NCBI RefSeq assembly: GCF_013362815.1 | Contig: NZ_JABFVK010000035.1 | Location: 1-64,000, forward strand | Length of the DNA: 64,000 nucleotides | Direction: 5' to 3' | From: Hamadaea sp. | GTDB lineage: Bacteria > Actinomycetota > Actinomycetes > Mycobacteriales > Micromonosporaceae | Shown: positions 1-64,000 of the stretch, one piece after another | How the letters are laid out: each line of letters opens with the position of its first letter | How positions within the stretch are numbered: the stretch's first letter is position 1 | Program-made: the position numbers and the translations under genes | The notes under the pieces: generated by a model | The model's database searches: none | Told to the model about the DNA's origin: nothing | The model's input: only the letters and a program-made list of their open reading frames with translations

Positions 1-1397
<1,397 letters not shown>

Positions 1398-2156
1398 GTG
1401 ACGCAGGCACGACCCACGCACGACCGGCATCCGGACAGGGTCTACCGGCCGGGCTACGAGGTGGCCGCTGAGCAGCTACTCGGGCTGATAACCCGGATGG
1501 GCCTGCGCCCCGGCGACCGCATGCCCACCGAGAACGAGCTGGCGATGCAGTTGGGCACCAGTCGCACCGTGGTACGCGAGGCCGTGAAGATTCTGTCCGC
1601 CCTCGGCCGGATCCGCGCCCACAAGGGCCGGGGTCTGTTCGTGGCCGACGACGAAGGCATGCTCGGCACCGGCCGGTGGGCGTCCTTCTTCGTCCCGGAC
1701 GACCTGGACCACGTCTACATGCTCTTCGAGTTCCGGCGAGCCCAGGAGATGGAGACCAGTCGGCTCGCCGCGCGCCGCGCCATTCCGGCGGAGATGGCGG
1801 CCATCGAGCGGGCGGCCTCGCTGTGCCGCCGGGGCCTCGAAGCCGGACGCGAGGACGTGTTCACCGAAGGCGACGACGCCTTCCACCGGAGCATCGCGGT
1901 CGCCTCCCACAACATGTTCCTGCAGATCGCCGTCAACGAAGCCCGCCGCTTGCAGGCCCAATCCAACCTCTTCGGGCTGCACGGGTCGATCGGCGGTCAT
2001 GCCGGCCAAGCAGTCGACGAGCATGACGCCATTTGCCAGGCGATCCGGGCCGGCGATCCGGAAGCGGCCGCCCAGGCAGCGGCAACCCACATCGACAACA
2101 CATTGGACGAATACCGCCGGGCGATTCAACGGCGCATCTTCTCGCCAGACCGGTGA
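1398..2156 (+). CDS. FadR/GntR-family transcriptional regulator
   Basis: 252 aa from a GTG start preceded by a GAGGGGGAG ribosome-binding site. Residues about 18-90 are a winged helix-turn-helix of the GntR type (PTENELAMQLGTSRTVVREA, then a G-R-G wing). Residues about 105-235 are the all-helical FCD ligand-binding domain (FEFRRAQEMETSRLAA; DDAFHRSIA). FadR-subfamily proteins usually repress catabolic genes and release DNA on binding an organic-acid or sugar-acid effector. It is divergent from the secreted arabinofuranosidase, which makes that gene a plausible target (inference). Confidence 0.9.
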   Translation: MTQARPTHDRHPDRVYRPGYEVAAEQLLGLITRMGLRPGDRMPTENELAMQLGTSRTVVREAVKILSALGRIRAHKGRGLFVADDEGMLGTGRWASFFVPDDLDHVYMLFEFRRAQEMETSRLAARRAIPAEMAAIERAASLCRRGLEAGREDVFTEGDDAFHRSIAVASHNMFLQIAVNEARRLQAQSNLFGLHGSIGGHAGQAVDEHDAICQAIRAGDPEAAAQAAATHIDNTLDEYRRAIQRRIFSPDR

Positions 2157-2159
2157 CGA

Positions 2160-4316
2160 TCAGTCGCCCGACTCCCGTAGGCGGGCCCGCTCCTGCTCGA
2201 TGATCTGCCGTTCGGCGGCAGCGCGCGTACCGTCGTTGTCGGTCGTATCGATGGCCTGCGCGTTGGCGTCCTTGGCTGCGCTTGGCCGGGCGTATTCGTC
2301 GAAGAGCGCGGCCTTGCCCGCGACCAGCTCGCGCATGCGAGTGTCCACAGTGTCCTCGGCTACCAGCCGGAAGACCTGTACCGGCCGGACCTGGCCCATC
2401 CGATGGCAGCGCGCGATGGCCTGCTCCTCGGTGCTGGGTTTCCACTGCGGCTCCACCAGGATCACCACCGAGGCGGTCTGCAGGTTCAAGCCGACACCGC
2501 CGACGTCGATCTGACTGACCAGCACGGCTGGCTTCCGGCTGGCCGTGAACGCATCGATGACGTCCTGGCGCTGCAACGGAGGAGTCGCGCCGGTCAGAGG
2601 TCCATGCGCTCGGGAGCCCAACGCCGCCGCGACCGCGGTGAGCACATCCCGGAAGTACGAGAACACGACGACCTTGTGCCCTTCCACCATCGCCTCATGG
2701 GCGATCTGGCGGATGTGTTCGAGCTTGGTCGATGTCCTCGTCGGATCACCGAAGGTGGCCCGTCGCATGGTCATGAAGTGTCCGTCCCAGACGGCCTTGC
2801 GGTAGCCGGTGACTTCGTCGCGGGCCAGTGAGACCGGTTGCGCGGTCTCGATCCGTGCAGGCAGTTCGGTGAGCACGTCGGACTGGTTACGGCGCAGGTA
2901 CGCCGGCGCGATGGCGTGGCGGAACGCCTCGGGTGAGGGCGCCGCGGCGGCCTGCCGGGCAACGGTGGGGTTGATGTGCTCGGTGAGCACGGCGAACTCC
3001 GCGACCCGGTTCTCCATGGGAGTGCCGGTCAGCAGGGCGACCCGCTCGATCCGTTCGATGAGGCGACGGCTCTGCTCGGTGCGCTTCGCGGTCGGGTTCT
3101 TGATGTGGTGCGCCTCGTCGAATGCCACCATGGCGACTTTGATCCCCTTGAGGTCCATCCGGCTCAAGGCGGTGTAGGTGCTCACGCCGATGCCACCCTG
3201 GCCGCGCCAGGCGGCGGTGTTCTTGGCGAAGTCGCCGCCGTACAACAGGCGCGGGATCAGCCGGCAGTGTCGCCGGATCTCGTGCATCCAGTTGCCCGCC
3301 AGGCTCGGCGGGCAGATCACCAGAAAGTGCCGCTCGCCCTGCGCGGCCAGGTGGCACATGGCAGCCAGCGTCTCGACGGTCTTGCCCAGGCCCATCTCGT
3401 CGCCCAGAATCACCCGCCGCTGCGCGAGCATGAACCGGGCGCCAAACGATTGGTAGCCACGCAACGTGGAGATCAGCAGGCTGGTGTCCAACCGAAGGTC
3501 GTCGATGCGGGCGGCGTCGCCGGGCGACAGATACCCGGCCGGGCGTTGCTCGCCGCCATCCCTGCCGGTGACCTCGGCCAGCAGTGTCAGGTAGGTTGCG
3601 GCGTCGGCCTGGTACCTGCGCCACAGCTGCTTGGCGGTCGGCTCGTGCGCCAGCGCCGCGGCCGCGGCAAGCATCTTGGTGCGGGCCGTGGTCATCCGCG
3701 GTGAACGCAAGGCCGCCTCGAGCGTCGTCAGCGCGGCGAGGTCGGCCTGGCGGCCCCGACGGCCACGAAACAGGCTTCGCCAGCGGCTGGTGGCGCGCCG
3801 GGCACCGTCGATGCTGCCGGTGATCCCCTGATGGAGTTCGCGGGCCCGGCCGAGGACGGGGCGCACCCGGCGACGGACGACGGCCAGCCGATGCAGCGAA
3901 AGCAGCAGCTGGGTGTCGGCCGGTGAACGGCGGTCCGGGTCCGGCCGTAATAACGTGCCGGCCTCGACGGACTCGGCCAGGGCCTCGATGGCGGCCTCGA
4001 TCGCGGCGACGGACGTCGGTCCCATACCCGGATACTCGCGCAGCTGGTGACGCCGGGCGATCAGCTGGCCGACGGTGGTGAGCCCGGCCGCCCGCAGCGA
4101 CCCGAGGCGCAGCCGGCCGTCGGCCGTCTCCCGCAACCGCTCGATGTCGGCCTGATGCAAGCTTTGCGCGAACAGCTGTCGGCGGTGCGCGTCGGCGATC
4201 CCCAGGATCTCCGTGACCAGCCGCTGCTCGGCGTCGAGCAGAGTCCGGGCGGTCCGCTGTGCATCCACGGCGTCGGTGATCAGGACACGCGTCTGCGGAC
4301 CACGAGCGGCGACCAT
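2160..4316 (-). CDS. SNF2-family DEAD/DEAH-box helicase
   Basis: 718 aa from the ATG at 4316, with a GAGG site just upstream; a GTG three bases earlier is also possible. Residues about 75-115 look like a helix-hairpin-helix (REYPGMGPTSVAAIEAAIE). The SNF2 core starts near 280: Walker A GDEMGLGKTVE at about 302, DEAH at 397-400, LLTGTPMENR, then a C-terminal helicase domain with GVGLNLQTA and the motif VI-like AIARCHRMGQ. These are ATP-driven DNA translocases used in repair, restriction or chromatin-like remodelling. No methylase or nuclease partner lies beside it, so its role is open. It converges on the regulator at 1398-2156 with only 3 bp between stops. Confidence 0.9.
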   Translation of the reverse strand: MVAARGPQTRVLITDAVDAQRTARTLLDAEQRLVTEILGIADAHRRQLFAQSLHQADIERLRETADGRLRLGSLRAAGLTTVGQLIARRHQLREYPGMGPTSVAAIEAAIEALAESVEAGTLLRPDPDRRSPADTQLLLSLHRLAVVRRRVRPVLGRARELHQGITGSIDGARRATSRWRSLFRGRRGRQADLAALTTLEAALRSPRMTTARTKMLAAAAALAHEPTAKQLWRRYQADAATYLTLLAEVTGRDGGEQRPAGYLSPGDAARIDDLRLDTSLLISTLRGYQSFGARFMLAQRRVILGDEMGLGKTVETLAAMCHLAAQGERHFLVICPPSLAGNWMHEIRRHCRLIPRLLYGGDFAKNTAAWRGQGGIGVSTYTALSRMDLKGIKVAMVAFDEAHHIKNPTAKRTEQSRRLIERIERVALLTGTPMENRVAEFAVLTEHINPTVARQAAAAPSPEAFRHAIAPAYLRRNQSDVLTELPARIETAQPVSLARDEVTGYRKAVWDGHFMTMRRATFGDPTRTSTKLEHIRQIAHEAMVEGHKVVVFSYFRDVLTAVAAALGSRAHGPLTGATPPLQRQDVIDAFTASRKPAVLVSQIDVGGVGLNLQTASVVILVEPQWKPSTEEQAIARCHRMGQVRPVQVFRLVAEDTVDTRMRELVAGKAALFDEYARPSAAKDANAQAIDTTDNDGTRAAAERQIIEQERARLRESGD

Positions 4317-4755
4317 CACGACCTCGTTTCACTCGCCACGCCAGGGGACGGCTCGTCGTACCGTATCTCCTGGGCGGCGGCGGGCGGTGGCGAGTAGATC
4401 ACTGGGCTGTTACCGACACGGCCGGCCGCCGTGCGTCGAGAATGTGACCGGCCTCGCCCGAATCAATGCCGCCTCATTCGCGGCTACCTGGGCGCGACGC
4501 GCCGGATCAGCCGTAGCGGATCAGCGATCCCCACACCCGGGGCGCAGAATCCTCTGGCAGCCATACGGTCACCGCGGCGTACGCCGGCACGGACGGCTTG
4601 GAGATAGACGCTCTCGAGCGGGAATGGGGACATCTACCGGCCGCGTTCGGCGACTGGGACCTCGCGCCCTGTGGGCGTTCCGGACGCTGGACGACGACGG
4701 CGCGCCAGCCACGGCGGACCTCGCCAGGGAAGCGCCTGAGGATTGAGTTAGAGTT
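4317..4755. other. Intergenic region without a supported gene
   Basis: About 440 bp between the helicase start and the T-box leader. Frames are open in places but have no ribosome-binding site or recognisable family. It should contain the helicase promoter and the ileS promoter, upstream of the leader near 4740. I see no element I can name. Confidence 0.4.
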
Positions 4756-4990
4756 GAGCAGTAAGGCGTTGATGGGGACGAGTAGCTTCGGACGCAGCCG
4801 AGAGAGACCTGGGGACGGTGGAAGCCCGGGGCGTGCCCGCTGTGAAGATCACCCCTGAGCCGTCGGAGGAAAGGCCTCGGCCGAGTAGAACCGACCGCGT
4901 GAATGAGCGGGCCGCTGTGCGGCCAAGGAGGGTGGTACCGCGGGGTTCGCCTCGTCCCTCCGGGAACGTGTGAACGAGACCGGAGGAAAG
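4756..4990 (+). ncRNA. Isoleucine T-box leader (translational type) of ileS
   Basis: The conserved T-box AGGGTGGTACCGCG is at 4929-4942. The UGGU bulge in it would pair with the ACCA end of a tRNA with discriminator A, as expected for tRNA-Ile. Upstream are the Stem I landmarks AGAGAG (about 4801) and an isoleucine specifier codon ATC at 4848-4850 followed by the conserved CTGAG context. Two exclusive pairings are visible. GGAGGG (4927-4932) can pair with CCCTCC (4956-4961). CCTCCGG (4957-4963) can instead pair with CCGGAGG (4980-4986), which holds the ileS Shine-Dalgarno. There is no T-tract terminator. Uncharged tRNA-Ile should favour the first pairing and free the ribosome site. This is the arrangement described for actinobacterial ileS T-boxes. 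Confidence 0.9.
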
Positions 4991-7900
4991 ATGCCGTACC
5001 AGCCCGTGCCTGCCCAGGTCGACCTCCCTGCGCTTGAGCACGCCGTGCTCGACTTCTGGCGCGAACGCAAGGTCTTCCAGCGCAGCCTCGACCAATCGCA
5101 GGGCAAGCCCGAGTGGGTGTTCTACGAGGGCCCGCCGACGGCCAACGGCATGCCCGGCGCCCATCACATCGAGGCGCGCGTGTTCAAGGACGTGTTCCCG
5201 CGCTACAAGACGATGAAGGGTTTCCACGTAGCCCGCAAGGCCGGCTGGGACTGCCACGGTCTGCCGGTCGAGCTGGCCGTCGAGAAGGAGCTCGGCTTCT
5301 CCGGCAAGCAGGAGATCGAGGCGTACGGGATCGCCGAGTTCAATGAGCGTTGCCGGGCTTCGGTGACCCGGCATACCGACGCCTTCGCCCAGCTCACCGA
5401 GCGCATGGGCTATTGGGTCGACCTCGACGACGCGTACCGGACGATGGATTCGGACTACATCGAGTCGGTGTGGTGGTCGCTGCGGCAGATCTTCGACAAG
5501 GGCCTGCTCGTGCAGGACTTCCGGGTGGCTCCATGGTGCCCTCGGTGTGGAACCGGCCTGTCCGATCACGAGCTGGCCCAGGGCTATGAGACCGTCGTCG
5601 ACCCGTCGGTCTACGTGCGATTCCCGCTGACTTCCGGCCCGCTGGCCGGTGCGGCCTCGCTCCTGGTTTGGACGACCACGCCGTGGACGCTGGTCTCGAA
5701 CGTCGCGGTGGCCGCCCATCCGGATGTCACCTACGTCGTCGCCACCGACGGCACTGAGCGCCTGGTGCTGGCCGAACCGCTGGTGGGCAAGGTGCTCGGG
5801 GAAGGCTGGTCGGTCGAACAGTCCTTCACCGGTACGCAGATGCTGCGGTGGGCGTACGAGCGGCCGTTCGATCTGGTGGCGGTCGAGGACGCGAATTTCG
5901 TCGTGACGGCCGAATACGTCACCGTCGAGGACGGGTCCGGCCTGGTCCACATTGCGCCCGCCTTCGGGGCCGACGACCTCGCGGTCAGCCGCGTGCACAG
6001 TCTGCCCATGGTGAACCCGGTACGTTCGGACGGCACGTTCGACGACTCCGTGCCGATGGTCGGCGGCGTGTTCTTCAAGACCGCAGACAAGGCGCTGGTG
6101 AAGGACCTCGCCGAACGGGGTCGGCTGTTTCGTCACCTGCCCTACGAGCACAGCTACCCGCACTGCTGGCGCTGCCACACGGCCCTGCTGTACTACGCAC
6201 AGCCCTCCTGGTACATCCGCACGACCGCGATCAAGGACGAGTTGCTGCGGGAGAACGAGAAGACCACCTGGCAGCCGGAGACGGTCAAGTACGGCCGCTA
6301 CGGGGATTGGCTCGACAACAACATCGACTGGGCCCTGTCCCGCAGCCGCTACTGGGGCACGCCGTTGCCGATCTGGCGCTGCGAGGCGGGTCACCTGACC
6401 TGTGTCGGCTCGCTGGCCCAGCTGACCGAGCTGACCGGCCGCGATCAGTCCACACTGGATCCACATCGGCCGTTCATCGATGAGGTGAGCTTCGACTGCC
6501 CCGAGTGCGCCGCCGTCGCGACGCGGGTGCCCGAGGTCATCGACGCCTGGTACGACTCCGGGGCGATGCCGTTCGCGCAGTACGGCTACCCGTACAAGAA
6601 CCGGAAACTGTTCGAGACGCGGTATCCCGCCCAGTTCATCTCCGAGGCCATCGACCAGACCCGCGGCTGGTTCTACACGCTGATGGCGGTCGGCACGCTG
6701 GTGTTCGACAAGTCGTCTTACGAGAACGTCGTGTGCCTGGGGCACATCCTGGCCGAGGACGGCCGCAAGATGTCCAAACACCTCGGCAACATCCTGGAGC
6801 CGATCCCGCTGATGGACCAGCACGGCGCGGACGCGGTCCGGTGGTTCATGGCAGCCGCCGGCTCACCGTGGTCGGCGCGCCGCGTCGGGCACAGCACCAT
6901 TCAGGAGGTCGTTCGCAAGGTCCTGCTGACCTTCTGGAACACCGTCGCCTTCCAGGCGCTGTACGCGCGTACCGCCGACTGGTCGCCCTCGGCCGCCGAC
7001 CCGGCCGCCGCCCACCGGCCGCTGCTCGACCGGTGGGTCCTGTCGGAGCTGAACACGCTGGTGGATGCGGTCGATGCCGCGATGGAGGCGTTCGATACGC
7101 AGCGGGCCGGCCGGTTGCTGGCGGCATTCGTCGACGACCTGTCCAACTGGTATGTCCGCCGGGGCCGTCGCCGCTTCTGGCGGGGCGACCCGGCTGCGCT
7201 CGCGACGCTGCACGAGGCCCTGGTGACGGTGACCAAGCTGCTGGCTCCGATCACGCCGTTCGTGGCCGAGCGCGTGTGGCAGGACATCGTCGTGCCGGTG
7301 ACGCCGTCTGCACCGGAGTCCGTCCATCTGGCCGACTATCCGAAGGCCAACCCAGCCCTGGTAGACGACGGCCTGGCGGCCGACATGGCTCTGGTACGCC
7401 GCCTGGTGGAGTTGGGCCGCACGGCGCGCGCCGAGTCATCGGTCAAGACCCGTCAGCCGCTGTCTCGGGCACTGGTGTCCGCACCCGGCTTCGCCGAGCT
7501 GCCGGAGTCCCTGGTCGAGCAGATCATCGACGAGCTGAACGTCCAGAGCGTGCAGTCGTTGGTGGACGTCGGCGGATCTCTGGTCGACACCACCGCCAAG
7601 GCCAACTTCCGTACGCTCGGCAAGCGGTTCGGCAAGGCGGTTCAGGCGGTGGCCGCGGCGATCGCCGCGGCGGACGCGGCTGCCCTGAGCGCTTCGTTGC
7701 GTACCAACGGATCGGCTTCGGTAGAGGTCGACGGCTCGGTTGTGGAACTCGGCCCGGACGAGGTCGTCATCACCGAAACGCCGCGGTCGGGCTGGGCGGT
7801 GGCCAGCGGCGGCGGCGCGACCGTCGCGCTGGACCTGGAAATCACACCTGACCTCAGGCTGGCCGGACTCGCGCGGGAGGCCGTCCGGCTGATGCAGGAG

Positions 7901-8104
7901 GCCCGCAAGTCCAGCGCCTTGGACGTTTCCGACCGTATCGCGGTCCGATACGAGGCGTCGGGGGAAACCTCGGACGCTCTGCGGGAACATCGTTCGCTCA
8001 TCGCCGACGAGGTCCTCGCCATCGTCTTCGAAACCGGTGCGGGCGCCGGTGAGCCGTTCAGCGACGAGGCGCTTGGGCTGAGGTTCTGGATCACCAAGGC
8101 GTAG
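4991..8104 (+). CDS. ileS: Isoleucyl-tRNA synthetase
   Basis: 1037 aa, the normal length for a cytoplasmic IleRS. I chose the ATG at 4991 because GGAGG sits four bases upstream and is the element controlled by the T-box; an in-frame GTG at 4970 lies inside the leader. Class I signatures are present: a HIGH variant in NGMPGAHHIE near residue 55 and KMSKH near residue 595. The editing (CP1) domain lies between them, with TTTPWTLVSN near 230. The anticodon-binding helices and a C-terminal domain follow. It charges tRNA-Ile with isoleucine. Expression is controlled by the preceding leader. Confidence 0.97.
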   Translation: MPYQPVPAQVDLPALEHAVLDFWRERKVFQRSLDQSQGKPEWVFYEGPPTANGMPGAHHIEARVFKDVFPRYKTMKGFHVARKAGWDCHGLPVELAVEKELGFSGKQEIEAYGIAEFNERCRASVTRHTDAFAQLTERMGYWVDLDDAYRTMDSDYIESVWWSLRQIFDKGLLVQDFRVAPWCPRCGTGLSDHELAQGYETVVDPSVYVRFPLTSGPLAGAASLLVWTTTPWTLVSNVAVAAHPDVTYVVATDGTERLVLAEPLVGKVLGEGWSVEQSFTGTQMLRWAYERPFDLVAVEDANFVVTAEYVTVEDGSGLVHIAPAFGADDLAVSRVHSLPMVNPVRSDGTFDDSVPMVGGVFFKTADKALVKDLAERGRLFRHLPYEHSYPHCWRCHTALLYYAQPSWYIRTTAIKDELLRENEKTTWQPETVKYGRYGDWLDNNIDWALSRSRYWGTPLPIWRCEAGHLTCVGSLAQLTELTGRDQSTLDPHRPFIDEVSFDCPECAAVATRVPEVIDAWYDSGAMPFAQYGYPYKNRKLFETRYPAQFISEAIDQTRGWFYTLMAVGTLVFDKSSYENVVCLGHILAEDGRKMSKHLGNILEPIPLMDQHGADAVRWFMAAAGSPWSARRVGHSTIQEVVRKVLLTFWNTVAFQALYARTADWSPSAADPAAAHRPLLDRWVLSELNTLVDAVDAAMEAFDTQRAGRLLAAFVDDLSNWYVRRGRRRFWRGDPAALATLHEALVTVTKLLAPITPFVAERVWQDIVVPVTPSAPESVHLADYPKANPALVDDGLAADMALVRRLVELGRTARAESSVKTRQPLSRALVSAPGFAELPESLVEQIIDELNVQSVQSLVDVGGSLVDTTAKANFRTLGKRFGKAVQAVAAAIAAADAAALSASLRTNGSASVEVDGSVVELGPDEVVITETPRSGWAVASGGGATVALDLEITPDLRLAGLAREAVRLMQEARKSSALDVSDRIAVRYEASGETSDALREHRSLIADEVLAIVFETGAGAGEPFSDEALGLRFWITKA

Positions 8105-8370
8105 CTCGTAGTAGCTGATCACACAGACGGGCGTCGCCCGCCGGTGTATTCGATCGCGCCCGCTCACGGCCGGTGGCCATCATGACCCGCGTGCCCGCGT
8201 TTCCTCAGTCTGAGCAGATCATCGGCGCGCTGATCCCGCCGACGCTGCCGCGCGAGCATCCGCCGCCGCTACCCGGCGCCTGCTGAAGTGCGGATTCAAG
8301 CTTCGTGCAAGCCTGGTTCAACCCACCGGGCTCATACTTGCCGTCGTTCGCAACGCAAGGAGGAGATCTC

Positions 8371-8760
8371 TTGAAGCTACGAATCGTCGCTGCCGCTGTG
8401 GCGGGTGTCCTGGGAGCCAGTCTGATCGCCACGCCGTCGTACGCGGATTCCGGGTGCATGAACCTGATCTTTCACACGCCGACCAGGACTGAAGCTCGGG
8501 GTTGCTTTTACAGCTACGGCGATCACTTCACCATCGGCGACTACCGTGCCGACGGCTACCGCGCGGTGGTCGAGTGGGAGACCGACTATGGGCGCACCGG
8601 TGAATGCCACGACGCCAACGGCGCAGACAACGGCGACGTCGACTGCAACGAAAACCTGGCCGAGACCGGCAGCGTCAGAATAAGGACGGTCATCCGCGAC
8701 GGCTCGGACGGATGGAACAGGTACCTGACCAACTGGTCCCCCTGGATGAAGATCAGCTGA
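8371..8760 (+). CDS. Small secreted protein of unknown function
   Basis: 129 aa from a TTG start chosen because AGGAGG lies 8 bases upstream (8359-8364); longer starts would bury the signal peptide. Residues 1-25 are a signal peptide (KLR, then a hydrophobic run ending in A-T-P-S-Y-A-D). The mature part is about 100 aa, rich in Tyr, Trp and Asp, with four cysteines (CMN, GCFY, ECHD, DCNE) that could form two disulfides. No family recognised. It stands alone between ileS and a transposase remnant. Confidence 0.75.
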   Translation: MKLRIVAAAVAGVLGASLIATPSYADSGCMNLIFHTPTRTEARGCFYSYGDHFTIGDYRADGYRAVVEWETDYGRTGECHDANGADNGDVDCNENLAETGSVRIRTVIRDGSDGWNRYLTNWSPWMKIS

Positions 8761-8939
8761 TCGTTTTCCGGGGCAGGGTCCGGGTGGAACGGAGCGCCCA
8801 CTCCGTGCGGGTTGGGGCACCACGCCGCGGCGCGCCGACACGCAAGTGACCCTCGGTTGGGGCGTCCCGCGAGGGGCGCCCCGATGTCGTCTGGCGCAGT
8901 CATCGACGCCGTCCTATCGGGCGGCGTCTTTGTGCTTTG

Positions 8940-9046
8940 CGCTGCACCCACCGGAACGCGGTGATGTCATCGACCTCCACGCCACGCTCGACCAACAGCT
9001 CCTCAACGTCGCGATAGGACAGATTGAACCGGAGATACCAACGCCC
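8940..9046 (-). pseudogene. Remnant of an IS6-type transposase
   Basis: On the complement a short frame reads RWYLRFNLSYRDVEEL, LVERGVEVDD and then RWVQR. This is the N-terminal helix-turn-helix region of IS6-family DDE transposases. The frame has no start, is interrupted on the upstream side, and the whole DDE catalytic domain is missing. It is a decayed fragment in the gap 8761-9113; nothing else is supported in that gap. Confidence 0.7.
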
Positions 9047-9113
9047 TGAGGCTGCGCCTCCAGTGCGCCGGGACAATCCAGGCGCAGCGCCAGCGGAGCC
9101 TGCCGAGTCTTCT

Positions 9114-10490
9114 TCACGTCGTCGTTGGCGGCGAAGCCCGGATCGTGAGGGTGAAGACGTTGCCGCCGCCGGGACGTGCGAAGACCGTGACGGTGCCGCC
9201 GTGGGCGGTGGCGGTCTGCTGCACGATCGCCAAGCCGAGTCCGGAGCCGGGCACGGCTCGTGCGTCGTCGAGCCGGTAGAACCGCTGGAAGATGCGTTCG
9301 CGTTGGTCCGCCGGGATCGTCGGGGCCCGGTCGGCGATGCTGATGTCGGCGTACTCGCCGGAGGTGGTGGTGCGTTGTTCGACGTGGACGTCGACGGTCT
9401 GCCCGGCGCGGCTGAACTTGGCGGCGTTGTCCAGTAGGTTCACGACGGCTCGTTGCAATGCGCCTGGCTGGGCGAGAACGGTGACCGGCTGGGCGGCGTG
9501 CAGCGTGTACGCCGTCTGCGGGAAGTGCGCTTCGGCGAGGTCGACGGCTTCGGCCGCCAGGTCGGTGAGGTCGATGGTCGTGGCGGGTTCGTCGACGGTT
9601 CGCGACCGGGCGAGGTCGACGAGGTTGCCGACGAGCTGGGCCAGTTCGACGCTCTGCCGATCCAGGTCGGTGAGCAGCTCGGTCCGGTCGGTCTTGTCCA
9701 GCCGGTCGCCGGCGTGGATCAGGAACTCCACGTTGGTCCGCAGGCTGGCCATCGGCGTACGCAGTTCGTGCGCGGCGTCCTCGATCAGTTCCCGCTGCTG
9801 GCGTTGGGCGTCGCCGAGACGGTCAAGCATGTGGTTGAACGCCTGCCCCAGCTGGGCGACCTCGTCCTGCCCGTCGGTCGGGATGGGGCTGGAGAGGTCA
9901 CGGGTCTCCGCGACATGCGTCGCGGCTTCGGTGAGCTGGCGTATGGGACGCAGCCCGGCTCGGGCGACGACGTGTCCGGCGAACGCCGCCGCCGCGGCCG
10001 CGCCGAGAATGAGGGTCGCGGTGACGGTGCCGAAGCGTTGCAGGGAGCCGTCCGTGCTGGCGAGCGAACGGGCCAGCTGGATAGTCTGCCCCTGGTTGCC
10101 GCGGATGGTCAGGATCCGATATCGCCCGTCATCGGTGCTGATGGTGTACACGGCCGAATCCTTGGCTCCGCCGGCGACCGCCTGATCGTCGGCGCTCCAC
10201 GGCAACGGCTCGGTGCCGTGCGGGACGGTGGCCCGGGTGCCGTCTGGATAGCGCAGTTGCAGGCGCATCTCCTTGTCGCCGTCCAGCGGCGTGGCCGGGA
10301 TAGTCGCCGCCGCTTCGGCGCTCAGGTTCGGCAAGGGGCCGTGCGACATGACTTGCAACTCCCGGTCCACCTGGCGGATCAGCGTCTGGCTGAGCGCGAG
10401 CCAGGCCAGTAACCCGACCGACACGGCTACCACGGTGACTGCGGCGGCGGCGATGACGGCCAGGCGACGACGGATGGATGGGCGGCTCAC
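9114..10490 (-). CDS. Sensor histidine kinase (two-component system)
   Basis: 458 aa, GTG start overlapping the regulator stop (GTGA). Order: membrane helix about 10-33, extracytoplasmic sensor about 34-150, second membrane helix about 155-178, HAMP about 178-230, HisKA with phospho-acceptor His241 in AAHELRTP, then the HATPase domain with N box LLDNAAKFS and G box GSGLGLAIV. It should sense an envelope signal and phosphorylate the coupled response regulator. The ligand is unknown. The nearby VTC/DUF4956/CotH operon is a likely target (see the 11-bp repeats). Confidence 0.95.
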   Translation of the reverse strand: MSRPSIRRRLAVIAAAAVTVVAVSVGLLAWLALSQTLIRQVDRELQVMSHGPLPNLSAEAAATIPATPLDGDKEMRLQLRYPDGTRATVPHGTEPLPWSADDQAVAGGAKDSAVYTISTDDGRYRILTIRGNQGQTIQLARSLASTDGSLQRFGTVTATLILGAAAAAAFAGHVVARAGLRPIRQLTEAATHVAETRDLSSPIPTDGQDEVAQLGQAFNHMLDRLGDAQRQQRELIEDAAHELRTPMASLRTNVEFLIHAGDRLDKTDRTELLTDLDRQSVELAQLVGNLVDLARSRTVDEPATTIDLTDLAAEAVDLAEAHFPQTAYTLHAAQPVTVLAQPGALQRAVVNLLDNAAKFSRAGQTVDVHVEQRTTTSGEYADISIADRAPTIPADQRERIFQRFYRLDDARAVPGSGLGLAIVQQTATAHGGTVTVFARPGGGNVFTLTIRASPPTTT

Positions 10491-11197
10491 GACTGCGCCA
10501 CGCGGGTCGACTCTGCCCGCAGGACGAAGCCGACGCCCCGGACGGTGTGCACGAGCCGGGCGCGGCCGCCTGCCTCCAGTTTGCGGCGTAGGTAGCCGAC
10601 ATACACGTCGAGGCTGTTGGACGACTGGTCGAGGTCGAAGCCCCAGACGTGCTCGAACAGCTGGCTTCGGGTGAGTACCTGCCCCTGGTGCTCCATGAGG
10701 GTCTGCAGCAGGTTGAACTCCGTGCGGGTCAGATCGATCAGCTCGTCGCCGCGGTGAACCTGGCGCGCGCGCCGGTCGAGGGCCACGTCACCGGCCCGCA
10801 GGACGTCGGCCTGACCCGGCGGCGGCCCGGCTCGCCTCAGCAGCGCGCGTACGCGGGCAAGCAGCTCCTGCAGTGCGAACGGTTTGACGAGGTAGTCATC
10901 CGCGCCGGCGTCGAGCCCGGCGACCCGGTCGGCCAGGGCGTCGCGGGCCGTCAGCATCAGCACGGGGGTGTGATCCCCGGCGGCCCGCATGCGTCGGCAG
11001 GCGTCCAGTCCGCTGACGCCGGGCATCATGACGTCGAGCAGAACGAGATCGGGCTGGCCGGCGGCGACCTTCACCAGGGTGTCGGTCCCGTCGACGGCGA
11101 GGTCCACGCGGTAGCCCTCGAAGCGAAGCGCGCGCTCGAGAGCCTGCCGCACCGCGGCGTCGTCGTCGCTGACCAGCAGCCGGTAGCCCGTCGTCAT
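10487..11197 (-). CDS. OmpR/PhoB-family response regulator
   Basis: 236 aa. The receiver domain (1-120) has the acidic pocket SDDD at 10-13, phospho-acceptor Asp55 in LLDVMMPG, and a Lys in LVKPF. Residues about 140-230 are a winged-helix output domain (LTRTEFNLLQ; SNSLDVYVGYLRRKLE; RGVGF). It is the first gene of a two-gene operon with the kinase. Three 11-bp-spaced repeats lie 40 bp upstream of the start, which suits tandem binding by this family and suggests autoregulation. Confidence 0.95.
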   Translation of the reverse strand: MTTGYRLLVSDDDAAVRQALERALRFEGYRVDLAVDGTDTLVKVAAGQPDLVLLDVMMPGVSGLDACRRMRAAGDHTPVLMLTARDALADRVAGLDAGADDYLVKPFALQELLARVRALLRRAGPPPGQADVLRAGDVALDRRARQVHRGDELIDLTRTEFNLLQTLMEHQGQVLTRSQLFEHVWGFDLDQSSNSLDVYVGYLRRKLEAGGRARLVHTVRGVGFVLRAESTRVAQS

Positions 11198-11236
11198 GGC
11201 ACCACGATAGGAACGCCGGTGCGGAGTCCGGCGGGA

Positions 11237-11264
11237 TTCTTACCGCTTTCTTAGACACCCTTGA
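11237..11264. promoter_or_regulatory. Three 11-bp-phased direct repeats upstream of the response regulator
   Basis: TTCTTA at 11237-11242, TTCTTA at 11248-11253 and CCTTGA at 11259-11264 start exactly 11 bp apart. OmpR/PhoB-family dimers typically bind direct repeats with 11-bp phase. A matching cluster lies beyond the TnpB element at 12860-12898. Direct observation of the repeats; role inferred. Confidence 0.55.
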
Positions 11265-11320
11265 GGTTCCGGGCCGGTTCGCCGTCGATTGTCCGCATCG
11301 GTCGAGAGACGGAATCTTAC

Positions 11321-11436
11321 AGCCTGTTGAATAACCGGTTGGTTGATCCAACAGCGCCCTTCTCGGGCGTCCTTACCGCTGACCGGCACGTGCTGGGTTG
11401 GTCGGCGTTGGGGTTCCTGCGTCACCGGGACGGGTT
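11321..11436 (-). ncRNA. Candidate omega (guide) RNA region at the TnpB 3' end
   Basis: TnpB proteins use an RNA transcribed through the end of their gene into the right element end. The 116 non-coding bases downstream of this tnpB hold two hairpins: GCGCCC (11354-11359) with GGGCGT (11365-11370), and a TTGG / CCAA stem near 11340-11352. They end near TTCAAC. A guide would start just outside, towards decreasing coordinates. Position fits the family; structure and boundaries are inferred. Confidence 0.45.
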
Positions 11437-12813
11437 TCACCGGCGGGCTGACGCTCGCCGGTCAGAGCCGTCCCTCGGCAAGGCATTGATAACCGGGCCT
11501 CGTGCTTCGGGGTCCCGGGTCTGGGCGTCATGCTGCTCGCCCCAGACAGCGAGGTTCGCCGCGGCGTTCAGATCCCGATCCGCCACATGGCCACAGGCGG
11601 CGCAGGTGAACATCCGCTGCGCCAGCGGCAACACTGCAAGGATCGCGCTGCACCTCGAGCAGGTTTTGCTGGAGGCGAACCACCGACCTGCGGTGATCAC
11701 CTGCCCACCCGCCCACTGCTGCTTGTAGCCGATCATCCGCGCCAGCTCCGCCCAACCCGCATCGCTGATCGACCGGGCCAGCCGCCGATTCCGGACCATG
11801 CCCGCCGTGTTCAGGTCCTCCAACACCAGCCGGTCGTGGGTTTTGACCAGCCGATTAGCAACCTCATGCAACGCATGCGCGCGAACGTCTCTGATGCGCC
11901 GGTGACAACGGGCCAGCCGCGCCACCGCTCTACTGCGATTCTTCGACCCACACCGTGCCCGTGACACCCGCCGCGACAAACGCCGCAGCCGTGGCAGACC
12001 CGTGCGCAACGGCCGCGGCGGCTCCACCCGCAGGATCTCACGACCAGTACCGTCGGCCGCGACCACCAACGCGGTCAGCCCGCGATCGACACCGACCCAA
12101 CCCCGCTGGCCGTCCTCCCGTGCCGGGTGGCGGCGGGCGGGGTGCAGATCGGCGGCCTCGACGGTGACGCTGATCGTCCACCGGCCCGCGTGCCGCGACA
12201 CCGTGACGTACCGGATGGTGGCGCGGCCGTTGCGTAGCATGCGCCGCAGGCGGCGGGTGTCCTCCCGCACCCGCACGATCCCGATCTTCGGCAAGCAGAT
12301 AGTCCGCGGACCGGCAACCGGGTCGCCGACCTGGATCGCCGCCCGACCGGCGGTGGTCTTGTTGCGGATCCGGAACGAGCCCGTCGTGGCGGTTTTGCGT
12401 TTGAAGCGGGGAAACCCCACCCGAGCACCCCGGCGCTTGCCTTTGCGGGAGTCGGCGAACGCTGTCAAGGCCCGGCCACAGTCGACCGCAGCCTCCTCGA
12501 ACACCTGCTGACAGACTTCGCCCCGCCACCGCAAACCCGTACTGTGCATGGTCGCCTGCTCAGAGGAGTCCACCACCCACACACGACCCGCCGCCGACCG
12601 CTTCCACCCATTGAACGCATTGATCAGGTCAAACCCGGTCCACGGCACCTTCACCGAACCGTCAGCAGTCTTGCCCTTCGCATCCAATGCGTCCTTGACC
12701 ATCGCCAGACACTGGTTGAACGCAAACCGCGCCGCACCTGCATGGCGCCCCAACACCACCAGCTGCGATGGTGAAGCATCGGCGGTGAACCGGAACGCCG
12801 CGAACCTAGCCAC
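11437..12813 (-). CDS. tnpB: RNA-guided endonuclease TnpB (IS200/IS605-IS607 accessory protein)
   Basis: 458 aa, GTG start, apparently intact. N-terminal OrfB helix-turn-helix region about 1-130. The RuvC-like nuclease has Asp in GVDRGLTAL, Glu in VLEDLNTAGM, a zinc ribbon CSRC...CAACG and the final Asp in DRDLNAAANLA. All three catalytic acids and four zinc cysteines are present. It should cut DNA next to a target-adjacent motif under guidance of the RNA from its 3' end, helping retain the element. The C-terminal tail (about 30 aa, Arg-rich) extends past the zinc ribbon. Confidence 0.93.
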   Translation of the reverse strand: MARFAAFRFTADASPSQLVVLGRHAGAARFAFNQCLAMVKDALDAKGKTADGSVKVPWTGFDLINAFNGWKRSAAGRVWVVDSSEQATMHSTGLRWRGEVCQQVFEEAAVDCGRALTAFADSRKGKRRGARVGFPRFKRKTATTGSFRIRNKTTAGRAAIQVGDPVAGPRTICLPKIGIVRVREDTRRLRRMLRNGRATIRYVTVSRHAGRWTISVTVEAADLHPARRHPAREDGQRGWVGVDRGLTALVVAADGTGREILRVEPPRPLRTGLPRLRRLSRRVSRARCGSKNRSRAVARLARCHRRIRDVRAHALHEVANRLVKTHDRLVLEDLNTAGMVRNRRLARSISDAGWAELARMIGYKQQWAGGQVITAGRWFASSKTCSRCSAILAVLPLAQRMFTCAACGHVADRDLNAAANLAVWGEQHDAQTRDPEARGPVINALPRDGSDRRASARR

Positions 12814-12859
12814 GCCGTCAGTCTCCCAGCCACCTACGACAACGAGTTCTTCAACAGGC

Positions 12860-12898
12860 TCTTAGGGAACTCTTAGAAACGGTTCCAGATGCTCTTAA
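12860..12898. promoter_or_regulatory. 11-bp-phased TCTTAG repeats upstream of the VTC operon
   Basis: TCTTAG at 12860-12865, TCTTAG at 12871-12876 and TCTTAA at 12893-12898 start at offsets 0, 11 and 33 bp. The first copy touches the TnpB element end. They lie about 115-150 bp upstream of the VTC-domain gene. They resemble the cluster at 11237-11264 and are candidate sites for the adjacent OmpR-type regulator. Confidence 0.5.
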
Positions 12899-13012
12899 TG
12901 TCCGGCTCCAAGCTGATGCCGTTCACCTGACCACCACCGGTGATTCACCCGCCGTTTGCCGTACGGCCACCGGGCGGGTCTGATCCGGACCGGAAAGAGA
13001 TGGTACTGCGTC

Positions 13013-13969
13013 ATGCGACTGCGCCTTGGCCGCAAAAAGCCTCCCGACCAGGTCGAACCGCCGGCGATCGAAGATGGGTCGACCTCGGCGGACGACAACG
13101 ACCACGCTGGTCACGCGTTGCGCGCCCCGAGCGCGCTGCACGCCTTCAACCGTTACGAGATCAAGTACCTCGTGCCGAGCGTCAAGCTGCCGGAACTGCG
13201 GCGTGAACTGCAGGCCCGGCTCGATGACGACGACAACGGCGTCGGCGGGTCGTACGGGGTGTGGAGCGTCTACTACGACACCCGGCATCTGCGTTTCTAT
13301 TGGGAGAAGATCGAAGGTTTGCGGTTCCGGCGGAAATTGCGGATCCGTCACTACGGTGACCGGTCCACAGTCGGCGACGACACCACCGTTTACGTCGAGA
13401 TCAAGCAGCGCGTCAACCGGGTGACCCAGAAACGGCGCATCGCCCTGCCGTACGGGCAGGCCCGGGAACTGTGCGATCTCCGGCGGCAGATCGACCACCT
13501 GCCTGCCCAGGCCGGCTTCGTCAACGAAGTCCTGGGCCTGGTCTCCGGATTCGATCTGCGGCCGACCGCCACCACCGGTTATCAGCGGGAGGCGTACGTC
13601 GGGCGCGACGCCGACCTCGGCCTGCGAGTGACCCTCGACCACCGCGTACGCGGCCGGGACCGGGACTTCGACCTGGCCGCCGACAGCGAGAACCGGCTGA
13701 TCATTCCGGCGTCGTTGTCGGTGCTGGAGTTCAAGGCGAACGACCGCGTCCCGTATTGGCTGACCGATTTGGCCGCAGCGCTGGACCTGTCGATCGTCCG
13801 CGTCTCGAAGTACTGCCAGAGCATCGAGGCATTCGGCCAGGCGCCCCGCTCGATCTTCCACATCCCCGACGACCCCGCCATCCCCGACGCTGCCGTCGAC
13901 CCCGACGACGCAGCTATCTCCGACGACCCCGCCGTGGCGAGCGCTGCGGCCGCAACCGTGAAGGCATGA
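13013..13969 (+). CDS. VTC-domain (polyphosphate polymerase-like) protein
   Basis: 318 aa from the ATG at 13013 (GGAAAGAGA upstream); an in-frame upstream ATG at 12956 has no ribosome site. The domain, about 45-270, shows the triphosphate-tunnel pattern of paired basic and acidic strands: FNRYEIKYLV, SVYYDT, FRRKLRIRHYG, VYVEIKQR, TQKRRI, LEFKAN. Eukaryotic VTC domains make polyphosphate from ATP; bacterial members sit with DUF4956 and CotH as here. A Pro/Asp/Ala-rich tail (about 280-318) follows. No membrane helix of its own. It overlaps the next gene by ATGA. Confidence 0.88.
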   Translation: MRLRLGRKKPPDQVEPPAIEDGSTSADDNDHAGHALRAPSALHAFNRYEIKYLVPSVKLPELRRELQARLDDDDNGVGGSYGVWSVYYDTRHLRFYWEKIEGLRFRRKLRIRHYGDRSTVGDDTTVYVEIKQRVNRVTQKRRIALPYGQARELCDLRRQIDHLPAQAGFVNEVLGLVSGFDLRPTATTGYQREAYVGRDADLGLRVTLDHRVRGRDRDFDLAADSENRLIIPASLSVLEFKANDRVPYWLTDLAAALDLSIVRVSKYCQSIEAFGQAPRSIFHIPDDPAIPDAAVDPDDAAISDDPAVASAAAATVKA

Positions 13970-14649
13970 CCGTGAACTTCGAACTGCAAGACCTCACCGG
14001 CACGTTCAGTGTCACCGACATCGTCGTCGCCCTGATCCTGTCGTTCGTGCTCAGCGCGATCATCGGCTGGGTCTACCGGGCGACGCACCGCAATGTGTCC
14101 TACAGCCAGTCGTTCGTGCAGACCCTGGTCATCCTGGGCATGCTCATCTCGTTGATCATGCTCGTCGTCGGCTCGAACATCGCCCGAGCGTTCGCCCTCG
14201 TCGGAGCGCTGTCGGTGGTCCGGTTCCGCAACGCGATCAAGGAGACCCGCGACGTGGGGTTCATCTTCCTCGTCATGGGCGTCGGCATGGCGACCGGTAC
14301 GCGGTTCTACGTGTTGGCGATGGTCGCGACGGCGGCCATCTGCTTGGTGATCATAGTCATGCACCGGTTCAGCTGGTTCCGGCTGTCGGTCCAGCGTCAG
14401 GTCGTCAAGGTGCAGGTGCCGCCCGAGGGCGACTACACCGCCGCCATCCAGGATGTGCTGATCCGGCATACCACGGAGTTCGAACTGGTCAGCATGGAGT
14501 CCATCCGGGGCGGCGCGCTCACCGAGTTGATGTACACGGTGCGGCTCAAGAAGGGTGGGGAGCCGAGTGACCTGATCGTCGCGCTCGGCCAGGTCACCTC
14601 CGGGCAACGGGTCACCGTGCTGACCGGGTACGACCAGACGGACCTGTGA
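13966..14649 (+). CDS. DUF4956 membrane protein
   Basis: 227 aa. Four membrane helices lie between about 18 and 140 (VTDIVVALILSFVLSAIIG; VQTLVILGMLISLIML; VGFIFLVMGVGMATG; VLAMVATAAICLVIIVM), with the conserved GALSVVRFRNAIKETRD loop between the second and third. The C-terminal 90 residues are soluble, with an ACT-like or ferredoxin-like look. Function unknown in the family. The start overlaps the VTC gene and the stop overlaps the CotH gene, so the three products are probably made together and may form one membrane complex. Confidence 0.9.
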   Translation: MTVNFELQDLTGTFSVTDIVVALILSFVLSAIIGWVYRATHRNVSYSQSFVQTLVILGMLISLIMLVVGSNIARAFALVGALSVVRFRNAIKETRDVGFIFLVMGVGMATGTRFYVLAMVATAAICLVIIVMHRFSWFRLSVQRQVVKVQVPPEGDYTAAIQDVLIRHTTEFELVSMESIRGGALTELMYTVRLKKGGEPSDLIVALGQVTSGQRVTVLTGYDQTDL

Positions 14650-16331
14650 TGGCCGACGAAAGCCTTACGGCCGACGAAGGTGTTGTGGCCGGCGAATCTG
14701 TCACGGCCGGTGCGCGAGCGCCGGCCCCTCGCCTCAAGCACCGTATCCCGGTGCGGGTACGCCACTACTGGAAGCTGCTCGCCGTCTGCGGGCTCAGCCT
14801 GGTGGCGCTGGTCGTGCTCGCGGGCAACGTCGAGATCCGGCCTATCGTCACCAGCGGCGGCGCCGGCAAGTCCGACGACGTCGTGGAGAACGTCGCAGGC
14901 ACCGTGGACCTGTTCGACGCGACCATCGCTCACACCATCACGCTCAGCTATGGCGAGGCCGAGTACCAGCGGATGATGGACGAGTTCATCGCGACGGGGG
15001 AGAAGGAGTACCTGCGCGCCGACCTCACCATCGACGGCACCGTCGTGGAGGACGTCGGCATCCGCCTCAAGGGCAACTCGACGCTGTCCGGTCTGACGCA
15101 CAAGGGCAAGACACGATCGTTGTTCGGCGAGGACAACGGCGGTGGACCGGGCGGGGGCCGCCCCGGTGGCGGCTTCCCGGGCGGCGGGCAGATCCCCGGA
15201 GGTGGCCAGATGCCGGGTGATGGGCAGATGCCGGGCGGTGGCCAGATGCCTGGCGGCGGGCAGATGGCGGACGGCCTTCCCGGCGGCGGTATGGGCACGG
15301 TCTCGCTCGACAGCAGCCGTCCCGAAGAACTTCCCTGGCTCATCAGCTTCGACGAGTTCGCCGACGGCCGCCGCTATCAGGGCCATCGGCAAGTCGCCCT
15401 GCGAATCTCGGGCATGGGCGGCGGCAGCACGGTCCTCAACGAAGCCGTGTCACTCGCCCTCATCGGCAAGACCAGCGAACCCGCTCAGCAGTACGCGTAC
15501 TCCGGGCTCCGGGTCAACGGGCGACCGGTCAGAACCAGGCTGCTCGTCGAGACGCCGGACGCCGGGTTCGCCGAGAGCCTTGGCGATGGAGTGCTGTACA
15601 AGACGTTGAGCACCGGGCAGTTCACCTACCAAGGCGAGGACCAGACCGACTACACCGAGGACTTCAAGCAGATCAACAACAAGGGCAGCTACGATCTGCA
15701 ACCGGTCATCGACCTTGTGAAATGGGTCGAGCAGTCGTCCGACGCCGACTTCGCAGCGCACCTCGCCGACCATGTCGACGTCACCGCGTTCGCCAAGTAC
15801 CTGGCCCTGCAGAACCTGCTGCTCAACTTCGACGACATGGCCGGGCCCGGTCGCAACCTGTATCTCTGGTACGACCTGAGCACCAAGAAGTTCCGGATCG
15901 TCGGCTGGGACTACAACCTGACCTTCAGCGGTAGCGCCACTCAGGGCCCGCACGACTCCACCTCCATGGGTGGCCGGTTCGGCGGCGGCATGCAACTGCC
16001 GGATGGCGTCAAGCTCCCCGAGGGATTCACTCCGCCGCAGCAGGCCGGGGGCGATCCCGGCGGCGGCTTCAGCATGGGCGGCAACAAGCTCAAGGAACGG
16101 TTCCTCGCCGCCGACGCCTTCAAACAGATCTACGACGACGCGTACCGCGAGCTGTATCGGAATTTGTTCGGCAACGGCGCCGCAGAACAGGCGCTTAACA
16201 CGATCACCACCACCCTGTCGAAGGTGGACGGATACGACGCCGCCGCGGTGAAGTCCGACGCCGACAAACTGCGCTCGACCATCCAGCAGCGTACGACCGC
16301 ACTGGCCAAGGACGCCGTCGTCACCGGCTGA
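14649..16331 (+). CDS. CotH-family secreted/membrane protein kinase-like protein
   Basis: 560 aa, ATG overlapping the upstream stop (TGATG). Residues about 45-62 are a membrane anchor, and the rest is outside. CotH kinase motifs are visible: LKGNST, a region ending QNLLLNFDD, YLWYDLSTKKFRIVGWDYN (metal-binding Asp). CotH proteins are atypical kinases that phosphorylate secreted proteins, first known from Bacillus spore coats. Two Gly-rich inserts are unusual: a GGGQMP-type tandem repeat at about 160-215 and a Gly/Met-rich stretch at about 438-480. Last gene of the VTC/DUF4956/CotH operon. Confidence 0.88.
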   Translation: MADESLTADEGVVAGESVTAGARAPAPRLKHRIPVRVRHYWKLLAVCGLSLVALVVLAGNVEIRPIVTSGGAGKSDDVVENVAGTVDLFDATIAHTITLSYGEAEYQRMMDEFIATGEKEYLRADLTIDGTVVEDVGIRLKGNSTLSGLTHKGKTRSLFGEDNGGGPGGGRPGGGFPGGGQIPGGGQMPGDGQMPGGGQMPGGGQMADGLPGGGMGTVSLDSSRPEELPWLISFDEFADGRRYQGHRQVALRISGMGGGSTVLNEAVSLALIGKTSEPAQQYAYSGLRVNGRPVRTRLLVETPDAGFAESLGDGVLYKTLSTGQFTYQGEDQTDYTEDFKQINNKGSYDLQPVIDLVKWVEQSSDADFAAHLADHVDVTAFAKYLALQNLLLNFDDMAGPGRNLYLWYDLSTKKFRIVGWDYNLTFSGSATQGPHDSTSMGGRFGGGMQLPDGVKLPEGFTPPQQAGGDPGGGFSMGGNKLKERFLAADAFKQIYDDAYRELYRNLFGNGAAEQALNTITTTLSKVDGYDAAAVKSDADKLRSTIQQRTTALAKDAVVTG

Positions 16332-16456
16332 TCCTGGCCGCGGGCCCGGACACCGCCTCCTCATCTGGTGTCCGGGCCCGCGATACGCGCCATGATCACT
16401 TTGACGTCGGAGAACGCGACGGGGCGGCGCTCGTGGCGTCGAATACAAGCGTGGCT

Positions 16457-17623
16457 TCAGCGTTGCAGCGTCAGCAGACCGGGCCGATAGGGCAGCAGGC
16501 CGTAGTCGATACCGTCGGAGTTCGGGTTCCGGCCCTGGTACAGCAGTTGAAGGTGGCAGGCGTCGATGGTCATGGTCTGGTCGGCGTTAGCCCGGACCAG
16601 GTCGCCGTGGCTGATGTCGTTGGTCCAGGTGGCGCCGCTGTTGGCCTTGCCGGCGAAGGGGTTGCTCTCGGTGGCGGCCTGTGGTGTCCACGATCCGCCC
16701 AGGCTGGTGGCGGTGAACGAGCGGAAGTAGCGCCCGTGGGTTCCCATCGCCTCGACGATCATGAGGTACTGCTGCCGGCCCTGGACCCGGTAAACCTGAG
16801 GCGCTTCGAACAGGTTGCTTCTCGTATCGCTCATGATCGTGGTGTAGGTGGCGCCGAAGGTACCCGGGAAGTTGCCGATGGGCATGCCGGCGCGGTAGAT
16901 CTTGCCGTTGTCCCCGGCGAAGAACAGGTACATTTTCGACGAATCGCCGATGATCGTCTGGTCGATCGGGCCGGAGTCGGAGCCGGCGATGGTTCCGGAA
17001 AACAGCGGCTGTGGCGACGACCATCCGTTCGGATTGGTGGGATCGCTGGAAGTCCGGTAGGAGAAGGCCTTCGCACCCCACTGGTAGGTGAGTACCCAGA
17101 TCTTCTTCGGGGCGAAGTAGAACAAGGTGGGTGCGACCGTGCCGTACGGCACGGCTTTCTGGCTGGCTGAGCCCATATTGGACCAGCTGGTGAATGGACT
17201 GAAGGCCATCGAGCTCCAGGCGCTACCGCCGTCGTGGGTCGTGGCGTAGACGAGATGCTTTCCGTTGTAAGGCACGGTCGTGAAGTCTTTGAGGGATACC
17301 CAACCTGACTTCGGGGTCGCCAGCGGACCCGTCGATGTCCACCGGTACCGCGACGGAAGTGCGCACGTGACTGCATTCGATTTGGCCGGAACGCCGCCGG
17401 AGGGTTGGTGCGTGGGGACGCTCGACGGCGACGCGCTGGTGGCCGCCGAGGGTGACGACGGCGTGGGGCTCGCGGCGGCCACGTCTGGCGGCTGCGCACT
17501 TCGGGTTACGTCGGCCTGCTCCGCCGGCCCGGCAGCGCAACCGGCGGCGGCCCAGAACATGGCTGCTACGACGGCGATTGCAAATCCAGACCGCCGGCGA
17601 AGGCGCAGCTGCGACGGCGACAT
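16457..17623 (-). CDS. GH62 alpha-L-arabinofuranosidase, lipoprotein
   Basis: 388 aa. A lipobox (AAGC at about 26-29) replaces a free signal peptide, so the enzyme should be tethered to the outer face of the membrane. A Ser/Pro/Thr linker runs to about 75. The GH62 five-bladed propeller follows: [29 protein letters not shown] (catalytic Asp), [16 protein letters not shown] (catalytic Glu), [10 protein letters not shown]62 enzymes remove single arabinose side chains from xylan. It lies next to a GH11 xylanase on the same strand, a natural pair for arabinoxylan. The start has no strong ribosome site. Confidence 0.93.
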
Positions 17624-17672
17624 AGGGGCGTCTCCTAGGGTTCGATCAAGGGGGTTGCGTGGACGGATGGGG

Positions 17673-18686
17673 CTAGCGCCGATGCGACTCGAAGCTCGCC
17701 CGGCGTCTCGCCGCCGATCGGCGACGCCTCATCAGCGTCCCGGTGATAGCGCCGGCGGCCAGGAGTGCCGCGGTGCCGACAAGCCACACGGCGCCATGAC
17801 CGCCGAGGGATGCCCGCTCGGGGGAGTGTGCGTCAGCCACGGCTGGAATCGACGACGTTGACGGCGAGAGCAGGTCCGTCGATGGCGACGGTGAGCCAGA
17901 CGCCGCTCGAGCGGAGGCCGACCTTCGCGGCGTCGGTGTGGCCACGGGCGACGGCGAGGCGGTGGCCGGGCGGGGGCTCTGCGGTGCCGCTGAGCCGCCG
18001 ACCGTGATGGTGGAGTTTCCGCTGCTGTGGTACCCCTCGGTGGCCAGGATCATGTAGTTGAAGCGGCCCAGTTTCAGTCCGTAGCGCGCCCAGGCGTCGA
18101 AGTGGTTGCCGGTCGTTATTGTGCCGCCGGTCTTCTTCGACCTGCGAACGCTCCAGTACTGCGGGAACGTAGCGGTGCCGACAATGGATGGGGCGTCGTA
18201 TCGCATCGTCTGGTAGACGTCGTAGGTTCCGCCGTCGCTGGTGACAGTGCCTTTGAAGGTTCCCGTCGGCCGGTAGGTGCCCCAGTTGTCGACGATGTAG
18301 TACTCGACGAGGGGGTCGGTCGTCCATCCGTAAAGGGTGAGGTACGCGTTGCCGGAGGGATTGAAGCTGCCGGAGTAGCGCACGCTTTTGCGGCCCCCGG
18401 TGCTCCAGCCTTTACCGGCGACGAAGTTGCCGACATCGCTCCATGAAGTGCGGTAGTTGCCATCGGGGCCGAGTGTCATCGAGACGGAACCGGCGCGGTC
18501 GGACCAGAACGAGTAGTGGTATCCATCGTCGGTGCCGGCCTGGTAGCCGGTCTGACGGGAGGTGATGGTCGTGTCGGCGTAGGCGGCGCCAGGCAGAATG
18601 ATCACTGCCGTGAGCACCGCCGCGAAGCAAGCGCTGCGGCGGAGTAGCCAGGCGCGGCTCTTCGGATGGACAGGTGAGTTGGTCAT
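17673..18686 (-). CDS. GH11 endo-1,4-beta-xylanase with C-terminal membrane anchor
   Basis: 337 aa from the ATG at 18686, 14 bases after the upstream stop; a signal peptide (about 1-40) then starts correctly. The GH11 jelly roll is complete (about 42-245): nucleophile Glu in [11 protein letters not shown] and acid/base Glu in [10 protein letters not shown] Ser/Pro/Ala linker of about 60 residues follows, then a hydrophobic helix ([20 protein letters not shown]) and an Arg-rich tail [10 protein letters not shown]. No LPXTG is seen, so it should be held by the helix itself rather than by sortase. It is downstream of the sigma-fusion gene and may share its transcript. Confidence 0.93.
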
Positions 18687-18700
18687 CACGTTCCACGTTG

Positions 18701-20464
18701 TCAGGGTTGCTGGAAGTTGCGAGTGGTCCATATCCGCTGGGACAGGTACTCCTTGACCCGTTTGACGTATTGCTCCGCAGCGTCGGTGTGCCACCGACCG
18801 GCGAACCACACGCCCAAACAGCCCCACGCGTCACCGGCCTTGTACTGCGAACCCCTGTCGACAGTGTTGAGCCAGGTCATCTTGCCCTCGTAGCAGGACC
18901 GCCAGACCGCGTACGCGTAGTCGGCGTTCATGGCCGTGGACTTTTCAACGCCCGGGAACGCCTGCATGTTGTACGGATACCGGACCTGCATAATGCCGTA
19001 GCTCTCAGGGCATTTGCCGGGGGCGCCGTCCTCCCCGAGCCCGTGCCCGGCTGGACAGCGCGACGCGTCGGTGCCGTAGTCGCCCTTGTTGTCCATGTGC
19101 CACCAGCTTTCGATGGCGGCCTGTGCCTTGACCATGTCTTCGTCGATGCCCCACTTGCAGGCAGCCCAGCGCAGGATCTGCTCGGTGGTACCGGTGAACT
19201 TGCCGTCGACGCGGGTTAGCGGCGCAGTCGCGCCCGGCACGGTGTGCCCGGTGGTCCGGTTGGCAGTGGCGTTGACCGCCTTGTTCTCGCGGATCGGTTT
19301 TGCGCGGACGGCGGTGGCGCACTGCGCGCCCGATGGCAGCTTTGCGCCGGGCGGCAGCAATCCGAACCGGGACACGCTGGGTTTAGGGCTGGCGTCCGAC
19401 GGCGATGGTGACGTAGACATGCTCGCGGTGACAGCCGGTTGCATCGACTCCGTACCGGCAGCGGCTGTGGGCTCTTTAGGCGACGGCTCGTCGAACGCGC
19501 CCCAACCGTTGGCAGCGACGACACCGATGCCGAGCACCACGACGGCAGCCGCGGCCGCGATCGCCGGTTTCGCCGACAGCACTGATCCGGCCTTGGCAAA
19601 CCAGCCACCTGAATTTCCGCTACCGGCGTGCGCGCGCCCGCCGACGCTTGCTCGCAGCTCCGGCAGGGCGAGCCCGACCGGCAGGGGGACCAGAGCCAGT
19701 CCGACAAGCAGGCGGTCGGCCGGCACAAGATCGCTCCAGCGGTAAGCACACCTGTCGCACTCGCGCGTGTGGCGGGCGAATCGCTTGCGCCACAAGGGCG
19801 AAGGCAGGCCGTTCCAGTCGCGGGCCAGCGAGGCGAGCTGGGCGCAGCGCGGTGAGGCCCGCAGCGCCCGCACGATCACGCGGGCCGCGTCCAACTGTTC
19901 CCTCATCCGCCGAACCCGGTCGGCCACTTGTTGCGACGTCAGCTCCAGCGCATCCGCCAGCTCCGAGCGGGTCAGCTCACCGGCGGCTTCAAGCCACCAC
20001 AGCGACAGCAGATTACGGTCGCCCTCGTCCAGCCACCGGGTCGCCTCGGCTACCTCCAGCCGTTGCCCCTGCAAGCCGAGTTTGGCGATGGTCAGGTCCA
20101 CGAAGTCGGCCGCGGGATCGGCGAGGTCTGGGTCCAGCTCGGTGGGCGACGCCAAGCGGTTACCGGTCCGCCATCGCCCGCGTACCTGCTGGATCGCGAT
20201 CGCGACCAGCCACGGCCGGAACCGTTCCGGGTCGCGTAGGCCCGGCAGCCCACGAACGGCATGCAGCATGGTCTCCTGCACGACGTCGTCGACGTCGGCG
20301 TGCCCGTCCATCGAGCGGCCGACGATGTTGTACACCAGCGGCAGGCATGACGCCACGAGCCCGTCCAGCGCCGCCTGGTTTCCGCGCATCGCCGCGGTCA
20401 CCGTCGCCGGATCGAATCTCACGTCTTGGTACACCTGGCTCGACCTTTCACCTGCCGTCGGCAT
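18701..20464 (-). CDS. ECF sigma factor fused to zinc-finger, membrane helix and transglycosylase-like domain
   Basis: 587 aa from the ATG at 20464; a GTG at 20434 with AAAGG upstream is an alternative. Order: sigma region 2 about 30-100 ([29 protein letters not shown]), sigma region 4 about 148-200 ([20 protein letters not shown]), an anti-sigma-like zinc motif His232-x3-Cys236-x2-Cys239, one membrane helix about 300-319, a Ser/Pro linker to about 370, and an exported lysozyme/SLT-like domain about 425-575 with Glu452 in AAIESWW and SYGIMQV. The N-terminus should be cytoplasmic and the enzyme domain outside. One polypeptide thus joins transcription factor, inhibitor-like element and envelope enzyme. 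An 81-bp block at its start recurs before the divergent lipoprotein. Confidence 0.9.
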
Positions 20465-20465
20465 A

Positions 20466-20546
20466 TCGCCGGTCTCTGGTTTAGGAGATGTACGCGCAGC
20501 GGCGAGATGGCAGAAATCGTGGGAACTGGGGGAGGAAATTTTCCGG
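20466..20546 (-). promoter_or_regulatory. 81-bp conserved promoter block, copy A (sigma-fusion gene)
   Basis: Read on the complement, this block aligns without gaps to 21034-21114 on the plus strand. It begins CCGGAAA, shares CCACGATTTCTGCCAT (16 bp identical), CATCTCCT, CAGAG and ends CCGGCGA. By hand count 59 of 81 positions match. It ends two bases before the ATG at 20464. GGAAA followed by a CGAT-type element is compatible with an ECF promoter. Autoregulation by the encoded sigma factor is inferred. Confidence 0.65.
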
Positions 20547-21033
20547 TCGGCTGGGAACGGCGGGATACCGGTGCATGCCGCCGCTGCCGACGGCAGCTCC
20601 TGCACGGGCGCCTATCGGCAGGTCAACGCATACTTGTCACGGCGTGAGCGGGTCGCAGCGGAAGCGGTCCAGAGGTTCCGTGAGCCGGGGGGCAGGTCGA
20701 GCGGTGCCGTAGTGGGCTTGCCTCGAATCTTCCTGTTACATCTTGACGAAGGTCACTTTTAGCGCTCACTGTTCACCTTGCGCGTTCAAACCCACGATCG
20801 GTGGGCTGCGCATCGGCGTCCCTCCCCACCATCCGTCCCCGAATTGCCACCGGGAAAATGTGAACGCTAACACGCCGCTTGCCTGCACCGATACCCGCGC
20901 GAAGGCTCGCCGGCTTACAGCGGGCCTCTCGGCTTCACGATCGCGAGAAAAGGTGGGTTCCGTCGCAAGACCGAGCCTGCCCGCCGCAACATCGCGCGAC
21001 GCAGAACCCTGGCCGGCCCGCCATCCGTCCGGG
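20547..21033. promoter_or_regulatory. Divergent intergenic region with two LacI-like operator candidates
   Basis: No supported gene in about 490 bp. Two related sites are seen: TTTTAGCGCTCACT at 20757-20770 and TGTGAACGCTAACA at 20859-20872. The second, reverse complemented (TGTTAGCGTTCACA), matches 13 of 14 bases of the site upstream of the GH54 gene (32675-32688). They lie 290-400 bp upstream of the lipoprotein start, far for a simple repressor site. Confidence 0.4.
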
Positions 21034-21114
21034 CCGGAAACTCCGCACCGTCAATTTCCACGATTTCTGCCATGTCACTACCGCATACGCATCTCCTTAA
21101 TCAGAGTCCGGCGA
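21034..21114 (+). promoter_or_regulatory. 81-bp conserved promoter block, copy B (lipoprotein gene)
   Basis: Second copy of the block described at 20466-20546, here reading towards the lipoprotein gene and ending 43 bp before its ATG. Conserved cores: CCGGAAA, the 16-bp CCACGATTTCTGCCAT, CATCTCCT, CAGAG and CCGGCGA. The spacing leaves room for a transcript start and the AGGAG ribosome site at 21144-21148. Confidence 0.65.
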
Positions 21115-21157
21115 GCGTCAACCGCGCTCGCCCCTACTGACATAGGAGTACGTCGAG

Positions 21158-22462
21158 ATGCGATCCATCGGGTGCCGCCCCCGGCGGCCAGCGTTCACGA
21201 GCGCCATCGCGGCAGCCATGCTCGCGGCCGTGACCGCTTGCGGCGGGCCGTCCGATACCGCTCCGGCCGCCAGCACGCAGGAGAGCCTCGCGGACGCGAC
21301 GACGTCCCCGACCGAACTGGCTTCGCCCAACTCCTCGGTCTCAGCGTCCCCGTCGGCTCGCGCGAGCGCCACGTCCGGTGGCTCGACCAAGCGGTTCCTG
21401 GGCAGCAGCACGGTGCTCATCGGCGGCTCGATGTCCGACGAATCCGCCAGCGCGGCGCCGTTCGATCTGCGGTACGCCTACATACACAGCCAGCCCGCCC
21501 CGTCGTCGGCCTACTATTCGGCATCGCGTTGCCAGGCCGGGTGGTCGGGCTGGTGGGGTTGCTGGACCGGCCCCACCACCGCGCCTGGCACCCAGGTGAC
21601 CGTCTACAAAAGCATGGCGGCCAACGCTACCTACCAGGGCCGCCCGCGCCCGCAGAAGTTCTTCTTCACCTGGTACTCATTGCGCGACCTTGGGGATGCG
21701 GCAGGCGAGGGCGACGGACCGGGCGAGGTCAAGGCCATCAACCGGCTTGACCTGCTCACGCGGTATCTGAACGACTACCGGTTCTTCCTGAAGAAGATCG
21801 GCAAGTCGCCCGACGCGATCGACCTCGAGCCCGACTTCTGGGGATTCGCACGATCGCTCGGCAACCTGCACAAAGTCCCGGCGCAGGTCTCGGGCGCGAA
21901 TCCGACCGACTGTGGGTCACACGAAAACAGCGCCGCCGGACTCGCCCGCTGCCTGATCGCAATGACGCGCAAATACGCGCCGAACGCCGCGGTGGGCCTG
22001 CATCTGTCCTGCTTCGACTGGGAGTCGAACCCAGACAAATGCATCAAAGATTACGCGGATCTTGGCGCAGGCAACGGCGACTTCCTGGTCAGCGATGTGT
22101 CGGACCGCGATGCGGGCTGGTACGCACAGCCGGCCCACGGCGGCTACGACAAATTCTGGAACGATCAGAAGGCCGCTGCCGCGCTGCGGTTCTACAAGAC
22201 GATGGCCGAAGCCGTCGGTAAGCCGGTGGTCTTGTGGCAGATTCCGGTCGGCAACATGGTGCAGAACAACACTCCCAACCACTACAAGGACGACAAGGTC
22301 GATTGGTTTTTCCGGCACATGGATCAGGTGGCCAGGGCGCATGTCGCTGCCCTGCTGTTCGGTGCCGGATGGACGGAACAGACGACGCCCGAGACCGATG
22401 GCGGAAACCTGATCCGCAAGACGATCGCCTACCGCAAATCGGGCGGTGTGCTGCTCAAGTAG
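21158..22462 (+). CDS. Secreted TIM-barrel-like lipoprotein, possible glycoside hydrolase
   Basis: 434 aa, ATG with AGGAG upstream. Lipobox VTAC at about 25-28, then a Ser/Thr/Pro linker to about 75. The mature domain looks like a beta/alpha barrel with repeated hydrophobic strands ending in acidic or polar residues: FFFTWYS, DAIDLEPDFWGF, VGLHLSCFDW, DFLVSDVSDRD, PVVLWQIPVGN, ALLFGAGWTE. The acidic pair in IDLEPD is a candidate catalytic site. I do not recognise a named family. It shares the 81-bp promoter block with the divergent sigma/transglycosylase fusion, so a role in wall or polysaccharide processing is plausible but inferred. Confidence 0.8.
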   Translation: MRSIGCRPRRPAFTSAIAAAMLAAVTACGGPSDTAPAASTQESLADATTSPTELASPNSSVSASPSARASATSGGSTKRFLGSSTVLIGGSMSDESASAAPFDLRYAYIHSQPAPSSAYYSASRCQAGWSGWWGCWTGPTTAPGTQVTVYKSMAANATYQGRPRPQKFFFTWYSLRDLGDAAGEGDGPGEVKAINRLDLLTRYLNDYRFFLKKIGKSPDAIDLEPDFWGFARSLGNLHKVPAQVSGANPTDCGSHENSAAGLARCLIAMTRKYAPNAAVGLHLSCFDWESNPDKCIKDYADLGAGNGDFLVSDVSDRDAGWYAQPAHGGYDKFWNDQKAAAALRFYKTMAEAVGKPVVLWQIPVGNMVQNNTPNHYKDDKVDWFFRHMDQVARAHVAALLFGAGWTEQTTPETDGGNLIRKTIAYRKSGGVLLK

Positions 22463-22574
22463 GGGAGTCTACTATCGACGGTCGGTTGAAAGCGTTGCAG
22501 CTCAAGTGCCACGAGTGGGGGTTCTCCCCCTCGGACACCAACCTGTGATGTCTGCGGCGACCGCGGTCGCGCGA

Positions 22575-22943
22575 TCACCATTCGCGGGTGGAGATCAGTT
22601 CCTCGATGTCGGCCTCGGCGAACCCGTACGCCGTAGCGACGAAGTGGAAGTCCATGCCGATCGTGTCGCGGGCAACGGTCTCGATCTCGCTGCCCGCCTG
22701 GTCGAAGACTTCCTCGAGCTCGTTGAACTCCTCCGTCGCCGCATGAGTGATCGCGTAGAGCGCGGCGAGGTCCGTGGGCTTCTCGGTTTCGATGCGGTCA
22801 CACATCCGGACCAGGATCGCCTTGCCCAGGTCGACGAGATGATCCGGGTAGTAGCCGTCCTGGTACATATCAGCGAGAAACGAGTAGCCCGCCACTTCCT
22901 GATTGTGCGGCACGGTTCTTCTCCATACGTGCGGGGATTCCAT
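22575..22943 (-). CDS. DUF5713 family protein
   Basis: 122 aa from the ATG at 22943; a GTG 24 bases upstream is possible. The sequence matches the DUF5713 pattern: NQEVAGYSFLADMYQDGYYP, a DLGKAIL segment, a helical ATEEFNELEEVF segment and a C-terminal EEL. Soluble, acidic, helical. No known function. It converges on the lipoprotein gene with no close partner. Confidence 0.8.
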   Translation of the reverse strand: MESPHVWRRTVPHNQEVAGYSFLADMYQDGYYPDHLVDLGKAILVRMCDRIETEKPTDLAALYAITHAATEEFNELEEVFDQAGSEIETVARDTIGMDFHFVATAYGFAEADIEELISTREW

Positions 22944-23405
22944 CGTCGATGTCGCCGGACGACCCACATCAGCTTAGATCAACTGGGCAGGACAAGGGCC
23001 GCAGATACTCGCCGACCATGATCGCGTCGAGCCCGCGCTGTCCAGCGGCCTTTCGCCTGAGGGCATGACAACGCGCGGGACACTTGCAGCCGCGGAGGTC
23101 GATCCTTTGCTGCCGACGACGGCTGGCTACGCACGGATCCGGCTCGCTCTGGGCCTGGCCCTAGCCGGACCGGTGACCTGTGTTCGTCATCGGTTTCCCG
23201 CCCGGCCAGCCCAGCGAAACAGGCTGTAGTAATTGTGTGCAACGACGTCGCCTTGGTCGACCTCTTGCGTTACCTGTGATCGACGGCTCTTTGACAAATT
23301 TGTGACACCGCAGGCCTTTCGTTTGTCACATTCAACGATACATGTGCATGTTAACGTTCTCACCGGATGGACGATCCATCTAAATATTGAGATGCGGGAG
23401 GCATC
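22944..23405. other. Intergenic region with one operator-like site
   Basis: About 460 bp without a supported gene. Near the right end, TGTTAACGTTCTCA at 23349-23362 resembles the TGTTAGCGNTCACA sites at 20757, 20859 and 32675 and lies 44 bp before the secreted protein start. I see no other named element. Confidence 0.35.
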
Positions 23406-23831
23406 ATGATCAAACGGGCAGCGGCAACCATTATGGTTGCTCTCGGCGTAGCGGCCGGGACCCTCGCGATCGCACAACCGGCGTCGGCGGCCCCGGCGAA
23501 CTACTACTGCAACTACGGCCCGAGCCAGGACAACTGCTACTTCTACTACAGCCACATGGCTGGAGCGCAGGGTGGCATCCTGCCGGCCGTGGCAGATCTG
23601 ACGACCTACACGTTCAGTTCGTCTCAGACCGCCCCGGGAGCGGGCGCCGTCCTCGGCGCGAACTCGATGTCCGGGATCAACGGTGACAGCGTCAACTGCG
23701 TGCACATCTGGAGCGCCGTGAACTACACCGGCAACCAGCTGTTCCTGAACAAGTACGGCGTGGGCGTTTACACGTCGTATGACTTCGGCGTCGTCAGCAA
23801 CGCCAACCGGTCCCAGTCCTGGGGCTGCTGA
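23406..23831 (+). CDS. Small secreted cysteine-containing protein, possibly peptidase-inhibitor-like
   Basis: 141 aa, ATG with GGGAGG upstream. Signal peptide 1-28 (ends PASAAPA). The mature domain is about 113 aa with five cysteines and a Gly/Tyr/Asn-rich beta pattern (YYCNYG, CYFYYSH, CVHIWSAVNYTGNQLFL, SQSWGC). The NYTGNQ and closing SQSWGC resemble crystallin-like folds of secreted actinomycete peptidase inhibitors (family I36 type); that link is a guess from pattern. A 20-bp-arm hairpin follows the stop. Confidence 0.75.
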   Translation: MIKRAAATIMVALGVAAGTLAIAQPASAAPANYYCNYGPSQDNCYFYYSHMAGAQGGILPAVADLTTYTFSSSQTAPGAGAVLGANSMSGINGDSVNCVHIWSAVNYTGNQLFLNKYGVGVYTSYDFGVVSNANRSQSWGC

Positions 23832-23853
23832 CCCTCCGGTCAGACCGTAAACC

Positions 23854-23900
23854 GCGGGTGGTGTTCCAGCCCATTCGAGCTGGGCTGGAACACCACCCGC
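23854..23900 (+). terminator. Hairpin terminator, 20-bp perfect arms
   Basis: GCGGGTGGTGTTCCAGCCCA at 23854-23873 pairs perfectly with 23881-23900 across a 7-base loop. It starts 22 bp after the stop of the secreted protein and has no T-tract, as is common in actinomycetes. It should end the transcript and shield the next operon. Confidence 0.85.
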
Positions 23901-23926
23901 CACGATCTCACACATCGGAGTCATTT

Positions 23927-24886
23927 ATGACCGCGCGATCCCTAGGCGTGGTGATGCTGTTCGCCGCCGCGCTGCTCTGCACCGCCTGCACAGATGCCGA
24001 ATCCACCGCCCCGGCCCGACAGGCCCACAGCGACCTGGTCGTCGGCACGCAACCACCCATCGCGGCCGTGCCGCACCTGGACAGCATTGCGAACCTGACC
24101 CTTCCCATCGACGTCTACCGGTTCTCGGCGGCGCAGACCAAGATGATCGGCTCCGCGTCGGTGCTGCTGGTCAACGAGTGCGTACGCCGCTTCGGCTTCC
24201 CCCCGCTGCTGACCGACACCTACGGGCCCGGCGCGAGCAGCCTCACCCGCCGCTACGGCGTCACGGAATCTGAGATCGCCGAACAATACGGCTACCACGT
24301 TGCACCGCAGGAGAACATCAGTACTCCGAAGGACTCGACGGGCCAGCGGTTCACCAGGGCGGAGATGCTGGTGCTCAGCGGATCCGACTCAGGCATCGCC
24401 GCCGCACCCGGCGATCCGGCGCCGTCCGGCGCCGTGCACAGCGGCATGCCGATCCCGCCCGGCGGTTGTTACGCCGAGGCACGCAAGAAGATCAGCGCCG
24501 ACGATCCAGCCGATACCAACCTGGCCAGCGAGATCGCCCGGGCCGGGTTCGATCAGGCGCAGGCCGACACGCGAGTGACGGCGGTGTTCGCCCAGTGGTC
24601 GGCGTGCATGCGTGAGCGCGGCTACACCGCGGCGGACCCGCTGGCTATCGCCGCGACGGCCGACCTGAGCCTGCCGACGCCGCGCTCGGCGGAGATCCAG
24701 ACCGCGGTGGCCGACGTGGCCTGCAAACGCGAGCACAATGTGGTCGGGGTCTGGTTCACCGTCGAATCCGCCTATCAGAATGCCCTCATCCAGCGTCACC
24801 TGGAGAAGCTGACCGTGACCCGCCGGCAGCTGGACGCGGAGGTGCGCAACGCCGCCGCCGTGCTCGGATTGCCGGTGCCGAGGTGA
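23927..24886 (+). CDS. Lipoprotein of unknown function, first gene of a MacB-type operon
   Basis: 319 aa from the ATG at 23927 (CGGAG upstream). Lipobox LCTAC at about 16-20. The mature protein is about 300 aa with four further cysteines (NECVRR, GGCYAE, SACMRE, VACKRE) and a helical C-terminus. No family I can name. It overlaps the adaptor gene by GTGA, so it is probably made with the exporter and may be its extracytoplasmic partner or sensor (inference). Confidence 0.8.
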   Translation: MTARSLGVVMLFAAALLCTACTDAESTAPARQAHSDLVVGTQPPIAAVPHLDSIANLTLPIDVYRFSAAQTKMIGSASVLLVNECVRRFGFPPLLTDTYGPGASSLTRRYGVTESEIAEQYGYHVAPQENISTPKDSTGQRFTRAEMLVLSGSDSGIAAAPGDPAPSGAVHSGMPIPPGGCYAEARKKISADDPADTNLASEIARAGFDQAQADTRVTAVFAQWSACMRERGYTAADPLAIAATADLSLPTPRSAEIQTAVADVACKREHNVVGVWFTVESAYQNALIQRHLEKLTVTRRQLDAEVRNAAAVLGLPVPR

Positions 24887-26235
24887 GGGGAACACGGCTG
24901 GCGCGGCGACGCTGGTTCACCCTGGGCCTCGCCGTAGCGTGCGCGTTGTTGTCGCTCGGTGGCCTGGCGCTGTCCACATTGGTCAAATCGCCCGCGCAAC
25001 TGGCTGCTGAGACCGGGCCGCCGACGGCCTCGCTGCTCACCAGTGTCGTCGAGCGGCGGGTTGTGGCCAGCACGATCGTCACCCGGGCCGCGGTCGTGTC
25101 GGCCCGGACCGTCGAGGCGACCCCGAGCGGACGCCAGGGCGAGGCCGCCGTGGTCACAGCGGTCCGCCGGGGGGTCGGCGCGGAGGTCAGGCCAGGTGAT
25201 GTGCCGGTGGAGGTGTCCGGGCGCCCGCTGATCGTGCTCGCCGGGCCAGTGCCGGCCTACCGGGATCTGCGCCCCGATGACGAGGGCAAGGACGTGGCCA
25301 TGCTGCAATCGGCGTTGCGCTCACTCGGGCTCTATTCCGGCCGGGACCGCGCGGGATATTTCGGCTCGGCCACCAAACAGGCGGTGGCCGCGCTCTACAC
25401 GAAGATCGGCTATCGGGTGCCGACCACGGCCGGGGGCACCGACAAGGACAGTGACGCCCTGGCCGGTGGGCAGTCCATTGTCGAGGAGAAGCAGCGCGCG
25501 GTCGACGAGGTGCTACGCAAGATCGCCGCGCAGCCCTCGCCGGACCCGAGCCGCCCCCCGTCGGCGGAGGAACCACTGACTGAGCAGCTGCGTCGGGCCC
25601 GGGCCGAGCTCGATCGGGCGAAGTCGGCACTGGCGAAGCTGGTCGCGCGGACCGGGCCGATGCTGCCCGCCGGCGAGGCGCTCTTCCTCAGCGGGTTCCC
25701 GGCCCGGGTGGTGCAGTCACGGGCGAAGGTCGGTGAGACCGTGCAAGCACCGCTGATCACGCTCTCCACCGGGCAGCTCGCCTTCGAGGCGAAGCTCCGC
25801 CCGGACCAGGGCATCCTGATCAGAGTCGGGATGGCGGCCGAGGTCGTCGCCGAATCCCTCGGCGGTGCCGTCACCGCAACGATCAGCGAGATCGGGCCGG
25901 TCACCATCGACACCCCGGCCGCGGGCGGCGCCGCGGGACCGCCCTATCTGCCGGTGCGCATCACCCCGGCCCAAGCGTTGCCACTAACCTGGTCGGGGCA
26001 GAACGTGCGTCTGACGATCACCTCGGCGCAGACCCCGAACCCCGTTCTGGTCGTGCCCCTCTCGGCGGTGTCGGCGGCCTCGGACGGCAAGACCAGCGTC
26101 GCCAAGGTCGGCCCCAACCAGGCGCTGATCCGGGTACCCGTGACGGCCGGGGCCTCCGGCGATGGATACGTCGAGGTCACACCCGCCGTTGCGGACACGC
26201 TCGCGGCCGGCGACCGGGTGGTGGTCGGCCGATGA
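24883..26235 (+). CDS. Membrane fusion/adaptor protein with peptidoglycan-binding domain
   Basis: 450 aa, GTG start coupled to the lipoprotein. Membrane helix about 13-32. Residues about 125-175 are a PG_binding_1-type domain (DDEGKDVAMLQSALRSLGLY; FGSATKQAVAALY). A coiled coil follows at about 228-262 (LRRARAELDRAKSALAKL), then beta-barrel adaptor domains with GETVQAP, GMAAEVVAES and VLVVPLSAV. In Gram-positive MacB-like systems such adaptors link the permease to the wall. Middle gene of a tight operon. Confidence 0.88.
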   Translation: MRGTRLARRRWFTLGLAVACALLSLGGLALSTLVKSPAQLAAETGPPTASLLTSVVERRVVASTIVTRAAVVSARTVEATPSGRQGEAAVVTAVRRGVGAEVRPGDVPVEVSGRPLIVLAGPVPAYRDLRPDDEGKDVAMLQSALRSLGLYSGRDRAGYFGSATKQAVAALYTKIGYRVPTTAGGTDKDSDALAGGQSIVEEKQRAVDEVLRKIAAQPSPDPSRPPSAEEPLTEQLRRARAELDRAKSALAKLVARTGPMLPAGEALFLSGFPARVVQSRAKVGETVQAPLITLSTGQLAFEAKLRPDQGILIRVGMAAEVVAESLGGAVTATISEIGPVTIDTPAAGGAAGPPYLPVRITPAQALPLTWSGQNVRLTITSAQTPNPVLVVPLSAVSAASDGKTSVAKVGPNQALIRVPVTAGASGDGYVEVTPAVADTLAAGDRVVVGR

Positions 26236-26906
26236 TCAGCCTGCGCGGCATCGCCGTGACCTATCCCGGGCCGCCGCCGGTGCACGCGCTGCGCTCGGTC
26301 GACCTGGACCTGGACTCCGGCCAGCACGTCGCGATCGTGGGGCCGTCCGGCTCGGGGAAGTCCACACTGCTCAACGTGCTGGGCTTGCTGGACCGCCCCA
26401 CGGCCGGCGTTTATCAGATCGACGGAACGGATGTGTCCCGGCTGCCGGAAAGCGATCGCACCGGAATCCGGGGCAGCCGGATCGGTTTCGTCTTCCAGGC
26501 ATTCCACCTCATGCCCTACCGGACCGCCTGGGAAAACGTGGCCGTCGCCCAGCTTTACCGTGGCGTGCCCGCGCGAGCCCGCCGGGCGGCCGCCGCCGCG
26601 GCGCTGGACCTGGTCGGGCTCAGTCATCGGCGTGACGCGCTGCCGACAACCCTTTCAGGCGGGGAGCGTCAGCGGGTGGCGATCGCCCGAGCGCTGGTCA
26701 ACCGGCCCGCGTTGATGCTCTGCGACGAGCCGACCGGCAATCTCGACAGCGCCAACGCCGCAGCCGTCCTGGACTTGCTCGACGGCCTGCGGTCCGAGGG
26801 CCTGACCATCGTGGTGATCACCCATGATGCCGTGGTCGCCGCCCGCGCGCAGCGTACCCTCGCCATTCACGACGGTGTGCTGTCCGAGGCGGTCAGCCAT
26901 GGCTGA
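26232..26906 (+). CDS. ABC transporter ATP-binding protein (MacB/LolD type)
   Basis: 224 aa, ATGA overlap with the adaptor. Walker A GPSGSGKST at about 37-45, Q loop FVFQAFHLMPYR, signature LSGGERQRVAIARAL, Walker B LMLCDEPTGNLD, H loop VITHD. All catalytic residues are present. It powers the coupled FtsX-type permease. Systems of this type move lipophilic or peptide substrates, or act as mechanotransducers, rather than importing solutes. Confidence 0.96.
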   Translation: MISLRGIAVTYPGPPPVHALRSVDLDLDSGQHVAIVGPSGSGKSTLLNVLGLLDRPTAGVYQIDGTDVSRLPESDRTGIRGSRIGFVFQAFHLMPYRTAWENVAVAQLYRGVPARARRAAAAAALDLVGLSHRRDALPTTLSGGERQRVAIARALVNRPALMLCDEPTGNLDSANAAAVLDLLDGLRSEGLTIVVITHDAVVAARAQRTLAIHDGVLSEAVSHG

Positions 26907-28131
26907 CCCGGTGGTCCGATCCAGGTTGCGAGCCGTGGACCTGTTCGCAGAGGCGACCGCCGGGGTGGTGCAGCGGCCAGGCAGGTCCGCGCTCACGGTG
27001 CTCGGGACCGTCCTAGGGATCGGTGCGTTCGTTGCGATCCTGGGGCTGACCTCGACCGCGGGCGGCCAGATCGACCGCCGGTTCACAACGCTGTCAGCCA
27101 CCGAGGTCACCGTCACCGACGTCGGTGTGCCCGCCAGTCCAGACGACACCGCGTCCTCGTTTCCGGCGAATGCCGCCGAACGCGTGCGCGCCCTCAACGG
27201 CGTCGTCAACGCAGGAGTGTGGTGGCCCGTACCGGTACGCCAGCCGAGGATCACCGCCGCGCCCCCGGCCGCCGCCGATTCACTGGCTCAGACCAGCGGT
27301 CTTTCTTTCCACGCCGCCGACCCGGGCGCGCTGGAGGCGATGCATCCCGTGGTGACCTCGGGCCGGCTGTTCGACGATTTCCACGCGTCCCGAGGCGAGC
27401 ACGTCGCGGTGCTCGGCGCGGCCGCCGCCGCCCGGCTGGGGGTAACTCGGCTGGACGCGGCGCCCGCGGTATTCGTCGAGGGCCTCTCCTACACGGTTAT
27501 CGGCGTATTCGACGACATCCAGCGTCACCCCGAACTGCTCCTGTCGGTGATCGTGCCGACGTCGACGGCTCTGACCGACTACGGCCCGCCACTCGATCCG
27601 CGTGCGTCGATGCTCATCGAGACCAGGGTCGGTGCCGCCGACCTGATCGCGAAACAGGCTCCCCTGGCGTTGCGGCCCGACGCCCCGGGCCGGTTCAAGA
27701 TCAGCGCACCGGCTGATCCGCGGACCCTGCGCGGCGACATCGCCGGTGACCTCAACGTGCTGTTCCTCCTCCTGGCTGCGATCTCACTGGTGATCGGCGC
27801 GGTGGGGATCGCGAACACCACACTCGTCGCGGTGCTCGAACGCAGTGGTGAGATCGGGCTGCGCAGATCGCTCGGGGCACGGCGGCGGCACGTCGCCGCC
27901 CAGTTCCTCACCGAGTCGACGGCGCTCGGGACGCTCGGCGGTCTGATGGGGACGAGCATCGGGGTCGCAGTTGTTGTCTCGGTCGCGTTGTCGCACCAGT
28001 GGACCGCGGTGTTGAACCCCTGGACCGCGCTACCCGCGCCGCTGGTCGGCAGTGCCGTCGGGCTGCTGGCGGGGCTCTATCCGGCATTGCGCGCGTCCTG
28101 GATAGAGCCGGTGGAGGCCCTGCGCCGCTGA
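26899..28131 (+). CDS. MacB/FtsX-family ABC permease
   Basis: 410 aa. I chose the ATG at 26899, overlapping the ATPase stop by 8 bp; upstream starts would overlap the ATPase far more. First helix about 35-55, a large extracytoplasmic MacB periplasmic-core domain about 60-280, then three C-terminal helices (LFLLLAAISLVIGAVGIANT; a LTESTALGTLGGLMGTSIG helix; PLVGSAVGLLAGLYPALRA). The ERSGEIGLRRSLGARRRHV coupling segment is typical of FtsX permeases. Last gene of the four-gene operon. Confidence 0.95.
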   Translation: MADPVVRSRLRAVDLFAEATAGVVQRPGRSALTVLGTVLGIGAFVAILGLTSTAGGQIDRRFTTLSATEVTVTDVGVPASPDDTASSFPANAAERVRALNGVVNAGVWWPVPVRQPRITAAPPAAADSLAQTSGLSFHAADPGALEAMHPVVTSGRLFDDFHASRGEHVAVLGAAAAARLGVTRLDAAPAVFVEGLSYTVIGVFDDIQRHPELLLSVIVPTSTALTDYGPPLDPRASMLIETRVGAADLIAKQAPLALRPDAPGRFKISAPADPRTLRGDIAGDLNVLFLLLAAISLVIGAVGIANTTLVAVLERSGEIGLRRSLGARRRHVAAQFLTESTALGTLGGLMGTSIGVAVVVSVALSHQWTAVLNPWTALPAPLVGSAVGLLAGLYPALRASWIEPVEALRR

Positions 28132-28470
28132 TGGTGCGGCGGTCACGACGCGGCACAGCTCGTTGCCGAAGGTCATAGCGGTTCGCCAGAGCCATTCGCC
28201 CGCGGATTCACGGCGGGGGAGCCGAACGGGCGGTGCCGTGTCGCGGACTTGGCGGGCGAAGGTTTCGAAGCCAACGAGTCCGATTATCGGGATGGAACAT
28301 CTTCGACTGAGCACGAACGGCACGCGATCGGCAGGGCGTTGATCCACGTGTTGGCCGCGCAGTGGCGGCGCCAGGAACTGTTCGGTTGACCTCGAACCGG
28401 CTACGAACGAGACGGCCGGCACCGGCGATAGCCACCCTCGGGTGGCCGCCGTGGTCGAAGCGTAAGGTCG
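28132..28470. other. Intergenic region, no supported gene
   Basis: About 340 bp. A frame on the plus strand stays open to 28389 but has no usable start, and a minus frame is also open; neither resembles a family I know. It may hold a decayed gene. No promoter or terminator can be named. Confidence 0.3.
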
Positions 28471-28722
28471 GTGACTGTGACAGACTTGAACTCCACCGAT
28501 CCCGCGTTCCCGACTGCCGACACCTTAGGGAGCGATGTCCTCTACACCGTCTATCTGACCTCCGTCGACGAGGTGCTTGAGCACGTCAGTGCGGCGGACA
28601 CCCTGGGTCTCGGCTTCCGCCTCGAGTCGTACGTCCTGGCTGGCGAGGACTCCGAGTTGGGCGGCACCGAGTTCGAGTTCACCCTCCTGAACCATATGCC
28701 CGCCCGCCGTGAGGACAGCTGA
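28471..28722 (+). CDS. Small hypothetical protein
   Basis: 83 aa from GTG at 28471 (GTG at 28477 also possible). Acidic, with a compact pattern of predicted strand and helix: VLYTVYLTSVDEVLEHV, ADTLGLGFRLESYVLAG, GGTEFEFTLLNHMP. No membrane helix or signal peptide. No family recognised. It stands alone with no partner gene. Confidence 0.5.
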   Translation: MTVTDLNSTDPAFPTADTLGSDVLYTVYLTSVDEVLEHVSAADTLGLGFRLESYVLAGEDSELGGTEFEFTLLNHMPARREDS

Positions 28723-29033
28723 CAGATCTGAAGCGCCGCCCGCCCTTGGCGATGAGGAGTTCGTTCAGCGGGCAGGTCGGTCGCCGGAGTGACGATTCCC
28801 CTGGGGGCGCCGGCGAGGCGACCCGCAAGCCGGCACCGCAAGGCAACTTCGCGCAGTCTCCGCGGGCTTCGGCCATCAAGGCCGACAGCTACCACTGAAT
28901 CTGACGCGGCCGGAACTCAACTAGGCACCTCAGTTGGGCGGGGCGGCGACGACCGTGAGGTGGATTCTCACCGCCACGGATCCCATGCCATGGGCGCAGC
29001 GGGAATCAAGGAACGCGGGTATCGTCCGCGTTC
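28723..29033. other. Intergenic region, no supported gene
   Basis: About 310 bp. One 48-codon frame (28752-28898) lacks a ribosome site. A promoter for the next small gene should lie near 28990, but I cannot define it. Confidence 0.3.
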
Positions 29034-29318
29034 ATGCGGATGGGGTTTTCGGTCGGGGTGCAAGAGCCTCATGAGGTCGTGTTCGAGTTCGACAAGGTCT
29101 GGGGCAGGCTCGTCATAACGGTCGACGGCGTGCCTGTGGTCAAGGATTTGCGGTTGGCCTCGCTCGACCTGACGAAGACCTACAGCTTCGAGGTCGGCGC
29201 GACGGAGTCGCATCGGGTAGTGATCGAGAAACGCCGCGAGCGGTTCTTCGCCGGCTTTCGGCCGCAGACCGTGCGCGCCTTTGTGGATGGTGAGCTCGTC
29301 GCGGAGGGCGTCGCCTGA
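29034..29318 (+). CDS. Small hypothetical protein
   Basis: 94 aa, ATG at 29034 or 29040. The sequence reads as an all-beta domain: EVVFEFDKVWGRLVITVDG, a KTYSFEVG strand, HRVVIEKRRERFFAGFRPQ, VRAFVDGELVAEG. The alternating pattern and codon use suggest a real protein. Soluble, no signal. Family not recognised. It lies between a bare region and an IS5-type remnant. Confidence 0.6.
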   Translation: MRMGFSVGVQEPHEVVFEFDKVWGRLVITVDGVPVVKDLRLASLDLTKTYSFEVGATESHRVVIEKRRERFFAGFRPQTVRAFVDGELVAEGVA

Positions 29319-29334
29319 GTTTCGTGGCCCGGCC

Positions 29335-29540
29335 TCATCGCGAGTTCCGTGAGCGTGGTGCGACCGTCGCCAGTCGGAAGCGGCGCGGTCGTGTCGGCGG
29401 CACACCACCAAACATCGACCGCGTCGCATACCGCAATGCAACTGCGTAACACGCACGTTCAACCGGTGCAAACACTGGCCGGGGCCGGCCACCCGCTTCA
29501 GCAAGCCGACGGCCGCCAGCACGATCATCGCTGATAAACG
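29335..29540 (+). pseudogene. Remnant of an IS5-type transposase C-terminus
   Basis: From 29372 one frame reads RKRRGRVGGTPPNID and VAYRNAT before a stop. Shifting frame at about 29445 gives TFNRCKHWPGPATRFSK. Together these match the RGRxGGRPPxFD...ERxFNRLKxWRGxATRxDK tail of IS5-family transposases, with a frameshift and several missense changes. The rest of the element is absent. It occupies most of the 280-bp gap before the VOC gene. Confidence 0.65.
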
Positions 29541-29597
29541 CGGGCGAATCGAGCATGATCACCGGGGCGCACGCAGGCGGTTGTTCAGGGCCCCGGA

Positions 29598-30020
29598 TCA
29601 GTGGCGACCGGCGGAGGGATCATCGCCGGTCGCGCTCGCGTCGTACGACAGCAGCTCCCAGGAGTGACCATCCGGGTCCTCGATCGCCCGGTTGTACAGC
29701 CAGCCCAGGTCCTGCGCCGGACGGGGCTCGACCGCGCCGGCGGCCAGCGCCGCCTCGGCGAGCTCGTCCACGTCCTCGCGCGATCCGGCGGCCAGAGCGT
29801 TGATCACCTCGATCGGCCCCTGGGCGATCGGCCGTTTCGTGAAGTTCGCGAACTCTTCGTGGGTCATCAGCTGCACGGCGATCGCCTCGGTCAGCACCAC
29901 CTGAGCCGATGTGTCGCCGCTGAACTGCGGATTGATCGTTCCGCCGAGCGCCGTGTAGACCTTCTTGCTCACCTCCAGGTCCGCGACCGGCAGGTTCACA
30001 TAAATCTGCGTGTACGCCAT
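29598..30020 (-). CDS. VOC (glyoxalase/dioxygenase superfamily) protein
   Basis: 140 aa from the ATG at 30020, with GAAGGAAGG upstream. One VOC domain: TQIYVNLPVADLEVSKKVY, a SAQVVLTEAIAVQLM strand, a DLGWLYNRAIEDPDGHSWEL half. Related proteins are called lactoylglutathione lyase-like or extradiol dioxygenase-like, but the substrate is unknown. It follows an AraC regulator on the same strand, which may control it. Confidence 0.85.
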   Translation of the reverse strand: MAYTQIYVNLPVADLEVSKKVYTALGGTINPQFSGDTSAQVVLTEAIAVQLMTHEEFANFTKRPIAQGPIEVINALAAGSREDVDELAEAALAAGAVEPRPAQDLGWLYNRAIEDPDGHSWELLSYDASATGDDPSAGRH

Positions 30021-30078
30021 TTCAGCGCCTTCCTTCAACGTCCTCGCGTACCGGTGTTGTCCGGCCGCATCTGAAACG

Positions 30079-30831
30079 TTAGGGGCGTATCTCGGCGTCG
30101 GTCTTGTACAGAAGCGACAGCACCTCGCCGGGTTGGGGGCGCTGCAGCTGAGTCGCCGTGCAGCCCAGGAAGCGGATCAACGAGTGAGCCAGGTGCGGCT
30201 GGTCGTGGTACCCGATTTGCTGGACGACGTCGGTGGCGGTCCCGCCATGGGCCAGGAGGATCGCCGCCTGGCGGGCCCGTTCGATCTGCCGGACTGTGCT
30301 TTGGGTCAACCCGGTCGCGGCCACCACCCGGCGCTGGACGGACCGCGGGGTGACCAGGGTCGTCGTGTCGCCGCGGAGCACGTCGGTGACCAGCGGGTCG
30401 CGTACCAGCATCCCGGCCCGGACCAGCCGGTCCACGAAGACGTCGGCGTTGTCGTAGGTCGGCAGCTGCCAGTCGTCGCCCTGCAGGACGAACGAGCGGT
30501 CGGTCACGTGCGGGCTCCGTACGGCGGTGTCGACCAGGTTCGTCACCGGCAACGGCCTCAGGTAGGCGCCATGCCGGAAGATGATTCCGAAGGTCTCGCC
30601 GTCGCCCGGGGGAACGTCCACCACCGCGGGCGTCGTCTCCGGACCTCGGACCGCCACGCTCGTGACGCCCTGGTGCCGCCAGATCACCAGCTCCCAGTTG
30701 GAGTTCGCCACCGACCGCATCCGGGCGGGCATCGTCGTCCCGCCGGCCCGATAGAGCCGTTCGACGTACGGAGAGTCGGACGGGCGCTGCTCGACCCCGA
30801 GATCCTGGTCCAGGTTCCGCCCGGTCGTCAT
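30079..30831 (-). CDS. AraC-family transcriptional regulator
   Basis: 250 aa, ATG start. The C-terminal 90 residues are an AraC-type double helix-turn-helix: QSTVRQIERARQAAILLA, TATDVVQQIGYHDQPHLAHS, RFLGCTATQL. The N-terminal 150 residues are a probable effector or dimer domain with no motif I know. It lies 58 bp upstream of the VOC gene on the same strand, so that gene is a likely target. Confidence 0.88.
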   Translation of the reverse strand: MTTGRNLDQDLGVEQRPSDSPYVERLYRAGGTTMPARMRSVANSNWELVIWRHQGVTSVAVRGPETTPAVVDVPPGDGETFGIIFRHGAYLRPLPVTNLVDTAVRSPHVTDRSFVLQGDDWQLPTYDNADVFVDRLVRAGMLVRDPLVTDVLRGDTTTLVTPRSVQRRVVAATGLTQSTVRQIERARQAAILLAHGGTATDVVQQIGYHDQPHLAHSLIRFLGCTATQLQRPQPGEVLSLLYKTDAEIRP

Positions 30832-30991
30832 GATCGCAAACGTAGCATGACCAGGGGCGAGATCACGTGCATCGATGCATTATGGGTAGTGGATACGCTC
30901 CGGTTCGAGGTGGCCGAGACGGCGCTGCGGCGGCGGTGGGCCGGCTTCAAGTCCTCCGAAGCCGGCCCACGATCAGGCGTCCGTCAGCCGG

Positions 30992-32455
30992 TCATGGCAG
31001 GCGCCATTGCTGATTGCTGCCGCCGTTGCAGGCCCACAGAACCAACTGGGTGCCGTTCGCCGTGTTGGAACCCGGGTCGTCCAGGCATTTGCCGGACGCC
31101 GGGTTGACCAGTCGTCCGCTGCTGGCCTGCCATTGCTGGTTCGCGCCACCGTTACAGGCCCACCACTCGATGAGCGTGCCGTTGTTGTAGTTGGCCCCGG
31201 TGATGTCCAGGCAACCACCACCGATGGTGATCGTGCCGTTGGCGTTGACAGTCCAGCTCTGGGCGGCGGCGTACCCGTTGCAGTCCCACATCTGGACCTT
31301 GTTGCCGTTCGTGGCGGCCGCGTTGTTGTTGTCCATGCACTTGCTGCTGTTCAGGCCGGAGACGATCGGCCCGGTGCGGCCACCTGCCGCAGGGCTGTAG
31401 GCGGCGGCCACGAGGTTGGCCTGGACCGAGTTCTCCGTCGCGTCGGACGGGTATCCGGAGGTCATGACGCCTTCGTAGAAGGTTCCGGCGGCACCGATGC
31501 TGTTGTCGCCGCCGATGCCGAGGATGATCGCGCCTTCCTTCTTCATCGGGTTGTAGCCCGACACGTTGGGGCGTGCGCCGTTGTAGAAGGTGGACAGTGA
31601 GCCGGACTGGGCGTTGCCGCCGCGGATCGACCAGTGGTTCGGCTCGCCCTTGACGATCGCGGTGGTGAACCGGTAGTTGATGGTCGGGTCGTTCGAGTTG
31701 TATCCCGCGTTCACGCCGGAGAACAGGCCGTTCTCCAGGTCGGCCATGATCCACGGCCCGTTTCCGGTGCCGTAGCCCCAGACCTTGATGTTGCCGAAGT
31801 AGATGGCCTCCATGGTGCCGTTGCCGTTGTCGCGGCTATTGGTCTCGGCGTTGCCGTAGTCGAAGCAGCATCCCCCGTTGTAGTGCGTGCCGTCGAAGAT
31901 GGCGTACATGCCCTCGGGCTGGTCACCCTTGGCGACACCGTTGGTGGCGTTGTTCCGGTATCCGGTCCCGGGGGACACATAGACCCCGTACGCCTTGTGC
32001 CCACCGACCATGATCGGAGCGGCGGTCGCGTTCGCGAGGTTGTCGTAACCGCCGGCGGCCGGTCCGCTGAACCCACCAGGCGGGGCCTGCGTGAGATGGT
32101 TACCGCGGCCGCTCTGGTCGTAGATGATCGTGATCAAGCAGGTGGTTCCGGCGCAGAAAGAGTCCTGCTGCGAGGCGTCCACGTAATCCCCGGCCGCCAG
32201 CAGGCCGATGTTGCGGGTCGTGTTGTCCGACGAGCGGCGGACTTGGTACAGCGCACCGTTGTAGGAGCCGTACAACGCGCGAGTCGTGCTGTGAGCGGCG
32301 ACGCAGGGCGTGCCACCAGCGGCGTAGATGTCGCAAGGCCCGGTGCCGGCGGCCTGCGAGACGCCGCCGCCGGTGACGGCGCCGACGAGCGCGGCGGCAG
32401 CGGCTACAGCCAGGACAGCGGTGCGAAGACGGTGGAGCCGTCGATGAGGTGCCAT
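30992..32455 (-). CDS. Secreted alpha-L-arabinofuranosidase B (GH54) with C-terminal ricin-type lectin domain
   Basis: 487 aa. Signal peptide 1-36 with twin basic start and AQAAG-like end. The catalytic GH54 domain (about 37-355) is strikingly like fungal Abf[99 protein letters not shown]. The fungal enzymes carry a CBM42 at the C-terminus; here a ricin/CBM13 domain (about 362-487) with three QxW repeats replaces it. It should release arabinose from arabinoxylan or arabinan outside the cell. A LacI-like operator lies 220 bp upstream. Confidence 0.95.
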   Translation of the reverse strand: MAPHRRLHRLRTAVLAVAAAAALVGAVTGGGVSQAAGTGPCDIYAAGGTPCVAAHSTTRALYGSYNGALYQVRRSSDNTTRNIGLLAAGDYVDASQQDSFCAGTTCLITIIYDQSGRGNHLTQAPPGGFSGPAAGGYDNLANATAAPIMVGGHKAYGVYVSPGTGYRNNATNGVAKGDQPEGMYAIFDGTHYNGGCCFDYGNAETNSRDNGNGTMEAIYFGNIKVWGYGTGNGPWIMADLENGLFSGVNAGYNSNDPTINYRFTTAIVKGEPNHWSIRGGNAQSGSLSTFYNGARPNVSGYNPMKKEGAIILGIGGDNSIGAAGTFYEGVMTSGYPSDATENSVQANLVAAAYSPAAGGRTGPIVSGLNSSKCMDNNNAAATNGNKVQMWDCNGYAAAQSWTVNANGTITIGGGCLDITGANYNNGTLIEWWACNGGANQQWQASSGRLVNPASGKCLDDPGSNTANGTQLVLWACNGGSNQQWRLP

Positions 32456-32674
32456 GGGGGTGTCCTCTTCTGGAGCGGTGCCTCGGACCCACGTGGTACT
32501 GCGCCGTCAGCGCATGGCGATGACGCGCGCGGGGGCGACAAGGTGGGTCCGTGGGCATGCGGATGTGAGAGCGCGGAGCTACAGATTCCGGGCGTGGCGG
32601 CAGGCGCTCTCCTTTCCGGACGAGGGGCCGGGCGTCGCCGTGCCGGTCGCGAGCCGGGGACGAGGGCTCGCTGG

Positions 32675-32688
32675 TGTGATCGCTAACA
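32675..32688. promoter_or_regulatory. LacI-like operator candidate upstream of the GH54 gene
   Basis: TGTGATCGCTAACA (complement TGTTAGCGATCACA), an imperfect palindrome typical of LacI-family sugar repressors. It differs from the site at 20859-20872 by one base of 14. It lies 220 bp before the start codon, in a 285-bp gap (32456-32740) with no other recognisable element. Confidence 0.45.
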
Positions 32689-32740
32689 TAGCCAACCTCC
32701 GATGCCGAAGGCAATAGCCAAATCTGGCCCATATTCGGTC

Positions 32741-33414
32741 TCAGAAAGTGTTATCTGACAGTCGCCGGGCGGCCCTTGGTTGCGTACCGTGCTCGGTCAC
32801 GACGACCGGCTTGCCGTGGGCGAGTAGCGGCTGAAGTTTGCCCACGTTGTGACTCTCGGTCCGGGCCTCCCGGTAGTGGTCGATGCCCACGAGGTCGAAC
32901 AGATCCCAGTCCACCGGCTCGAACGGCATTGCGGCGTACGCGCCGGACGTCGCGGGTGGCCCGAGCCAGGAACTCTCGCAGCGGCGCGACGTGGTGTCCG
33001 GCACGGATTTCGCCGCGCGCGTTCGCCAGCCGCCGCTGGAAGGTGCGGGCCGAGATGATTCCGCGCATGAACAGCGTCGACTCGGTGGCCACGCTGAACA
33101 CCAAGCGGTCAGGCCGGATACGGCGCAGCCGCTCGGCCACCTCGGCCGCCCCGCCGATGTGCGCCAGGGTGGGCTCGGGGCTCTGGTCCCACAGCTCGGG
33201 AGAGAACCAGACCTCCAGGTCCAATGTCAGGGCGATCTCTGCAGCCACCCGGAGACGGTCGATGTCGCGGCCGCAGATCTTGACGGTGTTGCAGTGCCGG
33301 TCGTCGCGAATGACCTGCAACTCGCGTCGGACGACCGCGGGATCGAATACGGGGCGCCAGTCGGCCCAGAGGACCCGGCCGGCCGACGTCGTAGAGAACG
33401 CCCCGACGTTTCAT
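32741..33414 (-). pseudogene. Frameshifted TIM-barrel glycosidase-like gene (kind often annotated as abortive-infection protein)
   Basis: The complement starts MKRRGVLYDVGR at 33414. It is then thrown out of frame by an extra CCGG in GGCCGGCCGG (about 33375-33384). The next frame continues as WADWRPVFDPAVVRRELQVI, CNTVKICGRD, LEVWFSPELWDQSP, and TESTLFMRGI. A second shift near 32960 leads to YAAMPFEPVDWDLFD, GIDHYREAR and KPVVVTEHGT, followed by an early stop. All pieces are consecutive parts of one family. The start overlaps the HTH gene stop (ATGA), so it was once coupled to it. It is probably inactive. Confidence 0.75.
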
Positions 33415-33653
33415 CGCTTCGGCTTGTCCGCGCCGGCCTCGACCATCTTCTGGATCGCCTGACGAGTCACGCCCAGTTCTCGCGCGATGTCGGACTGGGA
33501 CAGGCCGTCGCCCAGTAGCGCCTCGATCAGCCGTCGTCGTTCCCGAGCCAGCTCACGCACGACACGGGCATGCTCGAGGGCCGCGGCGCGTACCCGTTTC
33601 AGCTGATCGATGAGATCCGCTTGAGTCTGAGGCTCATTGGTCTTGCGCACCAC
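33411..33653 (-). CDS. Small helix-turn-helix regulator
   Basis: 80 aa from the GTG at 33653; a longer frame upstream would read through the promoter repeats. A helical region (about 10-45, LKRVRAAALEHARVVREL) precedes a helix-turn-helix at about 48-70 (LSQSDIARELGVTRQAIQKM). The -10 element ends four bases before the start, so the mRNA may be leaderless. Palindromes overlap the promoter, which suggests autorepression. It is coupled to the broken TIM-barrel gene, its probable former partner. Confidence 0.8.
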   Translation of the reverse strand: MVRKTNEPQTQADLIDQLKRVRAAALEHARVVRELARERRRLIEALLGDGLSQSDIARELGVTRQAIQKMVEAGADKPKR

Positions 33654-33656
33654 GAC

Positions 33657-33700
33657 ATTATGACAACCCGGGGTTGTCGTTGTCAACCTGGGGTTGTCAA
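33657..33700 (-). promoter_or_regulatory. Consensus promoter overlapped by GACAACCC palindromes
   Basis: On the complement, TTGACA (33681-33686) and CATAAT (33657-33662) are separated by 18 bp, a near-consensus housekeeping promoter. A perfect palindrome GACAACCC-G-GGGTTGTC (33662-33678) fills the spacer. A related imperfect copy lies at 33679-33700, with a second TTGACA at 33695-33700. A repressor bound here would block polymerase. Confidence 0.75.
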
Positions 33701-33878
33701 GACTGACGGGCCTGAGCTGGCGCATTGACCGTAGGGGCATCCACCGGGGCATCGTCTCCTGCGGCTCGACGGTTAGGGGTTGGCCGCCGATTTGGTTTCG
33801 CAGCGGCCCGGTACACCACAATGTCGGCAGGCCGCCGTCCCTCGCGGTCGGATCATCGGAGAGGACCACACGAAACTC

Positions 33879-35507
33879 ATGGCGGCTCTAGGCAGCAGGG
33901 CACCCGATCCACACGCCGGCCCGCTGCGATGGCATACCCGGCCGACCGTGGCGGCGACCCTGCTGGCGGGCGGATTGAGCCTGGTCTGGGCGCTGTGGCT
34001 GGCCCGCGACGCGGGAGACCTCGCGGCGCAGTACGCGTGGACAGCTTTCGTCCGCGATCATCCCGGCTCGGCCTACAACTTGTCCTGGTACGGAGGAATA
34101 CACCCAGCGTCATACAGCGTGATCTCGCCGTATCTGATGGCCCTGATCGGGGTACGCACCACCGGCGTCGTCGCCACCGTCGCGAGTGCCGCCCTCGCGG
34201 CCCGGCTGCTTTCCCGGTCGGGCGTACGCCGGCCTCTGCCGTCCGTCCTGTGGCTGACCGTCGCCGTCTGGCTCAATCTCGCCGCCGGACGCGTCACCTA
34301 CCTGCTCGGCCTGGCCGTCGCCCTGCTGGCGGTGGTCGTCCTGCTGGACCGTCGGTCGCGTCCGGTGCTCGCCGCAGTACTGGGCGCTGTGGCCACCTTG
34401 TGCAGCCCGGTCGCCGGACTCTTCATCGAGGTGCTGGCCGCAGCGCTGTTCGTGACCGGCAGACGCCGCCCGGCGTACCTGCTCGCGGCTGGCCCGCCGG
34501 TGGTGATCGGCGCGACCGCTCTGCTGTTCCCGTTCTCTGGCGTGCAACCGTTTCATTGGTACGCGGCGCTGCCAACGCTCGCCGCCGCTGTCGCGGTCGC
34601 ACTGCTGGTTCCGCGTGACTGGTCGACGGTACGGGCCGGAGCCTGGGTCTACGCGGCCGGCGTCGGCTTGTGCTGGGCGCTGCCGACGCCGATCGGGAGT
34701 AACGTCGAGCGGCTGTTACTGCTGGCCGGCGCGGCCGTCCTGATGTGCGCAGAAGCCGCCCGCAACCGCGTCGGCCGGCCCCGCTGGGCGAGCTATACAG
34801 CGATCGTGGCGATGGCCCTCTGGACCGTCGTGCATCCGGTCGTGAACATCGTCACCACCGCGCCTGTGACTGCGGGCGTGGCAGACGCACGTCCGCTGAT
34901 CGCCGAACTTCATCGCCTGGCCACCCGTCAGGTCCGGGTGGAGGTGGTGCCGCTGCGCTCGCATTGGGAGGCGAGTGGCCTCGCACCGCATGTCAACCTG
35001 GCCCGCGGCTGGAATCGGCAGGCGGACGTGGCCCGGAACCCGTTGTTTTACCAGGATGAGTTGTCGGCCGAGGACTACCGTGCCTGGCTGCGTGAATGGA
35101 GCGTCGGATACGTCGTGCTCTCGACCGACGAGCCAGACGACGCCGGGATCGCCGAAGCGAAGATCATCAGCTCTGGGCCGCCGTGGCTGAGCCTGGCGTG
35201 GGCGGATGAAAACTGGCGGGTGTACCGGGTCGACGGCGTCGAGCCCCTCGCCACTCCGCCCGCCACGGTCACCTCCGACGGACCCTCGGAGATCACCCTC
35301 GACATGCCCAGCCCTGGCGCGGTGATCGTACGGATCGCCTGGTCACCGTGGCTCGCCATACGCGGCGTCGACGGCGATCCGGCCTCGCACGCCTGCCTGG
35401 CCCAGCACGGCAGGTGGACCGAACTGTCGACGCCGACCGCCGGCACGTTCACCATCGAAGCCCGCTACACCCTCAGCTGGGGCACCGCCTGTCCGAGCAT
35501 GCCGTGA
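33879..35507 (+). CDS. Polytopic membrane protein with extracytoplasmic C-terminal domain
   Basis: 542 aa from the ATG at 33879 (CGGAGAGGA upstream). About ten membrane helices occupy residues 20-350, for example VLWLTVAVWLNLAAG, LGLAVALLAVVVLL and VIGATALLFPFSG. The C-terminal 190 residues are soluble, with YRAWLREWSVGYVVL and beta-rich segments at the end. The layout recalls GT-C-type glycosyltransferases that use lipid-linked sugars, but no catalytic DxD loop stands out, so I give no function. It is convergent with the fucose-type SDR gene. Confidence 0.8.
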   Translation: MAALGSRAPDPHAGPLRWHTRPTVAATLLAGGLSLVWALWLARDAGDLAAQYAWTAFVRDHPGSAYNLSWYGGIHPASYSVISPYLMALIGVRTTGVVATVASAALAARLLSRSGVRRPLPSVLWLTVAVWLNLAAGRVTYLLGLAVALLAVVVLLDRRSRPVLAAVLGAVATLCSPVAGLFIEVLAAALFVTGRRRPAYLLAAGPPVVIGATALLFPFSGVQPFHWYAALPTLAAAVAVALLVPRDWSTVRAGAWVYAAGVGLCWALPTPIGSNVERLLLLAGAAVLMCAEAARNRVGRPRWASYTAIVAMALWTVVHPVVNIVTTAPVTAGVADARPLIAELHRLATRQVRVEVVPLRSHWEASGLAPHVNLARGWNRQADVARNPLFYQDELSAEDYRAWLREWSVGYVVLSTDEPDDAGIAEAKIISSGPPWLSLAWADENWRVYRVDGVEPLATPPATVTSDGPSEITLDMPSPGAVIVRIAWSPWLAIRGVDGDPASHACLAQHGRWTELSTPTAGTFTIEARYTLSWGTACPSMP

Positions 35508-35533
35508 GGTGAACCGGCAGGAAGGCATCGGTC

Positions 35534-36295
35534 CTACCGCCCCAGCCAGCCGCCGTCGACGGGGATGACCGATCCGTGGATGTAGTCCGAAGCGGATGAG
35601 GCGAGGAAGACGACTGCTCCGGCGAGATCGTCGGCGCGGCCCCAGCGTCCAGCCGGAATGCGGTCGAGGATGGCGGCGTTGCGGGCCTGGTCGTCGCGCA
35701 GCGCCTGGGTGTTGTCGGTGGCGATGTATCCGGGCGCGATGGCGTTGACGTTCACCCCACGGCCGGCCCATTCGTTGGCCAGGGCTCGCGTCAAACCGAC
35801 GAGGCCGGATTTCGCGGCGGTGTAGCCGGGCACGTTGATGCCGCCTTGAAAGCTGAGCAGCGACGCCGTGAAGATGATCTTTCCGTGGCCGCGATCGACC
35901 ATGCGTCGGCCCACTTCACGGCTGAGAATGAACTGCGCCGAGAGGTTCACCGCGATCACCTCGTCCCAGTACTCGTCGGAGTGGGCGGCGGCCGGCGCTC
36001 GCTTGATGGTGCCCGCGTTGTTGACGAGGATGTCGACGGGCCGGCCATCGTACTCGAGCCGGTCGGCGAGGGCGGCGACCTCGTCGCGGTCGGTGAAGTC
36101 GGCCTGGTAGCCGGTGAAGCTGCGGCCGTGACCGCGTACGCGCTTCTCCACCTCGCTGCCGGTGGGTTCGAGATGGGCGCTGACCGCAACGATGTCAGCG
36201 CCGGCAGCGGCGAGGGCATCCGCCATGGCCAGGCCGATGCCTCGCCGCGCGCCGGTGATCACGGCACGCCGTCCGGTGAGGTCGAAGGGGTTCAC
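35534..36295 (-). CDS. SDR dehydrogenase, probable 2-keto-3-deoxy-sugar-acid dehydrogenase
   Basis: 253 aa, GTG start coupled to the zinc dehydrogenase (GTGA). Classical SDR: cofactor loop TGARRGIGLAMA, NNAG motif, Ser in TASLLSF, YxxxK in GYTAAKSG, C-terminal IHGSVIPVDGGW. The sequence is close to KduD (2-dehydro-3-deoxygluconate 5-dehydrogenase) and the 2-keto-3-deoxy-L-fuconate dehydrogenases. Next to an L-fuconate dehydratase, oxidation of 2-keto-3-deoxy-L-fuconate is the most likely role (inference). Confidence 0.88.
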   Translation of the reverse strand: MNPFDLTGRRAVITGARRGIGLAMADALAAAGADIVAVSAHLEPTGSEVEKRVRGHGRSFTGYQADFTDRDEVAALADRLEYDGRPVDILVNNAGTIKRAPAAAHSDEYWDEVIAVNLSAQFILSREVGRRMVDRGHGKIIFTASLLSFQGGINVPGYTAAKSGLVGLTRALANEWAGRGVNVNAIAPGYIATDNTQALRDDQARNAAILDRIPAGRWGRADDLAGAVVFLASSASDYIHGSVIPVDGGWLGR

Positions 36296-37320
36296 GCGGT
36301 GGCCTCCTGGCAATCGATCAGGACCTTCATCACGTTGCCGCCTCTGCGTAACGCGTCGAACGCGGCTGCAGCATTGTCGAGCGGTTCGATACGGGAGATG
36401 AGCGCGTCGGCCGGCACGATGCCGCGGGTCAAGAGGTCGATCGCCGTGTCGTAGTCGCGGCGCTCGTAGACACGGGCGCCGATCATGGTCAGCTCCCGCC
36501 AGAAGAACCGGAACAGGTCGACCTCGCGTCGCTGATTGTGCAGGCCGACGACGACGAGCCGACCGCGTACGGCCAGCAGTTGGACGGCAGTATCGACGCC
36601 GGAAGCGGAGCCGGACACCTCGAAAGCGACCGCGACACCGGCATGGGAGGTCCACGCGTCGACTTCGGCGGCGACGTCCTGCTTCGCCGGGTCGAGCGTG
36701 CGCAGGCCGAGGCCTTCGGCGACCGCACGCCGGTGCGCATCCAATTCGAGAATGGTGACCTGCGCCCCGGCGGACCGTGCGACCAAGCCGATCAACACGC
36801 CGACCGGCCCGCCGCCGATCACGACGGCCGACTCTCCGGACTGCAATCCGGCGCGGCGTACATCGTGCACGGCGACCGCCGTGGGTTCGACCAGGGCGGC
36901 GTACGAAAGCGGTAGTTCGGGCGGCAGGGCGACGACCACTTTGGCCGCGACATTCCAGCGTTGCTGCATCGCGCCGGCGGTGTCGATACCGATGAAGTTG
37001 AGCCGGTGGCAGATGTGGCTATGGCCCGCGTGGCAGGCGGGGCAGGTGCCACACCAGTCCAGTGGCATGACGGTGACCGGTTGGCCGACGGTCAGATCCT
37101 CGACGCCGGGGCCGAGAGCAGCGATGCGGCCGGACATTTCGTGGCCGATCGGCTGGGGTGTGTGGACGCGATGATCCATTGCGCCGTGCAGGATGTGCAG
37201 GTCGGTGCCGCAGATGCCGGTGTACGCGACCGCGATCTGAACCTGCCCGGGACCCGGTGCGATCGGTGGCCGATCCTCGACCACGATCGTCGAGTTGCCG
37301 GCGTAAAGCGCTGAACGCAT
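36292..37320 (-). CDS. Zinc-dependent alcohol/sugar dehydrogenase
   Basis: 342 aa from the ATG at 37320 with GGAGGCGAGG upstream. Catalytic zinc site GICGTDLH and GHEMSG, structural zinc cysteines CGTCPACHAGHSHIC, Rossmann motif GGGPVGVLIG. The medium-chain dehydrogenase family oxidises alcohols and sugars with NAD(P). In this island it may oxidise L-fucose or a breakdown product. First gene of a two-gene operon with the SDR, with the FadR regulator upstream on the same strand. Confidence 0.9.
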   Translation of the reverse strand: MRSALYAGNSTIVVEDRPPIAPGPGQVQIAVAYTGICGTDLHILHGAMDHRVHTPQPIGHEMSGRIAALGPGVEDLTVGQPVTVMPLDWCGTCPACHAGHSHICHRLNFIGIDTAGAMQQRWNVAAKVVVALPPELPLSYAALVEPTAVAVHDVRRAGLQSGESAVVIGGGPVGVLIGLVARSAGAQVTILELDAHRRAVAEGLGLRTLDPAKQDVAAEVDAWTSHAGVAVAFEVSGSASGVDTAVQLLAVRGRLVVVGLHNQRREVDLFRFFWRELTMIGARVYERRDYDTAIDLLTRGIVPADALISRIEPLDNAAAAFDALRRGGNVMKVLIDCQEATA

Positions 37321-37339
37321 GTGACCTCGCCTCCGTCGG

Positions 37340-38032
37340 TCAGGTCGACTGGGCGTCACGCAGGTGCGTACGCAGCCAGTTCTCCGTCGTCGTGATGTGC
37401 ATTAGTGCGGCTGCTTGAGCCAGGATCGCGTCGCCGGTGACCAGCGCTGTGTAGATGGCCTGGTGTTCGCGGAGGGTCTGCCCGGCGGCGTCGGCGTCCA
37501 CAAGGCCCCGCCATACCCGGGCGCGCAGTGTCCGGCTGGAGATGCCGTCGAGCACCGTCAACAGCGTCTCGTTGCCGGTGGCGGCGATGACGGTGCGATG
37601 AAAGGCGGCGTCGTGCTGGTTGAGCAGTTCGACGTCGTCGGCTGCGGCCCGCATGGCGTCGAGGTGGCCCCTGACCTCGGCGAGCTGCTGCGGGGAGATG
37701 CGGGTGGCGGCGAGCGCAGTGGCCACCGGTTCGAACAGCCGGCGTACCTCGGTGAGTTCCAGCAAGTTTTCGCCCTGGAGGAGCTCCACTGCGTCGCCGA
37801 TGCCTTCCAGTAGCAGTCTCGGCTGCAGGCTCGTGACGAAGGTGCCGTTGCCGCGCCGGACCTCCAGGACTCGGGCGGCGACCAGTGCGCTTACGGCCTC
37901 GCGCATGATGTTGCGCCCCACCCCGAGGTCGGCGGCGAGTTGCTGCTCAGGCGGCAGCTTGGAGCCGGGGGGCAGCTCACCGGACTGGATGAGCTCCCTG
38001 AGGCGGATCAGGGCCTTGTCGGTCAACGACAT
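37340..38032 (-). CDS. FadR/GntR-family regulator of the fucose island
   Basis: 230 aa from the ATG at 38032; longer forms would extend into the promoter. GntR winged helix about 10-75 (LPPEQQLAADLGVGRNIMRE; VRRGNGTFV) and FCD domain about 95-215 (LTEVRRLFEPVATALAA; DAAFHRTVIAA; REHQAIYTALV). It lies between the dehydrogenase operon and the divergent fuconate dehydratase/transport operon. It is well placed to repress both and respond to a fucose-derived acid. Confidence 0.9.
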   Translation of the reverse strand: MSLTDKALIRLRELIQSGELPPGSKLPPEQQLAADLGVGRNIMREAVSALVAARVLEVRRGNGTFVTSLQPRLLLEGIGDAVELLQGENLLELTEVRRLFEPVATALAATRISPQQLAEVRGHLDAMRAAADDVELLNQHDAAFHRTVIAATGNETLLTVLDGISSRTLRARVWRGLVDADAAGQTLREHQAIYTALVTGDAILAQAAALMHITTTENWLRTHLRDAQST

Positions 38033-38346
38033 GTCTCGGCCTCTCGCGTTCAGCCCCGGCGGCGAAATCGGCGGGTGCGGGACGTCTTGTGAGCCGGGAG
38101 CGTAGCAGAGTAATCCCATGTCTCGAAACCGTCCGCAACGGACTGGCGACTCCATCAATCCGGCGTCTCTTCGATTTTCGCAGGTAGACATGCATGTAGC
38201 GAATTCCTCTCTAGACGGGGCTCGCTGCGACGGCTATAAAGACATCCCATGCCAAGTGTCGCGATGACAGGGCATCGATGGAGAGCGACATGGTCCAGCT
38301 ACGGCGCGACGGTCGGCAGGCCAGCGTGCGGAAGAGGTAGGCAGTC
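38033..38346. promoter_or_regulatory. Divergent control region of the fucose island
   Basis: About 310 bp between the FadR gene and the fuconate dehydratase gene. A 10-bp perfect palindrome ACATGCATGT at 38188-38197 is flanked by further partial symmetry (GTAG on both sides), a possible FadR-type operator. CTATAAAG at about 38235 could be a rightward -10. No gene is supported. Confidence 0.45.
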
Positions 38347-39648
38347 ATGGCTGAGGTGATCAGCACCGTCGAGGCGATGGACATCCGCTTCCCGACCTCG
38401 CGCGAGCTCGACGGGTCGGATGCGATGAATCCCGAGCCCGACTACTCGGCGGCTTACGTCGTGATCCGTACCAGCGGGGGCGGCGAGGGCTACGGCCTGG
38501 CCTTCACCGTGGGGCGTGGCAACGAGGTTCAAGTAGCGGCGGTGCGAGCCCTGGCGCCGCTCGTGGTCGGCCTGCCACTGGAGGATGTCCTGGCCGACCT
38601 CGGTGGGTTCTCCCGCCGGCTGACCGGTGACAGCCAGCTGAGGTGGCTCGGCCCACACAAGGGTGCAATCCACATGGCCGCAGCCGCGATCGTGAACGCA
38701 GTCTGGGACCTGTACGCCCGCAGGGAGGGCAAGCCCGTCTGGCGCCTGTTGGCGGAGATGTCCCCCGAACAGCTCGTTGACCTCGTCGACTTTCGCTATC
38801 TGCAGGACGCCCTGACTCGTGAGGAAGCGTTGGAGATCCTGCGGCGTGCAGAGCCGGGACGCGCGCAGCGGCAACGGCAACTGCTCGAACGAGGATTCCC
38901 GGCCTACACCACCACACCGGGCTGGTTGGGTTACACCGATGAGAAGCTGACCCGGCTGAGCAAGCAGGCGGTGGCCGACGGATTCAATCTGATCAAGCTG
39001 AAGGTGGGCGCCGACCGTGAAGCGGACGTCCGGCGGCTGCGGTTGGCCCGCGACGCGGTCGGCCCGGAGATCCGGATCGCCGTCGACGCGAACCAAGCCT
39101 GGGGGGTCGATCAGGCGATCTCTTGGCTGGAGCAGCTGGCACCTTACGACCCGTACTGGATCGAGGAACCGACCTCACCGGACGACGTGCTGGGCCATGC
39201 CGCGATCCGGCGTGCTGTCGCGCCCATCAAGGTCGCGACCGGTGAGCACTGTCAGAACCAGGTGATGTTCAAACAGCTGCTACAGGCGGGTGCCATCGAC
39301 ATCCTGCAGATGGACGCGAGTCGAGTCGCCGGGGTGACCGAAAACGTCGCGATCCTCTTGCTGGCCGCCAAATTCGGCGTGCCAGTGTGCCCGCACGCGG
39401 GCGGGGTCGGCCTGTGCGAAATGGTGCAGCACCTTGCGATGTTCGACTACGTCGCGGTCAGCGGAAGCATCGACGGCCGAGTCATCGAATACGTCGACCA
39501 CCTGCATCAGCATTTCGTGGATCCAGTCGTGATCCGCGGCGGCTATTACGTCGCGCCGACCAGGCCCGGGCTCGGCGCGCGGATGCACGCGCGGTCGATC
39601 GCCGCGTACCGCTACCCGGACGGTCCGCAATGGACGTCCGCCATCTAG
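38347..39648 (+). CDS. L-fuconate dehydratase (enolase superfamily)
   Basis: 433 aa, the usual length. The N-terminal capping domain has the family hallmark [20 protein letters not shown]. Barrel motifs: Lys pair in LIKLKVG, metal ligands in [15 protein letters not shown] and GEHCQNQ, and the His base in CPHAGG. The enzyme dehydrates L-fuconate to 2-keto-3-deoxy-L-fuconate. It starts the operon-like row of import and fucosidase genes, opposite the SDR and zinc dehydrogenase. Confidence 0.93.
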
Positions 39649-39724
39649 CCGACCTGCCCGGGTCAGCACCACAACGCACCTCCTGTAACGCGCAGTCCGA
39701 ACCCGTTTCCCAACAGGAGTAGCT

Positions 39725-40786
39725 ATGAATCGCACGAGAATTGCGGTCGCCGCGGTGACCGTCCTATCTGCCGTGCTCATGAGCGCGTGCACCGGCACCG
39801 ATGCGCCCAGCGGCAGCACCGGAGGCGCACCCGTGGTCGGCGTCGACTACCCCCGGTCCGACACCGACTTCTGGAACTCGTACATCAAGTACACCCCGCA
39901 ATACGCCACGCAACTCGGGCTGGACCTGAAGACCACCAACTCGCAGAACGACGTGGCGAAACTGACCTCCAACGTGCAGACCTTCATCAGCCAGGGAGTC
40001 AAGGGCATCGCGATGGCGCCGCAGGACACCGCCGCCATCGCCCCGGCGCTGCAAACCCTGGCCACGAAGAAGATCCCGGTGGTGACCATCGACACGCGCC
40101 CGGACCAGGGCGATGTGTTCATGGTGGTACGCGCGGACAACCGCGCCTACGGCGAGAAGGCGTGCCAGTTCCTGGGCGCGAAGCTCAAGGGCACCGGGAA
40201 GGTCGTCATGCTGCAGGGCGACCTCGCCTCGATCAACGGACGCGATCGCACCGAGGCGTTCAACGAATGCATGAAGAAGAACTACCCGGGCATCACGGTC
40301 TTCGGGGAAGCCACCAACTGGGACGGCGCGATCGCCTCCCAGAAGCTGCAGATCCGGCTCACCGAGCACCCCGACATCAAGGGCGTTTACATGCAGTCGA
40401 GCTTCGCCCTGGCCGGCACGCTGCAGCTGCTGAAGCAGCGTGGCCTGCTGACCGCGCCGGACGACCCCAAGCACGTGTTCGTCGTCTCCAACGACGGCAT
40501 TCCGAAGGAACTGCAGGACATCGCGGCCGGCAACATCGACGCCACCGTCTCCCAGCCGGCTGACCTGTACGCCAAGTACGCGCTGTACTACCTCAAGGCA
40601 GCCATCGAGGGCAAGACATTCCAGCCGGGGCCGACCGATCACGACAGCACCATCATCCAGGTGCGTGCCGGAGTGCTCGAAGACCAGCTGTCAGCGCCAC
40701 TGGTGACCCGCGACGGCGCTGTCTACGGCGGGGTGCAGAGCGTGAAGCCCGATGACAAGTCCCTATGGGGCAACAACATCAGCTGA
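39725..40786 (+). CDS. Sugar ABC transporter substrate-binding lipoprotein
   Basis: 353 aa, ATG with CAGGAG upstream. Lipobox MSAC at about 19-22. A periplasmic-binding-protein 4 (RbsB-like) fold: VVGVDYPRSDTDFW, GVKGIAMAPQDTAAIAP, KIPVVTIDTRPD, DNRAYGEKA, VFVVSNDGIP. It captures a monosaccharide, most likely L-fucose here, and delivers it to the coupled ATPase and permease. It lies 25 bp before the ATPase gene. Confidence 0.93.
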   Translation: MNRTRIAVAAVTVLSAVLMSACTGTDAPSGSTGGAPVVGVDYPRSDTDFWNSYIKYTPQYATQLGLDLKTTNSQNDVAKLTSNVQTFISQGVKGIAMAPQDTAAIAPALQTLATKKIPVVTIDTRPDQGDVFMVVRADNRAYGEKACQFLGAKLKGTGKVVMLQGDLASINGRDRTEAFNECMKKNYPGITVFGEATNWDGAIASQKLQIRLTEHPDIKGVYMQSSFALAGTLQLLKQRGLLTAPDDPKHVFVVSNDGIPKELQDIAAGNIDATVSQPADLYAKYALYYLKAAIEGKTFQPGPTDHDSTIIQVRAGVLEDQLSAPLVTRDGAVYGGVQSVKPDDKSLWGNNIS

Positions 40787-40810
40787 CGAGCCCCGAAGGA
40801 CGGTAGGAAC

Positions 40811-42370
40811 ATGAGCGGCGACGGAGAGCGCTCCGCGACCGCAGCCACCGGCGATGGGCAGATCCACGTGGGCCTGCCTGTCGCCGAGGCGGCGCATATT
40901 TCCAAGCGGTACGGTTCCACGCTGGCGCTCGACGACGCCGGCATCACCGTACGCGCCGGTGAGACCCATGCGCTGGTCGGACGCAACGGCGCGGGCAAGT
41001 CCACACTGGTGTCGATCCTGACGGGGTTGCAGGCTCCGGACACCGGAGAGATCCGGTTCTCCGGCGTACCGGCGCCGCGGCTGTCGGACCGCGACGCATG
41101 GCGGCGTCACGTTGCTTGCGTGTACCAGAAGTCCACCATCATCCCGGAGCTCAGCGTGGGCGAGAACCTGCTGCTCAACCGGTACGAGCGGAGCCGCAGC
41201 GGGCTGATCAACTGGCGGGCTCTGCGGCACCGCGCGCAGGAGCTTTTGACCACCTGGTCGGTGGAGGTCGAGGCCCAGACCCGAGCGGCCGAGCTGAGCG
41301 TCGAGCAACGTCAGTTCGTCGAGATCGCCCGAGCGCTGTCGTTCGGCGCCCGGTTCATCATCCTGGACGAGCCGACCGCACAGCTGGACGCCGCAGCGAT
41401 CGCCCGGCTGTTCGCCCGCATGCGCGATCTGCAGCGGCAGGGCGTCACCTTTCTGTTCATCAGCCACCATCTGCAGGAGATCTACGAGATCTGCGACATG
41501 GTGACCGTGTTCCGCGACGCGCGGCACATCGTCACCGCACCGGTCGGGGACCTGCCTCGGGGCGAGCTGATCGCCGCGATGACCGGAGAGGCAGGCGGCC
41601 TGGAGGCACCACGGTCGCGTACGGCCCTCGGCGGGACGGCGCAGGTTGTCCTCGACGTGGCCGCTCTGTCGACGGCAGGCACCTTCGACGACGTGACGTT
41701 CCAGGTACGCGCCGGTGAGATCGTAGGGTTGGCCGGATCAGGCGGCAGCGGCAAGACCGAGGTCGCCGAGACCGTCATCGGACTGCGAACCGCCGACTCC
41801 GGCACCATCGCAGTCGCCGGACACCGCCCTCGGCCCGGTGATGTCGGCGCGGCGCTGGCCGCCGGTGTAGGGTTCGTCCCCCAGGATCGCCATCATCAAG
41901 GACTCGTCTCAGGGATGTCGGTTGCCGACAACGCCACGTTGACCATCCCGCAGCGGATCGGATCGGCAGGCTTCCTCAGCACCCGTCGCCGCGACGCCGT
42001 CGCCGCGACCCTGATCGAGGATCTCGCGATCAAGGCGCCAGGGCCGGATCTGCCGGTGTCCGGGCTCTCGGGCGGCAACCAGCAGAAGGTCGTCATGGCG
42101 CGCGCCTTGGCCAACGATCCGAGTCTGCTTGTGCTCATCACCCCTACCGCCGGTGTCGACGTGCGGTCCAAGGAGTTCCTGCTCGGCAAGGTCGAACAGG
42201 TCGCCGACTCCGGGACCGGTGTCGTCATCGCCTCCGATGAACTCGACGACCTGCGGCTGTGCGACCGGGTCCTGGTGATGTTCCAGGGCCGCATCGTTGC
42301 CGACATGCCGAGCGGCTGGCGCGACCACGACGTCGTGGCGGCCATGGAAGGACTGACCATCGATGCCTGA
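40811..42370 (+). CDS. Sugar ABC transporter ATP-binding protein (RbsA type)
   Basis: 519 aa with two nucleotide-binding domains. First: Walker A GRNGAGKST, signature-like LSVEQRQF, Walker B FIILDEPTAQLD. Second: Walker A variant GSGGSGKTE, signature LSGGNQQKVVMARAL, and ITPTAGVD in place of the usual D-E-P-T. The second domain therefore lacks the Walker B Asp and catalytic Glu. Degenerate second domains are known in this family, so the protein is probably active. The stop overlaps the permease start by 8 bp. Confidence 0.94.
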   Translation: MSGDGERSATAATGDGQIHVGLPVAEAAHISKRYGSTLALDDAGITVRAGETHALVGRNGAGKSTLVSILTGLQAPDTGEIRFSGVPAPRLSDRDAWRRHVACVYQKSTIIPELSVGENLLLNRYERSRSGLINWRALRHRAQELLTTWSVEVEAQTRAAELSVEQRQFVEIARALSFGARFIILDEPTAQLDAAAIARLFARMRDLQRQGVTFLFISHHLQEIYEICDMVTVFRDARHIVTAPVGDLPRGELIAAMTGEAGGLEAPRSRTALGGTAQVVLDVAALSTAGTFDDVTFQVRAGEIVGLAGSGGSGKTEVAETVIGLRTADSGTIAVAGHRPRPGDVGAALAAGVGFVPQDRHHQGLVSGMSVADNATLTIPQRIGSAGFLSTRRRDAVAATLIEDLAIKAPGPDLPVSGLSGGNQQKVVMARALANDPSLLVLITPTAGVDVRSKEFLLGKVEQVADSGTGVVIASDELDDLRLCDRVLVMFQGRIVADMPSGWRDHDVVAAMEGLTIDA

Positions 42371-43403
42371 GATCATGACCACGTCGGATGCTCCGGCCAA
42401 GGGTCCAAGCGCCGTGGCCGGGCCTCGCAGGATCGCCGGGAAAGTCGCCCTCGCCCGGCTGCGAGACCTCGCGCTAGTGCCCGCGGTCATCATCATCGCG
42501 ATCGTCGGGCAGGTCATCAATCCGGTGTTCCTGAAGCCCGACAACCTGATCAACATCGGGCAGACGATGTCGGAGATGGCTCTGCTCGTCCTCGCACAGA
42601 CCATAGTCCTGGTCGCCGGGAAGATGGACCTGTCGCTGGAATCGACTTTCGGACTGGCCCCGGGCGTCGCGGCGTGGCTGACTGTCGCCGTCGGGGCCGG
42701 CCACGGTCTCGGTCTGATCCCCGGCGGCTGGGCCGTTCCGATCACCCTGGCGGTCGGGGCGCTCATCGGTATCGCGAACGCCGCCCTGATCGTGCGTTTC
42801 GGGCTGCACGGATTCATCGTGACTCTCGGCATGCTCATCGTCCTGCGTGGGCTGCTGACGGGAATCTCCGGCGGCCAGACCTTCTTCAACCTGCCCGAGT
42901 CGATGATGTACCTGGGTACCGCCGTGTGGTTCGGCATACCGGCGTCGATCTGGATCTGCCTGGCGCTGTTCGCCGCCGGTATCGTCCTGCTGGGCTACAC
43001 CAGCTTCGGGCGGTCGCTGTACGCCATCGGCGGCAACGTCGACGCGGCGAAGGCGGCCGGCATCCGCACTGACCGCGTCCTGTGGACGGCCCTGGTCGGC
43101 GCCAGCGTCCTGGCTGCCCTCGGCGGGCTGATGCTGTCCGGGCGGCTGGCTTCCGTCGCGGCCTCGCAGGGCAACGGGGCCATCTTCACGGTGTTCGCTG
43201 CAGCGGTCATCGGCGGTGTCAGCCTCAACGGAGGCAAGGGGACCATGTTCGGCGCTTTCACCGGAATCCTGCTGCTCTTCATGATCCAGAATGTGCTGAC
43301 CCTCGCCGGTGTGCCGGCCCAGTGGATCGGCGCGCTCAACGGCGCCATCATCCTCATCGCACTGGTCGTCTCCCGGATCACCGGAGGCAAGGCCCAGGAG
43401 TAA
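42363..43403 (+). CDS. Sugar ABC transporter permease (RbsC type)
   Basis: 346 aa, start overlapping the ATPase gene. About nine to ten membrane helices, with the family motifs GKMDLSLESTFGLAPGVA, TLGMLIVLRGL, YAIGGNVDAAKAAGIRTDR and VIGGVSLNGGKGTMFGAFTG. It forms the membrane channel of the importer. With the lipoprotein and ATPase it makes a complete system. Confidence 0.95.
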   Translation: MPEIMTTSDAPAKGPSAVAGPRRIAGKVALARLRDLALVPAVIIIAIVGQVINPVFLKPDNLINIGQTMSEMALLVLAQTIVLVAGKMDLSLESTFGLAPGVAAWLTVAVGAGHGLGLIPGGWAVPITLAVGALIGIANAALIVRFGLHGFIVTLGMLIVLRGLLTGISGGQTFFNLPESMMYLGTAVWFGIPASIWICLALFAAGIVLLGYTSFGRSLYAIGGNVDAAKAAGIRTDRVLWTALVGASVLAALGGLMLSGRLASVAASQGNGAIFTVFAAAVIGGVSLNGGKGTMFGAFTGILLLFMIQNVLTLAGVPAQWIGALNGAIILIALVVSRITGGKAQE

Positions 43404-43456
43404 CGCGCCGTCACCGCCGATTCACCAGCAGAGTCCTCATCCGAAGGGAGCCCTAC

Positions 43457-43822
43457 ATGCGAGACTCAAGGAAACGGGTGGCCAGCGTGATCCGCTTGCG
43501 GCCGGAGAAGGCCGAGGAATATCGAACGCTGCATGCGGCGGTTTGGCCCGCCGTTCAGGAACGGATCCGGGCCAGCAACATCACCAACTATTCGATCTTT
43601 CTGCGCGACGGCCTGCTTTTCGCGTACTTCGAGTACGTCGGTGACGACTACGAGGCGGACATGGCGGCGATCCGCGCCGACGAGATCACCCAGCAGTGGT
43701 GGAAACTGACCGACCCTTGCCAGGAGCCGCTGCCGACGGCCGATCCGGGCGAGTGGTGGGTCGAGGCCGAGGAGGTCTTCCGCTTGGATGAACACCAGCA
43801 CATCGGCGAGGACGGACGATGA
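43457..43822 (+). CDS. L-rhamnose/L-fucose mutarotase family protein
   Basis: 121 aa from the ATG at 43457 with GAAGGGAG upstream. RhaM-type dimeric alpha/beta barrel: VASVIRLRPEKAEEYRTLH with the conserved His in LHAAVWP, NITNYSIFLRDGLLFAYFEY, and QQWWKLTDPCQEPLP. The family interconverts anomers of 6-deoxyhexoses. Beside a fucosidase and fuconate dehydratase it would supply the right anomer of L-fucose. It overlaps the fucosidase gene by ATGA. Confidence 0.9.
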   Translation: MRDSRKRVASVIRLRPEKAEEYRTLHAAVWPAVQERIRASNITNYSIFLRDGLLFAYFEYVGDDYEADMAAIRADEITQQWWKLTDPCQEPLPTADPGEWWVEAEEVFRLDEHQHIGEDGR

Positions 43823-45276
43823 GCTCGCCGGGCGCGGACGGACCGTTCGAACCGACACTCGCGTCCCTTGCCGACTACCAGGTCCCGGACTGGTTCCGTG
43901 ACGCCAAGCTGGGCATCTGGGCGCACTGGGGTCCGCAGTCGGTGCCGCGTTACGGCGACTGGTACGCGCGCAACATGTACCGCGAAGGCTCCGATCAATA
44001 CCGCTACCACGTACGCACCTACGGGCATCCTTCCGAGTTCGGATACAAGGACGTCGCAGCGCTGTGGTCGGCCGAGCGGTTCGATCCCGAGTCGCTGATG
44101 GATCGATACGTGTCGGCTGGTGCCAAGTACTTCGTCGCCATGGCGACGCACCACGACAACTTCCTCAACTACGATTCGGCGCTGCACCACTGGAACTCGG
44201 TCAAGGTGGGGCCTCGGCGAGACGTCGTTGCCGCCTGGCGGGCTGCCGCCGCGAGGCACGGGCTGCCGTTCGGGCTCAGCGAACACCTGGGTGCCTCGTT
44301 CACCTGGTGGGCCGGCAACAAGGGCGCCGACGAAGCCGGCCCGTATCGCGGCGTGCCGTACGACGGCACCGACCCGGCATACGAGGATCTGTATCTGCCG
44401 AACCACGAGCACTACGAGCAGACGCGGGGCGACTTCTTCCAGCCGTGGTACACGCCGAATCCGTGGTGGCATCGGCGGTGGCTGGCGCTCGTCACCGAGA
44501 TGATCGACCGCTACCAGCCGGACCTGTTGTACTCCGACGGCCCTCTGCCGTTCGACACCGACGGCCACGCAGCTGGAGCGGCAGCGGTCGCGCGGCTGTA
44601 CAACACCAGCGCCGTCCGGCACGGGGTCAACCGGGCCGTTTACACCCAGAAGGACCGTGATCCGAAGCTCGCTGCGATCGGCGTACTCGACATCGAGCGC
44701 AGCCAGGAGCCAGACATCCGGCCCGAGCCGTGGCAGACCGACACCTGCGTGGGCGGCTGGTTCTACGACGTGCGCTCGATCTACAAGACACCCGGCCACG
44801 TGCTGGAGATCCTGGTCGACATCGTCGCCAAGAACGGCAATCTGCTGCTCAACATCCCGCAGCGTCCGGACGGAACGCTGGACGACGAATGCGACCACCT
44901 GCTCGCGGAGATGGCCCGCTGGATGACCGTCTGCGGAGAGGGCATCTTCGGCACCCGCCCCTTCCGGGTCTACGGCGAGGGGCCGAGCCAGGTGCTCATC
45001 GACCACTTCCGCGAAGAACAGGTGCCTTGGACCGCGCGCGACTTCCGGTTCACCCGGCGGGGCGACATCTTGTACGCATTCCAGATGCGCTGGCCCGCCG
45101 ACCGCCGGGCAGTCATCAGCACGCTGACGCCTGCCGATTCCGTGCGCTCGGTACGCCTTCTCGGGGCCGGCACTGTTTCGTGGCAGCAGACGGACGCGGC
45201 CCTGCTGGTCGAGCTACCCCCGACCGGCCCGGCGGGCGACGTCAACTGCCTGGCGATCGAACTGGCCGGTCATTGA
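43819..45276 (+). CDS. Alpha-L-fucosidase (GH29)
   Basis: 485 aa, coupled to the mutarotase gene. GH29 signatures: LGIWAHWGPQSVP, FVAMATHHDNFLNYDS, FGLSEHLGASFTWW, nucleophile Asp in PDLLYSDGPLPF, and NLLLNIPQRPDGTL. A C-terminal beta-sandwich of about 100 residues follows. No signal peptide is visible, so it probably acts inside the cell on imported fucosides. It should release L-fucose for the oxidative pathway encoded around it. Confidence 0.95.
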   Translation: MSSPGADGPFEPTLASLADYQVPDWFRDAKLGIWAHWGPQSVPRYGDWYARNMYREGSDQYRYHVRTYGHPSEFGYKDVAALWSAERFDPESLMDRYVSAGAKYFVAMATHHDNFLNYDSALHHWNSVKVGPRRDVVAAWRAAAARHGLPFGLSEHLGASFTWWAGNKGADEAGPYRGVPYDGTDPAYEDLYLPNHEHYEQTRGDFFQPWYTPNPWWHRRWLALVTEMIDRYQPDLLYSDGPLPFDTDGHAAGAAAVARLYNTSAVRHGVNRAVYTQKDRDPKLAAIGVLDIERSQEPDIRPEPWQTDTCVGGWFYDVRSIYKTPGHVLEILVDIVAKNGNLLLNIPQRPDGTLDDECDHLLAEMARWMTVCGEGIFGTRPFRVYGEGPSQVLIDHFREEQVPWTARDFRFTRRGDILYAFQMRWPADRRAVISTLTPADSVRSVRLLGAGTVSWQQTDAALLVELPPTGPAGDVNCLAIELAGH

Positions 45277-45291
45277 GCGCTTCCACGCGCG

Positions 45292-46194
45292 TCAGTCCGG
45301 CAGCCAGCCGAGTTCGTGCGCCAGGGTCTTGGCGACCGCACGGATGCGGCCGTGTAATGCCGACTGCTCACGTGGGAGAATCAGGTGGAACGCCAGGGTG
45401 GGCACGCCCCGCAGCGGTCGCCAGGTGAGACCGGCCGGTTGGGTCGTGGCCGCGGCTTCTCCGGCCGGGGCGAGGGTGACCCCGTCGCGCAGGTCACGCT
45501 GAGACATGTCGAACGAGACTGCAGACGTGTGGATTCGGGCGGGTGGTCGGACGTCCCGGAACAGTGCGGACAGCTGATCGTGGACCACAGGATTGGCCGC
45601 TCGGTCTGGGAGCCGCAGCGGATACGCCGCCGCATCGGCGATCTCGATCTCCGGGCGTTCGGCCAGCGGATGGTGCTGCGCCAGCTGGACTCCGATGCGC
45701 GTACGCCGCAGCAGAAACCGGCGTACGCCACGGCCCGGTTGTTCACCGCGGGTGATCCCGGCATCGATGCGGGCGTCGGCGACTGCGGCGGAGATCTCCG
45801 GTGTCGCCATCGGGACTGCGCTTACCTCGAGTCCGCTGTTCTCCCGAATCAGTCTGTCGACCAGGGCCGGTGCCGTCCCGGCCCCGGCGCTGAGGCTGTA
45901 TCCGATGCGCAGCGTGCCCAGTTCACCGGCTGCCGTGCTCCGGGCGGTGTCCCAGGCCCGGTCCAGCGCGGCTAGTGCGGGCGGCGCGGACTCCGCCAAA
46001 GCCGCACCGGCTGCCGTCAAGACGACGCTGCGCGTGTTGCGGACGAGCAAGGCCGTACCGAGTTCCGCCTCCAATCGGCGTACCCGGGCGCTGAGCGCCG
46101 GCTGTGCGATCCCGATCCGTGCGGCCGCGCGGGTGAAGTTCAGCTCCTGTGCCAGCACCAGGAAGTACCGCAGGCTCACCGTATCCGGTGCCAC
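45292..46194 (-). CDS. LysR-family transcriptional regulator
   Basis: 300 aa from the GTG at 46194, preceded by GGGGAGGAAAC; this makes the HTH start at the usual position. N-terminal winged HTH about 1-62 (FLVLAQELNFTRAAARIGIAQPALSARVRRLE). Periplasmic-binding-like effector domain about 88-290. It is divergent from the DUF1330 gene, the likely target. It converges with the fucosidase gene and is probably unrelated to fucose use. Confidence 0.92.
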   Translation of the reverse strand: MAPDTVSLRYFLVLAQELNFTRAAARIGIAQPALSARVRRLEAELGTALLVRNTRSVVLTAAGAALAESAPPALAALDRAWDTARSTAAGELGTLRIGYSLSAGAGTAPALVDRLIRENSGLEVSAVPMATPEISAAVADARIDAGITRGEQPGRGVRRFLLRRTRIGVQLAQHHPLAERPEIEIADAAAYPLRLPDRAANPVVHDQLSALFRDVRPPARIHTSAVSFDMSQRDLRDGVTLAPAGEAAATTQPAGLTWRPLRGVPTLAFHLILPREQSALHGRIRAVAKTLAHELGWLPD

Positions 46195-46336
46195 GTTTCC
46201 TCCCCGTCGATTGATCACGATCCGTTCTGAGTCTATGCCGAACTGATCTTTCCCTCGACCGCGCTTCAAGCTCTAACCTGCGCATACGAGCGTCACATCG
46301 AAGTCGGAGCTGTCCGGCCGAACACAGGAGGCTTCC

Positions 46337-46630
46337 ATGGCCAAGGGCTACTGGGTCAGCGTCTACCCCGCTATTTCCGACCCTGGCAGGCTGACGGCGT
46401 ACAACGAGTTGGCCCGTCAGGCCGTCCAGGCTGGGGGCGGGCGCACCCTGTCCCGTGGCGGTCGAGTCGTCGCCCACGAGGCGGGAATCACGCAACGAGT
46501 CGTTCTGGTCGAGTTCGACAGCTTTGAACGGGCCGTCGCGGCATACGAGAGCGAGGCATACCAGAAGGCGCTGGTGGCGCTCCCCGAGTCCGTCGAGCGC
46601 GACTTCCGCATCATCGAAGGCATCGACTGA
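46337..46630 (+). CDS. DUF1330 family protein
   Basis: 97 aa, ATG with ACAGGAGG upstream. The whole protein is one DUF1330 domain, a ferredoxin-like dimeric fold: KGYWVSVYPAISDPGRLTAY, RVVLVEFDSFERAVAAYES, YQKALVAL, VERDFRIIEG. The biochemical role is unknown. It is divergent from the LysR gene with about 140 bp between the starts. Confidence 0.9.
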   Translation: MAKGYWVSVYPAISDPGRLTAYNELARQAVQAGGGRTLSRGGRVVAHEAGITQRVVLVEFDSFERAVAAYESEAYQKALVALPESVERDFRIIEGID

Positions 46631-46645
46631 GCGGCGTGTCCGTCG

Positions 46646-47713
46646 CTACGTCGGCATAGGTGCGAGTGTGCTGAGTTTGAGCAGGCCGTCGCGTAGCCAG
46701 AGGGCGGACTTCCAGCGCGTGAGGTTCTGCGCCCGCATGGCGGTGGTAGCGATGCGCTGACTCGGTCGCCGGCGCGCGTGGTCGTACGCGGCCAGGCCCT
46801 CGGCGACGTTGCGAGCGTCACGCAGGCAGTCGGCCAGGGCGACGGCGTCGATGATCGCCTCGCAGGCGCCTCGGCCGAGGTCGGGTGTCATCGCGTGAGC
46901 GGCGTCGCCGAGCAGCGCGATGTTGTCCCGCACGTAGGTCGGCAAGGTGGGGGTGACATAGAGGTCATGCCGCAGAATCCCGTCCTCGGTGATCGCGTCG
47001 AGGACCTCGCGCATCGGGCCGTGCCAGCCGCCGAACATCTCGTGGAGCCGGACGAGTTCCCGGCCAGGGCGGAAGTCCCGCTCGGGGGCCAGGCTGGCGC
47101 CGTACCAGTTGGTGCGTCCGCCTTCCTGCGGGCCGCAGCCGAACTTCCGTCCGCCGCTTCCCCACGTCTCGGTCATTCCATCGATGGGATGGTCGTCCAG
47201 CCAGCCCCGCCAGGCGGTCATCCCCGTATAGCGGGCGCGGTACTGCTCGCCGAACAACTGCGTACGCGTGCGGCTGAAGATCCCGTCGGCGGCAACGACG
47301 ACATCGTGCCCGGAGGTCAGCCGGTCGACGTCATCCACCGGTTGTTGGAATCGCAGCACCTGTGGCGGGGTCGCTTTGTGTATCAGCTCGAGCAGCGCCG
47401 GGCGTGACAGGCTGTACACAGTGTCGCCGGCTCGCTGGGTGAGCTTCGCCATGTTGATGCTCGCGATGAGGCTGCCATCCGAACGGCGGAACTGGGCAGT
47501 CTCCGCGGTGCTGCCCAAGCTGCGTACGCCCGCGCCGACGCCGATCCGATCGAGTGCCCGGGTCGCTGACGGCCACATGCCCAGGGCCGTTCCCGCTCCA
47601 GACATCCCCGGCTCGCGCTCGAAGAGCGTCACGTCCCAGCCGTCGGCGTGCAAGGCGCTCGCCAAGGTGAGCCCGCCGATACCGCCCCCGATGATTGCCG
47701 CTGAACCACGCAT
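46646..47713 (-). CDS. FAD-dependent aromatic-type monooxygenase
   Basis: 355 aa. FAD-binding GxGxxG in IIGGGIGGLTLASAL at 6-20, mid DG motif VVAADGIFSRTR, and the flavin GD motif LLGDAAHAMTPDLGRGACEAIIDAV at about 268. This is the PHBH-like group A flavin hydroxylase fold. It uses NAD(P)H and oxygen on aromatic or quinone substrates, here unknown. It is divergent from a TetR gene with a shared palindromic operator, so it is likely induced by its substrate or a drug. Confidence 0.92.
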   Translation of the reverse strand: MRGSAAIIGGGIGGLTLASALHADGWDVTLFEREPGMSGAGTALGMWPSATRALDRIGVGAGVRSLGSTAETAQFRRSDGSLIASINMAKLTQRAGDTVYSLSRPALLELIHKATPPQVLRFQQPVDDVDRLTSGHDVVVAADGIFSRTRTQLFGEQYRARYTGMTAWRGWLDDHPIDGMTETWGSGGRKFGCGPQEGGRTNWYGASLAPERDFRPGRELVRLHEMFGGWHGPMREVLDAITEDGILRHDLYVTPTLPTYVRDNIALLGDAAHAMTPDLGRGACEAIIDAVALADCLRDARNVAEGLAAYDHARRRPSQRIATTAMRAQNLTRWKSALWLRDGLLKLSTLAPMPT

Positions 47714-47724
47714 GTGTTCAACCT

Positions 47725-47738
47725 ACTACATATGTAGT
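47725..47738. promoter_or_regulatory. 14-bp perfect palindrome, TetR operator candidate
   Basis: ACTACATATGTAGT lies between the divergent monooxygenase (start 47713) and TetR (start 47768) genes. A related half, TGTAGTATAC, occurs at 47754-47763 just before the TetR start. The position over both promoters is what a TetR repressor of both genes would need. Confidence 0.7.
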
Positions 47739-47767
47739 GGATGGCACAACGCCTGTAGTATACGTGC

Positions 47768-48322
47768 GTGATCTCCCGCCGCGATCAGATACTGGATGCC
47801 GCCGTGCGGGTGCTCGGTGCGCAGGGCGTCCGGGCGTTCACGCATCGCGCGGTGGATGCGGAGGCTGGTGCGCCGGCCGGCACCACCTCGAACTACTTCC
47901 GCACCCGCGACGCGCTGATCGACGGCGTTGTCGAGAGATTCGCCCTGGTCGAGCGCCTGGCCTGGGAGGACATCGCGCAACAACTGCGGCCTGGTTCACC
48001 CGGCGAACTCGCTACCGCCATCGCCGCCTACGCCCAGGACGCGACCGGACCGCACCGCGTTCTCACCCTGGCGCGTTATGCGATCTTCATGGAAGCTGCC
48101 CTGCAGCCGCGCCTTCAGCAAACGCTCGCAGCGACGGCCGCCCATGTACGCGTCTGGATGGGCACCTGGGTCGCGGGTGTGGGCGTCCCGGATCCGGACT
48201 ACGCGGTCGGGGTGCTGATGAACCACATGGACGGCATGATGCTGCACCAGCTCGCGTTCCCGGACCCGGACTTCGACCCGGGGCCCATGCTCAAGCGCGT
48301 GATCGACGGATTGCTCCGTTAG
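47768..48322 (+). CDS. TetR/AcrR-family regulator
   Basis: 184 aa, GTG start. N-terminal HTH about 5-50 (RRDQILDAAVRVLGAQGVRAFTHRAV; SNYFRTRDALIDGVV). The C-terminal ligand domain is helical (LATAIAAYAQDATG; VLTLARYAIFMEA). It is divergent from the FAD monooxygenase, which it very likely represses through the palindrome between them. Confidence 0.92.
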   Translation: MISRRDQILDAAVRVLGAQGVRAFTHRAVDAEAGAPAGTTSNYFRTRDALIDGVVERFALVERLAWEDIAQQLRPGSPGELATAIAAYAQDATGPHRVLTLARYAIFMEAALQPRLQQTLAATAAHVRVWMGTWVAGVGVPDPDYAVGVLMNHMDGMMLHQLAFPDPDFDPGPMLKRVIDGLLR

Positions 48323-48368
48323 ACACTTGACCTGTGCGGGTGGGTCTCCGGCATGGCAGACTCGAAGT

Positions 48369-48815
48369 GTGGCCGCACAGGACGAATCCTGGCGCTTAGA
48401 AGCCGACGACGAATGGCTGGCACGCCATCAGTCTCGGGCGATGGCCAACGTCCGGCGGCGCTTCAGTCGCATCCTGATCGCCGGCGATGCCGTCAGCAAC
48501 GCCGAACTCGGCCCGTTCGGCGGGGCACCACGTAACCCGAGTCTGCGCACAGCGCCCGCGCGCTACGCGGTGATCCGGCACGTCGTCGCGGTGTACGCGT
48601 ACACGTCGATCCGTCTGATGCTCGAGTACTGCCAGCGCTGCGGGCGGCCCATGCAAGAGGCGCACCATGTGGCGACGGTGCGAGCCGACGGCGTACGCCT
48701 GTCGCTCGGCGCGGTTCGTGCGTGCCGAAGCTGTGACACCGAGTCGTGGCTGTTTCGCTCCCACATGCCGGCCGTCGCCAAGGCGCGACGTGCGGCGGCC
48801 AAGACCGTGCTCTGA
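48369..48815 (+). CDS. Hypothetical protein with Cys4 zinc-ribbon-like motif
   Basis: 148 aa from a GTG at 48369. The N-terminal half is charged and helical (DEWLARHQSRAMANVRRRFS). The second half holds a CQRCGRPMQEAHH motif and a CRSCDTE motif 25 residues later, likely one zinc site. Family not recognised. It follows the TetR gene on the same strand after 46 bp, but no functional tie is evident. Confidence 0.65.
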   Translation: MAAQDESWRLEADDEWLARHQSRAMANVRRRFSRILIAGDAVSNAELGPFGGAPRNPSLRTAPARYAVIRHVVAVYAYTSIRLMLEYCQRCGRPMQEAHHVATVRADGVRLSLGAVRACRSCDTESWLFRSHMPAVAKARRAAAKTVL

Positions 48816-48969
48816 CCGATACCGCTCCTAGGTAAGACCGTTCCGTGGATCATCGATCAGGAACAGCACTCCTGGCACACCCCAGATCACCCACATCGCG
48901 CCGTCGTGCCCGGGCCGTCCACGTCGACTTCGGGACCGTCCGCCGCGAGGCTCCGACGTGGGGGATGCT

Positions 48970-49815
48970 GTGGGCGTGGAGTACGTGTCCAGAGTGCCGC
49001 GACCGCCGCTGGACGGGCTGATCGACGACCTCTACTACCTGGAAGGCCCGCCGCCGTACGCTCGGCTGCTACTGCCGCCGATGCCCGGCGCACTTCTCAT
49101 CGTCAACCTCGGGGAGCCGTTTCTCATCCGCGCCGGCGCCGAGATCGAGACGGCCGAGTACGCCGACGGCTGCGTGATCACCACGCCTACGCGTGCGTTC
49201 GAATTCGGCTACCCACCCCGGACCCGATCCGTCGGTGCGCACGTCAAGCCGTGGGGGCTCGCGCCGTTCCTGCCGATGCCCGCGGTCGAGCTGTGCGACC
49301 GGCCCGTGACGGTCGAGCAGGTATGGGGCCGGGCTGCAGTTGCCGAGCTACGAGATCGGCTGGCCGCCACGGACGGACCGCACGAGATGCTGACGCTGTT
49401 CGAGAACGAACTGCTGCGGCGACTGTGCGAGACGGCCGGCCTGGGGTTGGTCCGCCACACGAGCAGCGTCATCGCGGCGACGAGCGGCGCGGTGGCGATC
49501 GGCGACCTGACCGCGGCAGCTGGCGTCAGCAGTACTCATCTGGCCCAGCGGTTCAAGGAGCACATCGGCGTCACGCCGAAGCGACTCGCCCGGACTCAGC
49601 GCTTCGCCGCCACCATGCTGGCGCTCGACTTCACCGAATCGATCGACTGGGGCGGCGTCGCCGCCGGCGCGGGCTACTTCGATCAGGCCCACTTCGGCCA
49701 CGAGTTCCGGGCGTTCACCGGGCTCACGCCGACCCGGTACGCCGAAGTCCGGCGACGGTTCCTGAGCGAACATCCCGGACACGCGTTGGACGGCTGGTCG
49801 TTGCCGGCAGATTGA
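48970..49815 (+). CDS. AraC-family transcriptional regulator
   Basis: 281 aa from a GTG at 48970 (GGGGGAT upstream); GTG at 48958 is also possible. N-terminal half is a cupin-like sensor (PPLDGLIDDLYYLEGPPPY; GALLIVNLGEPF). C-terminal AraC HTH about 180-265 (IGDLTAAAGVSSTHLAQRFKEH, then GYFDQAHFGHEFRAFTGLTPTRY). It lies 64 bp before a DHFR-family gene on the same strand. Confidence 0.9.
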   Translation: MGVEYVSRVPRPPLDGLIDDLYYLEGPPPYARLLLPPMPGALLIVNLGEPFLIRAGAEIETAEYADGCVITTPTRAFEFGYPPRTRSVGAHVKPWGLAPFLPMPAVELCDRPVTVEQVWGRAAVAELRDRLAATDGPHEMLTLFENELLRRLCETAGLGLVRHTSSVIAATSGAVAIGDLTAAAGVSSTHLAQRFKEHIGVTPKRLARTQRFAATMLALDFTESIDWGGVAAGAGYFDQAHFGHEFRAFTGLTPTRYAEVRRRFLSEHPGHALDGWSLPAD

Positions 49816-49879
49816 TTTTCTACAAGAACGCCAGCTCACGGCACGCTAGCTTGGGGACAACCCGAGTAAGGAGAGTTCC

Positions 49880-50461
49880 GTGGGCAAGGTGGTCATGTAC
49901 AGCTCGGTGTCGGTCGACGGGTTCATCGCGGACGACAACGATCAGCCCGGACCGCTGTTCGACTGGCTGTCCAGCGGCGACGTCCCGCTGGACGAGAGCG
50001 GCGTACTCAAAGTGTCGCAGACGTCCTACGACTACACCCGGGCGTACTGGGACCAGATCGGGGTGACGGTCGCCGGTCGCCGCGTCTTCGACCTGACGGA
50101 CGGCTGGGATGGCAAGCCTCCAAGCGGGATCGACAACGTGGTCGTCGTGACGCACCGGCCGGCCCCCGAGGGCTGGGATCCCGAAGCGCCGTTCCACTTC
50201 GTCGACGGTGTCGAGGCAGCGATGGCCAAGGCGCAGAAGCTTGCGGGTGACCGCGTAGTCGAAGTCGCCGCTGGGGACGTCGGTGGCCAGATGCTCGCCG
50301 CCGGTCTGATCGACGAGGTACGCATGGACGTCGCGCCCGTCGTGTTCGGGTCCGGCAAGCGCTACTTCGGGTCGGTCGACGCTCAGCACCTGCTGGCGGA
50401 TCCGGATGTCGTGATTCAGGGCAACCGGGTGCTTCACCTGCGTTTTCCGGTTCGCCGCTGA
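49880..50461 (+). CDS. Dihydrofolate reductase/RibD C-terminal family protein
   Basis: 193 aa, GTG with AAGGAGAG upstream. The fold signatures are MYSSVSVDGFIADDN, TVAGRRVFDLTDGW, VVVTHRPAPEGW, AAGDVGGQMLAAGLIDEVRMD and PVVFGSGKRYFG. Members are NADPH-dependent reductases of unknown substrate, often stress-linked and next to regulators. The AraC gene upstream may control it. Confidence 0.9.
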   Translation: MGKVVMYSSVSVDGFIADDNDQPGPLFDWLSSGDVPLDESGVLKVSQTSYDYTRAYWDQIGVTVAGRRVFDLTDGWDGKPPSGIDNVVVVTHRPAPEGWDPEAPFHFVDGVEAAMAKAQKLAGDRVVEVAAGDVGGQMLAAGLIDEVRMDVAPVVFGSGKRYFGSVDAQHLLADPDVVIQGNRVLHLRFPVRR

Positions 50462-50552
50462 AAGCGGGCGCTTACCCGGAGATGGCCAGTCGACCGGCCA
50501 TCTGCCGTGAATGCCGGGGCTGCGATGATCAAGTGAATCGGGCTTGCGGCGA

Positions 50553-51359
50553 TCAGCGCAGTGCGGCGATCAGCTCCGGCAGTGGCTCGATGACGAGGAA
50601 CGTGCCGCCGGTCGGGTCGGCGATGTACGCGGCCGTGCCGATGTCGGCGTCCACCGGTCCGGCCAGCACCCGCCCGCCCAGCTCGGACGTACGCTTCACG
50701 ACCTCGACGCAGTCGCCGACCTGGAGGATCGTGCGCCAGTGGGGTGGCGTACCCGGCGGGTAGTGGCCGCCGTTCATCATGCTGATGCCGCCGACGACCC
50801 GGTTCGCCGAGATCCACTCGTAGTATTCGTGGGCCTCGGTGGCGGTTCCGATCCGCTTGGTCCAGCCGAACACCGTGCCGTAGAACGCGGACGTCGCATC
50901 CATGTCACGAGTGACCACCTCACTCCAGGTCACCGCGCCGGGTTCGTCGACGACCTCGGCTCCGGCGAACGCAGCCCCGGGGATCGTTCCGTGTTGCCAG
51001 ACGCCGACGACTGCGCCAAGCGGGTCGGTGAAGACGGCAGACCGGCCTCGTGGACCCCATTCGGTCGTCGGCCCGAGGGCGCTGCCGCCGGCGTCGAGTA
51101 TCTGCTGAGCGGTGGCGTCGATGTCGTCGGTGGAGATGTGCGTCAACCAACCCGGCCGCTGGTCCGGCGTACCGGAGTCGGCCGGGATCTCGGCGAGACC
51201 CGCCACGGCGAGATCGCGAAGCAGGAAGACGGTGGCGCCGTTCTTGGCCGCTGCCGTCCAGCCGAAGAGGCCCGCGTAGAACTCCGCGGTGGCGGCGGCG
51301 TTCGGGCTGTAGTGCACTGCCCAACACGGTGTTGCCGGGGCATAGCCTCGTACTCGCAC
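50553..51359 (-). CDS. Two-domain VOC-family protein
   Basis: 268 aa from the GTG at 51359 (AGAGAGG upstream). Two VOC domains in tandem: about 5-125 (CWAVHYSPNAAATAEFYAGLF; FTDPLGAVVGVWQ) and about 135-262 (WSEVVTRDMDATSAFYGTVF; IADPTGGTFLVIEP). Such tandem proteins are called hydroxylase-like or bleomycin-resistance-like. The substrate is unknown. Confidence 0.88.
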   Translation of the reverse strand: MRVRGYAPATPCWAVHYSPNAAATAEFYAGLFGWTAAAKNGATVFLLRDLAVAGLAEIPADSGTPDQRPGWLTHISTDDIDATAQQILDAGGSALGPTTEWGPRGRSAVFTDPLGAVVGVWQHGTIPGAAFAGAEVVDEPGAVTWSEVVTRDMDATSAFYGTVFGWTKRIGTATEAHEYYEWISANRVVGGISMMNGGHYPPGTPPHWRTILQVGDCVEVVKRTSELGGRVLAGPVDADIGTAAYIADPTGGTFLVIEPLPELIAALR

Positions 51360-51567
51360 CTGGTGTTCCTCTCTCAGCTCGACGCGCCTAGGACAGTCAC
51401 CATAGGACAGCCGAGCGTCGCGTTGATCAACCGTAGAGTCAAACGCCCGCGCGATGCGGCCGAGGTGATGTGGACTCCCGATCGAGCTGGACGGTGCGTT
51501 CCATGTCCACACTGGATGGTGTATGGCCGGGCTGGCGTCCGCCGGGCGGGGCCGCTACGGTGCCCGC

Positions 51568-52068
51568 GTGGGTATCTACCTGGTCGACATCGGCCCCGAC
51601 AGCTGGGCCAAGGACGAGATCACCTTCGGCATCCGCTCGCTGCTCGATCGTGCCCTCGGCGAGCGGGGACTCGAACCTTATCCCGGGCCGGACCATGAGT
51701 CGGCGCCGGCGGAGAGCTTCGAGGAGAAGATCGCGCCGGATCTGGACGGTTTCACGGAGTTGTGCGCCGAACACGGAGCTGACGAGGTGCTCGACGCGGC
51801 GTTGTTCGTCCCGGTGCTGTTCGACGGCGTGATCACCCTGCCAGTCGGCAACGCGTACGACGAGGAGAGCACTCGGGTTCTGAGTTCACAACGGCTGCGA
51901 GACCTGGTCGCGCCGATGGCGTACCAGATCGGCTTGCCTGTGGAACTGGCGCGCGGCCCGCTCGCGCTCAGCACGAGTATCGAGGACCCGGTCGCCTTCT
52001 ACGTCGCGGTTTATCGGCAGGCCGCCGAGTTCTCGCTGCGCCACGGCTGTCCGATGGGCTACATCTAG
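51568..52068 (+). CDS. Hypothetical protein
   Basis: 166 aa from a GTG at 51568. It is acidic and soluble: GIYLVDIGPDSWAKDEITFG, an EKIAPDLDGFTELCAEHG helix, a VLFDGVITLPVGNAYDEES strand pair, and a final CPMGYI. The even composition supports a real single-domain protein. Family not recognised. It precedes another single gene on the same strand. Confidence 0.7.
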   Translation: MGIYLVDIGPDSWAKDEITFGIRSLLDRALGERGLEPYPGPDHESAPAESFEEKIAPDLDGFTELCAEHGADEVLDAALFVPVLFDGVITLPVGNAYDEESTRVLSSQRLRDLVAPMAYQIGLPVELARGPLALSTSIEDPVAFYVAVYRQAAEFSLRHGCPMGYI

Positions 52069-52140
52069 ATCTCTTCGCGCCGGCGACGACGGGCGGTGAT
52101 GCCAGCCGGTACGCTCGCCGCTCAAGAAGGGGCGAAGACC

Positions 52141-52500
52141 ATGACGGACACGATGACCTTGTGGCGGCCGACCGGTCCGCAGGAGCTGGAGCTTGTACGC
52201 GCCTCCGGCTGGACGGCATGGCCGCCTAGGCTGCCCGACCAGCCCATTTTCTATCCGGTCCTCAACGAGCAGTATGCGATCATGATCGCCCGGGACTGGA
52301 ACGTGCCCGCCTCGGGCGTCGGCTACGTCACGCGCTTCGAGGTGGAACGGGAGTTCGCCGCGCGCTACCCGGTCCGGCAGGCCGGCGGCCGCGACATTCT
52401 CGAGCTGTGGGTGCCTGCCGAGGAACTCGACGAGTTCAATCGGCATATCGTGGGGCCGATCGAGGTCGTCTACGAGTTTCGGCCGGACGGTGAGGAATAG
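52141..52500 (+). CDS. Small conserved protein (family auto-named ADP-ribosylation/crystallin J1)
   Basis: 119 aa from the ATG at 52141. Sequence pattern MTLWRPTGPQELELVRASGW, WPPRLPDQPIFYPVLNEQYA, and ARDWNVPASGVGYVTRFEV is, from memory, a widespread bacterial family that databases label ADP-ribosylation/crystallin J1. That name is not backed by function. The protein is soluble and stands alone. Confidence 0.8.
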   Translation: MTDTMTLWRPTGPQELELVRASGWTAWPPRLPDQPIFYPVLNEQYAIMIARDWNVPASGVGYVTRFEVEREFAARYPVRQAGGRDILELWVPAEELDEFNRHIVGPIEVVYEFRPDGEE

Positions 52501-52512
52501 CGTTCCGGATCT

Positions 52513-53478
52513 CTACTGCATTGCGGTGGCGACGGGGTGATCGAACGAGGCGGGGCAGCGGAAGACGTATAGGGCGTAGCCTCGGCCGATCACGACGTCG
52601 GTCGGTCCGGGTGAGGCTTGGCTGGTCTCCTCGACCGGCCGCCAGCTGCTGGTGTCTCCGCCCTGCCATTCACCGGAGTCCGCTGTGAACAGCAGCGTCA
52701 TGGTGGTGCCGCAATCGGCGCAGTTCATCGGGTACGGGTCGGTGAGCGACCAGTTGGCGTACCCGCCGACCTTCCAGCCTGGGGCCAGCGAGAGGTCGTA
52801 CTGGTAACCAGACCCGTCGTGCTTCTGCTCCCAGGCTCTGATGCGGGACTTGAGGTCGTCGGGCAGGAGGCCGGCGTACGGGAACTCGCGGATCTGCTCG
52901 GGATGCACCACGCACGGCGTCGGGAAGTAGTCGTCGTTCACTACTGGCGGCTCGGGCGCTGCATCGAGCAGTCGGCCGATTTCATCGCTGCGCCGCCAGT
53001 ACACCCGCACGCTCGGGTTGTAGCCGAGCTCTGGATGGTCGAGCGGGCACCACAACACTTGCAGCACGTCGGCGTCGTCGGGGCCGGCGAAGTCGGGAGT
53101 GTCTCGCCGGTAGAGCTGTGCCACCGGAATCAGCGGGATGGGTTGCTCGACGAGGCTTTCGGGTTCGGAGTAGTCGTAGTCCGGCACCTGCGCTTTGTCG
53201 TCCTCGGTCAGGTCGTCGAAGTCGCCGGACGCGTAGACGGCCCGCATGTGGCGCACCGTCTGCGGGGTCAGCAGCCGGTTGACGTAGTGGTCGCCGCCGT
53301 CTTCGCATACCGGCCACGGCTCGTCGGCCGGCCAGAGCAGGGGTCCGGCGATCGAGCTGTCGCCGACCGCCGGTGCGCCGGGCCGTGGATGCAGCCGGGT
53401 CGCCGTCGTCGCGTACGCCGTGAGCTCCGGAAACGCGTCGGCGATGTCGAGCGGTCGGGGTGGAGTCGTCCGAGTCAT
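52513..53478 (-). CDS. Hypothetical protein with zinc-type cysteines, DUF1963-like
   Basis: 321 aa, ATG at 53478. Segments IAGPLLWPADEPWPVCE, LIPVAQLYRRDTPDF, VLQVLWCPLDHP and GWKVGGYANW recall the DUF1963/YwqG pattern of beta-rich proteins. The C-terminal MNCADCGTTM and FRCP cysteines may hold a metal. No signal peptide. It converges on the small gene at 52141. Confidence 0.7.
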   Translation of the reverse strand: MTRTTPPRPLDIADAFPELTAYATTATRLHPRPGAPAVGDSSIAGPLLWPADEPWPVCEDGGDHYVNRLLTPQTVRHMRAVYASGDFDDLTEDDKAQVPDYDYSEPESLVEQPIPLIPVAQLYRRDTPDFAGPDDADVLQVLWCPLDHPELGYNPSVRVYWRRSDEIGRLLDAAPEPPVVNDDYFPTPCVVHPEQIREFPYAGLLPDDLKSRIRAWEQKHDGSGYQYDLSLAPGWKVGGYANWSLTDPYPMNCADCGTTMTLLFTADSGEWQGGDTSSWRPVEETSQASPGPTDVVIGRGYALYVFRCPASFDHPVATAMQ

Positions 53479-53489
53479 GCCACAGAATG

Positions 53490-54140
53490 TCAGGATCCGG
53501 GGACGGAGTCGAACGTCGCCGGCACCGAGAGCCAGGTGGCCCGGCCGAACGGCCAGAAGAGCACGAAGGCGCGTCCGACCACCGCGTCGATCGGAATGGT
53601 CGCCTGCTGCAGGTCGTTGTGCGAGCGCCAGTTCTGCAGGGAGTCGGCGGACTCGTAGCGGTTGTCGCCCATCACCCACAGCCGACCGGCCGGGACGACG
53701 ATGTCGAAGGTCTCCGGCGCCGCCTGCTGACCGGTGTGGTCGGTGTTGGGCCGGATGTAGGGCTCGTCGAGCGAGCGCCCGTTGACCTGAATCCGGCCCT
53801 GCTGGTCGCAGCAGACGACATGATCCCCGGGTACGCCGATCACCCGCTTGATGAAGTCTTCCTCGCTCGGATTCGTCCGCCAGGACATCGGCGAGACGAA
53901 GACGATGATCTCCCCGCCCCGGGGGTCCCGGAAGTCGTAGACCAGTTTGTTGACGAGCACCCGATCGTCGATGTCGAGCGTGTGCTCCATCGACGGTGAG
54001 GGGATGTAGAACGTCTGCACGACGAACGTCCGCACCAGCAATGCGACCACGAGGGCCACCACCAGGAGTACGGGGAGTTCCTTCCAGAAGGATCGGCTGG
54101 ACTTGCGTACGCGGTCGGTGGTGGTCTGCTCGTCGATCAC
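53490..54140 (-). CDS. lepB: Signal peptidase I
   Basis: 216 aa from a GTG at 54140. One membrane helix about 20-42, then catalytic Ser in IPSPSMEHTL, Lys in EEDFIKRVIGVPGD, and the box E-like MGDNRYESADS. Domain order and length fit a Gram-positive S26A peptidase. It removes signal peptides from secreted proteins outside the membrane. It is not in the usual rplS/rnhB setting, so it is probably an extra copy. Confidence 0.93.
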   Translation of the reverse strand: MIDEQTTTDRVRKSSRSFWKELPVLLVVALVVALLVRTFVVQTFYIPSPSMEHTLDIDDRVLVNKLVYDFRDPRGGEIIVFVSPMSWRTNPSEEDFIKRVIGVPGDHVVCCDQQGRIQVNGRSLDEPYIRPNTDHTGQQAAPETFDIVVPAGRLWVMGDNRYESADSLQNWRSHNDLQQATIPIDAVVGRAFVLFWPFGRATWLSVPATFDSVPGS

Positions 54141-54226
54141 GATCGAAGCGTATGCGACCGAAGGCTTCCGCGTGGTCCGGATGATCTCCGGGAAGTGTCG
54201 GCCCGGTGCGGCATGATCCTCGTGTG

Positions 54227-56266
54227 ATGGACACTGCCGAGTTGCTCGCCGGAGTCGACGAGATCCGCTGGAGCCGGATGCGGCACGCATACGGCCCGGC
54301 TGTCGAGGTTCCCGGGCTGCTCCGGGGCCTGGCCGATGCCGACCCGGCGAACCGCGAGGCGGCGCTGGACGCGATGTACGGCGGGATCCACCACCAGGGT
54401 GACGTCTACTCCTGCACGATCGCGGCGATCCCGTTCCTGCTGCGGATCGCCGCCGACACCGGTCGGCCCGGCCGGGCGGAGGTGGTCGAACTCCTCGGGA
54501 GCATCGGGGGAGCAGACGATCCTCAGCCGCGCACCGGCCGGTACGCACAGGCGCGGGCGGCTGTCGCGGCGGCGTACTCGTTGTGGTCGACTTTGATCGA
54601 CGACGCGGATCCGCAGGTGCGCGCGGCCGTCACCACCGTCCTGCCGCTTGTGACCGAGCGGGCGGCCGAATCGGTGGAGTTGCTGCGGGCGCGGTTCGCG
54701 GTGGAGGAGTCCCAGCCGGTACGTATGGCGATCGTCGCGGGTGCGGCCGAGTTCGCCCGGCGAGGAGTCGCGACATCGGAGCTCGCCGGATGGCTCGATC
54801 ACCTGCTCAACCATGATCACGACAGGCAGGTGAGGCTGGCGGCGCTCGTCGGGACGGTATCGCTTCCCACGCAGCCCGGCCGCCCGGAAGTGGCTGTCGG
54901 AACGGCGTTGGAGCTGCTCGACGCCGTCTACACCGGCGGAACGGCGACCGCCGAACCGGCCGGGTTCAGCACCCGTACGCTCGTCGGTTCCCTCCGCGAG
55001 CTGCGTGAGTCCGCGGCGGCCGGCCGCCGAGCGCCCGAGGCAGAGCAGCTCGTACGCGACGTCAGTGACGGGTTCGCCGACCGGGTGGCCGACCGCGTCG
55101 AGCTGCTGTCCACATTGCTGGCTTCGCCGGACTGGGAGCGACGGATCGACGCGGTGTATCCGGCGAGCAATCTGATGACCGGCTGGCGTGGGTCGTTCGA
55201 GCGGATGGTCGCGCTGATCGGTGACTTGTTGGCGGACGAGAGTCGGGGCGTTGCCCGCCGGGCCGTGTACGCCCTTGGGGATCTGGGTGAGCTGGCCCGA
55301 CCGGCGGCCGACGCGTTGTTCGCGGGTCTTTCCCGGTCGCCGCGTTCGCTGGACGGCTCGGAGCCCACGGATCGGCTGCCGTGGGTCGTGGACTGGCCGA
55401 GTGACCGGCCGAGCGTCGGGCCGGCGTTGCGGTCGCTGGTGGAACTCCGGGATCCGAGGGCCTTGCCGATGCTGGAATGGGCGCTCGAACGGGCCGAGAT
55501 TCCGGGGGATGCCGGGTACCTGGTCGGCCGATACGGCGAATCGGCGGCCCAGCTGCTGCCGCTCCTTCGGCGACGCCTGCCCGAGCAGGACGACCGTCGC
55601 CGCGACAGCCTCGTCTACGGGATCGGCGCCCTCGGCCCGGTCGCCGCGGACGCCGTACCCGACCTTCTTGAGCTGCCGATGAACGGGGCGGCGATCTGGG
55701 CTCTCACGAGCATCGGGCCGGCTGCGGCTGCTGCGATGCCGAGACTTCGCGAGCAGGCCGCAGCCGCAGACCGGTCGACCGCCGTCGCGGCCGCCGACGC
55801 GCTGCACGCCATCGGAGGCGACACTTCCGGGGCGTTGGCGGTCTACGATCGCTTCCTCAACGGCGATCTCTACGATCAGCGCGCTGCCGCTGATGGCCTG
55901 GGGCGGCTGGGCCCGGCGGCGGAGGCGTACGCCCCGAAGCTCCGGAAGCTCTTGCGGCGCAAGGATTCCTATGGCTGGCTACGGCTGGGCGCGGCGAGGG
56001 CACTATGGCGGGTCAGCGGAGAAAGCGCCGCCACGCTGCCCGTGCTCGCCGAGGTCTGGCAGACCAACGCCCACACGCGTACGACGATCGTCCAGGTCTG
56101 GTCCGAGATAGGCCCGGTTGCCGCCGACGCCCGGCCGTTGATCCACGCCGAGCTTGCCCGGGTACGCCGACACAACGTCAGCGAGGGCGCCTACAGCTCG
56201 GGCCAGGTCCCCGAGGACGAAGCCCTGCTCGCCGCGTGCCACAGCGCACTGGCAGCGATTACATAG
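54227..56266 (+). CDS. HEAT-repeat protein
   Basis: 679 aa from the ATG at 54227, 86 bp from the divergent signal peptidase start. Nearly the whole length is helical repeats of HEAT/PBS-lyase type, such as ARRAVYALGDLGELARPAAD, DSLVYGIGALGPVAADAVP, AIWALTSIGPAAAAAMPRL and AADGLGRLGPAAEAYAPKL. These make a solenoid for protein binding. No enzyme motif or signal peptide is seen. Partner unknown. Confidence 0.85.
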   Translation: MDTAELLAGVDEIRWSRMRHAYGPAVEVPGLLRGLADADPANREAALDAMYGGIHHQGDVYSCTIAAIPFLLRIAADTGRPGRAEVVELLGSIGGADDPQPRTGRYAQARAAVAAAYSLWSTLIDDADPQVRAAVTTVLPLVTERAAESVELLRARFAVEESQPVRMAIVAGAAEFARRGVATSELAGWLDHLLNHDHDRQVRLAALVGTVSLPTQPGRPEVAVGTALELLDAVYTGGTATAEPAGFSTRTLVGSLRELRESAAAGRRAPEAEQLVRDVSDGFADRVADRVELLSTLLASPDWERRIDAVYPASNLMTGWRGSFERMVALIGDLLADESRGVARRAVYALGDLGELARPAADALFAGLSRSPRSLDGSEPTDRLPWVVDWPSDRPSVGPALRSLVELRDPRALPMLEWALERAEIPGDAGYLVGRYGESAAQLLPLLRRRLPEQDDRRRDSLVYGIGALGPVAADAVPDLLELPMNGAAIWALTSIGPAAAAAMPRLREQAAAADRSTAVAAADALHAIGGDTSGALAVYDRFLNGDLYDQRAAADGLGRLGPAAEAYAPKLRKLLRRKDSYGWLRLGAARALWRVSGESAATLPVLAEVWQTNAHTRTTIVQVWSEIGPVAADARPLIHAELARVRRHNVSEGAYSSGQVPEDEALLAACHSALAAIT

Positions 56267-56267
56267 C

Positions 56268-56597
56268 TCAGGCCGGCGCACCGATGATTCGGTCCACGAT
56301 GGTGAATCCGGCTCGGCGGGCGGACTGTTCGGCGAGCTCAGCCAGCTCGGCGACCTCGGAATCGCCGGGTGTGTCGGCGTACGCCGAGTCCAGCGTGATC
56401 GCCCATCGGGTGTCCTCAAACCGCCACAGCCGCAGCATCGCAGTGGAGCCGTCGAGCGCGCGATAGCCGAACTCCCAGTCTTCGACGTCGGTCAGCCGGC
56501 CCCGGCGGCGCAGGCCGAGATCGGCCCGCAGACGTTCCAACGTGGACTGATCCAGCCCGCCACTCAGCCTGATGGTGAGCCGGCGTACCTCAGGCAT
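56268..56597 (-). CDS. Hypothetical protein
   Basis: 109 aa from the ATG at 56597. Beta and helix mix: RLTIRLSGGLDQSTLERLRA, WEFGYRALDGSTAMLRLWRF, EVAELAELAEQSARRAGF. Soluble, family not recognised. It overlaps the small upstream gene by 8 bp, so the two are probably one operon. It ends 1 bp from the stop of the HEAT-repeat gene. Confidence 0.7.
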   Translation of the reverse strand: MPEVRRLTIRLSGGLDQSTLERLRADLGLRRRGRLTDVEDWEFGYRALDGSTAMLRLWRFEDTRWAITLDSAYADTPGDSEVAELAELAEQSARRAGFTIVDRIIGAPA

Positions 56598-56772
56598 CGG
56601 TGTCGCTGTCCGGAACGGCGAACGGCTCGGCGTCGCCGAACAGCCGCTGACGGCGCTCGGCCTCCGCACGGCGAAGCGCCTCGCGGGCCCGCTCGGCCTC
56701 TTCACGCGTGAAGGTCAGCCGCTCCCGCAGGGCCTCGTAGTCCTCGTCAGTGGGTGTGCGCTCGTCACTCAC
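56590..56772 (-). CDS. Small coiled-coil protein
   Basis: 60 aa. Nearly all helix with a heptad-like charged stretch EEAERAREALRRAEAERR at about 24-41, then an acidic tail. ATG start and an 8-bp overlap with the next gene. No family known. It is a likely small partner of the 109-aa protein. Confidence 0.65.
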   Translation of the reverse strand: MSDERTPTDEDYEALRERLTFTREEAERAREALRRAEAERRQRLFGDAEPFAVPDSDTDA

Positions 56773-56875
56773 GCTGCCTCCGATCTGTCGTCTGACCCCG
56801 TGGAGCAGATCGAACGGATGGCGGTCAGTCTAGTCAACTAAATACGCCAGTGTCTCGATGAGACCGGGCACGTTT

Positions 56876-56914
56876 GCGTATGGCATACGCCAGACGTACG
56901 TCGTACACTATAAT
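56876..56914 (+). promoter_or_regulatory. Promoter with two palindromic operators before the PqqD-like gene
   Basis: GCGTATG-G-CATACGC (56876-56890) and GTACG-T-CGTAC (56896-56906) are perfect palindromes. A consensus TATAAT (-10) follows at 56909-56914. A related sequence, GTATGTAGTACG, is just downstream at 56917-56928. Upstream of the TetR gene, CCACGTATCAT and ATGATACGCGTGG (57342-57393) repeat the theme. The TetR product is the obvious candidate to bind. Confidence 0.65.
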
Positions 56915-56966
56915 GCGTATGTAGTACGTGGAACGTGGTCCGATTCTCTAGACGGTGGTGTGTCCT

Positions 56967-57257
56967 ATGAGAGCCTGGGAGCTACGTAGCAAGTGCCGAC
57001 CGGCCGCCGGAGTCCGGGCCACGGTTTCTTCGGAGGGCGTGCTGGAGCTGTTCTCGGAACAGACCTCACGTCGCTATCAGTTCGGCCCGACCGGCACCGC
57101 GATCTGGATTGCGTTGCGCCGGAACGACGACGACGCGGACGCTGCCGCGGACATGCTGTCCGAGCTGTGGGGGACCGACCCCGAGGACACACGGTTCCGA
57201 GTTCGCGAGTGGATCGGCGAACTACGTCAGATCGGCCTCGTCCGAGTGAAGCACTAG
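56967..57257 (+). CDS. PqqD-family (RiPP recognition element-like) protein
   Basis: 96 aa from the ATG at 56967; GTG starts 9-12 bases upstream are possible. The fold matches PqqD: an N-terminal beta part (GVRATVSSEGVLELFS; RRYQFGPTGTAIWIAL) and a C-terminal winged-helix part (ADMLSELWGTDPEDTRFRVREWIGELRQIGLV). PqqD-like domains bind the leader of a ribosomally made peptide and present it to a modifying enzyme. No precursor, radical-SAM enzyme or cyclase is seen nearby. It is next to a TetR and a PKS, so its role is open. Confidence 0.8.
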   Translation: MRAWELRSKCRPAAGVRATVSSEGVLELFSEQTSRRYQFGPTGTAIWIALRRNDDDADAAADMLSELWGTDPEDTRFRVREWIGELRQIGLVRVKH

Positions 57258-57417
57258 GGGTTGCCGATCTGACGGCTGTCGATGGCATACGGGGGTCGCA
57301 CATCCACCGGCCGGGTGCGACGGTGGGCCCGGCCCCGCCGACCACGTATCATGCGCTGTGCGAACGTAGTAAGCGGCGGATGATACGCGTGGCAGGCGAA
57401 CAGGAGGCTGGTAGGCG

Positions 57418-58203
57418 ATGCAGGACGACGGCGTTGTCGGACTCCCAGCCAGTTTCCAAGCCGCGTGGGGCCGCAAGGTCCGTCCGACGAAAGGACCGCG
57501 GCCGGGACTGAGCCTCGAGCGGGTCGTCGAGGCCGCCGTGCAGCTCGCCAGCTCGCACTCGCTGGACGCCGTGTCGATGAGCCGGGTCGCCAGCGATCTC
57601 GGTGCCTCCACGATGTCGCTGTACCGCTACGTGGCGTCCAAGGACGAGCTGCTCGAGCTCATGATCGATGCCGTGTACGCCCCGGTCGTCAGTGTGCCCG
57701 ACTCGGACGCCGGCTGGCGCGCCCAACTGTCGACGTGGGCCTGGAGCAACCTGCGTGTGCTGCGTAAACACCCGTGGGTGCTGCGCATCCCGGTGCACGG
57801 ATACCCGATGACGCCCAACCAGATCGGCGTGATGGAGAACGGGCTTCGCGCGCTGTGGGACACCGGCCTCGCCGAGAGCGAGAAGCTGTCGGTGATCATG
57901 CTGCTGACCAGCCTGGTGCGCATCCACGTGACGCTCGGCGGCGCGGTGACCGACGCGTTCTCGGAGGAGGGGCTGAGCGAAGTCCGGGGGACCGCGGCGT
58001 ACGGGAGCATCCTGGCCCAGCTCGCGCCGGCGGCGAGCTTCCCGGCTCTGCACGCGGTCATCGAGGCCGGTGTCTTCGACGAGCAGGACCACCCCGACTT
58101 CGGCTTCGAGTTCGTCCTCGAGCGCGTGCTCGACGGCGTCGAGGCGCTCGTGCTGCTGCGCGCGGTGAATCCGGCCGCGACCACGCCCGCCTCCGCCTCC
58201 TAG
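57418..58203 (+). CDS. TetR/AcrR-family regulator
   Basis: 261 aa. N-terminal HTH about 33-80 (GLSLERVVEAAVQLASSHSL; MSRVASDLGASTMSLYRYV) followed by a helical ligand domain of the TetR_C type (WSNLRVLRKHPWVLRIP; SVIMLLTSLVRIHVTLG). An N-terminal extension of about 25 residues precedes the HTH. It is between the PqqD-like gene and the PKS, with palindromes before it and before the PqqD-like gene. It probably controls its own and neighbouring promoters. Confidence 0.9.
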   Translation: MQDDGVVGLPASFQAAWGRKVRPTKGPRPGLSLERVVEAAVQLASSHSLDAVSMSRVASDLGASTMSLYRYVASKDELLELMIDAVYAPVVSVPDSDAGWRAQLSTWAWSNLRVLRKHPWVLRIPVHGYPMTPNQIGVMENGLRALWDTGLAESEKLSVIMLLTSLVRIHVTLGGAVTDAFSEEGLSEVRGTAAYGSILAQLAPAASFPALHAVIEAGVFDEQDHPDFGFEFVLERVLDGVEALVLLRAVNPAATTPASAS

Positions 58204-58536
58204 GCACGTCCGGCCAGCTCATCCACCCGACCAACCGGGCGTCTGCTAGGGGCCCCCGGTGATGGGCGGTAGGGGTTGACCGGCGATTTACCGGCTGGCT
58301 AGCTTCGATTTCGTTCTCCCGGCCTGGCCCGCCGGACTTCACCCGCACGCCCGGCACCATTCGCACCTGCTCACCCCGGCACCGAGCCCGAAAGCCGAGC
58401 CCGAAAGCCGAGCCCGAAAGCCGAGCCCGACGACGGAGCCCGACGACCGAGCGCACCCGCGCCGGACGGCGATCCATCACGTCCTGGAACAGCCGGGACC
58501 GACCAAGCCGAGATCGACCAGAGGGGTGGTACGCGG
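58204..58536. promoter_or_regulatory. PKS upstream region with short tandem repeats
   Basis: 333 bp between the TetR stop and the PKS start. It holds a tandem repeat of the 13-mer CCGAGCCCGAAAG, three exact copies at 58382-58420 and two diverged copies to 58446. The PKS promoter should be here, but no -35/-10 pair is clear. No gene is supported. Confidence 0.5.
58382..58446 (+). repeat. 13-bp tandem repeat
   Basis: Three exact units of CCGAGCCCGAAAG followed by CCGAGCCCGACGA and CGGAGCCCGACGA. Too short and unspaced for a CRISPR. It lies about 90 bp before the PKS start and may be a slippage product. Confidence 0.8.
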
Positions 58537-61500
58537 GTGGCTGACGAGGACCAACTCCTCGATTACCTCAAGCGCACGACCGCGACGCTGCGCGAGACGC
58601 GCGCGCGGCTGGCCGACCTCGAGCGCCGGACCGCCGGAGAACCGATCGCCATCGTGGGGATGGCGTGCCGATACCCCGGCGGCGTCGATTCGCCGGAAGA
58701 CCTGTGGCGCTTGGTGATGGACGAGGTCGATGCCGTCGCAGACTTTCCCACCGACCGCGGCTGGGACACGGCGGGCGTGTACGACCCGCAACCGGGCAAG
58801 GCCGGCCGCAACTATGCCCGGCAGGGCGCGTTCCTCTACGACGCCGGGAGCTTCGACGCCGGGCTGTTCGGGATTCCGCCACGCGACGCGCTGACGATGG
58901 ATCCGCAGCATCGGCTGCTGCTGGAGGCGTCGTGGGAGGCGCTCGAACGAGCCCGGATCGACCCGACTTCGCTCAAGCGCAGCGCCACCGGCGTGTTCGC
59001 CGGGCTGATGTATCACGACTATCCCGACAGTCAGGGCGTCGGATCGCTCGCCTCCGGGCGGGTGTCCTACACGCTCGGTCTCGAGGGGCCGAGCATGACG
59101 ATCGACACCGCGTGCTCGTCCTCCCTGGTCGCGCTGGACCTCGCGGTCGCGTCGCTGCGTTCGGGGGAGTGCTCCCTCGCGCTCGCCGGTGGCGTCGCCG
59201 TCATGGCCACAATGGACGTCTTCCTGGAGTTCTCTCAGCAGCAGGCGTTGTCCCCCGACGGGCGCTGCCGCTCGTTCGCCGCCCAGGCGGACGGCACCGG
59301 CTGGGGCGAAGGGGTGGGCGTACTGGTCGTCGAGCGCCTTTCGGATGCCGAACGCAACGGTCACCCGGTGCTGGCCGTGGTCCGGGGGATCGCGACCAAT
59401 CAGGACGGTGCGAGCAGCGGCCTCACCGCGCCCAACGGTCCCGCCCAGGAGCGGCTCATCCGGCATACGCTGGACCTCGCCGGGCTGACGGGTTCCGATG
59501 TGGACGTCGTCGAGGCGCACGGCACCGGCACGAAACTCGGCGACCCGATCGAGGCGCAAGCCCTGCTCAACACCTATGGGCAGGACCGTCCGGCGGGTCA
59601 GCCGCTCTGGCTCGGCTCGATGAAGTCCAACGTCGGCCACACGCAGGCGGCCGCGGCGGTCGGCGGCATCATCAAGATGGTCCTCGCGCTCAGCCACGGC
59701 GTACTGCCCAAGACCCTCCACGCCGAGGAGCCGACGCCGCGCGTCGACTGGTCCGAAGGCGACATCCAGCTGCTCACCTCGGCCAGACCATGGCCCGACC
59801 TCGGTCGTCCGCGCCGCGCGGCCGTCTCGTCCTTCGGCGTCAGCGGCACCAACTCCCACGTCATCCTCGAACAAGCCCCGGCGCCCGTCCGCCCGACGGT
59901 CCCGGCTCGCGCGCTCCCGATCACCCCCTGGACCCTGTCCGCGAAGACTCCGGCAGCGCTGCGCGGTCAAGCCAGTCGCCTCCGCCATCACATCATCGAG
60001 TACGCCGAGGCAGATCCCGTCGATGTCGGGTTGTCGTTGGTGCGTACCCGGGCCGCGCTCGATCACCGGGCGGTGGTGGTCGGAGCGAGCCGGGACGAGC
60101 TGCTCGCCGGGTTGACCGCGCTGGCCGGAGAGACGGCCGATTCGGGTGTGGTGACCGGCGTGGCGCGCGGCGAGCAGCGTACGGTGTTCGTCTTCCCCGG
60201 TGTCGGCTCGGCCTGGCCCGGCATGGCGGTGGACCTGCTGGACACGTCACCCGTGTTCGCCGCCCGGATGGCCGAGTGCGCCGAGGCGCTGACCCCGCTG
60301 GTCGACTGGGACCTGATGAAGGTCGTCCGGGAGTCGTCCTGGCAGCCCGTCGACCGGCAGCAGCCCGTGCTCTGGGCGATCATGGTGTCGCTGGCGGCGC
60401 TGTGGCAGTCGCACGGCGTACGGCCGTCGGCGGTGGCCGGGCATTCGCAGGGGGAGATCGCGGCCGCCTGCGTCGCCGGGGTGCTGACGCTGGCGGATGC
60501 CGCCAAAGTGGTGGTGCTGCGCAGCAAGTCGCTGCTGGCGCTCACCGGCCACGGTGGAATGCTGTCGGTCGTCGCCGCCGAGGACTGGGTACGCGAACGG
60601 CTCGAACCCTACGGCGGGCGGCTCGACGTCTCGGCGGTCAACGGTCCCAAAACCGTTGTGGTGTCGGGTAATCCCGAAGACCTCCGCCGGTTCGAACGGG
60701 AGTTGGCGGCTGCACGGGTGATGCGATGGGCCGTGCCGGACGTCGACTTCGCGGCGCACACGGCTCAGGTGGACGCGCTCGAAGACGAGCTGAACGCGTG
60801 CCTCGCCGGGATCGAGCCGCAGCCGTCGGCGATGCCGTTCTACTCGACCGTGACGGGCGGGCGGCTGGACACCGCCGAGCTGGACGCGGCGTACTGGTAT
60901 CGCAACCTGCGCTCCACGGTGGAGTTCGAGAGGACGGTACGCGCACTGCTGGCCGACGGCTACGGCGCGTTCCTGGAATGCTCGACGCACCCGATCCTGC
61001 GTCCCGGGCTGTCGGAGATCTTCGACGAGTCGAGCGCCCCCGCGACCGCGCTCGGCACCCTGGTACGCGACGACGGCAGTCTGCGCCGGTTCACCACTTC
61101 CCTGGCACAGGCCCATGTGTGCGGCGTACCCGTGGATTGGACGGCGACTTTCGCGGAGGCCGAGGCGACCGTCGTCGACCTGCCCACGTACGCCTTCGAC
61201 CGCGAGCGTTACTGGCTGGACGCAACCGCGGGGGAGGTGGACGCGGCGGCGCTCGGGCAGCGGCCGGTCGACCATCCGCTGCTGGGGGCGGCCGTTACGC
61301 TCGGCGACGGCTCCACCCTCGTGACCGGGCGGATGGCGACCCGAACGCATCCGTGGCTGGCCGATCACTCCGCGCTCGGCACTCGATTGCTAGCCGCCAC
61401 CGCGTTCGTCGAGTTGGCGATCCGGGCCGGCGACGAGGCGGGCTGCGCCCGGCTTGCCGAGCTGACCCTGCTGGAGCCGCTCGTCCTCCCGGATGAGGAG

Positions 61501-64000
61501 CCGGTGCGGTTGCAGGTCCGGATCGGCTTGCCCGATGCGAGCGGCGGCCGGCCGGTCGACATCCACGCCGCGGTGAGCGACCAGGACTGGATCCGGCACG
61601 CCACCGGCGTGCTCGTCGCCGACCGGGAGCCGGCCGGATTCGAGCTGACCGAATGGCCGCCCGCGGGGGCTCTTGCCGTCGACCTGACCGGTGCGTACGA
61701 CGGGCTGCGGGCGGACGGCTACGACTACGGCCCGGCGTTTCAAGGGTTGCGCGCGGTCTGGCGGCGTGGTGACGAGGTCTTCGCGGAGGCAGTGCTGCCG
61801 GAGGTCGCCGGGCTCGGCGGATTCGGCTTGCATCCGGCGCTGCTGGACGCGGCTCTGCACTCGGTCATGGTCGGCGGCGAACCCGGCGAGACTCGGCTGC
61901 CCTACGCGTGGGCGGACGTGGCGCTGCACGCGGCCGGAGCCACCCAGGTGCGCGTACGCGTTGCTCCCGGGTCGGCGACGGGACTCAGCGTCCAGGTGGC
62001 TGACAGCGCCGGTCGTCCGGTGCTCTCGGCGGCTTCGCTGGCGACCCGCCCGGCACAGGCCGGACCGGGTCCGCTGTATGCCGTCGAGTGGTTCCCGACG
62101 CCGTTGCCGGACGCGTCAGTGGATTGGGCGTACCTCGAAGACGTGACCGAGGACGGGCCGGTGCCCGCAGTCGTCGTGCTGCGCTCTACGCAGCCAGACG
62201 GAGACGTCCCGGAAGCGTTGCGTACGACGGCTTCCCGAGTGCTTCAGTCCATTCAGGACTGGCAGATGCAGGATCGGTTCGCCGACGCGAATCTGGTGGT
62301 GCTGACCGAAGGCGCGCACGCCACCGAGTCGCTCGCCCTCGCGGCGGTCGCCGGGCTGGTGCGAGTGGCGCAGTCGGAGAACCCCGGCCGCGTCCTGCTG
62401 GTCGACACCGACGGGCGACCGGCCTCCGCCGAGGTGCTGGGCGCGGTCTTCGCCGGAGACGAACCCGAGTACTCCGTACGCGACGGCGAGCTGTGGATTC
62501 CGCGCCTGCGCCGGCTGGACCCGTCCCTTGCGATGGGCGAGTCGAGGCGGGAGCCGGACCCGTCGGGGACGGTCCTCGTCACCGGTGGCACCAGCGGCCT
62601 CGGCCGGTTGGTGGCCCGGCATCTCGTCACCGAGCACGGCGTCCGTCACCTCCTCCTCGTCAGCCGATCCGGACCGCAGGCGCCCGGGGCCGACGAGCTG
62701 ATCGCCGAACTGTCCGGGTTGGGTGCTGCGGTGACGGTGGCCGCCTGCGACGTCGCCGAGCGCACGGCCCTGGCCGAGCTGCTGGACGTCGTCGACCCGG
62801 CGCATCCGCTCACCGGTGTCGTGCACGCGGCGGGCGTACTGGACGACGGCGTGATCGGCTCGCTGAACCCCGAGCGGCTCGACACCGTGCTGCGGCCCAA
62901 GGCGTACGCGGCGTGGCATCTCCACGATCTCACGAAGGACCACGAGCTGGCCTTCTTCGTGATGCTCTCGTCCGTCTCGGGTCTGCTGGGCGCACCCGGT
63001 CAGGGCAACTATGCGCTGGCGAACACGTTCCTCGACGCGCTGGCTGCGTACCGGGCGGACGCCGGGCTCGCCGCCACCTCCATGGTGCTCGGCCTGTGGG
63101 ACACCGAGACCCGGCTGACCGGCGTGCTCGACCGCGCCGACCACAGCCGGATGAGCCGGCACGGCATCACCGCGTTGCCCGTGCGAGACGGGCTCGCCTT
63201 GTTCGACGCCGCGCTCCGGTCGGGCCGGCCGCGGCCGGTGGTCGCCCGGTTGCGCCTCAACATCGGCTCAGGCGCTCCCGCCATGCTCCGTGCGCTGCCC
63301 GGTGCGGCGGCCCGGCGTACGGCGGCCAACGCGGCAGGCCTGGTCCGTCCACTCGGGACGCTCACCGGCCCCACGCTGGAGAAGGCGATCCTGAGCACGG
63401 TTAGGGAACAGGTCGCCCGCATCCTCGGGTACGCCTCGACCGCGGTGATCGACCCGGGCAGCAACTTCCGGGACCTCGGCTTCGACTCCCTCACCGCGCT
63501 GGAGCTGCGCGACGCATTGGCGACCGCGGTCGGCGTACGCCTGCCGGCCACCCTCGTCTGGGACTACCCGACCGTCGCAGCCGTCGTCGCACATCTGCGC
63601 GACGCGACGAGCGGTGTGCGTACGGGGGTCAGGGTGGACGCGCCGACGCCGCGAGCAGACACCGACGAGCCGATCGCGATCGTCGGTATGGCATGCCGCT
63701 TCCCGGGTGGTGTGTCGTCCCCGGAGGATCTGTGGCAGCTGGTCGTCGACGGGCGGGACGTCGCCTCCCCGTTCCCGGATGATCGCGGCTGGCCGATCGA
63801 GCGGCTCTACGACGAACGGCCGGGCCTGCCGGGCCGCATCTCAGCCCGGGGCGGCGGCTTTCTCGAAGGCGCGGCGGAGTTCGACCCGACCTTGTTCGGG
63901 ATCAGCCCCAACGAGGCGCTCGCCATGGACCCGCAGCAACGCCTGCTGCTGGAGACCAGCCTGGAGGCGTTCGAACGGGCCGGGCTCGACGTCACCTCGC
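58537..64000 (+). CDS. Modular type I polyketide synthase, 3' end missing
   Basis: 1821 codons are seen from a GTG at 58537 and the frame is open to the right edge. Residues 1-32 are a class-1-like N-terminal docking coiled coil, so this is an extending, not a starter, protein. Module 1: KS (about 33-460; Cys193, His328, His368), AT (about 547-850; Ser637 in GHSQGE), DH (about 912-1180; His944), KR (about 1345-1510; GGTSGLG, Tyr1492, LDD motif of B-type ketoreductases) and ACP (Ser1651 in GFDSL). Module 2 KS starts at about 1711 and is cut. AT GHSQGE favours methylmalonyl-CoA, but the later motif is FAAH instead of YASH or HAFH. Module 1 should leave a double bond if its DH is active. Confidence 0.97.
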   Translation, partial: MADEDQLLDYLKRTTATLRETRARLADLERRTAGEPIAIVGMACRYPGGVDSPEDLWRLVMDEVDAVADFPTDRGWDTAGVYDPQPGKAGRNYARQGAFLYDAGSFDAGLFGIPPRDALTMDPQHRLLLEASWEALERARIDPTSLKRSATGVFAGLMYHDYPDSQGVGSLASGRVSYTLGLEGPSMTIDTACSSSLVALDLAVASLRSGECSLALAGGVAVMATMDVFLEFSQQQALSPDGRCRSFAAQADGTGWGEGVGVLVVERLSDAERNGHPVLAVVRGIATNQDGASSGLTAPNGPAQERLIRHTLDLAGLTGSDVDVVEAHGTGTKLGDPIEAQALLNTYGQDRPAGQPLWLGSMKSNVGHTQAAAAVGGIIKMVLALSHGVLPKTLHAEEPTPRVDWSEGDIQLLTSARPWPDLGRPRRAAVSSFGVSGTNSHVILEQAPAPVRPTVPARALPITPWTLSAKTPAALRGQASRLRHHIIEYAEADPVDVGLSLVRTRAALDHRAVVVGASRDELLAGLTALAGETADSGVVTGVARGEQRTVFVFPGVGSAWPGMAVDLLDTSPVFAARMAECAEALTPLVDWDLMKVVRESSWQPVDRQQPVLWAIMVSLAALWQSHGVRPSAVAGHSQGEIAAACVAGVLTLADAAKVVVLRSKSLLALTGHGGMLSVVAAEDWVRERLEPYGGRLDVSAVNGPKTVVVSGNPEDLRRFERELAAARVMRWAVPDVDFAAHTAQVDALEDELNACLAGIEPQPSAMPFYSTVTGGRLDTAELDAAYWYRNLRSTVEFERTVRALLADGYGAFLECSTHPILRPGLSEIFDESSAPATALGTLVRDDGSLRRFTTSLAQAHVCGVPVDWTATFAEAEATVVDLPTYAFDRERYWLDATAGEVDAAALGQRPVDHPLLGAAVTLGDGSTLVTGRMATRTHPWLADHSALGTRLLAATAFVELAIRAGDEAGCARLAELTLLEPLVLPDEEPVRLQVRIGLPDASGGRPVDIHAAVSDQDWIRHATGVLVADREPAGFELTEWPPAGALAVDLTGAYDGLRADGYDYGPAFQGLRAVWRRGDEVFAEAVLPEVAGLGGFGLHPALLDAALHSVMVGGEPGETRLPYAWADVALHAAGATQVRVRVAPGSATGLSVQVADSAGRPVLSAASLATRPAQAGPGPLYAVEWFPTPLPDASVDWAYLEDVTEDGPVPAVVVLRSTQPDGDVPEALRTTASRVLQSIQDWQMQDRFADANLVVLTEGAHATESLALAAVAGLVRVAQSENPGRVLLVDTDGRPASAEVLGAVFAGDEPEYSVRDGELWIPRLRRLDPSLAMGESRREPDPSGTVLVTGGTSGLGRLVARHLVTEHGVRHLLLVSRSGPQAPGADELIAELSGLGAAVTVAACDVAERTALAELLDVVDPAHPLTGVVHAAGVLDDGVIGSLNPERLDTVLRPKAYAAWHLHDLTKDHELAFFVMLSSVSGLLGAPGQGNYALANTFLDALAAYRADAGLAATSMVLGLWDTETRLTGVLDRADHSRMSRHGITALPVRDGLALFDAALRSGRPRPVVARLRLNIGSGAPAMLRALPGAAARRTAANAAGLVRPLGTLTGPTLEKAILSTVREQVARILGYASTAVIDPGSNFRDLGFDSLTALELRDALATAVGVRLPATLVWDYPTVAAVVAHLRDATSGVRTGVRVDAPTPRADTDEPIAIVGMACRFPGGVSSPEDLWQLVVDGRDVASPFPDDRGWPIERLYDERPGLPGRISARGGGFLEGAAEFDPTLFGISPNEALAMDPQQRLLLETSLEAFERAGLDVTS

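Follow-up and report, generated by a model that had tools for sequence, protein, structure and literature searches.

What does a sigma factor sense when its own chain continues through the membrane and ends in a lysozyme-like domain? The question is raised by the gene at 18701-20464 of the window, that is, of the whole 64,000-nucleotide stretch of Hamadaea sp. DNA analysed here. A first-pass annotation had proposed a sensor of the state of the cell's own wall, and we followed this proposal through the protein, its neighbour genes, the DNA upstream of it and its relatives in other genomes.

Architecture of the one-chain protein

The gene and the parts of its product are located in the window as follows.

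18701..20464, minus strand: one-chain protein of 587 aa (ECF sigma, zinc anti-sigma, membrane helix, lysozyme fold), with its ATG at 20464
20159..20359, minus strand: sigma region 2, residues 36-102 (Pfam Sigma70_r2)
19880..20032, minus strand: sigma region 4 helix-turn-helix, residues 145-195 (TIGR02937 over 32-191; generic helix-turn-helix matches over 145-190)
19748..19846, minus strand: class I zinc anti-sigma motif C207-x24-H232-x3-C236-x2-C239 (residue spacing and family conservation)
19508..19564, minus strand: single membrane helix, about residues 300-319
19367..19489, minus strand: extracellular linker rich in Pro, Ser, Thr and Ala (68% P+S+T+A), in near-neutral evolution
18704..19366, minus strand: exported lysozyme/GH23-fold domain, residues 367-587 (AlphaFold2 model; six Cys; Glu452 at the catalytic position)

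Domain searches bore out the first-pass reading of sigma regions 2 and 4 in one frame, with matches to Sigma70_r2 at E=2.3e-12 and to TIGR02937 (sigma70-ECF, residues 32-191) at E=9.3e-16. The protein has these two regions and nothing else of sigma-70, as in ECF sigma factors. The annotated His-x3-Cys-x2-Cys motif proved to be part of a longer arrangement: the stretch HTRECDRC (H232-x3-C236-x2-C239) is preceded by C207, an upstream zinc ligand that completes the C-x24-H-x3-C-x2-C signature, and the four residues C207, H232, C236 and C239 are invariant among 16 aligned family heads. Zinc-type anti-sigma domains of class I are identified by the Hx3Cx2C signature (PMC7406223). The zf-HC2 profile matches five of the 16 family members (best 4e-4), the 587-aa protein itself not being among them, and the three best matches of a profile of the zinc region in the PDB, weak ones at E 0.07-0.3, are DdvA, RsiW and another anti-sigma chain. 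The membrane helix was likewise recovered, as a single strong hydrophobic segment at about residues 300-318 (hydropathy 2.41). A full-length AlphaFold model of the fusion, built from three sequences, reached a pLDDT of 37. By its sequence, the protein is a predicted sigma factor that is anchored in the membrane and brings its own class I zinc anti-sigma motif.

Two genes joined by assembly, the case that would have undone this reading, is not what we found. The frame (minus strand) is open throughout its 587 aa, and the same fusion is encoded in Micromonospora sp. ATCC 39149 (locus L100, 81% identical) and in Catelliglobosispora koreensis (locus L101, 73% identical), that is, in three independent assemblies. 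Comparison of the three fusions gives dN/dS values of about 0.18-0.21 for the sigma part, about 0.6-1 for the linker and 0.15-0.16 for the lysozyme domain, the part of the protein under the strongest constraint. An assembly error or frame join is ruled out because two further genera carry the same fusion, with both of its ends under purifying selection. Among 355 Micromonosporaceae genomes the fusion is intact in three and present as a fragmented copy in one. At L057:9000-10280, in another Micromonosporaceae genome, the fusion is broken into three frames and residues about 84-278 are gone.

The sigma part could also have lost its function, which would make the chain an enzyme whose cytoplasmic part is a vestige, or the frame could be a join. 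That Pfam sees region 4 weakly, as a generic helix-turn-helix, would fit such a loss. However, TIGR02937 spans both regions, the alignment to CnrH spans residues 23-193, dN/dS is about 0.2 across three genera and the family is accompanied by conserved promoter-like sites (see below), while a join is opposed by the presence of the fusion in three independent assemblies. We regard this alternative as very improbable, and take the sigma part as probably a working one.

Fold of the outer domain

No Pfam family could be assigned to residues 367-587 (Glucosaminidase stayed below the cut-off, with a best E of 0.005), and a PDB search with the sequence of the domain gave no match, so that neither search recognised it as a member of an SLT or lysozyme family. 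The structure was more informative. An AlphaFold2 model of the 221-residue domain, computed from an alignment of 75 relatives, has a pLDDT of 97.7 and a pTM of 0.93, and VIA-align matched it to MltF (Z 11.2), MltE (Z 9.6), goose-type lysozyme (Z 9.2), the GH124 cellulase of C. thermocellum (Z 8.3) and a GH23 chitinase (Z 8.2), as well as to Slt and MltC. These matches, which give the modelled domain a lysozyme fold, span domain residues 24-217. E452 (domain residue 86) is invariant in the 75 sequences and, assuming no intervening gap in alignments that start at 60/38 and 59/476, in register with MltE E64 and Pseudomonas Slt E503. The family likewise preserves the positions of the ES and GxxQ motifs and of the late Tyr. 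The lysozyme/SLT-like fold and the conserved Glu of the first-pass annotation thus stand, whereas its term 'cell-wall lytic' was inferred and not seen.

The model shares with the GH23 lytic transglycosylases (MltE, MltF, Slt) and goose-type lysozyme the fold, the position of the catalytic Glu, the ES/GxxQ motifs and the late Tyr. It differs from them in having no detectable Pfam or PDB sequence similarity, in a structural identity of about 12-18%, and in its six Cys, its attached sigma factor and its hemicellulase neighbours. The GH124 cellulase CtCel124 is structurally similar too, at 10% identity and with a Z score below those of the lytic transglycosylases, but its substrate is a plant polysaccharide and not murein. 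By its fold, the modelled domain is supported as glycan-binding and possibly glycan-cutting, with no particular glycan indicated; because the GH124 cellulase resembles the same model, the fold does not decide between murein and a plant glycan. Reading the substrate from the fold was accordingly rejected, as GH124, GH23 chitinase and lysozyme folds are indistinguishable in substrate by fold alone. Relatives of the domain are mostly secreted proteins standing alone; they come from Actinobacteria, Chloroflexi and a small number of other phyla, and some are joined to PA14, Ig-like or dockerin domains. The free-standing copies have no consistent neighbour genes and are therefore uninformative on the substrate.

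These data bear on whether the domain is a receptor or an enzyme. It may be an active, membrane-displayed enzyme, the sigma link reporting substrate by way of the products that the enzyme itself makes, or of its conformational cycling: its catalytic Glu and cleft motifs are conserved, it is the most constrained part of the chain, and its relatives are for the most part secreted on their own. On the other hand, the GH10 module of RsgI6, a functional analogue, binds its ligand and has very low activity (PMC4711584), and by this analogy the module is a fair model for the outer domain despite the conserved Glu. We hold the enzyme reading to be a real possibility, albeit on balance a doubtful one.

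Hemicellulase genes and promoter-like motifs

The genes and DNA signals around the fusion are the following.

16457..17623, minus strand: GH62 arabinofuranosidase, the next gene after the GH11 gene on the same strand (Pfam E=8.1e-151)
17673..18686, minus strand: GH11 xylanase (Pfam E=4.3e-78), starting 14 bases past the sigma stop codon
20484..20516, minus strand: candidate promoter motif TTTCTGCCATC-N15-CATCTCC, directly upstream of the sigma start codon (motif search)
20859..20872, no strand: LacI-type palindrome TGTTAGCGTTCACA (TGTTAnCGnTnACA) in the divergent region, with counterparts at L100:7313 and L101:7773
21064..21096, plus strand: second copy of the motif, facing 21158-22462 (motif search)
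21158..22462, plus strand: divergent secreted protein, predicted regulon member (from its orthologue and the motif), without a Pfam family above the cut-off

The GH11 xylanase gene is probably on the same transcript as the sigma gene. In C. koreensis the GH74-like, GH11 and GH62 genes are divergent from the sigma gene, and in Micromonospora the GH62 gene is divergent from it and the GH11 gene lies just downstream. GH11 and GH62 thus adjoin all three fusions, in three different gene orders. Since each of these genomes has only 2-3 GH11 and 2-7 GH62 matches in total, this linkage exceeds what is expected by chance; the three fused loci are of common ancestry, and it therefore counts for less than three independent events. 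The differing gene orders argue that the linkage was maintained through rearrangement. No peptidoglycan genes were seen among the immediate neighbours examined. The divergent gene also has an orthologue (78% identical) adjoining the fusion in C. koreensis; its product reads like a TIM-barrel glycosidase ('IDLEPDFWGF...VVLWQIP'). Further away in the window are genes for an OrfB_IS605/Cas12f1-like (TnpB-type) protein (11437-12813, minus strand) and, both on the plus strand and near each other, for a VTC-domain protein (12956-13969) and a CotH-kinase protein (14646-16331).

The pattern TTCTGCCA-N14..20-CATCTCC has two matches in the window, against 0.00 expected in shuffled sequence, and the 7.4 Mb genome contains exactly two copies of the motif TTTCTGCCAT-N-CATCTCC, each in the intergenic region between the sigma gene and 21158-22462. 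In Micromonospora and C. koreensis the motif is preserved ahead of the sigma gene, although the frame starts differently there, and the C. koreensis copy lies in a stretch that is unable to code in the same frame. We also scored these regions with a matrix whose training set was made up of 17 sister-protein sites and nothing else. In the 18.7 kb of the C. koreensis locus the best three distinct sites are those before GH74-GH11-GH62 (28.2 bits), before the 21158-22462 orthologue (28.2 bits) and before the sigma gene (18.2 bits). In the 64 kb window one other site outscores the two motif sites, whose 17.1 and 15.3 bits (second and third place) lie within the range of the best matches in the shuffled window, so that the argument in the window depends on the exact motif. 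At the Micromonospora locus, the search gave no motif ahead of either GH62 or GH11. The LacI-type palindrome, present in the intergenic region of all three fusion genomes, suggests a second layer of sugar control. A second, truncated copy of the start of the sigma gene lies at L203 (G280:C4, near 4001246); it has an identical 32-base motif, and a GDSL-type lipase/esterase gene comes after it.

Sister proteins share the head of the fusion (about 40-60% identical) and carry other outer ends: AbfB/CBM42-like (15), Pel9A-like beta-helix (9), GH128-like catalytic-core (8), CAP and others. The AbfB class has as neighbours GH62 (five times), GH10 (five), GH43 (four), GH54 (three) and GH11 (two), and the Pel9A (pectate-lyase-like) class has pectinesterase (seven) and pectate lyase (five), so that outer domain and adjoining enzymes correspond in these two classes; the GH128-like class shows little enzyme enrichment among its neighbours. 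Two other paralogues in the genome of the window adjoin GH5 and GH95 enzymes. A sister motif, GTTAT-N-[CG]GTC[TG][CA], has 23 matches in 794 kb, 18 of them within 1 kb upstream of sigma head genes. In each of the eight GH128-like members it points at the member's own gene; in five of the nine pectate-lyase-like members it faces a divergent gene, which in every one of the five cases encodes a pectinesterase or pectate lyase. The strict form is absent upstream of all 15 AbfB-type sigma genes and a looser form finds some sites there; the motif therefore differs by class. One sister frame, at L049:8187-12281 (minus strand), is 1364 aa long, with about 700 residues without a Pfam match preceding the sigma part, which may be a start-site artefact.

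These results bear directly on the wall-state sensor, in which the outer domain would recognise or cut the cell's own peptidoglycan and the sigma part would drive wall repair. The fold speaks for it, as the highest structural scores (Z 9-11) go to lytic transglycosylases that act on peptidoglycan and to goose-type lysozyme, and the Glu452, ES, GxxQ and late Tyr positions are kept, but lysozyme-type folds also include the non-murein GH124 and GH23 chitinase examples above. Furthermore, xylanase and arabinofuranosidase genes adjoin all three fusions and a xyloglucanase-like gene one of them, every predicted site of the conserved motif faces one of these genes, the sigma gene or the divergent gene, and the sister sensors are plant or fungal polysaccharide domains. 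We consider a wall-state sensor unlikely, and its proposal in the first-pass annotation is not upheld: of the two substrates that it had left to the outer domain, neighbours and promoter motif favour polysaccharide, namely xylan, over peptidoglycan. Because the conserved DNA signals and the neighbour genes suggest xylan-digesting enzymes as the genes that the protein would turn on, we prefer a sensor of plant fibre to one of the own wall.

Proposed role and known systems

Our preferred reading, which we think probable, is that of a single-protein transducer of a hemicellulose signal, a ligand-gated sigma factor held at the membrane. The zinc anti-sigma motif would keep the ECF sigma part of the same chain inactive at the membrane, by analogy with ECF52 and RsgI, while the exported lysozyme-fold domain would bind, and may slowly cut, a plant-wall polysaccharide, most likely (arabino)xylan. 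With the ligand in place, the chain would be cleaved within the membrane helix or close to it, or else the zinc domain would loosen, again by analogy with ECF52 and RsgI. The freed sigma part would join RNA polymerase and read TTTnTGYYATC-N15/16-CATCTCC, both before its own gene, with GH11 and GH62 downstream in a putative operon, and at the promoter of the divergent secreted protein 21158-22462. More tentatively, and with considerable reserve, we propose that a lysozyme-type fold, possibly that of a new glycoside hydrolase family, has become a hemicellulose receptor directly controlling a sigma factor in the same chain, and that the whole set of such one-chain sigma factors in the Micromonosporaceae, alike in their promoter code and with outer domains that can be exchanged, makes up a network for sensing biomass, similar to sigma-I/RsgI yet independent of it. 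If the reading of the fusion and its sisters as plant-polymer sensors is right, it would account for how large soil actinomycetes pick their plant-polymer enzymes, would provide one-gene sensors for hemicellulose or pectin, and would have a lysozyme fold serve as a receptor.

The actinobacterial ECF groups with a C-terminal membrane helix and carbohydrate domains, which the first-pass annotation had mentioned, are indeed known as ECF52/ECF53 (PMC5826349, PMC8999054, PMC10766802). They have, as here, sigma, zinc anti-sigma, membrane helix, proline-rich region and an outer carbohydrate domain in one chain, an example being SCO4117 of Streptomyces coelicolor. The 587-aa protein, likewise from an actinobacterium, resembles them in architecture. 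Release by proteolysis or by a change of shape has been proposed for the two groups (PMC5826349, PMC8999054). Members with outer enzyme or binding domains have been the subject of predictions for years, and a 2024 review names glycosyl hydrolase and carbohydrate-binding domains as predicted in some of them and as still lacking validation by experiment (PMC10766802). SCO4117 differs in that it has a carbohydrate-binding module, affects development and antibiotics, and has a proposed promoter consensus of CSGYN-17-SRHA. The architecture class is hence known, and what is new is the lysozyme-fold sensor, the matching of sensors and enzymes, and the candidate promoter: in open-licence papers we found no description of a lysozyme-fold sensor, a hemicellulase regulon, a class-wise match of sensor and enzyme or this promoter motif, parts of which the primary ECF classification papers may contain. 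The fusion and its sisters offer cheap tests of ECF52/ECF53 outer domains, through a candidate promoter, target genes and a ligand class for each type of sensor.

Sigma-I/RsgI of Clostridium thermocellum consists of a separate sigma factor and an RsgI_N anti-sigma protein, of unrelated families and with no zinc motif named, whereas the fusion is one actinomycete chain, and we claim no homology between them. The likeness lies with the sister set, as both are paralogous sigma systems with swapped outer polysaccharide modules. In sigma-I/RsgI, where signalling uses intramembrane proteolysis (PMC12203970), the outer modules CBM3, CBM42, PA14 and GH10 are matched to xylan, cellulose or pectin regulons (PMC4711584).
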